This document shows positions 1-45,528 of a stretch of 45,528 nt of DNA, piece by piece. The notes beneath the pieces were generated by a model. It had not been told where the DNA came from and made no database searches. It saw only the letters and a list, made by a program, of their open reading frames with translations. The DNA is from Deltaproteobacteria bacterium. Lineage in GTDB: Bacteria > Desulfobacterota > Syntrophia > Syntrophales > UBA8958. The position numbers and the translations under genes were made by a program. Every line of letters starts with the position of its first letter. The stretch's first letter is position 1. The stretch spans positions 1 to 45,528 of the forward strand of contig JAKPCH010000010.1 of assembly GCA_029553375.1 (NCBI GenBank). Reading direction: 5' to 3'.

Positions 1-168
1 CTTCTCCACCTCCTTGGAGAGATTCCTGGTGATGGTCTTCATCCCCCCGTCGATGAACCGCTGCTCGATGTCCCGCAGACGGACATTGTAACCCGCCTGG
101 GCACACACCTGGGCGATACCGCTGCCCATGAGACCGGCCCCAAGGACACATACGTTCTTGATCTCCAT
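1..168 (-). CDS. hbd: 3-hydroxyacyl-CoA (3-hydroxybutyryl-CoA) dehydrogenase, N-terminal part only
   Basis: The 56 visible residues begin MEIKNVCVLGAGLMGSGIAQ, the NAD-binding Rossmann start (GxGxxG) of 3-hydroxyacyl-CoA dehydrogenases, which interconvert 3-hydroxyacyl-CoA and 3-oxoacyl-CoA. The gene runs off the left edge, so the catalytic His-Glu part is not seen. The ATG at 166-168 has an AAAGGAG ribosome site just upstream. It lies 39 bp downstream of the CoA-transferase gene on the same strand, so they are probably co-transcribed. Assignment to a short-chain (Hbd/PaaH-like) enzyme is inferred from the N-terminus and context. Confidence 0.85.
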   Translation of the reverse strand, partial: MEIKNVCVLGAGLMGSGIAQVCAQAGYNVRLRDIEQRFIDGGMKTITRNLSKEVEK

Positions 169-207
169 GACGATCTCCTTTCGTTGTTCTTCGCGGCCGC
201 GGGGATG

Positions 208-1575
208 TTATATCGCCCCCAACGACCACTGTTTGTTCAACCAGTGCATCTTTCTCGCCTCCTCGAGGAGGCCGTCCCGGAAGTCCGGGTGGGCGAGCTT
301 CGTGATCGCCAGGACGCGTTCCGGGATGGAAAGGCCCTTGAGATAGGCCACCCCGTACTCCGTGACCAGGTAGGAGACGTCCACCCGGGGCACCGTGACG
401 ATCTCACCGGGGGGCAGGGTGGGGTTTATCCGGGACCGGAGTTTGCCCTCCTTGTCCCTGTAAGTGGACGGGAAGGCAAGGATCGACTTGTTGCCCGGGT
501 AACCCAGGGGCGGCTGGCCCTTGGTGGCCCGGTAGTAGGCGCCGCGGACGAAGGCGAGCTGGCCGCCCGTGCCGGAGTACTCGTGCGGACCGATGGACTC
601 GGAGCTCACCTGTCCCTGGAGGTCCACCCCCAGGCAGGCGTTGATCGAGATCAGGTCCTTGTTCATGGCGATGATGTTGGGGTCGTTGGTGAATTCTACG
701 GGGTAGATGGCCAGGGCGGGGTTGTGGTCCAGCCAGTCGTAGAGCTTGCGGCTGCCGATGGAGAAGGCCCAGACGATCTTTTCGGGGAGGAAGGTCTTTT
801 TCTTCCCCGTGATCAGGCCGGCCTCATGGAGTTCCATCATGGCCTCCGTGACCATCTCCGTGTGGATGCCCACGTCATGGACGCCGCTGTCGGCGAGGAG
901 TCTCAGGACCGTGTCGGGCAGGCCGCCGATGCCGATCTGGATGCAGGGGCCGTCCTTGGGGATCATGTCGGCGATGTACTCGGCGATCTTCTTTTCCGTG
1001 TCCGTGGCGACGGGGGAGGGGATGGTGACGAGCTTGTCGGTCTTGTTCTCGATCACCCAGTCCACCTCGGAGATGTGGATGCATTCGTCGTAGCCGCCGT
1101 AGCACCAGGGCATATCCTCCATGACCTCGACCACCTTTATCTTCGCCTTACTGAACACGGCCTTCTTGAAGTTGCACAGGGGGCCGAAGTTGAAATAGCC
1201 GTGTTTGTTCATGGGCGTGACGGTCTGGACGGCCATGTCCACGTCGATGTCCTCGCGGTAGATCCGGGCCGTCTCCCCGAAGTTGTAAGGGATGTGGGTC
1301 CCCCGGTTTTCCGCTATGTATTTCCTCGTCCAGCCGAGGATGTGCCAGTTGCCCAGCCAGAAGCTTTTGGCCTCCGGGTCCTTCTCCATGACCTCCAGGG
1401 GTGTCAGATGCCCGAGGGCCCGTATCTTGACGTTCTTCAAATCCCCCACCCGTTCGGCCAGGGCCCGGTCAAAGGCCCGGGGCGCCTGGACGGTCCCGAA
1501 ATCAAGCCACATGCCGTCCTTGACGAGGGAAGCCGCGTATTCCGCCGACACGAGTTTTCTGCCGTATTCTGACAT
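208..1575 (-). CDS. Acetyl-CoA hydrolase/transferase family CoA-transferase (4-hydroxybutyrate or butyrate CoA-transferase type)
   Basis: This 455-residue protein has the length and two-domain layout of the 4-hydroxybutyrate/butyryl-CoA:acetate CoA-transferase family. Such enzymes move CoA between acyl-CoA and a free acid through a glutamyl-CoA thioester. The GIHTEM motif places the probable catalytic glutamate at E240. A glycine-rich IQIGIGGLP segment (about 213-220) and SESIGPHEYSGTGGQ (about 325-339) are also family-like. The start has an AAAGGAGGA ribosome site. With the adjacent hydroxyacyl-CoA dehydrogenase and the upstream hydratase/dehydrogenase fusion, a role in C4 or short-chain acid activation is likely. 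The exact acid cannot be read from sequence. Confidence 0.88.
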   Translation of the reverse strand: MSEYGRKLVSAEYAASLVKDGMWLDFGTVQAPRAFDRALAERVGDLKNVKIRALGHLTPLEVMEKDPEAKSFWLGNWHILGWTRKYIAENRGTHIPYNFGETARIYREDIDVDMAVQTVTPMNKHGYFNFGPLCNFKKAVFSKAKIKVVEVMEDMPWCYGGYDECIHISEVDWVIENKTDKLVTIPSPVATDTEKKIAEYIADMIPKDGPCIQIGIGGLPDTVLRLLADSGVHDVGIHTEMVTEAMMELHEAGLITGKKKTFLPEKIVWAFSIGSRKLYDWLDHNPALAIYPVEFTNDPNIIAMNKDLISINACLGVDLQGQVSSESIGPHEYSGTGGQLAFVRGAYYRATKGQPPLGYPGNKSILAFPSTYRDKEGKLRSRINPTLPPGEIVTVPRVDVSYLVTEYGVAYLKGLSIPERVLAITKLAHPDFRDGLLEEARKMHWLNKQWSLGAI

Positions 1576-1626
1576 CAGCTCTCCTCCTTTGGGTATTTAC
1601 CCGCAACGGCGACAACCCGGCGGAGG

Positions 1627-1650
1627 CGACACGGCCGCGGTCCCGTGTCG
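1627..1650. repeat. 8-bp inverted repeat in the leader of the CoA-transferase gene
   Basis: CGACACGG (1627-1634) and CCGTGTCG (1643-1650) form a perfect stem with an 8-nt loop that itself contains the palindrome CCGCGG. It lies 52 bp upstream of the CoA-transferase start, in the 183-bp gap after the PAS-LuxR gene. There is no T-tract, so it is more likely an operator or mRNA structure than a terminator. I see no clear promoter in this gap. Confidence 0.35.
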
Positions 1651-1758
1651 GCGACATCCGCGGGAGGGGCCGCTGGGGGCGCAGGGGATCTAATAATGGA
1701 GAAACAGAGAAAAACAACCTTGAAAGAATATTGAGATAACCTTTATTTCACATACAGG

Positions 1759-3468
1759 TTATTTAAGGGAAGCGAGGTAGGTGCGGAGATTGGTCCGCCT
1801 CTTTTTCAACCCCAGCTTCTCCCTTATGTGGTGGCGGTGGATCTCCACCGTCGGCGGGGAGATGTTGAGGAAATCTGCGATTTCCTTTGTTGTCTTGCCT
1901 TCTTTGATCAGCTGGGCGATCTGGAGCTCCCGGGGGGTGAAGCTCAAAAACTCCGTCGCGAGGCGGTGCATGAAGGGTGAGGCGATATCCCTGAGGTTCG
2001 ATTCGATGATGTTGAGGCATATCAGGTCGTTGCCCCTCACCGCGCCCTTCTTCATCGTCTGGATATAGGGCATGACCAGTTTGTTGAGACCCGTCACGAA
2101 GGTGTTCTCCAGCTCCACCTTGTCCTCTTCCCGCCGCCGGAGGAGGACCCGGAGGGCGGCGTTGAGCTCCTCCAGCTCCCGGGTCTTGTCATGGAGCTCC
2201 TGCTCCCGTTTCTTCAGGGTCTCCTCGGCCCGTTTCCTCTCCGTGATATCGACGAAAGAGGCGATGCTCTTCTTCGTGCCGGGGATCATGGAGATGGTGA
2301 TGATCACCTCCCGCACCTCGCCGTCTCTGTTGACGAGGCTGAACTCGTAGTTGCGGGGCGCCGCGGCGGGATCGACGCGGCGGAGGTAATGATAGCGTAG
2401 CATCCGCTCCCGGTCCCTCTCGTGGACGAACTCCGTCCAGCTCCTCCCGCTTTCCCAGTACTGTTTGGGAGAGCCGGAGAGCTGCTCGAATTCCGTGTTC
2501 ACCAGGGAGACCGTCGTGTCCTCCTCGACGATGATCGTCGCCGTGCCCGTCGTCTCGAAGAGGGTGCGGTAGAGGATCTCCGATTCCTTCACCCGCTCCT
2601 CCGCCAGGCGCCGTTGGGTGATGTCGGCGAAGGAGGCGACGCTTCTCCTGGTCCCCGGGATCATGGAGATGGTGATGATCACCTCCCTGACGTCGCCCCG
2701 CCGGTCGACGAGGCTGAATTCGTAGTTCCGCGGCGCCGCGTCGGGGTCCGAGCGGCGGAGCTGATGGTACAGGAGCATCCGCTCCCGGTCCTTCTCGTGG
2801 ACGAACTCCGTCCAGCTGCGCTTGTTCTCCCAGTACTCCTTGGGGGCGCCGGAGAGTTTCTCGAACTCCGTGTTGACGAGGTGGACCGTCGTGTCCTCCT
2901 CGACGATGATCGTCGCCGTGCCCGTCGTCTCGAAGATGGTCCGGTAGAGGTCTTCCGACGCCTTGAGGCGCTCCTCCGTGCGTTTCCGGTCCGTTATGTC
3001 CATGGAGTTGCCGAGGATGGCGGGCCGTCCCTCGTAGGAGATGGAGGAGACGGTCTCCATTATCCACCGGATATCCCCGTCTTTGGTGATGATACGGAAC
3101 TCGTGGGGCGACGTCCGCTCCCCCCTGAGCATGGCCCGGGCGTTCTTTTTCACGTTTTCCCGATCTTGGGGGTGGACGCGGCTGTCCGATTTCATGCCGA
3201 CGAGCTCCGCGGGGGTGAAACCGGTGTTGGCCGCCGCACTGGGGTTCACGTTTCGGAAACAGCCGTCCTGGACGACGTAGATCCCGGCGAAGGATTTGTC
3301 GGAGATGGTCTTGTAGATCTGCTCCCCTTCTCTCGGCACCTCCCGGGGACGCCCATGGGGAGCACAAACATTTCTTCGGCCTCCCTGTCCCGGTGCCCTG
3401 GGCGAACGCCCTTGTGCACGGGCCTTCAGCGCTCGTCCTTTGGAAACATCTTTTTCTTCGCTGTTCAT
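1759..3468 (-). CDS. PAS-PAS-PAS sensor protein with C-terminal LuxR-type DNA-binding domain
   Basis: This 569-residue protein has three PAS/PAC sensor modules (about 50-165, 169-293, 294-418), a short coiled coil (about 418-455) and a LuxR/GerE helix-turn-helix at the C-terminus (about 508-569; LSFTPRELQIAQLIKEGKT then STVEIHR-like PPTVEIHRHH). There is no kinase or receiver domain, so it probably senses a signal directly and acts as a transcription factor. No membrane segment is visible. PAS2 and PAS3 are a recent tandem duplication. The first ~45 residues are Arg/Pro/Gly-rich and unlike a domain, so the true start may lie further in. Its position just upstream of the CoA-transferase and hbd suggests it may regulate them. 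Confidence 0.85.
   Translation of the reverse strand: MNSEEKDVSKGRALKARAQGRSPRAPGQGGRRNVCAPHGRPREVPREGEQIYKTISDKSFAGIYVVQDGCFRNVNPSAAANTGFTPAELVGMKSDSRVHPQDRENVKKNARAMLRGERTSPHEFRIITKDGDIRWIMETVSSISYEGRPAILGNSMDITDRKRTEERLKASEDLYRTIFETTGTATIIVEEDTTVHLVNTEFEKLSGAPKEYWENKRSWTEFVHEKDRERMLLYHQLRRSDPDAAPRNYEFSLVDRRGDVREVIITISMIPGTRRSVASFADITQRRLAEERVKESEILYRTLFETTGTATIIVEEDTTVSLVNTEFEQLSGSPKQYWESGRSWTEFVHERDRERMLRYHYLRRVDPAAAPRNYEFSLVNRDGEVREVIITISMIPGTKKSIASFVDITERKRAEETLKKREQELHDKTRELEELNAALRVLLRRREEDKVELENTFVTGLNKLVMPYIQTMKKGAVRGNDLICLNIIESNLRDIASPFMHRLATEFLSFTPRELQIAQLIKEGKTTKEIADFLNISPPTVEIHRHHIREKLGLKKRRTNLRTYLASLK
2215..2964 (-). repeat. Tandem in-frame 375-bp duplication inside the PAS-LuxR gene
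   Basis: Codons for residues 169-293 (2590-2964) and 294-418 (2215-2589) encode two PAS modules of equal length, 125 residues each. By eye 99 of 125 positions are identical, without a gap. A stretch of about 50 bp (2510-2560 and 2885-2935) appears identical at the DNA level. This is an internal gene duplication, not a mobile repeat. Confidence 0.85.
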
Positions 3469-3649
3469 CGTGCTCTCCGATCTACGTGCCCTTGTGCCTG
3501 TAACCCGGGCGTGGCAGGGGGTGGGCGTGTAACTGCCGAATGCGGGAGTTTGGGGACGGTGTGGGGATTAGCGCCGGGAGGAGGCGGATGGGCCTGGAAT
3601 ACCAGATCCGCCGTCATCGGGACCACCGCCTTGGGGACGCCGAGCCACG

Positions 3650-3693
3650 GGCGAAAAGAAAGAGGGACGGTCCCCCCGGGGAGAGACCGTCCC
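3650..3693 (-). terminator. Rho-independent terminator after the fused hydratase/dehydrogenase gene
   Basis: GGGACGGTC (3664-3672) and GACCGTCCC (3685-3693) form a perfect 9-bp stem. Read on the minus strand it starts 6 bp past the stop of the 3700-5700 gene and is followed by the pyrimidine tract CTCTTTCTTTTC (about 3652-3663). It separates that gene from the PAS-LuxR gene. The rest of the gap (3469-3649) shows no clear promoter. Confidence 0.8.
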
Positions 3694-3699
3694 GTGTCC

Positions 3700-5700
3700 T
3701 CAATGGTAGAAGTTCTTGCCGAAGAGGCGTTTGCTCATCCCCGTCAGGTCCGCCCATTTCATGGGCCCCCCCTTGTCGGCGGGGAAACCCACGCCCCAGA
3801 TCATGCCCACGTCGATCATCCTCACGTCATCCACGATCTTCCTGTCCAGGAGGTCCTTGCCCGTCCTGACGAAGGCCTCCATGAGGCCCTCCTGGATCTC
3901 CTCCACGGTCCGCTCCTTCGGCTCCCGCTTGGCGATGAGGGGCAGGACCTCGGGATCGACGCTCCCGTCCTTGAGGAAGAAACCCTTGCCGGACTTCTTC
4001 AGGCCCAGGCGGCCCGACTCCACGACGTTCTCCAGGGTCTTCTGGCTGATCCCCATCCCCTTGAAGATCTTGTAGGGGACGTCGATCCCCACCTCGTCGG
4101 TGAGGCGGATGGGTCCGACGGGCATGCCGAAGGAGGTCATGGCCCGGTCCACCTTCTCGATGGGGTTACCCTCCTCGATGTAGCGGAAGGTCTCGAGGAT
4201 CATGGGGAAGAGGAGGGCGTTGACGACGAAGCCCGCGTTGTCCCGGCAGACGATGGGGCGTTTCCTGATGGCGGCGGCGAAGTTGAGGAGGTTGTCCACC
4301 GTCTCCTGGGAGGTCTGCTCGCCCTTGACGACCTCCACGAGCTGCATCATCCACACGGGGGAGAAGAAGTGGAGACCGCCGAAGCGTCCCGGCTCGGCCA
4401 CGTACCGGGCCATGGAGGCGATGGGGATGGAGGAGGTGTTGCTGGCGATGATGCAGTTCTTGGGGACCACCGCCGAGAGCTCCTCGTAGACCTGCCTCTT
4501 GACGTTGATATCTTCGAAGACGGCCTCCACGACCAAATCCACATCGGCGAACTCGGGTCCCCACCCGTCCGTCGTCACGATGAGGGACATGAGCTTGTCC
4601 ACCGGCGCCTTCAGGCGCCCCTTCTCCTCCATGCCCGTGAGGATCTTGCGGACGAATTCCCTGCCCGGGTCCAGGGCGGCGGGGATATCCTTGACCACGA
4701 CGGGTATCTGCATGTTCCGGACGATGTCGATGACGATCCCCCGACCCATGGTGCCGAAGCCCAGGACGGCGGCCTTCTTCAGGGGTTTCGGCGCGAAACC
4801 CTTGCTCATCATCCCCTTGGGTTTGTCCGTCAGGGTCTTGAGGAAGAAGGTGTTGATGCTCCCCTTGGCCTCGGGGGTCATGACGACCTCGACGAAGTTG
4901 GCCTTTTCCATCTCCAGGCCCTCCTCGAGGGAGACCTTGAGTCCGTCCTGGATGGATTTGAGGGCCAGGCGGTGGGCGGGCAGGAGGCGGCCGCGGGAGG
5001 CCTTGACGGCCCCCTGGCGGGTCTGCTCGATCACCTTGTCGAGGTCGGAGAAATCATGGGCCGGACGTTTCAGATCGGCCTTGCCCTCGATGATCTCGCC
5101 CAAGAAGGCCTTGGCCTCCTTCAGCAGATCGCCGTCGGCCGGTACGAGGCGGTCGATGATGTTGAGTTCCAGGGCCTTGGCGGCGGGGAGCATGGTGCCC
5201 CTCAGGATCAACTCCACCGCCGGGTAGCCGATGAGGCGGGGGAGGCGCTGGGTGCCGCCGCCGCCTGGGAAGAGACCGACGTTGCACTCGGGCAGGCCGA
5301 TCATGGTCGTCTTGCCCTCCTTGGCGATACGGGCGTCACAGGCCAGGGCGAACTCCAGGCCTCCGCCGAGGCAGAAGCCGTGGATGGCCGCCAGGGAAGG
5401 ACGTCCGAGGGCCTTGAGGCGCCCGAAGGACCCGTGGAAGAGATCGAGGATCCGGCGGACCTCCTCCGGGTTTTCCAAGTCGGCGATCATCTTGAGGTTC
5501 GCCCCGGCGAAGAAGTTGTCCGCCTTCCCGGAGATGAACAGGATCCCCTTGAGTTCGCCCCGGCGTTCCTCCAGGGTGCCCATGAGCCTGTCGAAGCTCC
5601 TGAAGGCCTCGTCCGTCCAGGTGTTCATCGCGTCCCCCGGCACATCGAAGGTCACGATACCCATGCCGTTTTCCATTTCCAGTCGAAACACCTCGCTCAT
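3700..5700 (-). CDS. Fused enoyl-CoA hydratase / 3-hydroxyacyl-CoA dehydrogenase (FadB/FadJ-like)
   Basis: At 666 residues this is a bifunctional beta-oxidation protein, slightly shorter than E. coli FadB/FadJ (about 715-730). The N-terminal crotonase domain (1-190) has the oxyanion-hole region GFCLGGGLEFALACDARIA and the two expected glutamates at E116 and E138 (GLPE). The C-terminal part starts with a Rossmann motif VLGFGTMGRG (about residue 300) and carries GLHFFSPVWMMQLVEVV with the catalytic histidine of hydroxyacyl-CoA dehydrogenases. It should hydrate 2-enoyl-CoA and oxidise the resulting 3-hydroxyacyl-CoA with NAD. A terminator follows directly. It is 42 bp downstream of rfbB, so it may be the last gene of that transcript. 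In anaerobes it can run in either direction. Confidence 0.9.
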   Translation of the reverse strand: MSEVFRLEMENGMGIVTFDVPGDAMNTWTDEAFRSFDRLMGTLEERRGELKGILFISGKADNFFAGANLKMIADLENPEEVRRILDLFHGSFGRLKALGRPSLAAIHGFCLGGGLEFALACDARIAKEGKTTMIGLPECNVGLFPGGGGTQRLPRLIGYPAVELILRGTMLPAAKALELNIIDRLVPADGDLLKEAKAFLGEIIEGKADLKRPAHDFSDLDKVIEQTRQGAVKASRGRLLPAHRLALKSIQDGLKVSLEEGLEMEKANFVEVVMTPEAKGSINTFFLKTLTDKPKGMMSKGFAPKPLKKAAVLGFGTMGRGIVIDIVRNMQIPVVVKDIPAALDPGREFVRKILTGMEEKGRLKAPVDKLMSLIVTTDGWGPEFADVDLVVEAVFEDINVKRQVYEELSAVVPKNCIIASNTSSIPIASMARYVAEPGRFGGLHFFSPVWMMQLVEVVKGEQTSQETVDNLLNFAAAIRKRPIVCRDNAGFVVNALLFPMILETFRYIEEGNPIEKVDRAMTSFGMPVGPIRLTDEVGIDVPYKIFKGMGISQKTLENVVESGRLGLKKSGKGFFLKDGSVDPEVLPLIAKREPKERTVEEIQEGLMEAFVRTGKDLLDRKIVDDVRMIDVGMIWGVGFPADKGGPMKWADLTGMSKRLFGKNFYH

Positions 5701-5742
5701 CCCGTACCTCCCAAGTATTTACTTCACAAAGGGTCCGCTGAT

Positions 5743-6801
5743 TCACCCTCCGTAATGTTCCTCCATCCACCGTCGATATTCGCCGCTCCGGATGCGGTCC
5801 GCCCAGGGGCGGTTTTTCAGGTACCAGTCGACGGTCTTCCTGAGACCCGTGGCGAAGGACTCTTTAGGGGACCAGCCCAGCTCGCGGTTGATCTTGCTGA
5901 AATCGATGGCGTAACGCCGGTCGTGTCCCGGCCTGTCCTTCACAAAGGTGATGAGGCTGCGTCTCTTCGCCCCTCCCTCCAGGGGCATCAGCTCGTCGAG
6001 GAGGTCGCAGATCATTTCGACGATGACGATGTTCTCCATCTCCGAGGCCCCGCCGACGTTGTAGGTTTCGCCCCGGCGCCCCCTCTTCATGATGGTCCAG
6101 ATCGCCTCGCAGTGGTCCGTGACGTAGAGCCAGTCCCGGACGTTGCGGCCGTCGCCGTAAACGGGGAGGGTTTTCCCCTCCGAGGCGTTGAGGATCATGA
6201 GGGGGAGGAGCTTCTCGGGGAACTGGTAGGGACCGTAGTTGTTGGAACAGTTGGACAGGGTGGTGGGGAGACCGTAGGTCTCGTGGTAGGCCCTCACCAG
6301 GTGGTCCGAGGCGGCCTTGGAGGCCGAGTAGGGGCTGTTGGGCCGGTAGGGGGTCTCCTCGGTGAAGAGACCCTCGGGCCCGAGGCTGCCGTAGACCTCG
6401 TCGGTGCTCACGTGGTGGAAAAGCTTGAAGGCGTCGCCCCGGTGGCGGGCGATCTCCAGGAGGTTGAAGGTCCCGAAGATGTTGCTGTATATAAATCCCT
6501 CGGGACGCCGGATGGACCGGTCCACGTGGGACTCGGCGGCGAAGTGGCAGACGGCGTCCACGTCGTAACGTGCGAAGATCTCCTTCATCCTCTCTGCGTC
6601 GCACACGTCCGCCCGCTCGAAGAAGTAACGCCCCGGATAGGCCTCCTCGACGCCGGAGAGATTCTCCGGGTTCCCCGCGTAGGTGAGTTTGTCCACATTG
6701 ATGATCCGTCCCTGAAAATCCTCCTCCCCCAAGAGATAACGAATGAAGTTGCTGCCGATGAAACCGCAGCCCCCCGTGACCATGAGATTATTGAAAGTCA
6801 A
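5743..6801 (-). CDS. rfbB: dTDP-glucose 4,6-dehydratase
   Basis: This 352-residue extended SDR protein converts dTDP-glucose to dTDP-4-keto-6-deoxyglucose, the committed step to dTDP-rhamnose and related surface sugars. It shows the NAD-binding GGCGFIG near the N-terminus, the family signature STDEVYG, catalytic YSASK (Tyr and Lys) and the substrate-loop region [19 protein letters not shown]. Length fits RfbB/RmlB (about 350). The other rml genes are not next to it; it sits alone between the sufCB pair and the beta-oxidation fusion. A related NDP-sugar dehydratase is possible but the motifs favour RfbB. Confidence 0.92.
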
Positions 6802-6843
6802 AGGTCCTGTCTCCTTTCCTTACGTGTGCCGTGCCGATCGTCC

Positions 6844-7764
6844 TTATCTCAGGAAACCCTGGATGATCCTGTTGACCGCTTCCTCGTACGTGAGGCCCAG
6901 GCTCATGAGCTTCGTCAGCTGGTCGCTGGCGATCTTGCCGATGGACGCCTCGTGGGTGAGCTCCGCGTCGGGGTGGAGGGCCTTCAGGGAGGGGAGGGTC
7001 TCGTTCTTGCCCCTGTCCATGATGATGGCGTCGCACTCGATGTGACCCCGGCAGGGGGCGAGGGCCTCGAGGGTGGCGTAGAAGTTCTGGACCGAGTCCC
7101 CCTTGATGACGGACCGGGAGACCATGTTGGCCCTGCTGCCCGGGCCGGAGAGGGTCAGGACGTTGCGGGAGACGGCCCTCTGGGTGCCTTCGGTCAAGAC
7201 CCGCTCCGTAACGACGAGGAGGCTCTTGGGCCCGAGGACGGCCTCGTTCGTCCTCTCCGCTTCGTCCACCCCCCCGATCTGGGTGAGTTCCATCTCCGCC
7301 TGGGCGCCCTCGGCGAGGAAGACCTTGGTGGCGGGATTGAGGATCCTCTTGCCCCGACCGGGACCCGCGGCGTAGTGCTTCTCAACGTACCTGACCTTGG
7401 CCCCTTTCCCCACATGGAACTCGTGGATCCCCGCATGCCCCTCCGGGTCGAGGCCGCCGCAATGGATCCCGCAGCCGGCGATGATGGTGACGTCCGCTTC
7501 GTCCCCGATGACGAAGCGGTTGAAAACCGTGTCGTAGAGGCCCGCCTGGCTGAGGATCACGGGGATGTGGACCGATTCGTTCACCGTCTTCGGCTTGATG
7601 GTGACCACGATCCCCTTGTTGTCCTCGAGGCTTTCGATGTCGATGTTGGCCGAGACGTTCCTGACGAGGAGGCGGCCGTTCTTCCTGATGTTGTAGGCGC
7701 CCTTGGGGAGTTCTTCCAGGTCCGCGACGGTCTTGAGGAGTTCCCTATCGATAGCATCCAACAT
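6844..7764 (-). CDS. Minimal SufB/SufD-like Fe-S cluster assembly scaffold (SmsB type)
   Basis: This 306-residue protein matches the C-terminal beta-helix core of SufB/SufD. It has the conserved GHIECDAI segment, LTHEASIGKI with the conserved His-Glu, and a C-terminal AVNRIIQGFLR like the VNGF end of SufB. It lacks the ~170-residue N-terminal part of E. coli SufB. Such short SufB proteins paired only with SufC are known from archaea and anaerobic bacteria as a minimal (SMS) Fe-S system. The start overlaps the end of sufC by 20 bp, which implies coupled translation. It is expected to form a scaffold complex with the SufC ATPase in the cytoplasm. Confidence 0.88.
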   Translation of the reverse strand: MLDAIDRELLKTVADLEELPKGAYNIRKNGRLLVRNVSANIDIESLEDNKGIVVTIKPKTVNESVHIPVILSQAGLYDTVFNRFVIGDEADVTIIAGCGIHCGGLDPEGHAGIHEFHVGKGAKVRYVEKHYAAGPGRGKRILNPATKVFLAEGAQAEMELTQIGGVDEAERTNEAVLGPKSLLVVTERVLTEGTQRAVSRNVLTLSGPGSRANMVSRSVIKGDSVQNFYATLEALAPCRGHIECDAIIMDRGKNETLPSLKALHPDAELTHEASIGKIASDQLTKLMSLGLTYEEAVNRIIQGFLR

Positions 7765-8506
7765 CTTGATCCTCCAAGAGGCAGCGCCGGTAGGTGCAGG
7801 CGGAAAGGTCCGTCAGGAGGGGCTTGGCGCCCGCCAGGTCGCCCTCGTAGACGATGTGCCCGTTATTGATCATCAGGATGACGTCCGCCGCCTCGAGGAA
7901 GGCGCGGTTGTGGCTCACGACGATGGTCGTCGTCCCCCGCTCCTGCTGTTCCCGCTTCAGGAGGCGGACCATGGGCTTGATGGTCCAGAGGTCGATGCCC
8001 GTGTCGGGCTCGTCGTAGATGGCCAGTTTCGGGTTGCGGGCGATGGTCGTGGCCAGCTCGATCTTCTTGATCTCCCCCCCCGACAATTGGGCGTCCACGG
8101 CCTTGTCCATGAAGGAGAGGGAGCAGATCCCCACGCGGCGCAGGAGGGCCAGAAGCTGTTCCTCCACCTCCGTGCCCGCTGCCATGGCCAGGAGATCCCG
8201 GAAGGTGATGCCCTTGAAACGGGCCGGGTGCTGGAAACTGTAGGCGATACCGGCCCGGGCCCTCTCCGTTATGGGCAGGGAGGTGATGTCCCGGCCCTCG
8301 AAACGGATCGTCCCCGAGGTCACGGGATTGATCCCCATGACCAGTTTGGCCAACGTCGTCTTGCCGCTCCCGTTGGGTCCCGTGATGGCGTAGAAACGGC
8401 CCTGCTCGAAGTTATAGGAGATGCCGTCGATGATCTTCCTCCGGCCGGCTCCGTTGCCGTTTTCCTCCGTCGTCACGACGTAGGAAAGGTCGATAAGTTC
8501 TAACAT
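7745..8506 (-). CDS. sufC: SufC-like ABC ATPase for Fe-S cluster assembly
   Basis: The 253-residue protein (from ATG 8504-8506) has Walker A GPNGSGKTT, an SGGE signature (QLSGGEIKKIELA), Walker B LAIYDEPDTGID and the H-loop VVSHNRAF. It has no membrane segment and pairs with the overlapping SufB-like gene, which identifies it as SufC rather than a transporter ATPase. I chose the ATG at 8506 because GGGAGGTGA lies just upstream. An upstream in-frame ATG at 8573-8575 would overlap the -35 box and has no ribosome site. SufS, SufE and SufU are absent here, as expected for the minimal two-gene system. Confidence 0.9.
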   Translation of the reverse strand: MLELIDLSYVVTTEENGNGAGRRKIIDGISYNFEQGRFYAITGPNGSGKTTLAKLVMGINPVTSGTIRFEGRDITSLPITERARAGIAYSFQHPARFKGITFRDLLAMAAGTEVEEQLLALLRRVGICSLSFMDKAVDAQLSGGEIKKIELATTIARNPKLAIYDEPDTGIDLWTIKPMVRLLKREQQERGTTTIVVSHNRAFLEAADVILMINNGHIVYEGDLAGAKPLLTDLSACTYRRCLLEDQDVGCYR

Positions 8507-8546
8507 GCTCACCTCCCGGTGGATAGGAAAGATGGTTCGGGGGATG

Positions 8547-8575
8547 TTTATGATGAAAACGGCGGGGCCTGTCAA
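8547..8575 (-). promoter_or_regulatory. Probable sigma-70 promoter of the sufC-sufB genes
   Basis: On the minus strand TTGACA (8570-8575) is followed after 17 bp by CATAAA (8547-8552). The predicted transcript starts about 35 bp before the sufC ATG. The perfect -35 and ideal spacing support it; the -10 box is a moderate match. No IscR-like operator was recognised. Confidence 0.65.
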
Positions 8576-8597
8576 TGGAAATCTCCCCCCGCACCCG

Positions 8598-9413
8598 TCA
8601 GATGTAGGTCCGCGCCCCTAAATACCTCTTGGCGTAATAAGAGGAATCAAGGGAGTCCACCCTGATCCTCTTGCCCCGGCCCGGGGCGTGGATGAAACGG
8701 TCACCGCCGATGTAGATGCCCACGTGGGAGACCTTGCGGCCCCCCGCCGTGGCGAAGAACACCAGGTCGCCCCGTTGGAGTTCTTCCCGGTCCACGGCCT
8801 CGCCGGCCTCGAACTGCTGGACCGATGTCCGGGGGAGGTCGAGGCCGTTGAGACGATAGACCGTCATGGTCAGGCCGCTGCAATCGAAACCCTCTTCGGC
8901 GTTCGTGCCCCCCCAGAGGTAGGGGACGCCGAGAAAGGTCCGGGAGGTCTTGACGATCTCCCCCCTGAGGTATGTCTCTCCCTTGACGCGGGCCTTGGCG
9001 ACGGCATAGTCCTCGGGCCTGACGATCTGGAAGTCTTCGATGACCCCCATGGATCTGAGGATCACGGCCAGGGTCTCGGCGTCCTCCCGTTTTTCCCAGT
9101 TACCGAAGGTGACCCGGTAGAGGCCCTTGTCCGTCACGAAATAGGTGGCGTCCAGACCCTTCTCTTTCAGGGTCTCGGTGAAGCGGGCGGCGTTTTGGGC
9201 GCTCTTGAAGGCCCCGGCCTGGACGGTGAAGCCCAGGCGGGGGATGGCCCTCTTTGCCTTTTCCCTGATCTTCGGACGCTCCAGACGGGCCGTTTTGCCC
9301 TTGGTCGCGTAGGGTTTCTTGGGGGTGCAGGCGCCGATCAAGAAGGCGAAACAGAGAAGAAGGGCCGCCGCGGCGACCAGGTATGAAAAAGGGCCTTCCC
9401 TCCGCGCCCTCAT
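8598..9413 (-). CDS. SPOR-domain and NlpC/P60 peptidoglycan endopeptidase lipoprotein
   Basis: From ATG 9413 the protein is 271 residues. It begins with a positively charged start and hydrophobic stretch ending in the lipobox LIGAC (Cys29), so it is probably a lipoprotein. A SPOR-like repeat (about 58-135; GFTVQAGAFKSAQNAARF) that usually binds denuded peptidoglycan is followed by an NlpC/P60 domain with catalytic Cys (FDCSGLTM), His (VSHVGIYIG) and a third polar residue (HAPG). It should cut peptide stems in the cell wall. The ATG overlaps the stop of the upstream methyltransferase gene (ATGA). A much longer upstream frame is low-complexity and antisense-like, so I rejected it. Confidence 0.88.
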   Translation of the reverse strand: MRARREGPFSYLVAAAALLLCFAFLIGACTPKKPYATKGKTARLERPKIREKAKRAIPRLGFTVQAGAFKSAQNAARFTETLKEKGLDATYFVTDKGLYRVTFGNWEKREDAETLAVILRSMGVIEDFQIVRPEDYAVAKARVKGETYLRGEIVKTSRTFLGVPYLWGGTNAEEGFDCSGLTMTVYRLNGLDLPRTSVQQFEAGEAVDREELQRGDLVFFATAGGRKVSHVGIYIGGDRFIHAPGRGKRIRVDSLDSSYYAKRYLGARTYI

Positions 9414-10597
9414 CCCTGGACGCTCAGGAGGAGGCCCTTGAGGTAACGACCCTCGGGGTGGGCCAGGTTCACGGGATGGTCGGCGCCGGGTCCAAGCCTG
9501 GCCAGGAGACTCACCCGGACCCTGGCGTCGGATGCCGCCTGCAGTACCACCCTCTCGAAGATGTCGGCCCCGACGGCATTGGAGCACGAGAAGGTGGCGA
9601 GGATCCCGCCCTTCCTTAGGATCCTGAAGGCCTGGAGGTTGATCTCCTTGTAGCCCCTCAGGGCCCGGGGGAGGTCCCCTCGGGAGGGGGCGAAGGCGGG
9701 GGGGTCGAGGATGACGAGGTCGAAGGGTTCCTTGACGGTCCTGAGGAAACCGAACATGTCGGCCCGGATGACGGGGTGATCGGAGGGGTCGAAGCAGTTG
9801 AGCCTCAGGTTTTCCAAGGCCGTCTCGCAGGCGGCGGGCGACGCCTCGACGGAGACGGTCCTCGCGGCCCCTCCCCGGCAGGCGTAAACGGAGAAGGCCC
9901 CCGTGTAGGAGAACCCGTTGAGGACCCTGCCGCCCGCGGCGAGGCGCTCCACGATCCGCCGGTTGGGACGCTGATCGAGGAAGAAGCCCGTCTTCTGGCC
10001 CGAGACGACGCTGACGAGGAAACGCAGACCCCTCTCCTTGATCTCGAGGTTCTCCGGCGGCGTTTCACCCCAGAGGGGGCCGACACGATCCTTCAGACCC
10101 TCGCGGCGCCGGGCGTGGCCTTCGCTTCGTTCGTAGATCCCCCTGACGGCCGTTTCAACGCGCAGGGCCCTGATGATCCCCTCACGTTGCCCCTCCATGC
10201 CCGCCGTTTCCAGGGAGACGACGGCGAAGTCGCCGTAGATATCCACGACAAGGCCGGGGAGGCCGTCGCCCTCGGCGTTGACCAGACGGAAGGCCGTCGT
10301 CTCCGGCGGGACGATACGGCGGCGCAGGCCGGCGGCGGCGGCAAGGCGCCGTCTCCAGAAATCGTCGTCGATGGGGTCCGTCGTTTTACGGGTAAGGACG
10401 CGGAAGACGATGTCCGAGGCTGGATTGAGGAAACCCAAGGCCAGGGCCTTACCCTCGGCGTCGCATAATCGGGCCACGGCCCCCGGGGGTGCGTCGCCTT
10501 TGATTTCCCTCACCGCCCCGGAGAATACCCAGGGATGACCCCTGAGGAGAGGACGCTCCCGCTGCGGCTTGAGGATGACCTCGGGGTAGGGGTTCAT
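9410..10597 (-). CDS. Class I SAM-dependent rRNA methyltransferase, RlmI family
   Basis: At 395 residues this matches the RlmI-type 23S rRNA cytosine-C5 methyltransferases. An N-terminal PUA-like RNA-binding domain (about 1-80; LLRGHPWVFSGAV) is followed by a Rossmann methyltransferase with VLNGFSYTGAFSVYA (SAM binding), the catalytic-loop motif LDPPAFAPSRGD and ATFSCSNAV containing the catalytic cysteine. Modification of 23S rRNA (C1962 in E. coli) is expected from the family. It is the first gene of a two-gene unit with the NlpC/P60 lipoprotein and is divergent from glnS. Confidence 0.88.
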   Translation of the reverse strand: MNPYPEVILKPQRERPLLRGHPWVFSGAVREIKGDAPPGAVARLCDAEGKALALGFLNPASDIVFRVLTRKTTDPIDDDFWRRRLAAAAGLRRRIVPPETTAFRLVNAEGDGLPGLVVDIYGDFAVVSLETAGMEGQREGIIRALRVETAVRGIYERSEGHARRREGLKDRVGPLWGETPPENLEIKERGLRFLVSVVSGQKTGFFLDQRPNRRIVERLAAGGRVLNGFSYTGAFSVYACRGGAARTVSVEASPAACETALENLRLNCFDPSDHPVIRADMFGFLRTVKEPFDLVILDPPAFAPSRGDLPRALRGYKEINLQAFRILRKGGILATFSCSNAVGADIFERVVLQAASDARVRVSLLARLGPGADHPVNLAHPEGRYLKGLLLSVQG

Positions 10598-10650
10598 GAA
10601 AGCCCCTTAGCAGAATCGGGCGGAGAAGGGAATGTCCTTGACGGAAGGCG

Positions 10651-10679
10651 TTGACATCGTGGGGCGGACCCCCTATACT
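10651..10679 (+). promoter_or_regulatory. Sigma-70 promoter of glnS
   Basis: TTGACA (10651-10656) and TATACT (10674-10679) are separated by 17 bp, which is near consensus. Transcription would begin about 40 bp before the glnS ATG. Confidence 0.85.
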
Positions 10680-10728
10680 TCCGCACGGCCGGGGCCGCGG
10701 AAGAGCCCCGGCGGGAAGGAGCCCAGCC

Positions 10729-12405
10729 ATGACACCACAAGAGACGCCGGCCACGACGGATTTTATTCGCGAGATCATCGACGAGGACCTGAGGCGGGGA
10801 AGGCACAAGAGGATCGTCACCCGCTTTCCCCCCGAGCCGAACGGTTATCTCCACATCGGTCACGCCAAGAGCGTGTGCCTGAACTTCGGCATCGCCGCCC
10901 AGTACGGGGGCTTGTGCAATCTCAGGATGGACGACACGGACCCCAGCGGCGAGTCCCTGGAATACGTCCAGTCCATCATCGACGACGTCCGCTGGTTGGG
11001 GTTCGACTGGCAGGACCGTCTCTATTTCGCTTCCGACTACTTCGAACGCCTCTACGAGTACGCCGTCCGCCTCATCGAGAAGGGCAAGGCCTACGTCTGC
11101 GCCCTGACCCCCGATGAGATGAGGGAGTACCGGGGGACCCTGACGGAACCAGGTCGGGAGAGCCCCTGGCGGAACCGTCCCGTGGAGGAGAACCTCGATC
11201 TCTTCCGGAGGATGAGGGCCGGTGAGTTCGCCGACGGCGAGTTGGTCCTGCGGGCGAAGATCGACATGGCCTCCCCCAACATCGTCATGCGTGACCCCAT
11301 CATCTACCGCATCAAGAGGACCCCCCACTACCGGACGGGCAACGACTGGGTCATCTATCCCATGTACGATTTCGCCCACTGCCTGTCGGACTACATTGAG
11401 GGAATCACCCATTCCATCTGCACCCTCGAGTTCGAGAACAACCGGCCCCTCTACGACTGGATCCTGGAGGAGCTCGTGGAGGAGCCGCGGCCCCGGCAGA
11501 TCGAGTTCGCCCGCCTCAACGTGAGCTACACCGTTCTCAGCAAGAGACGCCTCATCGAGATGGTGGAGGGGGGCGTCGTTTCGGGCTGGGACGATCCCCG
11601 TATGCCCACGGTGGCCGGGATGCGGCGCCGCGGCTTCACGGCGGCGGCGATCAGGGACTTTGCCGCCAAGATCGGGGTGGCGAAGAAGGACAACCTGGTG
11701 GACGTGGCCCTCCTTGAGGCCTGCGTGCGGGACGACCTCAACGAGAAGGCCCCCCGGGTCATGGGGGTCCTCAACCCCCTGCGCCTCGTCATCGACAACT
11801 ACCCCGAGGGCAAGGTAGAGGAGGTGGAGTGCCCCAACCATCCCCGGAGGCCCGAGATGGGATCCCGCCGCGTCCCCTTCTCCCGCGTCCTTTATATCGA
11901 AAGGGATGACTTCATGGAGGACCCGCCGAAGAAATACAAGCGCCTCGGCCCCGGCCGGCAGGTGAGGCTGCGCAACGCCTATCTCGTCCGCCACGCGGGG
12001 ACCGTGAAGGACGAAAAGACGGGTGAGGTCAAGGAGATTCATTGCCTCTACGACCCCGATTCCCTCATGGGAACGGCGGGGGAGGATCGGAAGGGGGAGG
12101 GGGTGATCCACTGGGTATCGGCCCCCCACGCCCTGGAGGCCGAGGTCCGCCTCTACGACCGTCTCTTCACCGTAGCCGATCCCGGCGCCCGGGAGGATTA
12201 TCTTTCCTTGATCAATCCCGATTCCCTGATCTTGCTGACAGGCTGCCTGGTGGAGAGGAGCCTTGGGGGGGCAAAACCGGGCGATACGTTCCAGTTCGAA
12301 CGCCTGGGCTACTTCCGCGTAGATAAGGACGCGACGGAGGAAAGACTGGTCTTCAACCGCGTCGTCCCCCTGAGGGACTCGTGGAGTAAGATCGCTGCCC
12401 GTTGA
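10729..12405 (+). CDS. glnS: Glutaminyl-tRNA synthetase
   Basis: The 558-residue protein is close in length to E. coli GlnRS (554). It has the class I HIGH signature ([12 protein letters not shown], residues 42-45), the KMSKS equivalent VLSKRR and the GlnRS block WDDPRMPT followed by [13 protein letters not shown]. The C-terminal beta-barrel anticodon-binding domains are complete. It charges tRNA-Gln directly with glutamine, so this organism need not rely only on GatCAB for Gln-tRNA. ATG 10729 has an AAGGAG site; an upstream GTG/TTG extension would overlap the promoter. It has its own promoter and terminator and stands alone. Confidence 0.95.
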
Positions 12406-12446
12406 CGGGACCGCCGGCCTTTTGCCCGTGGGTCTTCGATAAAGAA

Positions 12447-12482
12447 AAAGGGCGATCGCACCGACGATCGCCCTTTGTTTTC
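12447..12482. terminator. Bidirectional Rho-independent terminator between glnS and tRNA-Leu
   Basis: GGGCGATCG (12450-12458) and CGATCGCCC (12465-12473) form a 9-bp stem, extendable by AAA/TTT, with a 6-nt loop. TTTGTTTT follows on the plus strand (for glnS), and the reverse strand gives CTTTTTCTTT (for the tRNA). Confidence 0.9.
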
Positions 12483-12483
12483 A

Positions 12484-12570
12484 TGGTGCCGAAGTCGGGA
12501 CTTGAACCCGAACGGGCGTGGCCCACTACCCCCTCAAGATAGCGTGTCTACCAATTTCCACCACTTCGGC
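12484..12570 (-). tRNA. tRNA-Leu (anticodon GAG)
   Basis: Read on the minus strand the 87-nt gene starts GCCGAAG, pairs with CTTCGGC at the acceptor end and carries an encoded CCA (12484-12486). The anticodon stem-loop is CTATC-TTGAGGG-GGTAG, giving anticodon GAG. A long variable arm (GGGC-CAC-GCCC) typical of class II leucine tRNAs and a TTCAAGT T-loop are present. It reads CUC/CUU codons. It has its own promoter and terminator. Confidence 0.95.
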
Positions 12571-12581
12571 CTTTTTTCTGT

Positions 12582-12610
12582 CCTTTACAACCTTGCCGTA
12601 AGTTTGTCAA
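12582..12610 (-). promoter_or_regulatory. Promoter of tRNA-Leu
   Basis: On the minus strand TTGACA (12605-12610) precedes TAAAGG (12582-12587) by 17 bp. The tRNA 5' end lies 11 bp downstream of the -10 box, so the primary transcript would have a very short leader. Confidence 0.7.
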
Positions 12611-12635
12611 CGGGAAAGAGGGGGTCTTCCCCCTC
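12611..12635 (-). terminator. Probable terminator after secG
   Basis: On the minus strand GAGGGGG-AAGA-CCCCCTC (12618-12635) forms a 7-bp G/C-rich stem followed by TTTCCCG. It starts 20 bp past the secG stop and just before the tRNA promoter. The T-run is short, so termination may be partial. Confidence 0.55.
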
Positions 12636-12654
12636 CTCCCCATTCCTTACGCCT

Positions 12655-13008
12655 CTATTTGGGCGCTACGGGCGCCGGGGGAGGAGGTGTCCCCTGGGTC
12701 TGGCCGGCCGCCGGCGGCGCCGGGGCCGTGGGGGCCGGTGCCGAGACGGGGGGCTTGACCGGTTTCACCATGGAGCCCCCCTTCTGGGTGGCGAGGTAGG
12801 AAAGCCCCAGGGATGTGAGCATGAAGATCACGGCGATGACGGTGGTCATCTTGCCGAGGAAGGTCCCCGGACCGCTGCTGCCGAAGATCGTCTGGCTCGA
12901 GCCGCCGAAGACGGCCCCCATGTTGGCTCCCCGCCCCGCCTGGAGGAGGACCACCAGGATCAGGGCGACGCAGACCAGGACGTGCAGGATCGTGAAGAAT
13001 ATGTGCAT
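12655..13008 (-). CDS. secG: Preprotein translocase subunit SecG
   Basis: This 117-residue protein has two hydrophobic helices (about 2-22 and 53-73) with the SecG signature VVLLQAGRGANMGAVFGGSSQTIFG-like loop between them (key: LLQ, GRG, FGG). A Pro/Ala-rich tail follows (about 80-117). SecG assists SecYE in protein export. It follows tpiA by 9 bp, the usual tpiA-secG order of many bacteria. Confidence 0.93.
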   Translation of the reverse strand: MHIFFTILHVLVCVALILVVLLQAGRGANMGAVFGGSSQTIFGSSGPGTFLGKMTTVIAVIFMLTSLGLSYLATQKGGSMVKPVKPPVSAPAPTAPAPPAAGQTQGTPPPPAPVAPK

Positions 13009-13017
13009 CTCAAACCC

Positions 13018-13767
13018 TCAATAATTAGCGATGGCGCTGAAGGAGGCCACGGACAGGGAGGCGCCGCCCACGAGGGCACCGTCTATGTCGTTCATGGCCA
13101 TGAGGCCCCTTACGTTCTGGGCCGTGACGCTGCCGCCGTAGATGATCCGTGCCGCAGCCGCGGCCTCCCCTCCGAAGAGCTCGCCGATGAGGGACCGCAG
13201 GAAGAGATGGACTTCCTGGGCTTGATCGGGTGAGGCCGTCCGGCCCGTACCGATGGCCCACACGGGCTCATAGGCGACAACGGTGGAGGTCATATCACCG
13301 GCCGAGCAATCCTGCAAGGCCTCTTTTACCTGTCTCGCCACGACGGAGAAGGTCGATCCCCTCTCCCGTTCCTCCAGGGTCTCACCGACACAGAGGATGG
13401 GTCTCATGCCGGCCTCAAGGACCGCCGTCACCTTGTTCCTGATGAAGAGGTCCGTCTCGTGGAAGTAAAGGCGCCTCTCCGAGTGACCGACGATGACGTA
13501 GGAACAGCCGGCCTCGGCGAGCATGGGCGCGGACACCTCCCCCGTGAACGCCCCCGCCTGCCGGTCGTGGCAGTTCTGGGCGGCCAACCCGATGGCCGTG
13601 CCCATTAATGCCTCCCGCACGGCCGTTAAGGAGACGAAGGGCGGCGCCACCACCGTTTCCCGATCCGGGCGGGCAGCGACGGCGTGGGCCAGGGACCGGG
13701 CGAAACCCCCGGCCTCGCCGGGGGTCTTGTTCATCTTCCAGTTTCCGACGATGAGGGTCCTTCTCAT
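13018..13767 (-). CDS. tpiA: Triosephosphate isomerase
   Basis: The 249-residue protein is full length. It carries the N-terminal GNWKMN with catalytic Lys, IVGHSERR with the catalytic His, and AYEPVWAIGTG with the catalytic Glu and hinge of the flexible loop; the phosphate-binding GGS lies near IIYGGSV. It interconverts dihydroxyacetone phosphate and glyceraldehyde 3-phosphate. It follows gap by 3 bp; phosphoglycerate kinase, often found between them, is missing here. Confidence 0.95.
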   Translation of the reverse strand: MRRTLIVGNWKMNKTPGEAGGFARSLAHAVAARPDRETVVAPPFVSLTAVREALMGTAIGLAAQNCHDRQAGAFTGEVSAPMLAEAGCSYVIVGHSERRLYFHETDLFIRNKVTAVLEAGMRPILCVGETLEERERGSTFSVVARQVKEALQDCSAGDMTSTVVAYEPVWAIGTGRTASPDQAQEVHLFLRSLIGELFGGEAAAAARIIYGGSVTAQNVRGLMAMNDIDGALVGGASLSVASFSAIANY

Positions 13768-13770
13768 CCC

Positions 13771-14778
13771 CTACATTCTTTTGCCCATGTGAACCGCCAG
13801 GTCGATCATCCGGCAGGCGAAGCCGCTCTCGTTGTCGTACCAGGCGAAGACCTTGACGAAGTTCCCGTCGATGACGTTGGTCAGGGGCGCATCGACGATG
13901 GAGGAGTAGGGACTGCTCGTGAAGTCCACGGAGACGAGCTCCTCCTCACAGTAGGCCATGATGCCCTTCAGGGGCCCCTCCGCCGCCGCCTTGAGGGCCC
14001 CGTTGACCTCGGGGATGGTGACGGGGCGGGAGACCTCCACGGCCAGATCTACCAAAGAGACATTGGGGGTGGGTACCCGGAGGGCCAGGCCGTCCAGTTT
14101 GCCCTTCAAATCCGGTATGACCTCCGCCACGGTCCGGGCCGCCCCCGTCGTCGTCGGGACGATGGAGAGGGCCGCCGCCCTCGCCCGGCGCAGATCCTTG
14201 TGGGACCCGTCGAGGAGGCGCTGGTCCATGGTGTAGGCGTGGACGGTGGTCATCAGGCCCCTCACGACGCGGAAGGAATCGTGCAACACCTTGACTACGG
14301 GCGCCAAGCAGTTGGTCGTGCAGGAGGCGTTGGAGACGATGTGGTGTTTGTCGGGCTGGTAGGTGTCCTCGTTGACCCCCACGACGAAGGTCCCGTCCAC
14401 CCCCTTGCCGGGGGCGGCGATGATTACCTTCTTGGCCCCCGCCGCGATGTGGCCCGAGACCTCGTCCTTTTTCCTGAACTTACCCGTTGATTCGAGGACG
14501 ATGTCCACGCCGAGGGATTTCCAGGGAAGGGCGGTGAGGTCCCCCGTGACCCCCGTGACGACGATCTTCTTGCCCCCCACGTAGAGACAATCGTCGCCCG
14601 CCTTCACCTCGGCGGGGAACTTGCCGTGGACGGAGTCGTAGCGCAACAGATGCGCCAGGATGTCCGGTTTCGCCCGGGAGTTGACGGCCACGATCTCGAT
14701 CTCTTCCCGGTCCAGGCAGGCCCGCACGAGGTAACGTCCCACCCTGCCGAATCCGTTTATCGCCGCTCTGATTGCCAT
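13771..14778 (-). CDS. gap: Glyceraldehyde-3-phosphate dehydrogenase, type I
   Basis: At 335 residues this is a full-length phosphorylating GAPDH. It has INGFGRVGR at the N-terminus, the active-site SNASCTTNC with catalytic Cys153, and the inorganic-phosphate region TGAARTV. The residue after the conserved AVN that is normally Asp (NAD selectivity) is Ser34, followed by Arg35 (AVNSRAKPD). In other GAPDHs loss of this Asp goes with NADP use, so dual or NADP specificity is possible. It heads the gap-tpiA-secG transcript behind a strong promoter. Confidence 0.94.
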   Translation of the reverse strand: MAIRAAINGFGRVGRYLVRACLDREEIEIVAVNSRAKPDILAHLLRYDSVHGKFPAEVKAGDDCLYVGGKKIVVTGVTGDLTALPWKSLGVDIVLESTGKFRKKDEVSGHIAAGAKKVIIAAPGKGVDGTFVVGVNEDTYQPDKHHIVSNASCTTNCLAPVVKVLHDSFRVVRGLMTTVHAYTMDQRLLDGSHKDLRRARAAALSIVPTTTGAARTVAEVIPDLKGKLDGLALRVPTPNVSLVDLAVEVSRPVTIPEVNGALKAAAEGPLKGIMAYCEEELVSVDFTSSPYSSIVDAPLTNVIDGNFVKVFAWYDNESGFACRMIDLAVHMGKRM

Positions 14779-14848
14779 GATTCACCTCCGGATGTAGATC
14801 TCTCCCCCCTTGCCTGCCCCCCGCGGCCCCGGCCGGGCCGCCGTCGGC

Positions 14849-14877
14849 TCTATAGCCTCGATTTCATAATTAGTCAA
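14849..14877 (-). promoter_or_regulatory. Sigma-70 promoter of gap-tpiA-secG
   Basis: On the minus strand TTGACT (14872-14877) and TATAGA (14849-14854) are 17 bp apart. The leader to the gap ATG is about 65 nt. The -35 box lies about 20 bp beyond the end of nth. Confidence 0.8.
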
Positions 14878-14896
14878 TGTTTTTATCTCAAAGGCC

Positions 14897-15553
14897 TCAG
14901 CGGCTCCTCGTGACACCCACCCTTTCGCAGAGGGGAACCACGGGACAGCGGCTGCAGTGAGGGGAGACGGGGAGGCAGACGGTCCTCCCGAAGGCGACGA
15001 GGAGACCGTTGATGACCTTCCAGAAGCGCCGGGGGAGATGCCGGCGGAGGGCCGCCTCGGTCTCGTCGGGCCGTCGCGTGGAGACGTAGCCCAGGCGGTT
15101 GACGATGCGGTGAACGTGGGTGTCCACGCAGATGGCCGGTTTGTCGAAGCCCTGGGCCAGGACGAGGTTGGCCGTCTTGCGCCCTACGCCTGGTAGGGAC
15201 AGGAGCTTTTCCATGTCCGCCGGGACCCGGCCGTCGAAGCGTTCCCTGAGGTGCCGGCAGACGGCGCGGATGGTGGCGGCCTTGTGGCGGTAGAAACCGA
15301 CGGGATAGATGGCCCGGCTGATCTCCTCCTCCGTGAGGGCCAGGATCCCCTCGGGTGTCTTGGCCAGGGAGAAGAGGCGCTCCGCCGCCTTCTCCGTCAC
15401 CTCGTCCTTCGTACGGAGGCTGAGGAGGGTGGCGATAAGGATCAAAAAGGGGTCTGGGTCCCGTTCCTTCAGGCGGTCCACCACGGGAGGCTCCGTATCC
15501 CCCAGGGACGCTTCGATGAGACCGATGACCCTCGATATGCGGCGGTTATCCAA
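14897..15553 (-). CDS. nth: Endonuclease III (DNA glycosylase/AP lyase)
   Basis: From the TTG at 15551-15553 the protein is 218 residues, the usual size. It has the helix-hairpin-helix LPGVGRKTANLVL with catalytic Lys126, VDTHVHRIVNRLG with catalytic Asp144, and the C-terminal [4Fe-4S] loop C-x6-C-x2-C-x5-C (Cys193, 200, 203, 209). It removes oxidised pyrimidines and cleaves abasic sites. The usual SAQTTD is SLRTKD here. The TTG start, 5 bp past the fdhE stop, is chosen because homology begins there; no ATG or GTG is available before an upstream extension that is antisense-like. Confidence 0.9.
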   Translation of the reverse strand: MDNRRISRVIGLIEASLGDTEPPVVDRLKERDPDPFLILIATLLSLRTKDEVTEKAAERLFSLAKTPEGILALTEEEISRAIYPVGFYRHKAATIRAVCRHLRERFDGRVPADMEKLLSLPGVGRKTANLVLAQGFDKPAICVDTHVHRIVNRLGYVSTRRPDETEAALRRHLPRRFWKVINGLLVAFGRTVCLPVSPHCSRCPVVPLCERVGVTRSR

Positions 15554-15558
15554 CCGTC

Positions 15559-16404
15559 TTACTCGTAGCCCTCTTCGCTGGCCAGGATGTCGAGGTGGAT
15601 GGTGGTGATGTCCTCCACATCGAGGTCGGCCTCCTCCTTGGTATGACGGAAGTCGATGATCTTTATATAGCGCCGGCATTCGTTGCAGACGTCCACGCGG
15701 TACCGCTCATCGTCCTCCACGGTGAAGTAGGCCAGGGTCTGCTGTTCCTCGTTGCCGCAGAAGGGGCACTTGATGCGTTTGTACGGCCACTCGATGCCGC
15801 ACTGGTTGCAGAAGAGGTACCTTTTCCCCTCCTCGTCCTTGATCTCCCCGATCTTGGGTTCCTTGCCGCAGATGGGGCAGTAGCCCTCGGACCACCCATA
15901 GCGGGTTACGGCCTCGCCGTACTTCTGTACCACCCTCTCCAGGGCGGGGCGGAGGCACTCCTCGAGGAACATGTCGATGAGGTCGAAGGCGTCTTGGCTC
16001 TCGTCCCCTTCCGCCTCCTCCTGATCCTCCTCGGTGTAGGGACCGAAGAAGGCGTCGAGGACCATTTCCTTGAAGTCCACCTCTCCCTTTTCAATCCGTT
16101 GGGCCAGCTCCCTCGTTTCGCCCGGGGCACGCTTCTCCGCGATGCTCAAGAGATCGAGGAAATAGGCCTTGGGTTTTTCTATGTCGAAATCGGCCGTGGC
16201 GAAGTCGATGAGGGGGAGTCCCCCCTTGACCTTCTCCGGTACGAGGCGCTCGTCGACGGGGAAGATGATCTCCGTTACGGCCTGGCGATGTTTTTCCCTC
16301 AGGATGAGGACCTCTTCGAGGATGTCGAGGATCTCCTCGTAATGGGGGCTTACGGCCTTGTAGGACTCTATGGTCTTGAGGCTATCTTTCAGCATTTTCG
16401 CCAT
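15559..16404 (-). CDS. fdhE: Formate dehydrogenase accessory protein FdhE
   Basis: The 281-residue protein is acidic and helical in its N-terminal half. Its C-terminal half has four CxxC pairs (CPIC, CNQC, CPFC, CNEC), the iron-binding rubredoxin-like part of FdhE. FdhE is needed for maturation of membrane or soluble formate dehydrogenases, so such an enzyme should be encoded elsewhere. ATG 16404 has AAGGAG upstream; a longer frame to 16464 would overlap the -35 box. It is co-transcribed with nth, a chance-looking pairing. Confidence 0.88.
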   Translation of the reverse strand: MAKMLKDSLKTIESYKAVSPHYEEILDILEEVLILREKHRQAVTEIIFPVDERLVPEKVKGGLPLIDFATADFDIEKPKAYFLDLLSIAEKRAPGETRELAQRIEKGEVDFKEMVLDAFFGPYTEEDQEEAEGDESQDAFDLIDMFLEECLRPALERVVQKYGEAVTRYGWSEGYCPICGKEPKIGEIKDEEGKRYLFCNQCGIEWPYKRIKCPFCGNEEQQTLAYFTVEDDERYRVDVCNECRRYIKIIDFRHTKEEADLDVEDITTIHLDILASEEGYE

Positions 16405-16435
16405 TTTACTTTCTCTCCTTCGAATTTTTCCCGCT

Positions 16436-16464
16436 CCTATATCCCCTTTGGGCGACGACATCAA
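16436..16464 (-). promoter_or_regulatory. Probable promoter of fdhE-nth
   Basis: On the minus strand TTGATG (16459-16464) and TATAGG (16436-16441) are 17 bp apart, about 30 bp before the fdhE start. The opposite strand has TTGACT at 16496-16501 facing uppP but without a convincing -10 box. Confidence 0.6.
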
Positions 16465-16531
16465 GGCCTATTTTCCCCCCGTCACCCCTTTTTTGTTGAC
16501 TTGAACCCCCCGATCTGGAAGAAGGGGCGCC

Positions 16532-17299
16532 ATGGATCTCATGGACGCCCTCATTCTCGGTCTTGTGGAAGGAGTGTCGGAATTCCTGCCCATCTCTTCC
16601 ACGGGGCACCTGATCCTGGCCTCCTCCCTCCTGGGACTGGAACCGACGGACTTTCTCAAGAGCTTCGAGATCGCCATCCAGGTGGGGGCCATCCTCTCCG
16701 TCGTGTCCCTCTATTGGCGGGATCTCATGGTGAACCAAAAGATCATCAAACGCCTCTTCGTGGCCTTCCTCCCCACGGGCGTCGTGGGCCTGACGGTCTA
16801 CCGCGTCGTCAAGTCCTATCTTCTCGGTTCCACCCAGGTGGTCTTGTGGTCCCTCCTCCTGGGGGGGGTCTTCCTCGTCGTCTTCGAGAGATTCTACCGG
16901 GAAGGCGCCAGCGCCGTCGGGAGGACGGAGGAGATCTCCTACCGCCAGGCCTTCCTCATCGGCTGTTTCCAGGCCATCGCCATGATCCCCGGCGTCTCCC
17001 GGGCGGCGGCCACCATCGTCGGGGGACTGATCCTCGGCCTGAAGAGGAAGACCATCGTCGAGTTTTCCTTCCTCCTCGCCGTGCCGACCATGGCGGCGGC
17101 CACGGCGTACGACCTCTTAAAGAGCGCCCCCGCCTTCTCGTGGGACCAGATGGGTCTCCTCGCGGCGGGTTTCGTCTCCTCCTTCATCGTGGCCCTCCTG
17201 AGCATCAAGTTCCTCCTGCGGTACATCGAGACCCACACCTTCATCCCCTTCGGCATCTATCGCATCGCCCTCGTTGTCGTGTGGGTCCTCCTCCTGTAA
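16532..17299 (+). CDS. uppP: Undecaprenyl-diphosphate phosphatase
   Basis: This 255-residue polytopic membrane protein has the two BacA/UppP motifs, EGVSEFLPISSTGH near the N-terminus and PGVSRAAATI (about residue 155), which form the active site. It dephosphorylates undecaprenyl diphosphate to recycle the lipid carrier for peptidoglycan and surface polysaccharides. The second motif reads PGVSRAA instead of the commoner PGTSRSG. It is monocistronic by position, divergent from fdhE. Confidence 0.92.
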   Translation: MDLMDALILGLVEGVSEFLPISSTGHLILASSLLGLEPTDFLKSFEIAIQVGAILSVVSLYWRDLMVNQKIIKRLFVAFLPTGVVGLTVYRVVKSYLLGSTQVVLWSLLLGGVFLVVFERFYREGASAVGRTEEISYRQAFLIGCFQAIAMIPGVSRAAATIVGGLILGLKRKTIVEFSFLLAVPTMAAATAYDLLKSAPAFSWDQMGLLAAGFVSSFIVALLSIKFLLRYIETHTFIPFGIYRIALVVVWVLLL

Positions 17300-17338
17300 A
17301 AAGCGAAAGGGCCTACGCAGTGCAAACGGTATTTCCCT

Positions 17339-17370
17339 GGGGCACCCCGGGGGGTCATTCCTGGGCACCC
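17339..17370 (+). promoter_or_regulatory. Two quasi-palindromic sites upstream of the sigma-54 promoter (possible activator sites)
   Basis: GGGGCACCCC (17339-17348) and GGGCACCC (17363-17370) are both symmetric around a CA centre, and their centres are 23 bp apart, roughly two helical turns. They are about 75-100 bp upstream of the GG/GC elements, a normal distance for an enhancer-binding protein. The function is inferred from position and symmetry only. Confidence 0.35.
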
Positions 17371-17437
17371 GTCGATAAGCCGCCAAAAAATCAATGATAT
17401 AAAGAAGAAACACCCATTCCCCTTCCGTCTTTCCTTC

Positions 17438-17456
17438 TTGGCACCGATCCTGCTTT
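17438..17456 (+). promoter_or_regulatory. Probable sigma-54 (RpoN) promoter of the fatty-acid-synthase-like operon
   Basis: TTGGCAC (17438-17444) followed by CTGCTTT (17450-17456) keeps the invariant GG (17440-17441) and GC (17452-17453) exactly 10 bp apart. Only one base of the TTGC element differs. The predicted start, near 17465, leaves a short leader with GGAGG at 17475-17479 before the ATG at 17487. A sigma-54-dependent activator would be required; none is encoded nearby. Confidence 0.65.
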
Positions 17457-17486
17457 GGCCGGTGGACACCGAAAGGAGGAGTGACC

Positions 17487-18524
17487 ATGGGGAATATCGA
17501 TCCTTCCATCGCCGTCGTCTTCCCGGGCCAGGGGGCCCAGCGGCCCGGTATGGGCAGGGATTTTCATGCCGCCCTGGCCGTCTGCCGCGACACCTACGAG
17601 GAGGCGTCGGCGGCCCTCGGTTGGGACGTGGCGCGGGTTTGTTTCGACGATGACGAACGCCTCGACCTCACCGCCTTCACACAACCGTGTCTTTTGACGA
17701 CCCAGATCGCCATGCTCAGGGGACTCAAAGAGCTCTACGGCCTTGAGCCCTCCGTTTACGGGGGGCACAGCCTGGGCGAGTTTACCGCCCTCGTCGCCGC
17801 CGGGGTCTTGACCCTCACCGATGCCGTGCGGATCGTGGAGGAGCGGGGACGGCTCATGCAGGAGGCCTCCCCCGTGGGCCGGGGCGGCATGGCCGCCGTC
17901 ATCGCCCCGGAAGTGGACGTAGAGGCCGTCGGCGACGCCCTTTCCGATCTCCCCGTGGACATCGCCAACGTCAATTCCCCCCGCCAGGTCGTGATCAGCG
18001 GCTGGGTCGAGGCCCTGCCCGAGGCGGAGGCGAGGATCGGTAAAATCTTCGGGGGCAACGGCGACTTCCGCTTCGTTCCCCTGAACGTCTCCGCCCCCTT
18101 CCACAGCCGTTTCATGAGGCCTGTGGAGGGCGTCTTCCGCCTCATCCTCGACTCCCTGGCCGGGCGTCTCCGGATAGGCGAATCCATGGCGGTGACCTCC
18201 AATTTCAGCGGGCGCTTCCACGTGGCCGACAGGGAGGCGATCCTCGGGGCCCTGACCCGGCAGCTCGCCAGCCCCGTCCGGTGGGTGGAGAACATGAAGG
18301 AGATCGCCGCGAAGGCCTCGGTGATCTACGAAGTGGGCCCGGCCCGGCCCCTGCGGGAGTTCTTCAGGGCCATGGGCGTCGAGTGCCGCTCGGTGACGTC
18401 CCTGGCGACGGCCAGGCGGATCTTCGCGGGGGACGCCATGGGGGTCCTGAGGCGGGAGGAGAAGATCCACGCCCTCTTCAATGCCGACACCGGGGTCATG
18501 GCCGTTGAAAGGGCGGTGGGGTGA
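17487..18524 (+). CDS. Malonyl-CoA:ACP transacylase homologue (FabD family)
   Basis: The 345-residue protein has the FabD fold signatures VVFPGQGAQRPGMG, GHSLGE with nucleophile Ser95, EERGRLMQEA with the carboxylate-binding Arg120, and APFHSRFM with catalytic His206. It should load malonyl units from CoA onto ACP, in this context onto the ACP at 23842. It is about 30 residues longer than E. coli FabD. ATG 17487 is favoured over GTG 17481 because AAAGGAGGA lies at the right distance. It is the first gene of the ten-gene operon. The genome probably has another FabD for housekeeping synthesis, which cannot be seen here. Confidence 0.88.
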   Translation: MGNIDPSIAVVFPGQGAQRPGMGRDFHAALAVCRDTYEEASAALGWDVARVCFDDDERLDLTAFTQPCLLTTQIAMLRGLKELYGLEPSVYGGHSLGEFTALVAAGVLTLTDAVRIVEERGRLMQEASPVGRGGMAAVIAPEVDVEAVGDALSDLPVDIANVNSPRQVVISGWVEALPEAEARIGKIFGGNGDFRFVPLNVSAPFHSRFMRPVEGVFRLILDSLAGRLRIGESMAVTSNFSGRFHVADREAILGALTRQLASPVRWVENMKEIAAKASVIYEVGPARPLREFFRAMGVECRSVTSLATARRIFAGDAMGVLRREEKIHALFNADTGVMAVERAVG

Positions 18525-18535
18525 TAGGCAGATCC

Positions 18536-19735
18536 ATGGACTTCTCCCTGACGCAAGAGCAGCGGCAACACGTCGAAACGGTGGCCCGTTTTGTACGGAC
18601 CATGATCCTCCCCGGCATCCTCGAGAGGGAAAAGGGACACGCCTTTCCCGAGGACATCATCGCCAAGGCCTGGGAATTGGGGATCATGAACCTCAGCATC
18701 CCCGCCTCCCTCAAGGGCTTTGAGGTCGATGCCGTCACCAGCGCCCTCATCATCAAAGAGTTGGCCTACGGGGACTCGGGAATCGCCACCTCCGTCATGT
18801 GCAACGACCTGGCCAACGTCGTCATCGCCCGCCACGGCACGGAGGCCCAGCAGGGGGCTTTCCTGCAGCGGTTCGTCGCCGCCCCTCTTTTGGCTTCCTT
18901 CTGCCTTACGGAACCGGGCGCCGGTTCCGACAACATGGCCATGACCTCTTTCATGAAAAAGACACAGGACGGCCGTTACCTCCTCAACGGCGCCAAATGT
19001 TTCATCACCAACGCCTCCTTCGCCTCCCAGTTCACCGTCTTCTGCAAGATCGGCAGTCCCGGCGGGGCCTTTATGGCCTGTGTCGTGGTGCCCCGGGGGG
19101 AGGGGGATCGGGAGGAGGTGGAAGTCTCCCCCACCCGGGGTCGTCGGATCCGCCTGGCGGCGGGGGGATCCGTCTGGACGGGAAAGGAGGAGGAAAAGCT
19201 CGGCCAGCGCCTCTCCAACACGGCCTCCGTCACCTTCGAGGACGTGGTGATCTCGCCGGACCAGATCATCGGTGACCGGCGACGGGGGTTTCAGTACGTC
19301 ATGGACGTCCTCGATTACGCCCGGCCCATGGTGGCCGCCATCGGTGTGGGCCTCGCCCGCCGGGCCCTGGATTTGACCCTCGAGTACACGAAACAGCGGC
19401 GGCAGTTCAACTCCCGGATCTGCGACCTCCCCGTGGCGCGGGATACCCTGGTGAAGATGTGGAAAAAGGTGGAGACGGCGGAGCTTGCCCTCATGAAGGC
19501 GGCTTGGCTGACCGACCAAGGGGATCCCGACCGGGGGAGATACGCCTCTCTGGCGAAGAACGCCGCCGCCGAGGCGGCCCTCTTCTGCGCCGCCGAGGGG
19601 CTCCATCTCCACGGCGGCTACGGGTTCATGGGGGAGTACGAGATCTCCAAGCTGGCCAGGGACGCCCACATCATCGACATCTACGAGGGTGTCCGGGAGG
19701 TCCAGGACATGATCATCGGCAGGGAACTGGTCTGA
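18536..19735 (+). CDS. Acyl-CoA dehydrogenase family flavoprotein
   Basis: The 399-residue protein begins MDFSLTQEQ like many acyl-CoA dehydrogenases. It has the FAD/substrate motif CLTEPGAGSDN, the central beta domain, KQRRQFN in the C-terminal helical domain, LHGGYGFMGEYEISKLARD and IYEGVREVQ with the usual catalytic glutamate (about residue 384). About 15-20 extra residues are inserted around residues 200-215 (GRRIRLAAGGSVWTGKEEE). Family members oxidise acyl thioesters at C2-C3 or run in reverse. Inside this operon it may act on ACP-bound chains as desaturase or enoyl reductase; that is inference. A GTG at 18521 overlapping the fabD stop is an alternative start. KAS III follows 1 bp later. 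Confidence 0.88.
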   Translation: MDFSLTQEQRQHVETVARFVRTMILPGILEREKGHAFPEDIIAKAWELGIMNLSIPASLKGFEVDAVTSALIIKELAYGDSGIATSVMCNDLANVVIARHGTEAQQGAFLQRFVAAPLLASFCLTEPGAGSDNMAMTSFMKKTQDGRYLLNGAKCFITNASFASQFTVFCKIGSPGGAFMACVVVPRGEGDREEVEVSPTRGRRIRLAAGGSVWTGKEEEKLGQRLSNTASVTFEDVVISPDQIIGDRRRGFQYVMDVLDYARPMVAAIGVGLARRALDLTLEYTKQRRQFNSRICDLPVARDTLVKMWKKVETAELALMKAAWLTDQGDPDRGRYASLAKNAAAEAALFCAAEGLHLHGGYGFMGEYEISKLARDAHIIDIYEGVREVQDMIIGRELV

Positions 19736-19736
19736 G

Positions 19737-20732
19737 ATGTACATCCACGGCCTGGGCCACTATCACCCCGCCAACGTCATCACGAACGATTTCCTCGTCT
19801 CCCTCGACATAGGGACGACGGAGGAGTGGATCGAAGAGAGGGTGGGGATCATCTCCCGCCGCACCTGCCTGCCCCTGGAGTACATCAGGGAGACGAGGAA
19901 CAGGGACCCCCGCGAGGCCTTCGCCCTGACGGCCGGGGCCGATGTCTCGGCGGGCGCGGCCGCCGCCTCAATGGCCATGGAGCGCGCCGGGATCGGCCCC
20001 GGGGATGTAGGGATGGTCATCGCCGGCGGTTCCGCCCCGGAGCTCCAGACACCCGCCCAGTCCGCCGCCATGGCCGCCGCCCTGGGGATCGAGGCCCCCT
20101 GCTTCGATCTCAACTCGGCCTGCACCACCTTCGGCATGCAGCTCATGTTCCTGACGAGGATGAGGCCCGGGGAATTGCCGCCTTACATACTCCTCGTAAA
20201 CGCCGAGAACCTGACGAGGTGCGTGGATTTCGCCGACCGCCGCGTCGCCGTCCTCTTCGGCGACGGGGCCGCCGCCGCCGTCGTCTCCGCGTCGGTCCCG
20301 TCGCGCCTTGTCTGTTCCCACTGGGGTTGCCGGACCAGGACGGACCAGTGGGACAAGGTCTCCATCCCCCGGGGGGGATTTTTCCACCAGGACGGAAGCG
20401 CCGTCCAGGGGTACGCCATCCGGCAGATGACTTCCTCCCTCCGGGCCCTGAAGGGGGTCGTGTCCACAAACGGCGGGCGCTTTCTCTTCGTCGGCCATCA
20501 GGCCAATCTGGGGATGCTCAAGACGGTCTGTGAACGGGCGGAGATCGACGGGTCCTGCCACTGGCAGAACGTCCGCGACTACGGGAACACGGGGTGCGCC
20601 GGCGCCCCGGCCGTCCTCAGCCAGCGCTGGGACGACCTCCGGGGAGGAGACCGGGTGGCCGTGGCCCTCGTGGGGGCGGGTCTCACGACCGTCCATTTTC
20701 TCGTTACCTGTACGGGCGAGGTGGGGGGATGA
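19737..20732 (+). CDS. 3-oxoacyl-ACP synthase III homologue (KAS III, FabH-like)
   Basis: This 331-residue thiolase-fold protein has the KAS III catalytic triad: Cys129 in LNSACTTF, His254 in VGHQANLGML and Asn284 in YGNTGCAGAP. The N-terminal TEEWIEERVGI corresponds to the DEWI..RTGI block of FabH. Such enzymes start chains by condensing an acyl-CoA primer with malonyl-ACP. The primer is unknown. Its stop overlaps the next gene's start (ATGA), indicating coupled translation. Confidence 0.88.
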   Translation: MYIHGLGHYHPANVITNDFLVSLDIGTTEEWIEERVGIISRRTCLPLEYIRETRNRDPREAFALTAGADVSAGAAAASMAMERAGIGPGDVGMVIAGGSAPELQTPAQSAAMAAALGIEAPCFDLNSACTTFGMQLMFLTRMRPGELPPYILLVNAENLTRCVDFADRRVAVLFGDGAAAAVVSASVPSRLVCSHWGCRTRTDQWDKVSIPRGGFFHQDGSAVQGYAIRQMTSSLRALKGVVSTNGGRFLFVGHQANLGMLKTVCERAEIDGSCHWQNVRDYGNTGCAGAPAVLSQRWDDLRGGDRVAVALVGAGLTTVHFLVTCTGEVGG

Positions 20733-21322
20733 CGTACGAACAGTTCCAAAGGCAGGCCTCTTTCGAGCACGAGGAGCTCATCGCCTTCGCCTACGGCCGC
20801 TTGGTAAAAGACCCGCCCCCGGGCTTCGACGGCCGTCTCCCGGCGCCGCCCTTCCTCATGGTGGACAGGGTCGTAAGTATGGAGAGGGACGGACGGAGGG
20901 GGCGGATCGTGGCCCAGCAGGATGTCCGTCTCGACGCCTGGTTTTTCCAGTGCCACATGGCGGGGGACCCCGTCCAGCCGGGGTGCCTCTGTCTGGATGC
21001 CGTTTGGCAGCTCCTCGGTTTCTACGGGATCTGGCGGGGAGGTCTCGGCGCGGGGCGCGCCCTGGGGTGCGGGGAGGTGGCCTTCGAGGGCCAGATCAGG
21101 CCCCACGATTCCCGCGTCCTCTATGTTGTGGAGATTCGGCGCTTCGCCGAGCTGAGGACGTCGGGGGCGACCCTCGTCATCGGCGACGGGGAGATATACG
21201 TGGACGAAAAGAGGGTCGGCTATGTCCGCGAAGCCAGGACGGGCCTGTTTCCCGGTATCGTCTACGGGGATTACCCCTTGAGGTCGCCCCTCAGCGTGGG
21301 GGGAGAGGTACGGAGGACATGA
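20729..21322 (+). CDS. 3-hydroxyacyl-ACP dehydratase, FabA type
   Basis: The 197-residue protein aligns closely with FabA in its core: FFQCHMAGDPVQPGCL with catalytic His76, followed by LDAVWQLLGFYG with catalytic Asp90, and later GQIRPHD and RTGLFPG. FabA dehydrates 3-hydroxyacyl-ACP and can isomerise trans-2 to cis-3 enoyl-ACP, the anaerobic route to unsaturated chains. It is about 25 residues longer than E. coli FabA, mainly at the ends. It overlaps KAS III before it and FabG after it by 4 bp each. Isomerase activity is possible but not provable from sequence. Confidence 0.88.
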   Translation: MTYEQFQRQASFEHEELIAFAYGRLVKDPPPGFDGRLPAPPFLMVDRVVSMERDGRRGRIVAQQDVRLDAWFFQCHMAGDPVQPGCLCLDAVWQLLGFYGIWRGGLGAGRALGCGEVAFEGQIRPHDSRVLYVVEIRRFAELRTSGATLVIGDGEIYVDEKRVGYVREARTGLFPGIVYGDYPLRSPLSVGGEVRRT

Positions 21323-22050
21323 TGACGCCCAAGAAGGTCGCCGTCGTCACGGGGGGCGCCACGGGCATCGGTGCCGCATGTTGTCGTGCCCTCGCCGCCC
21401 GGGGGTTCCGGGTGGGCATTCACTATCACCACAGCGAAGCGGCGGCGAGGGACCTCCGGGAGGAGATAGGTGACGGCTTTCTCCTGCGGGCCGATCTCGC
21501 CCGGACGGACGAGGTGGAAGCCATGGTGGAAGTCCTGCGGAGAGAGACGGACCGGGTCGATTGTCTGGTGAACAACGCCGGCTTTTCCATCAACGCCGAC
21601 ATCCACGCCATGAAGATAGAACAGTTCGACGCCCAGCGGGGCGTCACCCGCGGGACCTGGTACCTCACCAAGCGGATCCTGAGGCTCTACATGCTCCGTC
21701 GGGGGTCGGGGCGAATTATCAACATCTCGAGCGTCACGGCCGCCACGGGCAATGCCGGCCAGATCCCCTACACCATGGAGAAGGCCGCCCTCGAGGCCTT
21801 CACCCGTTCCCTCGCCAGGGAACTCGCCGGCCGGGGGATCCTCGTCAACGCCGTCGCCCCGGGCTTCATCGACACCCGGATGACCCGGGACCTCCCCGAG
21901 GAGGTCAAGAGGGACCTCCTGTCCCGCGTCCCCCTGGGGAGGATGGGGAGTCCCGACGAGGTGGCGGAGGTCGTGGCCTTCCTCGCCACGGGGGGGACGT
22001 ACATCCAGGGGGCGGTGATCCCGGTGAACGGGGGGCTCTATGGGGGTTGA
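21319..22050 (+). CDS. 3-oxoacyl-ACP reductase, FabG-like SDR
   Basis: The 243-residue classical short-chain dehydrogenase has the cofactor motif TGGATGIG, NNAG (86-89), catalytic Ser in INISSV, and Tyr151/Lys155 in YTMEK. The C-terminal VNGGLYGG resembles FabG. It should reduce 3-oxoacyl-ACP with NADPH. Two adjacent ATG codons (21319 and 21322) are possible starts; GGAGG lies at 21312-21316. It overlaps FabA by 4 bp and FabZ by 11 bp. Confidence 0.9.
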   Translation: MMTPKKVAVVTGGATGIGAACCRALAARGFRVGIHYHHSEAAARDLREEIGDGFLLRADLARTDEVEAMVEVLRRETDRVDCLVNNAGFSINADIHAMKIEQFDAQRGVTRGTWYLTKRILRLYMLRRGSGRIINISSVTAATGNAGQIPYTMEKAALEAFTRSLARELAGRGILVNAVAPGFIDTRMTRDLPEEVKRDLLSRVPLGRMGSPDEVAEVVAFLATGGTYIQGAVIPVNGGLYGG

Positions 22051-22510
22051 TCGTTCCACCGTGGAGAGGGTCCTGGCCCTCGTCCCCCAGGCGCCGCCTT
22101 TCCGGTTCCTAGACGACATCGTGGAACTCGACGGGAACGGGATCGTCGGGACGTGCCGGTATGAGAGGGACGCCTGGTTCTACCGGGGCCACTTCCCCGG
22201 CAACCCCGTGACGCCCGGCGTGATCCTCCTGGAGACCATGGCCCAGACGGCCGTTTCCGCCTTCGGTATCTACCTCCTCTTGTTGGCGGGGAAGGGGGAG
22301 GAGGAGATCAGGGGGATGGTCAATCTCTTCTCTTTCGCCGAGACGGTGGATTTCATCACCGTGGTGCGGCCGGGGGAGAAGGTATGGGTGCGGGGCAGAA
22401 AGATATACTTCCGGCGGTCCACCCTGAAGGTGGAGGCCGCCGTGGAGCTGGAAGACGGCCGCACGGCCGCCCGGGGCGTCCTGGCGGGGACGGCGGTGCC
22501 GGGTCTTTAG
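22040..22510 (+). CDS. 3-hydroxyacyl-ACP dehydratase, FabZ-like hotdog protein
   Basis: This 156-residue hotdog-fold protein has the FabZ active site: GHFPGNPVTPGVILLETMAQ with catalytic His51 and Glu65. The N-terminal LVPQAPPFRFLDDIVEL matches the FabZ PH(R)xPFLxVDR block. It is the second dehydratase of the operon, beside the FabA type, so the pathway may use two chain lengths or two dehydration outcomes. A hotdog thioesterase is less likely given the FabZ motif. Confidence 0.85.
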   Translation: MGVDRSTVERVLALVPQAPPFRFLDDIVELDGNGIVGTCRYERDAWFYRGHFPGNPVTPGVILLETMAQTAVSAFGIYLLLLAGKGEEEIRGMVNLFSFAETVDFITVVRPGEKVWVRGRKIYFRRSTLKVEAAVELEDGRTAARGVLAGTAVPGL

Positions 22511-22555
22511 GGATGGGATAATTGACGGATGGAGGTTCGCGGAGGTGACGGATCG

Positions 22556-23839
22556 ATGGTGAGGAAGAGAGTTGTCGTCACGGGCCTGGGTGTCGTGGCC
22601 CCCAACGCCCACGGCGTCGGGGCGTTCGAGGAGGCCCTCCGCGAGGGGCGCTCGGGGATCAGGCATATACAGGAGCTGGCCGATCTGGGGTTCGCCTGTC
22701 AGGTGGGCGGCGTCCCACAGGGTTTCGAGGCCGTGCGCCGGTCCTATTTCGATGCGGAGAAACTCCTCTCCATCAACGACAACATCGGCTTCGCCTCCGT
22801 GGCGGCCGTGGACGCCTGGCGGGACGCCGGCTTCTCCGTCCCCGGGGACGATGACGAAAGCGTCCATTGGGACACGGGGGCCGTCATCGGCTGCGGGATC
22901 GGCGGGATGGACACCATCGCCCGTTCCGTCGTCCCCATGGTCAACGCCGGCAAGGTGCGGCGCCTCGGGAGCCGCATCGTCGAGCAGGTCATGAACAGCG
23001 GCGTCAGTGCCCGCGTCGCCGGCCTCCTCGCCCTGGGCAATCGGGTCACGTCCAATTCCGCGGCGTGCAGTACGGGGAACGAGGCCATCTACGACGCCAT
23101 GCAGCGGATCCGCTTGGGTTTGGCCGGGCGGATGCTGGCCGGCGGGTCCGAGGGTGCTTCTCCCTATATCTGGTCGGGGTTCGACGCCATGAGGGTCATC
23201 TGCCGCCGCTACAACGACCGCCCCGCCGAGGCCTCCCGACCCATGAGCGCCTCCGCCGCGGGTTTCGTCCCCGGTTCGGGGGCGGGTATCCTCGTCCTCG
23301 AGGACCTGGAGGAGGCCCTAAGAAGGGGGGCCAGGATCTATGCCGAACTCCTGGGCGGGGCCGTGAACTGCGGAGGACAACGCAACGGGGGGACCATGAC
23401 GGCCCCCAACCCCGAGGGGGTCAAGAGATGCATCAGGGAGGCCCTGGCGGACGCGGGTGTCTCGGGCGAAGAGGTGGACGCCATCAACGGCCATCTCACG
23501 GCCACCTACGCCGACCCCGTGGAGGTGTGGAACTGGGCGGAGGCCCTCGAGAGGCCGCCGGCGGACTTCCCCTACATCAACTCCACCAAGTCCCTCATCG
23601 GCCACTGCCTCGGGGCGGCGGGGGCCATCGAGAGCGTCGCCGTCGTTTTGGAGCTTTACCGGGGATTCATCCATCCCTCGGTGAATTGTGAGGATGTCCA
23701 CCCCGACATCGCCCCTGTCGCCCCTCGTATCCCCCGTACCGCCCTCGAGTTGCCGGGTCTGAGAATCATCGCCAAGGCCGGTTTCGGCTTCGGTGACGTG
23801 AACAGTTGTCTGATCTTCAAGAAATGGGAAGGAGTATAA
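22556..23839 (+). CDS. 3-oxoacyl-ACP synthase II homologue (KAS II, FabF/FabB-like)
   Basis: From ATG 22556 (GGAGGTGA 7 bp upstream) the protein has 427 residues. It has the elongating ketosynthase triad: Cys171 in SAACSTGNEA, His313 and His350 in LIGHCLGAAGA, with Lys345 in STKS. The first histidine motif is NGHLTATYADP instead of the usual NAHGTST..GD, which is unusual. GFGFGDVNS near the C-terminus matches the FGFGG(T/H)N block. It should elongate acyl-ACP by two carbons. The ACP gene follows 2 bp later. Confidence 0.88.
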   Translation: MVRKRVVVTGLGVVAPNAHGVGAFEEALREGRSGIRHIQELADLGFACQVGGVPQGFEAVRRSYFDAEKLLSINDNIGFASVAAVDAWRDAGFSVPGDDDESVHWDTGAVIGCGIGGMDTIARSVVPMVNAGKVRRLGSRIVEQVMNSGVSARVAGLLALGNRVTSNSAACSTGNEAIYDAMQRIRLGLAGRMLAGGSEGASPYIWSGFDAMRVICRRYNDRPAEASRPMSASAAGFVPGSGAGILVLEDLEEALRRGARIYAELLGGAVNCGGQRNGGTMTAPNPEGVKRCIREALADAGVSGEEVDAINGHLTATYADPVEVWNWAEALERPPADFPYINSTKSLIGHCLGAAGAIESVAVVLELYRGFIHPSVNCEDVHPDIAPVAPRIPRTALELPGLRIIAKAGFGFGDVNSCLIFKKWEGV

Positions 23840-23841
23840 GT

Positions 23842-24090
23842 ATGGAAGAACGGGAGATTTTTTCGAAGATGATCGAGATCCTCAGGATCTACACCAAAGA
23901 CGCCGCCCTGTTGGAAAAGGCGTCTTTTGAAACCCACATCCTCGATGACCTGAAGGTCAATTCCGCCCGCCTGGTGGATGTCATCATCAAGTGCGAGGAC
24001 GTCTTCGGTATCACCATCGAAGACGACGAGGCGGACAAGATCCGGACCATCGGCGACGCCGTGGCGCTCATCAAGGCGAAGGTAGGGTGA
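23842..24090 (+). CDS. Acyl carrier protein
   Basis: This small acidic protein of 82 residues has the four-helix ACP pattern. The phosphopantetheine attachment serine is most likely Ser41 in LKVNSARLVDV, where typical ACPs have DSL. The following IIKCEDVFGITIEDDEADKI matches helix II and III of ACP. GGAG lies about 8 bp upstream of the ATG. Its placement between KAS II and an acyltransferase, with a phosphopantetheinyl transferase in the same operon, marks it as a dedicated carrier. Confidence 0.85.
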   Translation: MEEREIFSKMIEILRIYTKDAALLEKASFETHILDDLKVNSARLVDVIIKCEDVFGITIEDDEADKIRTIGDAVALIKAKVG

Positions 24091-24893
24091 AGGGGGCCCT
24101 CGGCATCCAGTACCTGGCGGGTCGTCTGGCCGTCTTCGTCCTGGCGCCCCTGTACTTCGGCGTCCTCAAGTGTCTGGGGTACCGCATAGACGACCTGGGC
24201 GCCGTGAGGAAGAAGTGGCGGGAAATATCGGCTCGACACAGGGGGCCTTGGGTCCTGTGCGCCAACCACCTCACCCTCATCGATTCCATGGTGATCACCT
24301 ACGGCCTCTTCTCCCTGAAGGACCATTTCACGAGCTACCGGGCCATCCCCTGGAATCTCCCGGAACGGAGAAATTTCCGGCGCAATCCCGTCGTGGCCGC
24401 CCTCTGCTACCTCGCCAAGTGCATCTTCGTCCTGCGGGGAGGGGGACGGGAGGAGATGAAGAAGACCCTGGAGAGCTGCCTGGCCGTCCTGGGGGCCGGT
24501 CAGAACATCCTCATCTTTCCCGAGGGGGGCAGGTCACGGTCGGGGAGGGTGGAGGAAGACAACTTCTCTTACGGCGTCGGGCGCCTCGTCCTGGGTCGGA
24601 AGGATTGCCGTGTCGCCTGCATCTACCTCCGGGGGCGGGGACAGGAGACCTACAGCGCCTATCCCCGCCTTGGAGAGCGTTTCACCATGAACATCGAAGC
24701 AGTTGAACTGCCCGAGACGGGCCTATCCGGTCTCAGGGCCCAGAGGGAGGCGGCGGCGTTCATCGTCTCCCGCCTGCGCCTGATGGAGGAGGACTATTTT
24801 TCCCGTCATCGGCAACGATATCGTGGATCTGAGGGGGAGTCCCGTCAAGGGGGGGGATGGGAGATTCCTCGCGCGGGTCTTCACCGCGGCTGA
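24087..24893 (+). CDS. PlsC-like 1-acyl-glycerol-3-phosphate (lysophospholipid) acyltransferase
   Basis: The 268-residue protein starts with a hydrophobic segment (about 8-30) and has the acyltransferase motifs NHLTLIDS (HX4D, His61 and Asp66) and FPEGGRSRSG. It should transfer an acyl group, probably from the operon's ACP, to a glycerolipid or other membrane alcohol. The GTG start overlaps the ACP stop (GTGA). The last ~30 residues are polar, low-complexity and overlap the next gene, so the real family domain ends near residue 235. Confidence 0.82.
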   Translation: MKGALGIQYLAGRLAVFVLAPLYFGVLKCLGYRIDDLGAVRKKWREISARHRGPWVLCANHLTLIDSMVITYGLFSLKDHFTSYRAIPWNLPERRNFRRNPVVAALCYLAKCIFVLRGGGREEMKKTLESCLAVLGAGQNILIFPEGGRSRSGRVEEDNFSYGVGRLVLGRKDCRVACIYLRGRGQETYSAYPRLGERFTMNIEAVELPETGLSGLRAQREAAAFIVSRLRLMEEDYFSRHRQRYRGSEGESRQGGGWEIPRAGLHRG

Positions 24894-25545
24894 AAGGGAC
24901 CGTATCGCAGCAGCAACCCATCCCGAGATCGTCCTCTGGAGCCTGTGGGCCGTAAAGGAAGGGGCCTACAAGGCGGCCGTGAAGATGGACCCGGCCGTGC
25001 CCTTCCTACCCCGGCGCTACGAGGCCCGTCCGGAGGGGGAGGGCGAGGGGGCCTTGAAGGGGAGACCCGCCTTGCCGCCTTCCCCGGCGGAGGTCCGCAC
25101 TACGACGGGGGAGGTCGCAACGCCCCTGGGGCCCATGTCCTTCCTGACGGCCGAAAACGGCCTCTGTGTCCACGCCGTCGTCGCGCCCAAGGGATCCCGG
25201 GTGATGGGAGCCGTCTTTACGGGTGTGACCGAGCCCTCCGGGGAAGATCCCTCTCGTCTTCTGAGGAGGTTGGTCCGCGGGGTCTGCGCGTCCGTCCTCG
25301 GTGTGTCATCCGGGGGCGTCGCAGTCTTAAGGAGGCGAAGGGGGAGGGGACTGGGGCCGCCGGAGGTCCTCCTCGACGGCCGCCCTTGTCCCATCGATCT
25401 GAGCCTCAGCCACGACGGCCCTTACGGGGCCTTTGCCCTTCTGATCCTTCCAGGGGTCCCCGGGGTTTCTGAGTCCCCGGAACTCGGGCACGGTTCAGCC
25501 TGTGGGGAACACCTGAACCCCTTTTCTCCTTTATTCTTGACTTGA
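24796..25545 (+). CDS. AcpS-like 4'-phosphopantetheinyl transferase with internal insertion
   Basis: The protein has the AcpS order of motifs: GNDIVDL (Mg-binding Asp), FLARVFTAAERDRI, LWAVKEGAYKA (Glu and Lys), and near the end LSLSHDGPYGAFAL. It should attach phosphopantetheine to the ACP at 23842. At about 249 residues it is twice the length of AcpS; roughly 100 residues are inserted between the KEA and SLSH motifs. The first ATG/GTG/TTG (GTG 24823) would remove the essential Asp at 24817-24819. I therefore start at ATT 24796, which has GGAGG (24785-24789) six bases upstream; this start is inference. It overlaps the PlsC gene by about 98 bp. Confidence 0.78.
   Translation: MFPVIGNDIVDLRGSPVKGGDGRFLARVFTAAERDRIAAATHPEIVLWSLWAVKEGAYKAAVKMDPAVPFLPRRYEARPEGEGEGALKGRPALPPSPAEVRTTTGEVATPLGPMSFLTAENGLCVHAVVAPKGSRVMGAVFTGVTEPSGEDPSRLLRRLVRGVCASVLGVSSGGVAVLRRRRGRGLGPPEVLLDGRPCPIDLSLSHDGPYGAFALLILPGVPGVSESPELGHGSACGEHLNPFSPLFLT
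25492..25535 (+). terminator. Weak possible terminator at the end of the operon
   Basis: GGTTCAG (25492-25498) and CTGAACC (25513-25519) form a 7-bp stem with a 14-nt loop, followed by CCTTTTCTCCTTTATT. It lies inside the last codons of the phosphopantetheinyl transferase gene, just before a promoter. The loop is long, so confidence is low. Confidence 0.35.
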
Positions 25546-25567
25546 AGGGGGTGTTTGGAAATATAAG
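25537..25567 (+). promoter_or_regulatory. Probable promoter of the PAS/GGDEF gene
   Basis: TTGACT (25537-25542) is followed after 18-19 bp by ATATAAG (25561-25567). The -35 box overlaps the stop of the upstream gene. The spacing is a little long; the A/T-rich region 25555-25600 stands out in this GC-rich DNA. Confidence 0.5.
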
Positions 25568-25623
25568 TTAACGACGAAAAGAAAAAAACATTGGTAACAG
25601 GTCTGTTTCCGAAAGTTTGATCC

Positions 25624-28101
25624 ATGACCTCACCGCCCCCTCCTGATCGTGTCGCCGCCGGTCCGGGTGAGGACCTCTACCGGGTCGTCGCCGAGAGGTC
25701 CTTCGCCGGGATCTATGTGGTCCAGGGCGGGGTTTTCGTTTATATCAACCGGAACGCCGCGGCCTATGCCGGTTATCTCCCCGCCGAGATGGTGGGCAGA
25801 CGCGCCGATTCCATCCTCCACCCCGAGGACCGCCCCCGGGCCAAGGAGCTCGCCCGGCAGATGCTGAAGGGGGAGCGAACGTATCCCTACAACTTTCGCA
25901 TCGTCACCAAGGACGGTTCCATACGCTGGATCATGGAGACCGTGACCCCCATCACCTGGGAGGGGAGACAGGCCGTCCTGGGCAACTCCATGGATGTCAC
26001 GGCCCAGCGGGAGGCGGAGATCGTCACGGCCCGGCGGGAAGAGTACCTCCGCGTCCTTTTCGAGAGCTTAACCGACGCCGTGTTTATCATGGAGGGCGAT
26101 CGCTTCATCAGGTGCAACGAAAAGGCCCTGGCCATGTTCGGCTGTCGGCGCGAGCAGATCATCGGCGAGACGCCCTATCGCTTTTCCCCCCCCTTCCAGC
26201 CCGACGGTGTCCCTTCCCGGGACAAGGCCCTCATGTACATCTCCGCCGCCGCGCAGGGCATACCACAGCACTTCCCCTGGCTCCATTGCCGCCTCGACGG
26301 CACCGTCATCGAGACGGAGGTGGGCCTCAACCGCATCACCGTCGGCGGTCAGACCCACGTCATAGCCGTCGTGAGGGACGTAAGCGACCAGATGGCGTCC
26401 CGCAGGGCCCTTCAGGCCAGCGAGGAACGCTTCCGCACCCTTGTGGAACGGACCCCAGATCTCGTCTTCAGCGTCGATTCCCGGGGGAATTTCACCTACG
26501 CCAATCCCCGCTTCGAGAGTCTCTTGGGTTGGTCCCCCGACGATCTCATCGGTCGCGTCTTCACCGTCGTCATCGCCCCGGAGGCGGTGGCCGAGGTCGT
26601 TGATCGCTTCCGCCGGGGCATGAAGGGGGCGGGCATCCCCGCCTACGAGACGGAGGCCCTCCACCGTGACGGCCGGCGTATCCCCGTGGAGTTCCTCGTC
26701 AGCACCCTCTATGACCCGGAGGGGCGTCCCCGGGGCAGGTTCGGCATCGGCCGGGACATCACGGAACGTCGTCTGGCTCAAACGGCCCTCCAGGAGTCGC
26801 GGCGCCTCTTCTCCGAGATCATCGACTTCGCCCCCGACCCCACCTTCGCCGTGGACAGCCACGGGAAGGTCATCGCCTGGAACAAGGCCATGGCGGCCAT
26901 GACGGGGATCGGCGCGGAGGACATCCTCGGCAAGGGGGACTACGAATACGCCCTGCCCTTCTACGGACACCGGCGCCCCATGCTCGTGGACGTCTTCATC
27001 CGGGACCTGGGGGATGAGGCCCTCAAGCAATACGAGGGGGTCAGCCGGGAGGGGGAGGCCATCGTGGCGGAGGTCACCATCGGCGACCCCGAGATGGGGG
27101 ACGAGAGGGTCCTGTGGTTGAAGGCCACCCCCATGAGGGACGCAGAGGGGAACGTCACGGGGGCCATCGAGACCATCAGGGACGTCACCCAGCGCCGGCG
27201 GGAGGCCGAGGCCCTCCGCCGCAGCGAGGAGCGCTGGCGCAGCGTCATCGAGGAGATCGCCGACGGCTACTACGAGATAAACCTGAAGGGGAGGATCACC
27301 TTTCTCAACGACGCGGCGTGCCGGATCCTCGGGGTGGGGCGCGAAGAGGCGGGGGGCCTCGATTTCCCCTCCCGGGTGCCCGCCGATGAGGTGGGCGGTT
27401 TCGTGGCCCTCTTCGAGGAGGTCATGCGCACGGGGCACCCCGTCAGGAGCGTGGAGGTGAGGTATCAACACCCCGACGGGAGGCTCCTTTACCTGGAGGG
27501 ATCCATCAGCCTCGTCACCGACCGGGGAGGGAGGAAGAGGGGGTTCAGGGGTATCCTCAGGGATATCACCCAGCGGCGCCTCCACGAGGAGGAGACACAG
27601 TGGAAGGCCTATCACGACCAGCTCACGGGCCTCCCCAACCGCGTCCTCTTCTACGACCGCATCAATCAGGCCATCGCCCACGCCCGGCGCCACGGTGAGG
27701 GGTTCGCCCTCATGGTCCTGGATCTCGACGATTTCAAGGAAGTTAACGACACCTTCGGTCACAAGACCGGGGACGACCTCCTCGTGGCCGTGGCGGAACG
27801 GATGGTCTCCCGCCTCCGGGAGGGGGACACCATCGCCCGTTTCGGGGGCGACGAGTTTCTCGTCATCATGCCGGGGTTGAGGAACAGGGATGACGCCGCG
27901 GGTCTGGGGGACAAGATCGTCCAGGGCTTCCAAGACCCGTTCCCCGTGGGGCACAGGGAGATCGCCGTCAAGACGAGCGTGGGGATCGCCGTCTACCCCG
28001 ATCACGGGGGGGATTTCCAGAGCCTCTTCCAGAAGGCCGATATGGCCATGTACCACGCCAAGGCCGCCGGCGGTCGTTCCTGGCGCATGGCCCCCTCATG
28101 A
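25624..28101 (+). CDS. Multi-PAS diguanylate cyclase
   Basis: The 825-residue protein has five PAS/PAC modules (about 15-130, 137-260, 262-385, 388-520, 525-650) and a C-terminal GGDEF domain. The active site is intact (RFGGDEF, GGDEF at 741-745), preceded by an RxxD inhibitory site (REGD). It should make cyclic di-GMP in response to a signal bound by PAS domains. No transmembrane helix is visible, so sensing is cytoplasmic. Its first PAS module is clearly related to PAS1 of the LuxR-type protein at 1759-3468 (shared SFAGIYVVQ, ITKDG.IRWIMETV, LGNSMD). The cobD-like gene starts within its stop codon. Confidence 0.92.
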   Translation: MTSPPPPDRVAAGPGEDLYRVVAERSFAGIYVVQGGVFVYINRNAAAYAGYLPAEMVGRRADSILHPEDRPRAKELARQMLKGERTYPYNFRIVTKDGSIRWIMETVTPITWEGRQAVLGNSMDVTAQREAEIVTARREEYLRVLFESLTDAVFIMEGDRFIRCNEKALAMFGCRREQIIGETPYRFSPPFQPDGVPSRDKALMYISAAAQGIPQHFPWLHCRLDGTVIETEVGLNRITVGGQTHVIAVVRDVSDQMASRRALQASEERFRTLVERTPDLVFSVDSRGNFTYANPRFESLLGWSPDDLIGRVFTVVIAPEAVAEVVDRFRRGMKGAGIPAYETEALHRDGRRIPVEFLVSTLYDPEGRPRGRFGIGRDITERRLAQTALQESRRLFSEIIDFAPDPTFAVDSHGKVIAWNKAMAAMTGIGAEDILGKGDYEYALPFYGHRRPMLVDVFIRDLGDEALKQYEGVSREGEAIVAEVTIGDPEMGDERVLWLKATPMRDAEGNVTGAIETIRDVTQRRREAEALRRSEERWRSVIEEIADGYYEINLKGRITFLNDAACRILGVGREEAGGLDFPSRVPADEVGGFVALFEEVMRTGHPVRSVEVRYQHPDGRLLYLEGSISLVTDRGGRKRGFRGILRDITQRRLHEEETQWKAYHDQLTGLPNRVLFYDRINQAIAHARRHGEGFALMVLDLDDFKEVNDTFGHKTGDDLLVAVAERMVSRLREGDTIARFGGDEFLVIMPGLRNRDDAAGLGDKIVQGFQDPFPVGHREIAVKTSVGIAVYPDHGGDFQSLFQKADMAMYHAKAAGGRSWRMAPS

Positions 28102-29213
28102 AGGCGACCCGGCACGGGGGCGACATCATCCGCCTCGCCCGGGAGGCGGGCCTGCCGCCGGACGCCCTGGTCGATTTCTCGGCCAACATCAACCCCCTCG
28201 GGCCGCCTCCCCGTGTCTGGAGTGTCATCGTTGAGACGGCCCCCCGGATCGTCCACTACCCGGAGGCACGGGCGGAGACCCTCACGGAGGCCCTCGCGGC
28301 CCGCCACGGCCTCACGGCCGCCCAGATAGTGGCGGGGAACGGGTCTTCGGAGCTCCTCTACGCCCTCCCCCGCCTGACGGGGAAGGCCAGGGCCCTGATA
28401 CCCGTCCCTTCCTACGGGGACTACAGCCACGCCGCCCGCCTGGGGGGTCTCGAGGTCGAGACATTCCTCATGGAAGAAGGGGAGGGCTTTCGCCTCTGTC
28501 TGCCCGCCCTGGAGAAACGCCTCAGGGGCGACGAGGCGGTTTTCCTCGGCCGGCCCAACAACCCCACGGGGGACCTGCCCGACGCCTCTGCTCTGAGGGC
28601 CCTTGCCCGCCGCCACCCGCGGACCTTCTTCATCGTCGACGAGGCCTTTATCGATTTCGTCCCCGGCGCCGAGGGCATGATTCGGGACCGGCCAAAAAAT
28701 GTCGTGGTCCTGTGTTCCCTGACGAAGTTCTACGCCCTGCCGGGCCTGCGTCTCGGTTTCGCCGTGGGAGACGAAGAGATCATCTCGGCCCTTCGCTCCT
28801 GTCTCCCCCCCTGGTCGGTGAACTGTCTCGCCCAGGCCGTCGGGATGGCCGTCCTCGGCGCCCGGGACTACGAGGAGGAGACGAGGAGGTACGTGGAAGA
28901 GCAGAGAGAAGACCTCAGGAGGGCCCTGTCCTGCCTGCCGGGATTCCACGTCTACCCGGCAACGGCCAATTACCTCCTCGTGCGTCTCGAAGGGAAAGAC
29001 ACGGACGCCCGGCGGCTGAGGACGGAACTTCTGAAGCATGGGATCGCCGTCCGTCTGTGCGACGACTTCCTGGGTTTGGACGGGCGTTACTTCCGGGTGG
29101 CCGTCAGGACCGGTGAGGAAAACGCCAGGCTCCTTGCGGCCCTCCGCCGTGCCTTGGGTATCCCCCGGGATGGCGGGGGGGACGGTCAGCTCAGAAGGGC
29201 ACCCCCAGGGTGA
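28098..29213 (+). CDS. cobD: Threonine-phosphate decarboxylase / histidinol-phosphate aminotransferase-like PLP enzyme
   Basis: The 371-residue fold type I PLP protein begins HGGDIIRLAREAG and contains DFSANINPLG, the typical N-terminus of CobD (L-threonine-O-3-phosphate decarboxylase). NNPTG, VDEAFIDF and SLTKFYALPGLRLGF (PLP Lys) follow. CobD makes (R)-1-amino-2-propanol phosphate for the cobamide lower-loop linker. HisC is the main alternative, but the DFSANINP block favours CobD. No other cobamide genes are adjacent. Its start overlaps the diguanylate cyclase stop (ATGA). Its last 23 bp overlap the convergent gene at 29191. Confidence 0.85.
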   Translation: MKATRHGGDIIRLAREAGLPPDALVDFSANINPLGPPPRVWSVIVETAPRIVHYPEARAETLTEALAARHGLTAAQIVAGNGSSELLYALPRLTGKARALIPVPSYGDYSHAARLGGLEVETFLMEEGEGFRLCLPALEKRLRGDEAVFLGRPNNPTGDLPDASALRALARRHPRTFFIVDEAFIDFVPGAEGMIRDRPKNVVVLCSLTKFYALPGLRLGFAVGDEEIISALRSCLPPWSVNCLAQAVGMAVLGARDYEEETRRYVEEQREDLRRALSCLPGFHVYPATANYLLVRLEGKDTDARRLRTELLKHGIAVRLCDDFLGLDGRYFRVAVRTGEENARLLAALRRALGIPRDGGGDGQLRRAPPG

Positions 29214-29664
29214 GACGGGGCTTGAAGACCTCGCCGAGGCCCCGCAGCCGGTCCTGGATAGACTCTCTTTTCCAGACGTTCTGAAGCGCGCCGAGGCCGT
29301 CTCCCCCCTCGGCGGCAGGCGGTGCCAGTAAACCGTGGCGGGGATCGGCGGTCTGTTCCTGCCGTCCTATGTAGATCCTGATCCCGTGTCCGAAAGGGGT
29401 GACCCCGAAGCCGCCCCCCTCGTCCCGCCCCTGTTGCGTCTCCTCTTCGTAAAGGGAGAAGGGCTTCTTCTTCGAGGGGTCCTCCCCGAGAAATACCGTG
29501 GTGGGGGAAGGAAAGACGGGGAGACGAGGGTCCAGATCCGCCCGGACCTGGAAGGGGGGAGGCGAGAAGAGGGTCTCGGCGGTCTCGCCGCGGGCGATGG
29601 AGGGGGAGAGGGGAGGCAAGAAGAGCGCGATGAGAAAGACCCTCGTCATCAGGAATTTTTTCAT
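29191..29664 (-). CDS. Small exported protein of unknown function
   Basis: I do not recognise this 157-residue protein. It begins MKKFLMTRVFLIALFLPP and has a signal peptide probably cleaved around SIARG-ETAET (about residue 26), so it should be periplasmic or surface. The mature part is Pro/Gly-rich with GVTPFGHGIRIYIG in the middle. It has a plausible promoter and is convergent with cobD. No cysteine is present in the mature part. Confidence 0.65.
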   Translation of the reverse strand: MKKFLMTRVFLIALFLPPLSPSIARGETAETLFSPPPFQVRADLDPRLPVFPSPTTVFLGEDPSKKKPFSLYEEETQQGRDEGGGFGVTPFGHGIRIYIGRQEQTADPRHGLLAPPAAEGGDGLGALQNVWKRESIQDRLRGLGEVFKPRLTLGVPF

Positions 29665-29701
29665 GAGACGTTACCCCGGGGTTTCGTTTTTTCTTCCGGA
29701 A

Positions 29702-29730
29702 CTTTAAGGAGCTGCAGGGGAAGCTGTCAA
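29702..29730 (-). promoter_or_regulatory. Possible promoter of the small exported protein
   Basis: On the minus strand TTGACA (29725-29730) is followed after 17 bp by TTAAAG (29702-29707). The -35 box is perfect, the -10 box weak. A second TTGACA lies within the adjacent hairpin at 29738-29743. Confidence 0.4.
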
Positions 29731-29731
29731 G

Positions 29732-29750
29732 GGCGCCTTGTCAAGGCGCC
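29732..29750. repeat. Perfect 8-bp inverted repeat in a divergent intergenic region
   Basis: GGCGCCTT (29732-29739), GTC, AAGGCGCC (29743-29750) form a compact hairpin 23 bp upstream of the ferredoxin-like gene. Without a T-run in either direction it looks like an operator or 5' mRNA hairpin. Confidence 0.45.
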
Positions 29751-29772
29751 GGGGATAAGGAGACAAGGAAAG

Positions 29773-31071
29773 ATGTCGCACCATCTCGTCAAGACGGGCT
29801 ACGAGGCCTTCGTGGAGCGCCTCAACCGCTTCCCCCAGGGGGCGGTGCCGAACGAGACCTTTTACCGGATCCTTAAGATCCTCTTCAACGAACAGGAGGC
29901 CGCCCGTCTCGCCCTGCTCCCCCTGAGGCCCTTCACGGCGCGGCGGGCGGCGAGGATATGGAAGGTTTCGGAGAAGGAGGCCGAAACCCTCCTCGAGGGC
30001 CTGGCCGAACGGGGCCTCCTCCTCGATCTGGAGAGGGACGGCGTCTCCCGCTATCTCCTGCCCCCGCCCATGATCGGTTTCTTCGAGTTCTCCCTCATGC
30101 GCCTCCGGGGCGATGTGGATCAGAAGGCCCTGAGCGAGCTCCTCCACCAGTACGTCCGCCTGGAGGACGATTTTCTCATGTCCCTGTTCGTAGACGGCCG
30201 GACCCAAGTGGGGCGCGTCTTCGTCCACGAACCGGCCCTGGAGGAAAAGCCGGGGGATCTCTTGATCCTCGATTACGAGCGGGCGACGGCGGTCATCGAG
30301 GGGGCCTCCCACCGGGCCGTCAGTCTCTGTTTCTGCCGCCACAAGGCCCTCCATCTGGGTGAGGCCTGTGGGGCCCCCCTGGAGATCTGCCTGACCTTCA
30401 ACTCCCCCGCCCTGTCCCTCGTCAAGCACCGCCATGCCCGGACCGTGAGCCGGGAGGAGTGCCTCGATCTCTTGCGCCTCGCCTGGGAGAACAAACTCGT
30501 CCAGTTCGGCTCCAACGTCCGGGAGGGGGTGGGCTTCATCTGCAACTGCTGCGGTTGTTGCTGCGAGGCCATGGGGGCGGCCAGGCGTTTCGGCCTTCTG
30601 CGGCCTATCCACACGACCAATTTTCTGCCCGTCATGGACGACAAGAAATGCACGGGCTGCGGCGATTGTGTCCGCGTCTGCCCCGTCGGCGCCGTGGCCC
30701 TCGCGACCGCCCACGACCCCCGCAAGAAGAAGAGGATGAAGGCCCGCCTCGATGAGGATCTCTGCCTCGGCTGCGGCCTGTGCGCCCGGGAGTGCCGCTT
30801 CGGGGCCGTCAAGCTCGTAAACAGACCCCAGCGCGTCATCCCGCCCCTCAACACCGTCCATCAGACGGTCCTCATGGCCGTGGAGCGGGGCAAGCTCCAG
30901 GACCTCCTCTTCGACGATCGCACCCTGACAAGCCACCGGGTCATGGCCGCCGTCCTGGGGGCGATCCTTAGGCTCCCTCCCGTGAAACGGGCCATGGCGA
31001 GCCGGCAGGTCGCCTCGAAATACCTGGAGGCCCTCCTGAGTCACCCCTACGTCGCCCAAAGGACGGCGTAG
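29773..31071 (+). CDS. 4Fe-4S ferredoxin-domain protein with N-terminal helical domain and CNCCGCCC motif
   Basis: The 432-residue protein has three parts. The N-terminal ~100 residues look like a winged-helix region (KVSEKEAETLLEGLAERGLL). A middle part has SLCFCRHKALHLGEACG and LTF, then the cysteine-rich CNCCGCCC (257-264). The C-terminal part carries two [4Fe-4S] sites (Cys293/296/299/303 with following Pro, and 331/334/337/341), enough for two clusters. No membrane segment is seen. A role as redox or electron-transfer protein is likely; partner unknown. Similar proteins are common in Desulfobacterota. The end overlaps the convergent DUF554 gene by 25 bp. Confidence 0.82.
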   Translation: MSHHLVKTGYEAFVERLNRFPQGAVPNETFYRILKILFNEQEAARLALLPLRPFTARRAARIWKVSEKEAETLLEGLAERGLLLDLERDGVSRYLLPPPMIGFFEFSLMRLRGDVDQKALSELLHQYVRLEDDFLMSLFVDGRTQVGRVFVHEPALEEKPGDLLILDYERATAVIEGASHRAVSLCFCRHKALHLGEACGAPLEICLTFNSPALSLVKHRHARTVSREECLDLLRLAWENKLVQFGSNVREGVGFICNCCGCCCEAMGAARRFGLLRPIHTTNFLPVMDDKKCTGCGDCVRVCPVGAVALATAHDPRKKKRMKARLDEDLCLGCGLCARECRFGAVKLVNRPQRVIPPLNTVHQTVLMAVERGKLQDLLFDDRTLTSHRVMAAVLGAILRLPPVKRAMASRQVASKYLEALLSHPYVAQRTA

Positions 31072-31727
31072 ATCACGGCGTAGACCAGGGCGGGGACGAG
31101 GTTGCCGATGGGGATACGGGTCAGGTGGAGGAGGTTGAGGCCGATGCCCATGATGATCAATCCCCCCGTGGCGGTAATGGCCCCCATGACGGCCGGGCCC
31201 TGGAGAAAGGCCAGGTGGGACGCCAGAAGGGTGAGGGCCCCCTGGACGACGAGGACGGTCAGGGCGGAGAAGGCGACGCCGATGCCGAGGGTGGAGGCGA
31301 AGGCCACGGAGGCGACGCCGTCGAGGAGGGATTTCATGTAGAGGGTGGTGGCGTCCCCCGTCGTGCCGTCCTGGATGGAGCCGACAATGACCATGGCCCC
31401 CGTGCAATAGAGGAGGGAGGTGGTGACGAAGGCCTCGACAAAGGTCGACGACGAGGAGCCGGAGCGTTCCTTCAGCCACCGCCCCAGGCCTTCCATGACC
31501 GCCTCGAGACGGAGGGCCTCGCCCGTCACGGCCCCCAGGAGGAGGGCGCCGACGGCGGGGATGGCGTCCCGCCCCGAGAGGGCCATCTGGATCCCGAGGA
31601 AGAGGGTGGAAAGCCCCAGGCACTGCATGAGGATTTCCTTGAACCGTTCCGGTATCCGCCTGCCCGCCGCCAGGCCGATGGCGCTGCCCAGCAGGACGGC
31701 GGCCGTGTTCGCCAGGGTGCCTTTCAT
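31047..31727 (-). CDS. DUF554 family membrane protein
   Basis: The 226-residue hydrophobic protein has about six to seven membrane helices and the DUF554 pattern: GTLANTAAVLLGSAIGL at the N-terminus, CTGAMVIVGSIQDG in the centre, and GGLIIMGIGLNLL near the end. The family (YqgA/YdfK) has no firmly established function; transport is suspected. No clear ribosome site precedes the ATG. It lies downstream of the groESL terminator. Confidence 0.85.
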   Translation of the reverse strand: MKGTLANTAAVLLGSAIGLAAGRRIPERFKEILMQCLGLSTLFLGIQMALSGRDAIPAVGALLLGAVTGEALRLEAVMEGLGRWLKERSGSSSSTFVEAFVTTSLLYCTGAMVIVGSIQDGTTGDATTLYMKSLLDGVASVAFASTLGIGVAFSALTVLVVQGALTLLASHLAFLQGPAVMGAITATGGLIIMGIGLNLLHLTRIPIGNLVPALVYAVIYAVLWAT

Positions 31728-31732
31728 CGCTT

Positions 31733-31769
31733 AAACGAAAAGGGCGGCCGGTGCCCTGACCGGCCGCCC
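31733..31769 (-). terminator. Rho-independent terminator of groESL
   Basis: On the minus strand GGGCGGCCGGT (31759-31769), a 6-nt loop and ACCGGCCGCCC (31742-31752) form an 11-bp perfect stem. TTTTCGTTT follows. It starts 15 bp after the groEL stop. Confidence 0.88.
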
Positions 31770-31784
31770 CGTCGTTTAGGTTTC

Positions 31785-33425
31785 TCAATAATCGTAGTCG
31801 TCCATCCCTCCGGGGGGCATGCCTCCCGGCACGGCGGGGGGCGTCTTGGGCTTGGGTTTCTCCGCGACCATCGCCTCCGTCGTGAGGAGGAGGGAGGCCA
31901 CGGAGGTGGCGTTCTGGAGGGCGAGACGGGTCACCTTCGTGGGATCGATGATACCCGCCTTGAACATGTTGGTGTACTCCTCCTTGTCGGCGTCGAAACC
32001 GAAGTCGTCTTTGCCCGCCTTCACCTTTTCCACGACGATGGAGCCCTCATACCCGGCGTTGGCCGCGATCTGGCGCAGGGGCTCCTCCAGGGCCCTCTTG
32101 ACGATGTTGAGGCCGTGCTGCTCGTCGTTGGGGAGCTGGACGCCCTCCAGGGCCTTCAGGGCACGGATGTAGGCGACGCCGCCGCCGGGCACGATGCCCT
32201 CCTCGACGGCCGCCCTCGTGGCGTTCAGGGCGTCCTCCACGCGGGCCTTCTTCTCCTTCATCTCGATCTCCGTCGCCGCGCCCACCTTGATGACCGCCAC
32301 GCCGCCGACCATCTTCGCCAGACGCTCTTGGAGTTTCTCCCGGTCGTAGTCCGACTTGGTGTCCTCGATCTGGGCCCGGATCTGCTTCACCCGCGCGGAG
32401 ATGTCCTCGCTCTTGCCGCCGCCGTCCACCAGGGTGGTGTTGTCCTTGTCGATGATCACCTGCTTGCAGGTCCCCAGGTCGTTGAGGGTCATGTTCTCAA
32501 GCTTGATGCCCACGTCCTCGGAGATCATCTTGCCGCCTGTGAGGATGGCGATGTCCTCCAGCATGGCCTTGCGGCGCTCACCGAAGGCCGGGGCCTTGAC
32601 GGCGGCGCACTTGATGGTGCCCCTGAGCTTGTTGACCACCAGGGTCGCCAGGGCCTCGCCCTCGATGTCCTCGGCGATGATCAAGAGGGGTTTGCCCGTC
32701 CGGGCGACCTGCTCGAGGATGGGCAGGAGGTCCTTCATGGCGCTGATCTTCTTCTCGTGAACGAGGATGTAGGCGTCCTCCAGGCGGACCTCCATCTTGT
32801 CCGGGTTGGTGATGAAATAGGGGGAGATGTAGCCCCGGTCGAACTGCATACCCTCGACGATATCGAGGGTCGTCTCCATGCTCTTGGCCTCCTCGACGGT
32901 GATGACCCCCTCCTTGCCCACCTTGTCCATGGCCTCGGAGATGATCTCGCCGATGCTCGCGTCGTTGTTGGCGGAGATGGTGCCCACCTGGGTGATCTCC
33001 TTCTTGTCCTTGACGGTCTTGGAGATCTTCTTGAGCTCTTCCACTACAAGGGCCACGGCCTTGTCCACCCCTCGCTTGAGGGACATGGGGTTCATGCCCG
33101 CCGCCACGAGCTTCGACCCCTCCTTGTAGATGGCCTGGGCGAGGATGGTGGCCGTGGTGGTGCCGTCACCCGCCAGGTCCGAGGTGCGGGAGGCGACCTC
33201 TTTCACCATCTGGGCGCCCATGTTCTCGAACTTGTTCTCCAGCTCGATCTCCCGGGCGACGGTGACGCCGTCCTTGGTGACGGTGGGGGCGCCCCACTTC
33301 TTCTCGATGACGACGTTGCGGCCCTTGGGGCCCAGGGTCACTTTCACGGCGTTGGCCAGGGTGTCCACGCCGACCATTATCCTTTCCCTACCGGAAATGT
33401 CGTACTTTATCTCTTTGGCTGCCAT
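31785..33425 (-). CDS. groL: Chaperonin GroEL (Hsp60)
   Basis: The 546-residue protein is full length, with MAAKEIKY at the start, [22 protein letters not shown] (ATP site) and the C-terminal Gly-Met tail [14 protein letters not shown]. It forms the 14-mer folding chamber with GroES. The gene follows groES by 15 bp and ends before a strong terminator. The tail is shorter in GGM repeats than in E. coli but otherwise ordinary. Confidence 0.97.
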
Positions 33426-33440
33426 TTTCCGTCCCCTCCT

Positions 33441-33731
33441 TTAGTTCTCCAGGACGCCGAGGATGTCATCCTCACGCATCATCAGGTATTCCTCGCCGTC
33501 GATCTTGAGTTCCGTCCCGGCATAACGTCCGAAGAGGACCCGATCGCCTTCCTTCACCTCCATGGGGATGCGCTTGCCTTCCCGGTCCGTCCGCCCGGGC
33601 CCGACGGCCACGATCTCCCCCTGCTGGGGTTTTTCCTTGGCCGTGTCGGGGATGATGATCCCCCCCGGGGTCTTCTCGTCGCCCCCCACGCGTTTGAGAA
33701 GCACCTGATCATGGAGCGGTTTGACCTTCAT
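33441..33731 (-). CDS. groES: Co-chaperonin GroES
   Basis: The 96-residue protein shows the GroES pattern [14 protein letters not shown], the mobile loop [17 protein letters not shown] and [21 protein letters not shown]. It caps GroEL. GAGGAGG precedes the ATG. No CIRCE operator (TTAGCACTC inverted repeat) is present upstream, so control is probably not by HrcA-CIRCE at this promoter. Confidence 0.97.
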
Positions 33732-33797
33732 AGAATCTACCTCCTCTATCCAAAGTTGTTAAATAATTGATTTCATGATTGATTGGATATCGGGCGA

Positions 33798-33825
33798 AAT
33801 ATAATCACGAATGGATGGATGTCAA
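33798..33825 (-). promoter_or_regulatory. Promoter of groES-groEL
   Basis: On the minus strand TTGACA (33820-33825) and TATATT (33798-33803) are 16 bp apart, about 70 bp before groES. The sequence fits a housekeeping promoter better than a heat-shock sigma-32 promoter. The region 33732-33815 is A/T-rich. Confidence 0.7.
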
Positions 33826-33866
33826 GGGCAGGTCCTTTCGTTTACTTTTTCCGGGTCTCGCGAGGC

Positions 33867-33894
33867 TTGACACGGTCTCCGTTTCTGCTATAGT
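33867..33894 (+). promoter_or_regulatory. Promoter of the biotin carrier-terC genes, divergent from groES
   Basis: TTGACA (33867-33872) and TATAGT (33889-33894) are 16 bp apart. The -35 boxes of this and the groESL promoter are 41 bp apart, facing away. The leader to the GTG start is about 80 nt, with no recognised structure. Confidence 0.75.
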
Positions 33895-33982
33895 GTCGCC
33901 TGTTTCGCGCCTGTGGCGAACGCGGCTTCGGCCTGTGGAGGTCGCCAAAGATCGTCAATAATAAGTTCAGGGGGATCGAAAG

Positions 33983-34198
33983 GTGAGTGTCGAGTTGCTG
34001 GCACCCGTACCGGGGAAGATTCTGAAGATCTTGGTCAACGAAGGAGAAGAGATAGGGGCCGACGAAGAGGTCCTGAGGATAGAATCCATGAAGATGGAAA
34101 ACCCCGTTTATTCACCGGCGGCGGGCAAGGTCGCCAAGATCGCCGTCAAGGTCAACGACGAGGTGGAGGTCGACGATCTTCTTCTCGTCATCGAATGA
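33983..34198 (+). CDS. Stand-alone biotinyl (biotin carboxyl carrier) domain protein
   Basis: This 71-residue protein is only a biotinyl/lipoyl domain. The motif ESMKMEN contains the modified Lys37 and corresponds to the AMKM of biotin carriers; the LLAPVPGKI start and SPAAGKVAKI repeat are typical. It carries CO2 as carboxybiotin for a decarboxylase or carboxylase. The beta and gamma subunits of a Na+ decarboxylase lie nearby at 37568-38858, a likely partner. The start is GTG. Confidence 0.88.
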   Translation: MSVELLAPVPGKILKILVNEGEEIGADEEVLRIESMKMENPVYSPAAGKVAKIAVKVNDEVEVDDLLLVIE

Positions 34199-34243
34199 TC
34201 GTCTCACCCCCCATGTCCCAGCGACGATGCAAGGACGGGGACC

Positions 34244-34987
34244 TTGATTGATTTAGGGATCCTCGGGCATATCCACTTCACCGGGGAGTTTTTCTTAGGC
34301 CTTTTCAGCATCGTCGTCATCGACCTGATCCTCGCCGGCGACAATGCCGTGGTCATCGCCATGGCCGTCCGTTCCCTCGCGGGTCCCCAGCGGATGACGG
34401 GGATCGTCGTCGGGGCGGGGGCGGCGGTGGTGCTGCGGGTCATCCTGACCTTTTTCGCCGCTCAGCTTCTCGCCGTCGAGTATGTGAAGTTCGTGGGGGG
34501 GATCCTCATCCTCTGGATCGCCCTCAAGCTCTTCGTGGAGGGGACGGAGGGGCACGGCGGGCAGTGCCGGGAGGCCAGGACCCTCGGGCAGGCCATCTGG
34601 ATCATCATCGTCGCCGATGTCACCATGTCCCTGGACAATATCCTGGCCGTGGCCGGTGCCTCCCGGGGGAATCTGTTTCTCCTGCTGTTCGGTCTCGGTC
34701 TCAGCATCCCCCTCGTGGTCTTCACGAGCAACATCCTCTCGAAACTGATGGACCGCTACCCCGTCATCGTCTATATCGGGGCGGCCGTCCTGGGCCGGGT
34801 CGGGGGGGAGATGATGATCTCCGATCCCGCCGTGATCCGTCTCCTCGATCCCTCCGCCTACGTCCGTTACGCCGTCGAGGCCTTCTTCACCGTGGGGGTC
34901 ATCGTCGCCGGGGTCCTCTGGATGAGGTACCGCGCCCGGAACGGTAAGGAGACGGCAGCGGAGCCGCCGGGGGAAGAGGGTCGTTAG
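34244..34987 (+). CDS. TerC family integral membrane protein (YjbE-like, putative metal exporter)
   Basis: The 247-residue protein has about seven membrane helices and the duplicated TerC motif: DLILAGDNAVVIA near the start and DVTMSLDNILAVAG in the middle, with the conserved Asp and Asn residues. TerC/YjbE proteins are linked to Mn or other metal export and metalation of exported proteins. The start appears to be TTG 34244; upstream ATG is out of frame. It lies 45 bp after the biotin carrier gene and converges with the zincin gene. Confidence 0.85.
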   Translation: MIDLGILGHIHFTGEFFLGLFSIVVIDLILAGDNAVVIAMAVRSLAGPQRMTGIVVGAGAAVVLRVILTFFAAQLLAVEYVKFVGGILILWIALKLFVEGTEGHGGQCREARTLGQAIWIIIVADVTMSLDNILAVAGASRGNLFLLLFGLGLSIPLVVFTSNILSKLMDRYPVIVYIGAAVLGRVGGEMMISDPAVIRLLDPSAYVRYAVEAFFTVGVIVAGVLWMRYRARNGKETAAEPPGEEGR

Positions 34988-35002
34988 GTCGTCGTCCCGG
35001 TC

Positions 35003-35380
35003 CTATTCGTATCCCAACTCCGCGAGACGCCCGTCATCGATCCCGAGGAAATGGGCGATCTCGTGGACGACGGTGATCTCTATCTCCTCCTCCAGTTCCT
35101 CGAGGGTGGCGCACATCTCCTCCAGGGGCTCCTGGAAGATGAAGATCGTGTCAGGATAGGGAGGGGGGGAGAAGAAACTCCTCTCCCGGAGGGACTCCCC
35201 CACGTAAAGACCCAAGGGCGGCGGTTCGTCGAGGGGATAACCGATCCGTTCCAGCAGGTCCCGGCTCGGCCTCTTCCTGACGGTGATGACGACGTTGTCC
35301 AGGGCGGACCTGATCTCGTCGGGGATGCGGGCGATGGCCCGCGCCACGGCGCGATCGAATTCCCTGGCGGTGAGTCTCAT
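35003..35380 (-). CDS. Minimal zincin metallopeptidase family protein (HExxH)
   Basis: The 125-residue protein has the zinc motif HEIAHFLGIDD, with HExxH at 106-110 and a downstream Gly-Ile-Asp as in the small zincin family PF06262. It has an acidic segment before the motif (LEELEEEIE). Proteins of this family are cytoplasmic and of unknown substrate. GAGGGGGCGG precedes the ATG at 35380. It is 68 bp downstream of the acyl-CoA synthetase gene on the same strand. Confidence 0.85.
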   Translation of the reverse strand: MRLTAREFDRAVARAIARIPDEIRSALDNVVITVRKRPSRDLLERIGYPLDEPPPLGLYVGESLRERSFFSPPPYPDTIFIFQEPLEEMCATLEELEEEIEITVVHEIAHFLGIDDGRLAELGYE

Positions 35381-35407
35381 GAGTCCGCCCCCTCGGTCCC
35401 AAGGGGG

Positions 35408-35427
35408 CCGGGGCGCGGCGGCCCCGG
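35408..35427 (-). repeat. GC-rich hairpin between the acyl-CoA synthetase and zincin genes
   Basis: CCGGGGC (35408-35414) and GCCCCGG (35421-35427) make a 7-bp stem with a 6-nt loop. No T-run follows, so it may stabilise or pause the transcript rather than end it. Confidence 0.35.
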
Positions 35428-35448
35428 ACACCCGCGGGTTCCGCCCCC

Positions 35449-37461
35449 CTAAGAGGTGTAGATCCGATAGTCCACCACGGCCAGGCCCTTTTCGTACACC
35501 AGAACGGGGTTGAGATCGATCTGGTCGATCTCGGGGTAATCCCTCACCAGCCTCCCGAGGGATTTCATGAGGTTCGTCAGGGCCTTGAGGTCCCGGGCCG
35601 GTGTCCCCCGAAAGCCCGCCAGGATGGGGTACCCCTTGATCTCCTTTATCATCCGCAGGAATTCCCGTTCCGACCCCGGCAGGAGGCAGAACTGGACGTC
35701 TCGATAGATCTCCGTGAAGATCCCCCCAAGGCCGAACATGAGGGCGTGACCGTACTGGGGGTCTTTCACGACACCGACGATGACCTCGACCCCTCCCGGG
35801 GGGGCCATGGGGGAGAGGGTGACACCGTCGATCCGGGCCTCCGGCGCCTTTTCCCGCGCCGCCGCCGTGATGGCGTCGAAGGCCCTCATGACCTGGGCCG
35901 GTTTCTCCAGGCCGAGGATCACCCCCCCCATGTCCGTCTTGTGGGCGATATCGGGAGAGGAGATCTTCATGGCCACGGCCCCGCCCAGCCTCTTCGCCAC
36001 GGCGGCGGCGGAGGCGGGGGTCGCGGCGGCCTCGGCGGCCATGGCGGGGATGTCGTATTTTCTCAGGAGGGACACCGTCTCGGCGGTCCCCACGAGCTTG
36101 AGGCGGGCTTTGGTCCCCTTGACGCGGTGGGGCTTCTTCTTTTCCGTATCGAAGCGGAAGAACTGGTAGAGGGCCCGGATTCCCCTCTCCGGCGTGGGGA
36201 AGACGGGGATGCCCTTTTCGTGCATCTTTCGCGATTCCTCCCGTTCCACGTCGGCCCCGCCGCAGTAGATGATGAGTTCGTCCTTGCCCGTGACGATGTC
36301 GGCGGCCCCGTGGATGGGGTCCCCGAAGATGACGACGCTTATGTCGTAATCGCCCTTGGACGCCTCGATGACCTTGGCGTAGAGGCTGGGGTCCGTGATG
36401 GCGTCCCCCGTGAGGTCGATGGGGTTGCTCACGCCGCAGTGGGCGGGCAGGAAGGCCCTGAGGCGGTTCTTGAGGGCCTCTCGGGGGGCGGGGCTGTCGA
36501 ATCCGAGTTTCTCCCCCTCGTCGATGGCGAGGATGGCGGCGCCGCCCGAGCTGGAGATGTGGAGCAGCCTCTTGCCCCGGGGTTTCTCCATGTAGGCCAG
36601 GGCCTTGGCGTAGTCGTAAAGCTCCTCCAGGTTGTCGGCGCGATAGACCCCGTACTTTCGGAAGAGGGCGTTGTAGATCTCGTCGCTGCCCGCCATGGAC
36701 TTCGTGTGGCTCTCCGCCGCCGCCTTTCCCCGGGCCGTACGACCGGCCTTGAGGATGACGACGGGCTTGTCTGCCCTCTTGAGGGAGTCCATGAAGTACT
36801 CCGGTCTCTTCACCCCCTCCATGTAGAGGGCGATGACCTTCGTGTTGGGGTCGTCGTTGAAGTAGCGGATACAGTCCGCCTCGTCCACGTCGGCCCGGTT
36901 GCCGAGGCTGACGAAACAGCTCACCCCCAGGTGTTCCTCGCTCGCCCAGTCGATGAGGGCGGCCCCCACGGTGCCGCTCTGGGAGATGAAGGCCATCCGC
37001 CCCTGGGTGGTAATGAGGGGCCAAGAGGCACAGAGACGGTGATGGGGATGGTTGAGGCCCTGGCAGTTGGGACCGACGACGCGGATGGCGTATTTTTTCG
37101 CCGTGGCGGCCAGCTCCTCCTGGAGCTTCTCCCCCTCGGGGCCCGCCTCGGCGAAGCCGCCCGTGATGACGACGGCCGCCTTGACGCCCGCCCGTCCGCA
37201 TTCCTCGATGGCGCCTGTGACCATGCGGGCGGGGATGACGATGACGGCCAGGTCCGCGGGCTCGGGAGTGGCGCCGACGGCCCCGTAGGCGGGAAGGCCG
37301 AGGAGGGTCTCGGCCTTGGGATTGATGGGGTAGATAGGTCCCGGAAAGCCGCCGTGGATAAGGTTATAGAGGATATCGTACCCCAGTTTCCCCGGCGTGC
37401 CCGAGGCCCCGATCAGGGCGACGCTCCGCGGCTTGAACAAGGCATCAAGACGTTTCTCCAT
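35449..37461 (-). CDS. NDP-forming acyl-CoA (acetyl-CoA) synthetase, fused alpha and beta subunits
   Basis: The 670-residue protein joins a CoA-binding/ligase alpha part (1 to about 450) to an ATP-grasp beta part (about 455-670). The start LFKPRSVALIGAS is the CoA-binding Rossmann domain; SHTKSMAGSDE holds the phosphohistidine His252; the beta part has MKISSPDIAHKTDMGGV and DLNPV. It makes ATP from ADP and phosphate while releasing free acid from acyl-CoA, or activates acids in reverse. In anaerobes this is substrate-level phosphorylation. The acyl specificity is unknown; Fe-S or membrane features are absent. Confidence 0.92.
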   Translation of the reverse strand: MEKRLDALFKPRSVALIGASGTPGKLGYDILYNLIHGGFPGPIYPINPKAETLLGLPAYGAVGATPEPADLAVIVIPARMVTGAIEECGRAGVKAAVVITGGFAEAGPEGEKLQEELAATAKKYAIRVVGPNCQGLNHPHHRLCASWPLITTQGRMAFISQSGTVGAALIDWASEEHLGVSCFVSLGNRADVDEADCIRYFNDDPNTKVIALYMEGVKRPEYFMDSLKRADKPVVILKAGRTARGKAAAESHTKSMAGSDEIYNALFRKYGVYRADNLEELYDYAKALAYMEKPRGKRLLHISSSGGAAILAIDEGEKLGFDSPAPREALKNRLRAFLPAHCGVSNPIDLTGDAITDPSLYAKVIEASKGDYDISVVIFGDPIHGAADIVTGKDELIIYCGGADVEREESRKMHEKGIPVFPTPERGIRALYQFFRFDTEKKKPHRVKGTKARLKLVGTAETVSLLRKYDIPAMAAEAAATPASAAAVAKRLGGAVAMKISSPDIAHKTDMGGVILGLEKPAQVMRAFDAITAAAREKAPEARIDGVTLSPMAPPGGVEVIVGVVKDPQYGHALMFGLGGIFTEIYRDVQFCLLPGSEREFLRMIKEIKGYPILAGFRGTPARDLKALTNLMKSLGRLVRDYPEIDQIDLNPVLVYEKGLAVVDYRIYTS

Positions 37462-37508
37462 GGCTCCTCCTTTTTTAATTTGGGTTTATCCCCCGGGTGG
37501 GTGCGGGG

Positions 37509-37538
37509 ATTATACATCCCTTCGCCCACCCTTGACCA
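37509..37538 (-). promoter_or_regulatory. Promoter of the acyl-CoA synthetase-zincin genes
   Basis: On the minus strand a perfect TATAAT (37509-37514) is preceded after 18 bp by TGGTCA (37533-37538). The leader is about 40 nt, ending in AAAAAAGGAGGAGCC before the ATG. Confidence 0.65.
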
Positions 37539-37567
37539 CGGAAAACAAAAAAGGAGAAACCGTCCCC

Positions 37568-38716
37568 CTAACCGAGCATGATGAGGAACAGCCCCGCCGC
37601 CACGGCCGTCCCGATGACCCCCGCCACGTTTGGACCCATGGCGTGCATCAGGAGGAAGTTGTGGCGGTCCGCCTTCTGACCCTCGACCTGGGAGACCCGG
37701 GCGGCCATGGGCACGGCGGAGACCCCGGCGGAACCGATGAGGGGGTTGATCTTCTCCTTGAGGAAGAGGTTCATGACCTTGGCGATCAGGACCCCTCCCA
37801 CGGTGCTGAAGGCGAAGGCCACCAGGCCGAGGATGAAGATGAAGATGGGTTGGGGATGGAGGAACTTTTCGGCGCTCATGGTCGCCCCCACGGAGACGCC
37901 CAGGAAGATGGTGACGATGTTGAGGAGCTCGTTCTGGGCCGCCTTGGTCAGGCGCTCGACGACCCCGCTCTCCCGAAAGAGGTTGCCCAAGAAGAGCATC
38001 GCCATGAGGGGGGCCGCAGGCGGCACGATGAGGCAGACGATGACGGTGCCCAGGAGGGGGAAGACGATCCGCTCCGCCTTGGAGACTCGGCGCAGCTGCT
38101 TCATCCTGATCTTCCGCTCCTCCTCCGTCGTGAGGAGCCTCATGATAGGCGGCTGGATGAGGGGCACCATGGCCATGTAGGAGTAAGCAGCCAGGGCGTT
38201 GGCCCCCAGGAGGTGGGGGGCGAGCTTGGCCGTGAGGAAGATGCACGTGGGGCCGTCGGCGCCGCCGATGATGCCGATGGAGGCCGCCTCCTTGAGGTTG
38301 AAACCGAACAGGAGGGCCCCGAAGAAGGTCACATAGACCCCGAACTGGGCCGCCGCGCCGAGGATCAGGGTCTTGGGGTTGGCGATGAGGGGGCCGAAGT
38401 CCGTGAGGGCGCCCACACCGAGGAAGATGAGACAGGGGATCAGCTCGTTGGCGATCCCGAAGTCGTAGAACCATCTCAGGAGGTCCCGATGGGCAACCCC
38501 GGGGCCTTCGGAAAAGCCCATGATCGGCGCCAGGGGGATGTTGACGACGAGGATCCCGAAACCGATGGGGAGGAGGAGAAGGGGTTCGTAGTTCTTCTTG
38601 ATGGCCAGGAAGATGAAGAACAGGGCAATGGCCCACATGATGACGTGGCCGATCTCGATATGAAGGAATCCCGTTTTGAGGAGGATCTTGTGGGTCAGGT
38701 CGAAGATCTCAGGCAT
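37568..38716 (-). CDS. Sodium-pumping decarboxylase beta subunit (OadB/GcdB/MmdB family)
   Basis: The 382-residue polytopic membrane protein carries the family signature [14 protein letters not shown] and [17 protein letters not shown]. Such subunits decarboxylate carboxybiotin and pump Na+ out. The gene does not tell whether the substrate is oxaloacetate, methylmalonyl-CoA, glutaconyl-CoA or malonate. It overlaps the gamma-like gene by 8 bp. The catalytic carboxyltransferase (alpha) is not in the window; a biotin carrier lies 3.4 kb away. Confidence 0.92.
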
Positions 38717-38858
38717 TGCGGGCCTCCTTCTTCACCCCCCGGGCCTCGAGGCGTTTGATGACGGCGCCGGAGATCTGGACGAAGATCATGAGAAAGGCGA
38801 GGGCCAAAAACACGCCCCCGAAACCGAAGACGAAGACTTTCAGGGCTTCTTGCCACAT
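38709..38858 (-). CDS. Decarboxylase gamma-subunit-like small membrane protein (OadG family)
   Basis: This 49-residue protein has a single membrane helix (about 7-30; [20 protein letters not shown]) and a basic C-terminal tail, like the N-terminal part of OadG. OadG helps assemble the Na+ pumping complex. It is shorter than typical OadG (about 80) and lacks the His-rich C-terminal zinc-binding end. The ATG 38858 is preceded by GGGAG; a longer ATG at 38897 would be inside the leader. Confidence 0.75.
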
Positions 38859-38915
38859 GGGGTTTAATTCTCCCGGGGAATTTGGGGCCGGTTCCACCCG
38901 GCCCGAGCGGACGGC

Positions 38916-38944
38916 ACTATGCCCCAGCCCCCCTGATTTGTCAA
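38916..38944 (-). promoter_or_regulatory. Promoter of the decarboxylase beta/gamma genes
   Basis: On the minus strand TTGACA (38939-38944) is followed after 17 bp by CATAGT (38916-38921). It lies about 60 bp before the gamma-like gene. Confidence 0.65.
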
Positions 38945-38980
38945 GGGAAAACGGCTTCGTCGCCCTGACGGGCGTGGTGT

Positions 38981-39009
38981 TTGACAGGCCTGGGGGGCGG
39001 TGTTACAGG
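38981..39009 (+). promoter_or_regulatory. Possible promoter of the rhodanese-cytochrome genes
   Basis: TTGACA (38981-38986) is perfect, but the best -10 (TTACAG or TACAGG near 39003-39009) is poor. It is divergent from the decarboxylase promoter and may need an activator. Confidence 0.3.
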
Positions 39010-39062
39010 AAAGGGCAACCTTACCTCCCGCCCCGGAGGACGGGTGGAGATGATCCCGCAAG

Positions 39063-39818
39063 ATGAGCGGTCCCTGTCTTAAACTGACCTTCGTGACCCT
39101 GGCGGTGCTAACGCTTTTGCCGGTGGGCCCTGCTTTTGCGGGGGGAGCCGAGATCTCGCCCCCGGCCCTCGACGTCCGGGCCCTCAAGAGGATGATCGAG
39201 AACCGGGACCCCCTGGCCCTCGTCCACACGGGGAGCATCATCGAGTGCCGCGATGCCCGCATCCCCTCCTCCGTGTGCATACCCTGCGGCGAGGAGGGCC
39301 GGACGGCCCTGAAGGCCTTGCCCGAGGCGGGCCAGAGGCGGGTGGTCTTCTACGACGTCGACACCCCCCCCGACGGGACGTGTCCCGTCGTCGCCGAGGT
39401 CATGAGGAGTGGCACGGCGAAGGCCTACGTCCTCAAGGGGGGTCTCGTGGCCTGGAAGAGGGGGGGCAACGCCGTGGAGTCGCCCCGCCGTGTCCGGAGG
39501 GCCGCCGTCCCCGCCGTGAGGGCCCGGGACCTTCAGACCTGGAAGAGAAAGACACCCCTGCACCTGGTGATCGACATCCGCCCCCCTCGGTCTTACCGCC
39601 TGGGGTCCGTCCCCGGGGCACTCAACATCCCCCTGGAGGAGCTCCATCGACGCCACGGGGAGATCCCCCGGGGGAGGCGCCTCATGGTGGTGGACGAGGA
39701 CGGGACGAGGGCCTTCCTGGCCGCCGGTTACCTCACCGAGCGGGGTTTCGGCCCCGTGACGCGCCTCTTGGGGGGGATGGAGGCGTACCGGGACCTGCGG
39801 GGCGGGGAGGGGAATTGA
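39063..39818 (+). CDS. Exported protein with two degenerate rhodanese-like domains
   Basis: The 251-residue protein starts with a signal peptide (to about residue 26, GPAFAGG). Two rhodanese-like units follow (about 35-145 and 150-251), the second with VIDIRPPRSYRLGSVPGALNIP, the classic rhodanese entry motif. The active-loop cysteine is not found: the second domain has VVDEDGTRA where VxCxxGxRS is expected, and the first has YDVDTPPDGT. It may bind rather than transfer sulfur or act in signalling. It is followed after 1 bp by the multihaem cytochrome gene, so a periplasmic redox partnership is likely. Confidence 0.78.
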   Translation: MSGPCLKLTFVTLAVLTLLPVGPAFAGGAEISPPALDVRALKRMIENRDPLALVHTGSIIECRDARIPSSVCIPCGEEGRTALKALPEAGQRRVVFYDVDTPPDGTCPVVAEVMRSGTAKAYVLKGGLVAWKRGGNAVESPRRVRRAAVPAVRARDLQTWKRKTPLHLVIDIRPPRSYRLGSVPGALNIPLEELHRRHGEIPRGRRLMVVDEDGTRAFLAAGYLTERGFGPVTRLLGGMEAYRDLRGGEGN

Positions 39819-39819
39819 G

Positions 39820-41622
39820 ATGGCGTCATGTCTCACCCGCCGTCTCTTTGCGGCCGCCGCGGCCCTCTGTTTCGTCCTGTGGGGCACCCCGGAGGCCGTT
39901 GCCGCGGACGAGCGGTGTCAATCCTGTCACCGCCAGGGGGAGTACGTCGAGGCCTTTCGCTCCTGTGCCCACGGTTCTTTGTCCTGTACGGCCTGCCATG
40001 TGTCCCAGGGGGACCTCGAAACCCACATCGCCGGTCGGGATCGCCGGGGACCGACGGACTGCGGCCGGTGTCACCGGGACGTCGCCCTCCGCTACCGCAG
40101 GGACGTCCACTACTTGAAGTTCAACCTCCTCTGTCGGGACTGTCATTACGATATCCACACCGCCCCGCCGCGGAAGAAGGACCCCAAGGAGACCCTGACG
40201 GACCGCTGCACGGCCTGTCACGCCGCGGAGGACTACGCCCTCTCCGGCCACGGGAGGGCCCTGAGGGAAGGAAAGGGGGATGCCGCCTCGTGTGCCGACT
40301 GCCACGGCCTCCACAACATCCCCCTCTACGAGGGTCTCTCCGGCAGGGACGCCGCCCGGGCCGCCTACACGCGGCGCTGCCAGGCCTGCCACGGGGACGC
40401 GCGGCTGGCCCGGCGCCACGACTTCTCCACGGGGACCGTGGCGGCCTACGCCGAGACCTACCACGGCAAGGCCCTGAACCTGGGCTACCCCCGCCGCGGC
40501 GCCGGTTGCGCCGACTGCCACGACGGTCACAACATCCTGCCGCCTGGAGATCCCGCCTCGGCCCTCGGGCCGGAACGGCTCCTGAAGGCCTGCCGGAGGT
40601 GCCACGACAACGCCCGTTTCGCCATCCTCTCCTACCGGCCCCACCCGGACCCCGACGGCGGGAAGGGCGACGCCTATATCCGGGCGGGACGAAGGGCCGT
40701 CGGCGCCGTGGGGACGGGTGTCTTGGCCTTTTTCTGGCTCCACGGTCTGATCTTCTGGTACCGCTCCGTCAAGGAGGGGCTCTACGGGAAGGCGAGGGCG
40801 GCGGCCCTCCTCCCTCCTCCTCCGGGCGGCGGGGAGGCATGGGTCCGCCGCTTCGGCCCGTTGGCGATCTCCCTCCACCTTGCCCTCATGGGTTCCTTCT
40901 TCGCCCTGGCCCTGACGGGCTTTCCCCTCCGTTACGCCGAGGCGGCCTGGGCGAAGGCGGTGATGGACGCCTGGGGAGGGGCCTACCGGGCCGCCCTGGT
41001 CCATCGCGCGGCCGCCGTCGTCTTGGTCATCGCGGGGGTCGTCGCCCTGACGCGGCTTTTTCTCCTCCGGCGCCGTCTGGGCGGACCCTCGCCCCTCCCG
41101 GGACGGGGGGACCTCGACGACCTGACGGCCGTGTCGCGCTGGTTCGTGAGGGGCGGGGATCCGCCCGCCTTCGGTCGCTGGACCTATTGGGAGAAGGGGG
41201 ACATCCTCGTCGCCGCCGGCGGCCTTCTCTTCCTCGGCATCACGGGCCTGGTGCTCTGGTCCCCCGGGACGACCTCCCTCCTTATGCCTGGACACCTCAT
41301 GAACGTCGCGGCCTTCTGCCACTCCGACGGGGCCTTCTACGTGAGCCTCTACTTTCTCACCGTTCACCTCTTCCACGCCCACGGCCTCCCCTTCGGTTTC
41401 CCCCTGGGGACCGCCGTCTTCACGGGCCGCCATCCCCTGGGGGTCCTGCGGGCCTACAGGGGGAGGGAGTACGAGCGCCTCCGCGCGGAGGGTCTCCTCC
41501 CCGGCCTCACCGTCGGGCCCGCGGGGTTCAAGACGAGGGCCGCCGCCGTCTTGCTTTCCCTCCTGGGCATCCACCTGGGCCTCGTCATCCTGGCCCTCCT
41601 CATCTGGTCCTCCCTCTTCTGA
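39820..41622 (+). CDS. Nonaheme cytochrome c fused to a b-type cytochrome membrane domain
   Basis: The 600-residue protein has a signal peptide (1-29) and nine CxxCH haem c sites (Cys at 33, 56, 81, 105, 130, 158, 187, 230, 258). From about residue 292 it is membranous with roughly five or six helices (about 295-314, 347-370, 395-415, 461-481, 500-522, 572-598). Histidines inside or near helices (308, 353, 395, 492, 501, 516, 519, 521) could bind haem b, as in cytochrome b561/FdnI-like quinol oxidoreductases. It probably moves electrons between the quinone pool and periplasmic partners, for example formate or hydrogen metabolism. The rhodanese-like protein is co-transcribed. Confidence 0.85.
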   Translation: MASCLTRRLFAAAAALCFVLWGTPEAVAADERCQSCHRQGEYVEAFRSCAHGSLSCTACHVSQGDLETHIAGRDRRGPTDCGRCHRDVALRYRRDVHYLKFNLLCRDCHYDIHTAPPRKKDPKETLTDRCTACHAAEDYALSGHGRALREGKGDAASCADCHGLHNIPLYEGLSGRDAARAAYTRRCQACHGDARLARRHDFSTGTVAAYAETYHGKALNLGYPRRGAGCADCHDGHNILPPGDPASALGPERLLKACRRCHDNARFAILSYRPHPDPDGGKGDAYIRAGRRAVGAVGTGVLAFFWLHGLIFWYRSVKEGLYGKARAAALLPPPPGGGEAWVRRFGPLAISLHLALMGSFFALALTGFPLRYAEAAWAKAVMDAWGGAYRAALVHRAAAVVLVIAGVVALTRLFLLRRRLGGPSPLPGRGDLDDLTAVSRWFVRGGDPPAFGRWTYWEKGDILVAAGGLLFLGITGLVLWSPGTTSLLMPGHLMNVAAFCHSDGAFYVSLYFLTVHLFHAHGLPFGFPLGTAVFTGRHPLGVLRAYRGREYERLRAEGLLPGLTVGPAGFKTRAAAVLLSLLGIHLGLVILALLIWSSLF

Positions 41623-41673
41623 GGAAATTCCCGGCCTCGTACCCCCGGGCCCGTCGCGCCTTTTTCTTTACCG

Positions 41674-41702
41674 TTGCCCTTCCTTCAGGGATCGGGTATA
41701 GA
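41674..41702 (+). promoter_or_regulatory. Probable promoter of the TPR-DUF362 genes
   Basis: TTGCCC (41674-41679) and TATAGA (41697-41702) are 17 bp apart. The leader to the ATG at 41805 is about 95 nt. The remainder of the 182-bp gap shows no terminator for the cytochrome gene. Confidence 0.6.
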
Positions 41703-41804
41703 TAGGCATCCATGCGGCTTTAAGACCCCGTGGTTTTTCGGGAGGGAGATTCCCCGTCCCGCCCGGGGGAGAGGGTTGTTTCCGGCCACCGGACCTTGCT
41801 GCCC

Positions 41805-42692
41805 ATGACCGACCCCTGGAAGCTGTCAGACACGACCGACTCCTACGAGCCGATCAGGCCGCGGGGCGTCTCCCTGCGCCTGGCCCCCCTTATTCTCTTC
41901 TTCCTGGCCGTCCTCCTGGTCGTGGGTCTCTATCACCTCCTGCGCACCTCCGGGCCCTTCCGCATGGTCGAGGAGGTCCTCCGGGCCGACGGCGCCGTCG
42001 CCGCCGCCGTGGGGGGCGTCCAGGAGTGCCTCCCCTGGTATCCCCTCTCGGGCCGCTTGACGAAGGAAGGGGTCGAGGTGGAGATGACCGTCCGTGTCCG
42101 GGGAAGGATGGCGGAAGGCCTGGCGAGGGCCCGGATCAGGTACGAGGGCGAGGTCTGGCGTCTGACGGCCCTTTCCTTCACGGACCCCCGGGGCGTCTCC
42201 CGGGAACTCCTGCGGGAGGAGAGGAAGGGCGCCGTCTCCCGGGACACCCCCGGTTACGGTGACCTCATGGCTGGCCATCGCCTCTTCAGGTCCGGTGACT
42301 ACGCGGGGGCCGTCGAGGCCTACTCCCGGGCCATCGGCGCGAACCCGTCCTTTGAGGCGGCCTACTACTGGCGGGCGAGGGCCTACGTCAAGGCGAACCA
42401 GAGCCGGGCCGCCATGGAGGATTTCGAGAAGGTGGTGGAGATCAATCCCCGGAACGTGGACGCCCACAACTGGCTGGGCTGGCTGGCGGGTAGGGAAGGG
42501 CGTTACGACGAGTGTATCGCCTACCTTAACCGGTCGTTGGAGCTCCGCCCCGACAGCGCCTGGAGCCGTTACGAGCGGGGGAGGTGCCACTACGAGAAGG
42601 GGGATCGGGCCTCGGCCCTGGCCGACGCCGCGAAGGCCTGCGAGCTGGGGAACAAGGAGGCCTGCCGCATAGCCGAGAGGCTCAGGAAATGA
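41805..42692 (+). CDS. Membrane-anchored TPR protein with Coa1-like domain
   Basis: From ATG 41805 the protein is 295 residues. A single membrane helix (about 24-45) follows a short cytoplasmic start. Residues 50-140 (VEEVLRADGAVAAAVGG..., then ARIRYEGEVWRLTALSF) resemble the Coa1/Tim21-like assembly domain. Residues 150-290 contain about four TPR units (GHRLFRSGDYAGAVEAYSRAI, AYYWRARAYVKAN, and others). It is a likely periplasmic scaffold or assembly protein. The ribosome site before 41805 is weak; GTG 41730 would add 25 odd residues. Confidence 0.75.
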   Translation: MTDPWKLSDTTDSYEPIRPRGVSLRLAPLILFFLAVLLVVGLYHLLRTSGPFRMVEEVLRADGAVAAAVGGVQECLPWYPLSGRLTKEGVEVEMTVRVRGRMAEGLARARIRYEGEVWRLTALSFTDPRGVSRELLREERKGAVSRDTPGYGDLMAGHRLFRSGDYAGAVEAYSRAIGANPSFEAAYYWRARAYVKANQSRAAMEDFEKVVEINPRNVDAHNWLGWLAGREGRYDECIAYLNRSLELRPDSAWSRYERGRCHYEKGDRASALADAAKACELGNKEACRIAERLRK

Positions 42693-43720
42693 AGGGCGAA
42701 GGGGACTGTCTCTTCAAACCGTGCCTCTTGGAGGAAGGGCAGGCCGTGGCGGCCCTGCGGGAGATCCTGGACTGGTTCGTGGTCCCCTTCCCGAAGGGGG
42801 CGCGGGTCGGCGTGAAGGTCCACTGGGGGGAGAGGGGCAACCGGAGTCATCTCCCGCCCTTCTTCACCCGGGAGATCGTGCGGTGGCTTAAGGGGGGCGG
42901 CTTCGAACCCTTCGTCTTCGACACGACGGTCCTCTATTCCGGGGGGAGGAGAAAGGGGGAAGAGGCCCTGGAGACGGCCCGGAGGCACGGCTTCTCCCCC
43001 GGGGCCCTGGGTTGTCCCGTGACGGTCGCCGACGGCCTCGACGGCCTCGCCGTAGTGGACATCCCGGCGGGCTGGCGCCACTTCCCGACGGTCCAGGTCG
43101 CCGATGTCTTCTCCGCCGGGGGGTTCGTCGTCCTGTCCCATTTCAAGGGCCACATGGCGGCGGGGTTCGGGGGGGCGATCAAGAACCTCTCCATGGGCTT
43201 CGCCTCCCGGGCCCAGAAGCAGAGGATGCACGCCGACGCCCGTCCCTTCCTCAACCGGGGGGCCTGCACCCGCTGCGGCCTCTGCGTCCGGGTGTGCCCC
43301 TCCGGGGCGGCCGTCATGGAGGGGGAGGACTACCCCTCCTTCGACGACGGGTTATGCATCGGCTGCGCCCAGTGCATCGGCCTCTGTCCGGAGGCGGCCC
43401 TGAGGATCTTCTGGGAGACGGACAACGGCGTGTTTCAGGAGAAGCTCGTCGAGACGGCCGCCGCCGTCTGGCGTCTCATGGAGGGAAAGGCCGTCTTCAT
43501 CAACGCCCTCCTGAGGGTGACGGCGGAGTGTGACTGCCTGCCCGGGGAAAACCCCGTCATCGCCCCCGACCGGGGGCTGTTGGGGGGCTACCACCCCGTG
43601 GCGGTGGATCGGGAATCCCTGCGGATCGTGGGGGAGGAGGTCTTCGAGGGGGCCCACCCGGGCCTGAGCTGGAGGCGGCAGTTCACCTACGCCTCCGAGA
43701 TCGGTTTCCTCCCCCGGTGA
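42689..43720 (+). CDS. DUF362-type iron-sulfur protein
   Basis: The 343-residue protein has an N-terminal DUF362 domain (VKVHWGERGN, HFKGHMAAGFGGAIKNLSMG) and two 4Fe-4S ferredoxin sites at residues 193-203 (CTRCGLCVRVC) and 223-233 (CIGCAQCIGLC), each followed by Pro. No signal peptide is seen, so it is probably cytoplasmic. The function of DUF362 proteins is unknown; they are frequent in anaerobes. Its ATG overlaps the TPR gene stop (ATGA). Confidence 0.88.
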   Translation: MKGEGDCLFKPCLLEEGQAVAALREILDWFVVPFPKGARVGVKVHWGERGNRSHLPPFFTREIVRWLKGGGFEPFVFDTTVLYSGGRRKGEEALETARRHGFSPGALGCPVTVADGLDGLAVVDIPAGWRHFPTVQVADVFSAGGFVVLSHFKGHMAAGFGGAIKNLSMGFASRAQKQRMHADARPFLNRGACTRCGLCVRVCPSGAAVMEGEDYPSFDDGLCIGCAQCIGLCPEAALRIFWETDNGVFQEKLVETAAAVWRLMEGKAVFINALLRVTAECDCLPGENPVIAPDRGLLGGYHPVAVDRESLRIVGEEVFEGAHPGLSWRRQFTYASEIGFLPR

Positions 43721-43755
43721 AAAAACGAGGACATCTAATCAAGGAGGTTATGGAG

Positions 43756-44757
43756 ATGAGGAAAGGGAAGGGATGGTTGGTCTTGTTGGCCCTGGCGGCC
43801 GTGTCGGTTCTTGCCTTCGCTTCTTCGGCCCCGGCGGCCAAGCGTTTTTTCGTGATCTCCACGGGGGGCACGGGGGGGACCTACTACCCCCTCGGAGGGA
43901 TCCTCGCCCAGGCCCTGACGGAAAAGGTCCCCGACGTGGTGGTGACGGCCCAGGCGGGTAACGCCTCCGTGGCCAACTGCAACCTCATTAGGGAGGGACA
44001 GGCCGAGTCGGCCTTCGTCCAGAGCAACGTGGCCTACGACGCCTACTACGGCAACGCCCAGTTCAAGGACAAGCCCGTGAAGAACCTCCGCCTGATCGCC
44101 TCCCTCTACCCGGAGACCATCCAGATCGTCGCCCGGAAGGACTCGAAGATCCGCACCCTGAAGGACATCAAGGGCAAGCGCCTCGTCCCCGGCGACCGGG
44201 GGAGCGGCACGGAGGTGGACACCTTGAACGTCTTGGGGGCCTACAACCTCACCTACAAGGACTTCGCCTCCGTGGACTGGTTGAGCTTCTCCGGTGCGGC
44301 CCAGCGCCTCCAGGACCGTCAGGCGGACGTGACCTTCACGACGGCGGGCTGGCCCACGGCGGCCATCCAGGAGCTGGCCATCTCCACGGATATCGTCCTC
44401 ATCCCCATCGATGAGGCGAAGATCAAGGAGCTGACGAAGAAGTACCCCTTCTACAGCCGCATCGTCATCCCCAAGGGGACCTACAAGAACCAGACGAAAG
44501 ACGTCCCCACCATCACCACCATGGCCCAGTGGGTGGTGGACGCCAAGGTCCCCGACGACGTCGTTTACGCCCTCACCAAGGCCCTCTGGGAGGGCGGGGC
44601 GCAAAAGATGGCCGCCGCCCACGCCAAGGGCAAGGACGTGAAGCTCCAGACCGCCCTCAGCGGCATGGCCATCCCCCTCCACCCCGGGGCGGAGAGGTAT
44701 TACCGCGAGGTGAACATCATCAAGAAGATCGAGGCGAAGGGGAAGAAGAAGCGCTGA
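43756..44757 (+). CDS. TAXI-type TRAP transporter solute-binding protein
   Basis: The 333-residue protein starts with a signal peptide (to about residue 28, SSAPAA). STGGTGGTYYPLGGILAQAL and GSGTEVDTLNVL are hallmarks of the TAXI family of periplasmic binding proteins. Substrates are usually organic acids or amino acids; the real one is unknown. ATG 43756 is favoured because AAGGAGG lies 8 bp upstream (ATG 43750 is too close). DUF1850 and permease genes follow, a common TAXI-TRAP arrangement. Confidence 0.9.
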   Translation: MRKGKGWLVLLALAAVSVLAFASSAPAAKRFFVISTGGTGGTYYPLGGILAQALTEKVPDVVVTAQAGNASVANCNLIREGQAESAFVQSNVAYDAYYGNAQFKDKPVKNLRLIASLYPETIQIVARKDSKIRTLKDIKGKRLVPGDRGSGTEVDTLNVLGAYNLTYKDFASVDWLSFSGAAQRLQDRQADVTFTTAGWPTAAIQELAISTDIVLIPIDEAKIKELTKKYPFYSRIVIPKGTYKNQTKDVPTITTMAQWVVDAKVPDDVVYALTKALWEGGAQKMAAAHAKGKDVKLQTALSGMAIPLHPGAERYYREVNIIKKIEAKGKKKR

Positions 44758-44795
44758 GGACGACGGTCAGGTGAAGGCGCCGGACCCGGAGGCGG

Positions 44796-44809
44796 GGGGT
44801 GATCACCCC
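44796..44809. repeat. Perfect 14-bp palindrome between the TAXI gene and DUF1850 gene
   Basis: GGGGTGATCACCCC is a perfect palindrome with no loop, 14 bp before the DUF1850 start. It could be an operator site or an intercistronic mRNA element; nothing distinguishes these. Confidence 0.4.
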
Positions 44810-44823
44810 GGCGGGGTGTCCCC

Positions 44824-45333
44824 GTGCCCGTGAAAAGGCCCCTCCTGGCGGCCCTGGCGGCGGCCCTCGTCCTGGGGGCGGCCTTCTTTCCCCTCCGGGT
44901 CCTGGAGGTGGCGCGGGAAGGGGGGCGACCCGTCTTCATGGCCCCCCTTGGGGAGGGCGATTCCTTCTCCCTCTGTTTCCTCCATTCCGTGGAGGGGACG
45001 CCAGTCTGCGACCATTTCCGGGTTGACGAAAAAGGGGGCCTCGTTCTATACGAGACGACCTTTTCCTCCCTCAACACGGGCATGCCCACGGGGGTTCGGG
45101 AGGGGGAGAGGGTCTCCCTCGAGGGGGGTGTCGTCAGGCTCACGGGCCGGCGGATCCCCGTGGGGGAGGTGGTCCTGGCCGTGACGCCGTCGGCGGCCAA
45201 TTCCCTCGCCGTGGGGGGTAGGACCGTGGACCTCCCGGGTCTCGCCGGTGAGGGACGCCTGCGTCTGCGGATCGCCCGGCGGGGGGCGGCGATTTACATC
45301 CTTCACGTGGCGGGGGTCTTGCGGGGCTTCTGA
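44824..45333 (+). CDS. DUF1850 domain protein associated with TRAP transporter
   Basis: The 169-residue protein has an N-terminal hydrophobic segment (about 6-23) and the DUF1850 core SLCFLHSVEGTPVCDHFRV. DUF1850 genes typically lie between the TAXI binding protein and the fused TRAP permease, as here. The protein is probably secreted or membrane-anchored; function is unknown. The start is GTG (44824; GTG 44830 also possible). The permease ATG overlaps its stop by one base. Confidence 0.82.
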   Translation: MPVKRPLLAALAAALVLGAAFFPLRVLEVAREGGRPVFMAPLGEGDSFSLCFLHSVEGTPVCDHFRVDEKGGLVLYETTFSSLNTGMPTGVREGERVSLEGGVVRLTGRRIPVGEVVLAVTPSAANSLAVGGRTVDLPGLAGEGRLRLRIARRGAAIYILHVAGVLRGF

Positions 45334-45528
45334 TGGAAGCGACTCAGGCAGACAGGGACAGAGGGGCCGCCGAGGCCCCGAAGGGGGAGGAGACGGGGGA
45401 CCTCGTCGCCCGTTACGACCCGGAGCTCCGCTTCCGGCACCTGGAGGGCCTGACGGCCCGCCTGATCCTCGCCATGACGGTCATCCTCTCCATCTTCCAC
45501 ATCTACACGGCGGGTTTCGGCGTCCTTC
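45333..45528 (+). CDS. TRAP transporter permease, N-terminal part only
   Basis: Only 65 codons are visible: a hydrophilic charged start, the motif RYDPELRFRHLEG found in fused TAXI-TRAP permeases, then the first membrane helix (LILAMTVILSIFHIYTAGFG). The gene runs off the right edge. It should be the fused DctQM-type membrane subunit working with the binding protein at 43756. Confidence 0.82.
   Translation, partial: MEATQADRDRGAAEAPKGEETGDLVARYDPELRFRHLEGLTARLILAMTVILSIFHIYTAGFGVL

Follow-up and report, generated by a model that had tools for sequence, protein, structure and literature searches.

A rhodanese-like gene coupled to a CbcL-family cytochrome gene: probably a diverged, stand-alone copy of two genes of a conserved respiratory operon

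The window, that is the whole stretch of 45,528 nucleotides analysed, carries on its forward strand a gene for a tandem rhodanese-like protein and, after a one-base spacer (G) between its stop and the next ATG, a gene for a multihaem cytochrome (Table 1); signal peptides of both products are apparent, as judged by eye. A preliminary description of this DNA, made from the sequence alone, gave the outer boundaries of the pair and the 1-bp separation exactly, and its reading of the cytochrome as a nine-haem domain and a membrane b domain in one polypeptide agrees with the nine CxxCH motifs and six predicted helices found here. The TPR and DUF362 Fe–S genes that it placed downstream on the same strand are also present. 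Neither has a homologue (E ≤ 1e-10) among the ORFs at the 25 other rhodanese-pair loci for which flanks were available; from this comparison they are not conserved neighbours of the pair, and we do not count them as members of the system. A phage origin of the pair was rejected, as neither protein had a PHROGs match at E ≤ 0.001. Among open frames of the window only that of the cytochrome contains at least three CxxCH motifs, and no terminal acceptor gene was recognized in the window.

Table 1. Coordinates of the gene pair, its functional sites and the downstream genes in the window
Feature	Position	Strand	Details or basis
Rhodanese-like partner gene, tandem domains	39063..39818	+	251 aa, stop TGA; PF00581
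Active-site loop, rhodanese domain 1 (residues 98-107)	39354..39383	+	D98; C107 retained
D211, catalytic-Cys position of rhodanese domain 2	39693..39695	+	loop alignment
CbcL/MtrH/MtoC-family cytochrome gene	39820..41622	+	600 aa; c domain with nine haems, b domain with six predicted helices, signal peptide (apparent)
Periplasmic nine-haem c domain (residues 30-275)	39907..40644	+	nine CxxCH and nine further conserved His
Membrane b domain, FdnI/HydC type (residues 285-600)	40672..41619	+	predicted helices, fold match
His353, aligned with FdnI His18	40876..40878	+	alignment
His395, aligned with FdnI His57	41002..41004	+	alignment
RWTYWEK motif (residues 453-459), intact in window copy	41176..41196	+	aligned with FdnI loop
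His501, aligned with FdnI His155	41320..41322	+	alignment
His516, aligned with FdnI His169	41365..41367	+	alignment
TPR gene	41730-42692	+	ORF list, Pfam
DUF362/4Fe-4S gene	ORF 42584-43720	+	ORF list, Pfam

All nine CxxCH motifs of the cytochrome (at residues 33, 56, 81, 105, 130, 158, 187, 230 and 258) are invariant across the 102 aligned homologues; of the nine further histidines of the c domain, eight are present in 102 of 102 homologues and the ninth, H69, in 96. The protein matched the Pfam family Cytochrome_C7 with 53.7 bits (cut-off 24.8) and Ni_hydr_CYTB below threshold (25.6 bits, cut-off 30.1). In the AlphaFold2 model (pLDDT 77) the helices of the b domain are predicted at residues 285–318, 347–371, 388–416, 456–480, 491–522 and 570–599. 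The best fold match of this domain was FdnI (Z 15.7), followed by HyaC (Z 9.7), and Foldseek matches of the whole-cytochrome model were weak except for FdnI. Five histidines of the b domain (His353, 395, 501, 516 and 521) occur in all 102 homologues in the alignment; the first four align with His18, His57, His155 and His169 of FdnI, which we take to be its b-haem ligands. A b domain devoid of haem ligands, a possibility raised at the outset, was rejected on these alignments. The FdnI loop aligned with the RWTYWEK motif presumably carries quinone-site residues.

By its layout and alignments the window cytochrome fits the CbcL/MtrH/MtoC family of quinone:cytochrome oxidoreductases, whose homologues have been surveyed across 15 phyla (PMC6295460). 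According to PMC9129911, CbcL of Geobacter sulfurreducens combines nine c haems with a di-haem b domain of six helices; it passes electrons to PpcA, and the use of extracellular acceptors requires it. Identity to homologues of named Geobacteraceae strains, which are other proteins than CbcL of G. sulfurreducens, was 31–36%; those from genomes of Geomonas, Trichlorobacter and Oryzomonas showed 33–36% over most of the protein, with E values from 5.8e-103 to 8.1e-106. The fusion as such is not new, its layout being that of the family. Thus, of the ‘uncharacterised quinone-to-periplasm electron conduit’ suggested in the preliminary description, the conduit is likely, while the adjective has to go, as the family is known; characterized counterparts exist at the family level, in CbcL, not among close homologues.

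The partner protein matched PF00581 (63.2 bits) in two stretches, and the structural matches of its predicted model (pLDDT 85) were rhodanese folds. The catalytic Cys is absent from both active-site loops, with Asp at these positions (D98 and D211), which bears out the proposal of two rhodanese-like folds without a catalytic Cys. The label ‘cysteine-less’ given to the protein is wrong: it carries C5, C62, C72, C75 and C107, with C62 and C72 conserved and located outside the active loop. Because both catalytic positions are Asp, the window rhodanese is unable to use the classic persulfide mechanism; it is more likely to be a binding, docking or regulatory subunit than to transfer sulfur. Given the adjacency of the genes and its conservation, we infer that the apparently secreted rhodanese probably docks on the periplasmic face of the cytochrome. 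Among the 31 aligned family members the domain-2 position is Asp throughout; at the domain-1 position Cys is found in 19, and 16 members have a Cx4C in the domain-1 loop. In most relatives, then, judging by the aligned residues, the domain-1 Cys could bind sulfane sulfur or take part in thiol redox chemistry. In distant relatives this loop has Cys followed, four or five residues on, by a putative selenocysteine.

The conservation of the rhodanese neighbour, which the preliminary description had proposed to survey, turned out to be real. A rhodanese gene lies beside the cytochrome gene in 23 of the 102 rows of the cytochrome tree, all 23 within a single 28-row clade with support 100; a sample of 395 genomes of the phylum gave 11 rhodanese matches at E ≤ 1e-70, from 10 genomes, and each of these adjoins a cytochrome match. 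As the tree has it, the rhodanese partner is a mark of one branch of the cytochrome family. One genome of the sample (G192) has a high-scoring cytochrome (E 5e-281) and no rhodanese match, and at L169/G095 the pair is present with the rest of the operon described below absent; therefore, the parts are separable. Upstream of five CbcL-like genes of Bacteroidota/Ignavibacteriota, at a distance of 15–103 bases, we saw a gene for a YeeE-rhodanese fusion (Pfam assignment for one of the five). In passages of papers that mention rhodanese together with CbcL we found no description of such a pair, and a search of PMC6295460 for the word ‘rhodanese’ gave no hit; as far as this literature goes, the cytochrome family is known and the conserved rhodanese link apparently undescribed.

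Gene order in the 28-member clade indicates that the rhodanese–cytochrome pair usually closes a conserved operon: an 11-haem cytochrome gene with an in-frame TGA is followed by genes for a Cys-containing sulfurtransferase, a 7/8-haem protein (in most cases containing CHPGGG), the rhodanese of the pair and the CbcL-like cytochrome, after which ResB–CcsA sometimes appear. We counted 26 distinct loci with flanks (one duplicate, L166, was removed). Near the pair, the head cytochrome was found at 22 of them, the 7/8-haem gene at 19, the sulfurtransferase at 15, and ResB and CcsA at 11. The window locus has none of these genes. Elsewhere in the same genome, contig C37 (L115) carries the operon from the head cytochrome to the CbcL-like cytochrome, including the sulfurtransferase, the 7/8-haem gene and the rhodanese pair, with no ResB–CcsA nearby; this operon is probably the main system of the genome. 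Apparently, such a respiratory gene cluster is undescribed. For the 7/8-haem protein of one locus (L117) no useful match among solved structures was obtained.

The in-frame TGA of the head cytochrome is a probable selenocysteine codon; the motif around it reads G-U-AGxPPxV, in its commonest form GEG-U-AGAPPPV. The sequence downstream of the TGA allows a stem-loop, with 88% of cells paired versus 35–56% when the partner columns were slid. Covariation in the putative SECIS element was discarded as support, since 109 of 500 shuffles reached the observed value, and the stem-loop is no proof of selenocysteine. Co-occurrence with SelB is uninformative as proof, SelB being present in 353 of 395 genomes; it is found in 43 of the 46 genomes with a head cytochrome, the exceptions being G096, G324 and G343 (the last two by list absence only).

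It is possible, though we hold the idea tentatively, that rhodaneses of the parent operon pass sulfane sulfur or selenium on to its multihaem proteins, and that the CbcL-like cytochrome supplies electrons for the respiration of polysulfide, thiosulfate, selenite or some related chalcogen compound. The Cys-containing sulfurtransferase, which is a tandem protein, the probable selenocysteine cytochrome at the head of the operon and the YeeE-rhodanese fusions argue for such chemistry, as does the selenite/tellurite cluster of Geobacter, in which the rhodanese ExtH and the selenocysteine cytochrome ExtKL occur together (PMC5877670). Still, matches to ExtH/M/N/O models were far below cut-offs, and of the 46 genomes of the phylum sample that have a head cytochrome, 37 are without a close rhodanese pair. 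The chalcogen reading is applicable to the parent operon only, because the window copy has no sulfur-carrying Cys. With the same reserve one could trace the pair back to a chalcogen-linked respiratory module not described so far (11-haem selenocysteine cytochrome, active sulfurtransferase, 7/8-haem protein, a rhodanese with Cx4C as a redox pair in its domain-1 loop, and CbcL-type quinol oxidoreductase), the window copy being an electron-only branch that shed the chalcogen-carrying residues and had its b domain rewritten.

If the pair were an outward extracellular-electron-transfer module feeding an outer-membrane conduit, one would point to a domain layout equal to that of CbcL, with its role upstream of PpcA and extracellular acceptors (PMC9129911), and to family genes adjoining mtrAB/mtoAB in other bacteria (PMC6295460). 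However, the window holds no second frame rich in CxxCH, no porin-like gene was noticed beside the operon (by eye, in the first 45–60 residues of neighbours), and what is conserved alongside are genes for rhodaneses, a sulfurtransferase and additional multihaem cytochromes; we consider this option unlikely. Even more doubtful is an inward flow in which, as has been proposed for MtoC, electrons from the periplasm would reduce quinone: the family has members in Fe(II) oxidizers and no feature separates the two directions (PMC6295460), but no periplasmic electron-donor enzyme was recognized nearby and the default direction follows CbcL.

The window cytochrome is strongly diverged. Of 135 near-invariant columns it is changed at 29 (median one, next highest count 13): 27 of the 85 in the membrane domain and two of the 50 in the c-haem domain. 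It forms the longest end branch (2.74) of the 102-protein tree and has a letter make-up unlike that of the alignment; G+C at codon positions 1/2 is 0.69/0.54 versus 0.60/0.44 in the C37 paralogue. The long branch, the letter make-up and the high G+C at the first two codon positions could mark relaxed selection. All these features, together with Asp at both catalytic positions and the absence of operon partners, may be taken as signs of a decaying duplicate that is losing function, the real system being the C37 operon. Such decay seems improbable to us: both ORFs are intact; all haem ligands are kept despite the divergence (the 27 residues of the motifs and every distal or b-haem His); the c domain is nearly unchanged; third-position G+C (0.88–0.89) resembles the 0.88–0.93 of four genes in the vicinity; and loss of the domain-1 Cys is common to relatives that retain the operon. 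From the rewriting of the membrane domain one may suspect that the quinone partner, the lipid environment or the coupling has changed. No close orthologues of the window copy were found. L025, a partial relative whose rhodanese also lacks the domain-1 Cys, was rejected as an orthologue, as the part of its cytochrome available keeps the conserved membrane residues.

We think it likely that the pair arose as a paralogue of two neighbouring genes of the conserved anaerobic respiratory operon, and that it now stands alone and diverged. Its CbcL-like cytochrome and its rhodanese, the latter not engaged in sulfur transfer, would make up a specialised quinol-to-periplasm module; here the family and the haem ligands come from alignment and the topology is predicted. 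Menaquinol would exchange electrons with the FdnI-type di-haem b domain in the membrane, from which the nine haems of the periplasmic domain would lead them to a soluble carrier or reductase of the periplasm; the direction, from quinol to periplasm, is taken by analogy from CbcL. The rhodanese, translationally paired with the cytochrome, would dock in the periplasm rather than move sulfur. If true, the conserved branch with rhodanese, sulfurtransferase and probable selenocysteine cytochrome would tie a quinol gateway to the chemistry of sulfur or selenium in syntroph-related members of the phylum. The conserved operon could be tested in a cultured relative, and the diverged copy shows which membrane-domain residues are free to change while all haem ligands stay.

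Among known systems, the Geobacter cluster extHIJKLMNOPQS likewise brings a rhodanese together with multihaem cytochromes, a cytochrome predicted to contain selenocysteine and a b-type membrane cytochrome (PMC5877670, PMC6148476). It consists of other protein families: scanned operon proteins of relatives and of the same genome scored 26–74 bits against cut-offs of 200–800, and no Ext family was found in the window rhodanese and cytochrome at E ≤ 0.1. The b-type subunits of ext are Rieske/cytochrome-bc-like (PMC5877670), unlike the CbcL-type b domain of the present operon, and the inspection of neighbours mentioned above revealed no ExtI-like porin. With tandem rhodaneses and SseA-type sulfurtransferases (PDB 1yt8, 1urh) the window protein shares the rhodanese fold, but it has no catalytic Cys in either domain. 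The fold of the b domain is common to FdnI and HyaC of formate dehydrogenase N and hydrogenase 1, and to FdnI also the four aligned His; those proteins are, however, separate subunits fed by dehydrogenases, whereas the window b domain is joined in one chain to a nine-haem c domain, with one extra predicted helix on each side. With CbcL the window protein shares nine CxxCH motifs in the N-terminal half and a six-helix HydC/FdnI-type di-haem b domain; it differs from the family in its strongly diverged membrane domain and, in contrast to the Geobacteraceae homologues, which have no rhodanese gene directly beside them, it is coupled to one.

The window cytochrome carries nine CxxCH motifs and is the only open frame in the window with at least three of them. 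In Pfam its multihaem c domains passed the cut-off, and the match to a cytochrome b561 domain fell short of its threshold. In an AlphaFold2 model (pLDDT 77, built from a 21-sequence alignment) six long helices lie within residues 285-599; the closest solved fold for the b domain was FdnI, the cytochrome b subunit of Escherichia coli formate dehydrogenase N (207 residues, Z 15.7), with a hydrogenase cytochrome b second (Z 9.7), and FdnI was also the best Foldseek match to the cytochrome (E = 0.001). A nine-haem c domain and a predicted membrane b domain are joined in one polypeptide, as the preliminary description had it. His353, 395, 501 and 516 align with His18, 57, 155 and 169 of FdnI, which we take to be the ligands of its two b haems; because of this match the b domain, judged by sequence, can hold two b haems, and the possibility that it lacks haem ligands was rejected. 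The one-base spacing of the pair and the same-strand TPR and DUF362 genes were likewise confirmed.

Coordinates of features in the window and on contig C37 (locus L115) of the same genome
Feature	Location	Strand	Remark
Tandem rhodanese-like protein	window 39063-39818		apparently secreted (export signal by eye)
Cytochrome, 600 residues	window 39820-41622		export signal by eye; starts one base after rhodanese gene
TPR protein and DUF362/4Fe-4S protein	window 41730-43720	same as pair	
Head cytochrome, 11-haem	L115:12436-13677	minus	conserved TGA within G(TGA)AGxPPxV

Homologues with E <= 1e-20 were present in 27 of 60 genomes of relatives (own genome included), and the best 80 of 576 relatives on named GTDB contigs were used for the homologue set. 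Before the alignment we removed L032, L034 and L036, which duplicate L011, L012 and L021, as well as the fragmentary rows L025 and L027-L030 and an additional partial hit in L106; 102 proteins were aligned. Nine CxxCH motifs and b-domain His353, 395, 501, 516 and 521 are present in all 102; of nine further His in the c domain, eight are invariant and the ninth is found in 96.

By the rule set used here, 23 of the 102 tree proteins have a rhodanese pair gene whose end lies between -40 and +56 bases relative to the cytochrome ORF (one of the pair rows, L008, has a shortened, single-domain rhodanese), a YeeE-rhodanese-like gene lies upstream for 5, and 74 have neither type. Conservation of the rhodanese neighbour, which had been proposed as a check, is seen within one 28-member clade (support 100) that holds all 23; the rhodanese-pair label requires two changes on the tree. 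The exact position of the window cytochrome inside this clade is unsure: its branch is long (2.74), its composition is unusual, and the tree was built by a rapid method. The clade's other five members (L010, L017, L020, L038, L039) have cytochromes with 15-19 CxxCH and no adjoining rhodanese match. In an evenly drawn phylum sample of 395 genomes, all 11 rhodanese matches with E <= 1e-70 (10 genomes) directly adjoin a cytochrome match. Eleven cytochrome matches reach E <= 1e-280; 10 have the rhodanese (G192 does not), and the window cytochrome scores below these 11 (E 6.4e-239). A gene fusing a YeeE sulfur transporter to a rhodanese, found in Bacteroidota/Ignavibacteriota 15-103 bases upstream of CbcL-like genes (L060, L069, L074, L088, L110; Pfam confirmation on L069 alone), is a second rhodanese link to this family.

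Active sites were counted in 32 rows, which represent 31 distinct members because L001 and WIN stand for one gene; domain 1 is missing from L008. The catalytic position is Asp in domain 2 of all 31 and Cys in domain 1 of 19, with Cx4C in 16; C72 is retained in 30 and C62 in 28. The window protein has Asp at both positions, so the reported lack of a catalytic Cys in both domains is real; its C37 paralogue (row L002) retains the domain-1 Cys. In all seven distant relatives that were read (including L171-L175) a TGA falls within the active loop of domain 1. Six of them show Cx4(TGA) and one (G328) shows Cx5(TGA), where close relatives often have Cx4C; this suggests a Cys/Sec redox pair in the distant relatives. 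Among weaker rhodanese matches in the phylum sample, 10 of 16 had one TGA. Selenoproteins with a rhodanese-like domain are already known, according to the literature extracts available.

Elsewhere the pair usually belongs to a conserved parent operon. We applied profiles built here, partly from the loci being counted and with thresholds set by us, to the rhodanese-cytochrome loci that have flanks (27 rows, of which L166 is a duplicate, leaving 26 distinct loci). They gave a head multihaem cytochrome near 22, a 7/8-haem protein gene at 19, a tandem sulfurtransferase gene at 15 and ResB plus CcsA at 11 (identities from Pfam and TIGR03144, single examples each); these are lower bounds, as several contigs stop within or near the cluster. 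The commonest order is head cytochrome, sulfurtransferase, 7/8-haem protein, rhodanese pair, CbcL-like cytochrome, ResB, CcsA; L125 differs, with the sulfurtransferase after the cytochrome and ResB-CcsA on the opposite strand. At 73 loci without the rhodanese pair (L037-L110, some with short flanks) no head cytochrome, 7/8-haem or sulfurtransferase gene was found. Contig C37 has both of the pair together with the head cytochrome, sulfurtransferase and 7/8-haem gene (seven CxxCH); neither ResB nor CcsA turned up within the 19 kb examined. Only the window and L169 lack every operon partner, and the window's TPR and DUF362/4Fe-4S proteins have no homologues at E <= 1e-10 in the 25 other loci. Most 7/8-haem proteins (L117:499-2487, L116:10547-12448 and relatives) have a CHPGGG motif; the L115 copy misses two Cys preceding HPGGG. 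Those of L115, L116 and L117 had no NCBIfam match at E <= 0.001, and that of L125 had one weak match.

Among 20 loci whose head cytochrome gene was read (L117 and L178 were left out), 19 have it interrupted by a single in-frame TGA and L033 has none. Translated through the TGA, with start codons by our own rule, each of the 19 has a signal-like N-terminus and 11 CxxCH and meets no further stop. Matches with E <= 1e-40 occur in 46 of the 395 genomes; 48 of 52 have exactly one TGA and four have none (three of them partial), and TAA or TAG was found in none. The head cytochrome accompanies the close rhodanese pair in 9 of 10 genomes (not G095), and 37 of the 46 have it without that pair. SelB and tRNA-Sec score above cut-off in the window's own genome; SECIS covariation and SelB co-occurrence tests added no support for selenocysteine in the head cytochrome. 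The known selenocysteine cytochrome ExtKL (NF040886; PMC13188914, seen in extract) was absent at E <= 0.001 from an NCBIfam scan of two head cytochromes; the L115 protein and its relatives are probably a distinct selenoprotein family.

The window copy has diverged strongly. Of 135 near-invariant columns (conservation in 97 or more of the 102 proteins) it deviates at 29. The membrane domain accounts for 27 of these deviations, among 85 columns, and the c domain for 2, among 50. The median number of deviations per protein is 1, and L026, the second most deviant, has 13. Both ORFs are intact, and third-position G+C (0.88-0.89) is near that of four neighbouring genes (0.88-0.93). G+C at positions 1 and 2 (0.69, 0.54) exceeds that of these neighbours and of the C37 paralogue (0.60, 0.44), which may be drift to G+C-rich codons. 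Such divergence could be that of a decaying paralogue, but the changes are concentrated in the membrane domain and all ligands, with the RWTYWEK motif, are retained; from these sequence features we favour a specialised over a decaying paralogue.

Family, topology, ligands and gene pairing are shown or predicted. In the mechanism proposed here the b domain would oxidise quinol, the electrons would exit via the nine c haems, and the rhodanese would bind at the periplasmic face; because its catalytic Cys is missing, the rhodanese presumably does not transfer sulfur. The pair is possibly an outward extracellular electron route, and an inward route is possible too. The parent operon's likely candidate substrate is a sulfur or selenium compound.

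The proposed conduit had been suggested to be uncharacterised, which does not stand for the family. No description of the rhodanese-linked operon was found in the accessible parts of open-licence literature on rhodanese, CbcL, multihaem cytochromes and selenoproteins. In the available text of Zhong and Shi, CbcL/MtrH/MtoC homologues span 15 phyla; they carry 3 to 23 CX2CH motifs, mostly have six helices and show 28.6-100% identity (PMC6295460). The window cytochrome fits this family; Geobacter sulfurreducens CbcL was compared by its description only. The accessible part of that description gives it nine c haems and a six-helix di-haem b domain, a requirement for low-potential acceptors, and electron transfer from its periplasmic domain to PpcA in vitro (PMC9129911). 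For the periplasmic domain of close CbcL homologues the same source counts ten additional conserved His, in contrast to nine in our wider set.
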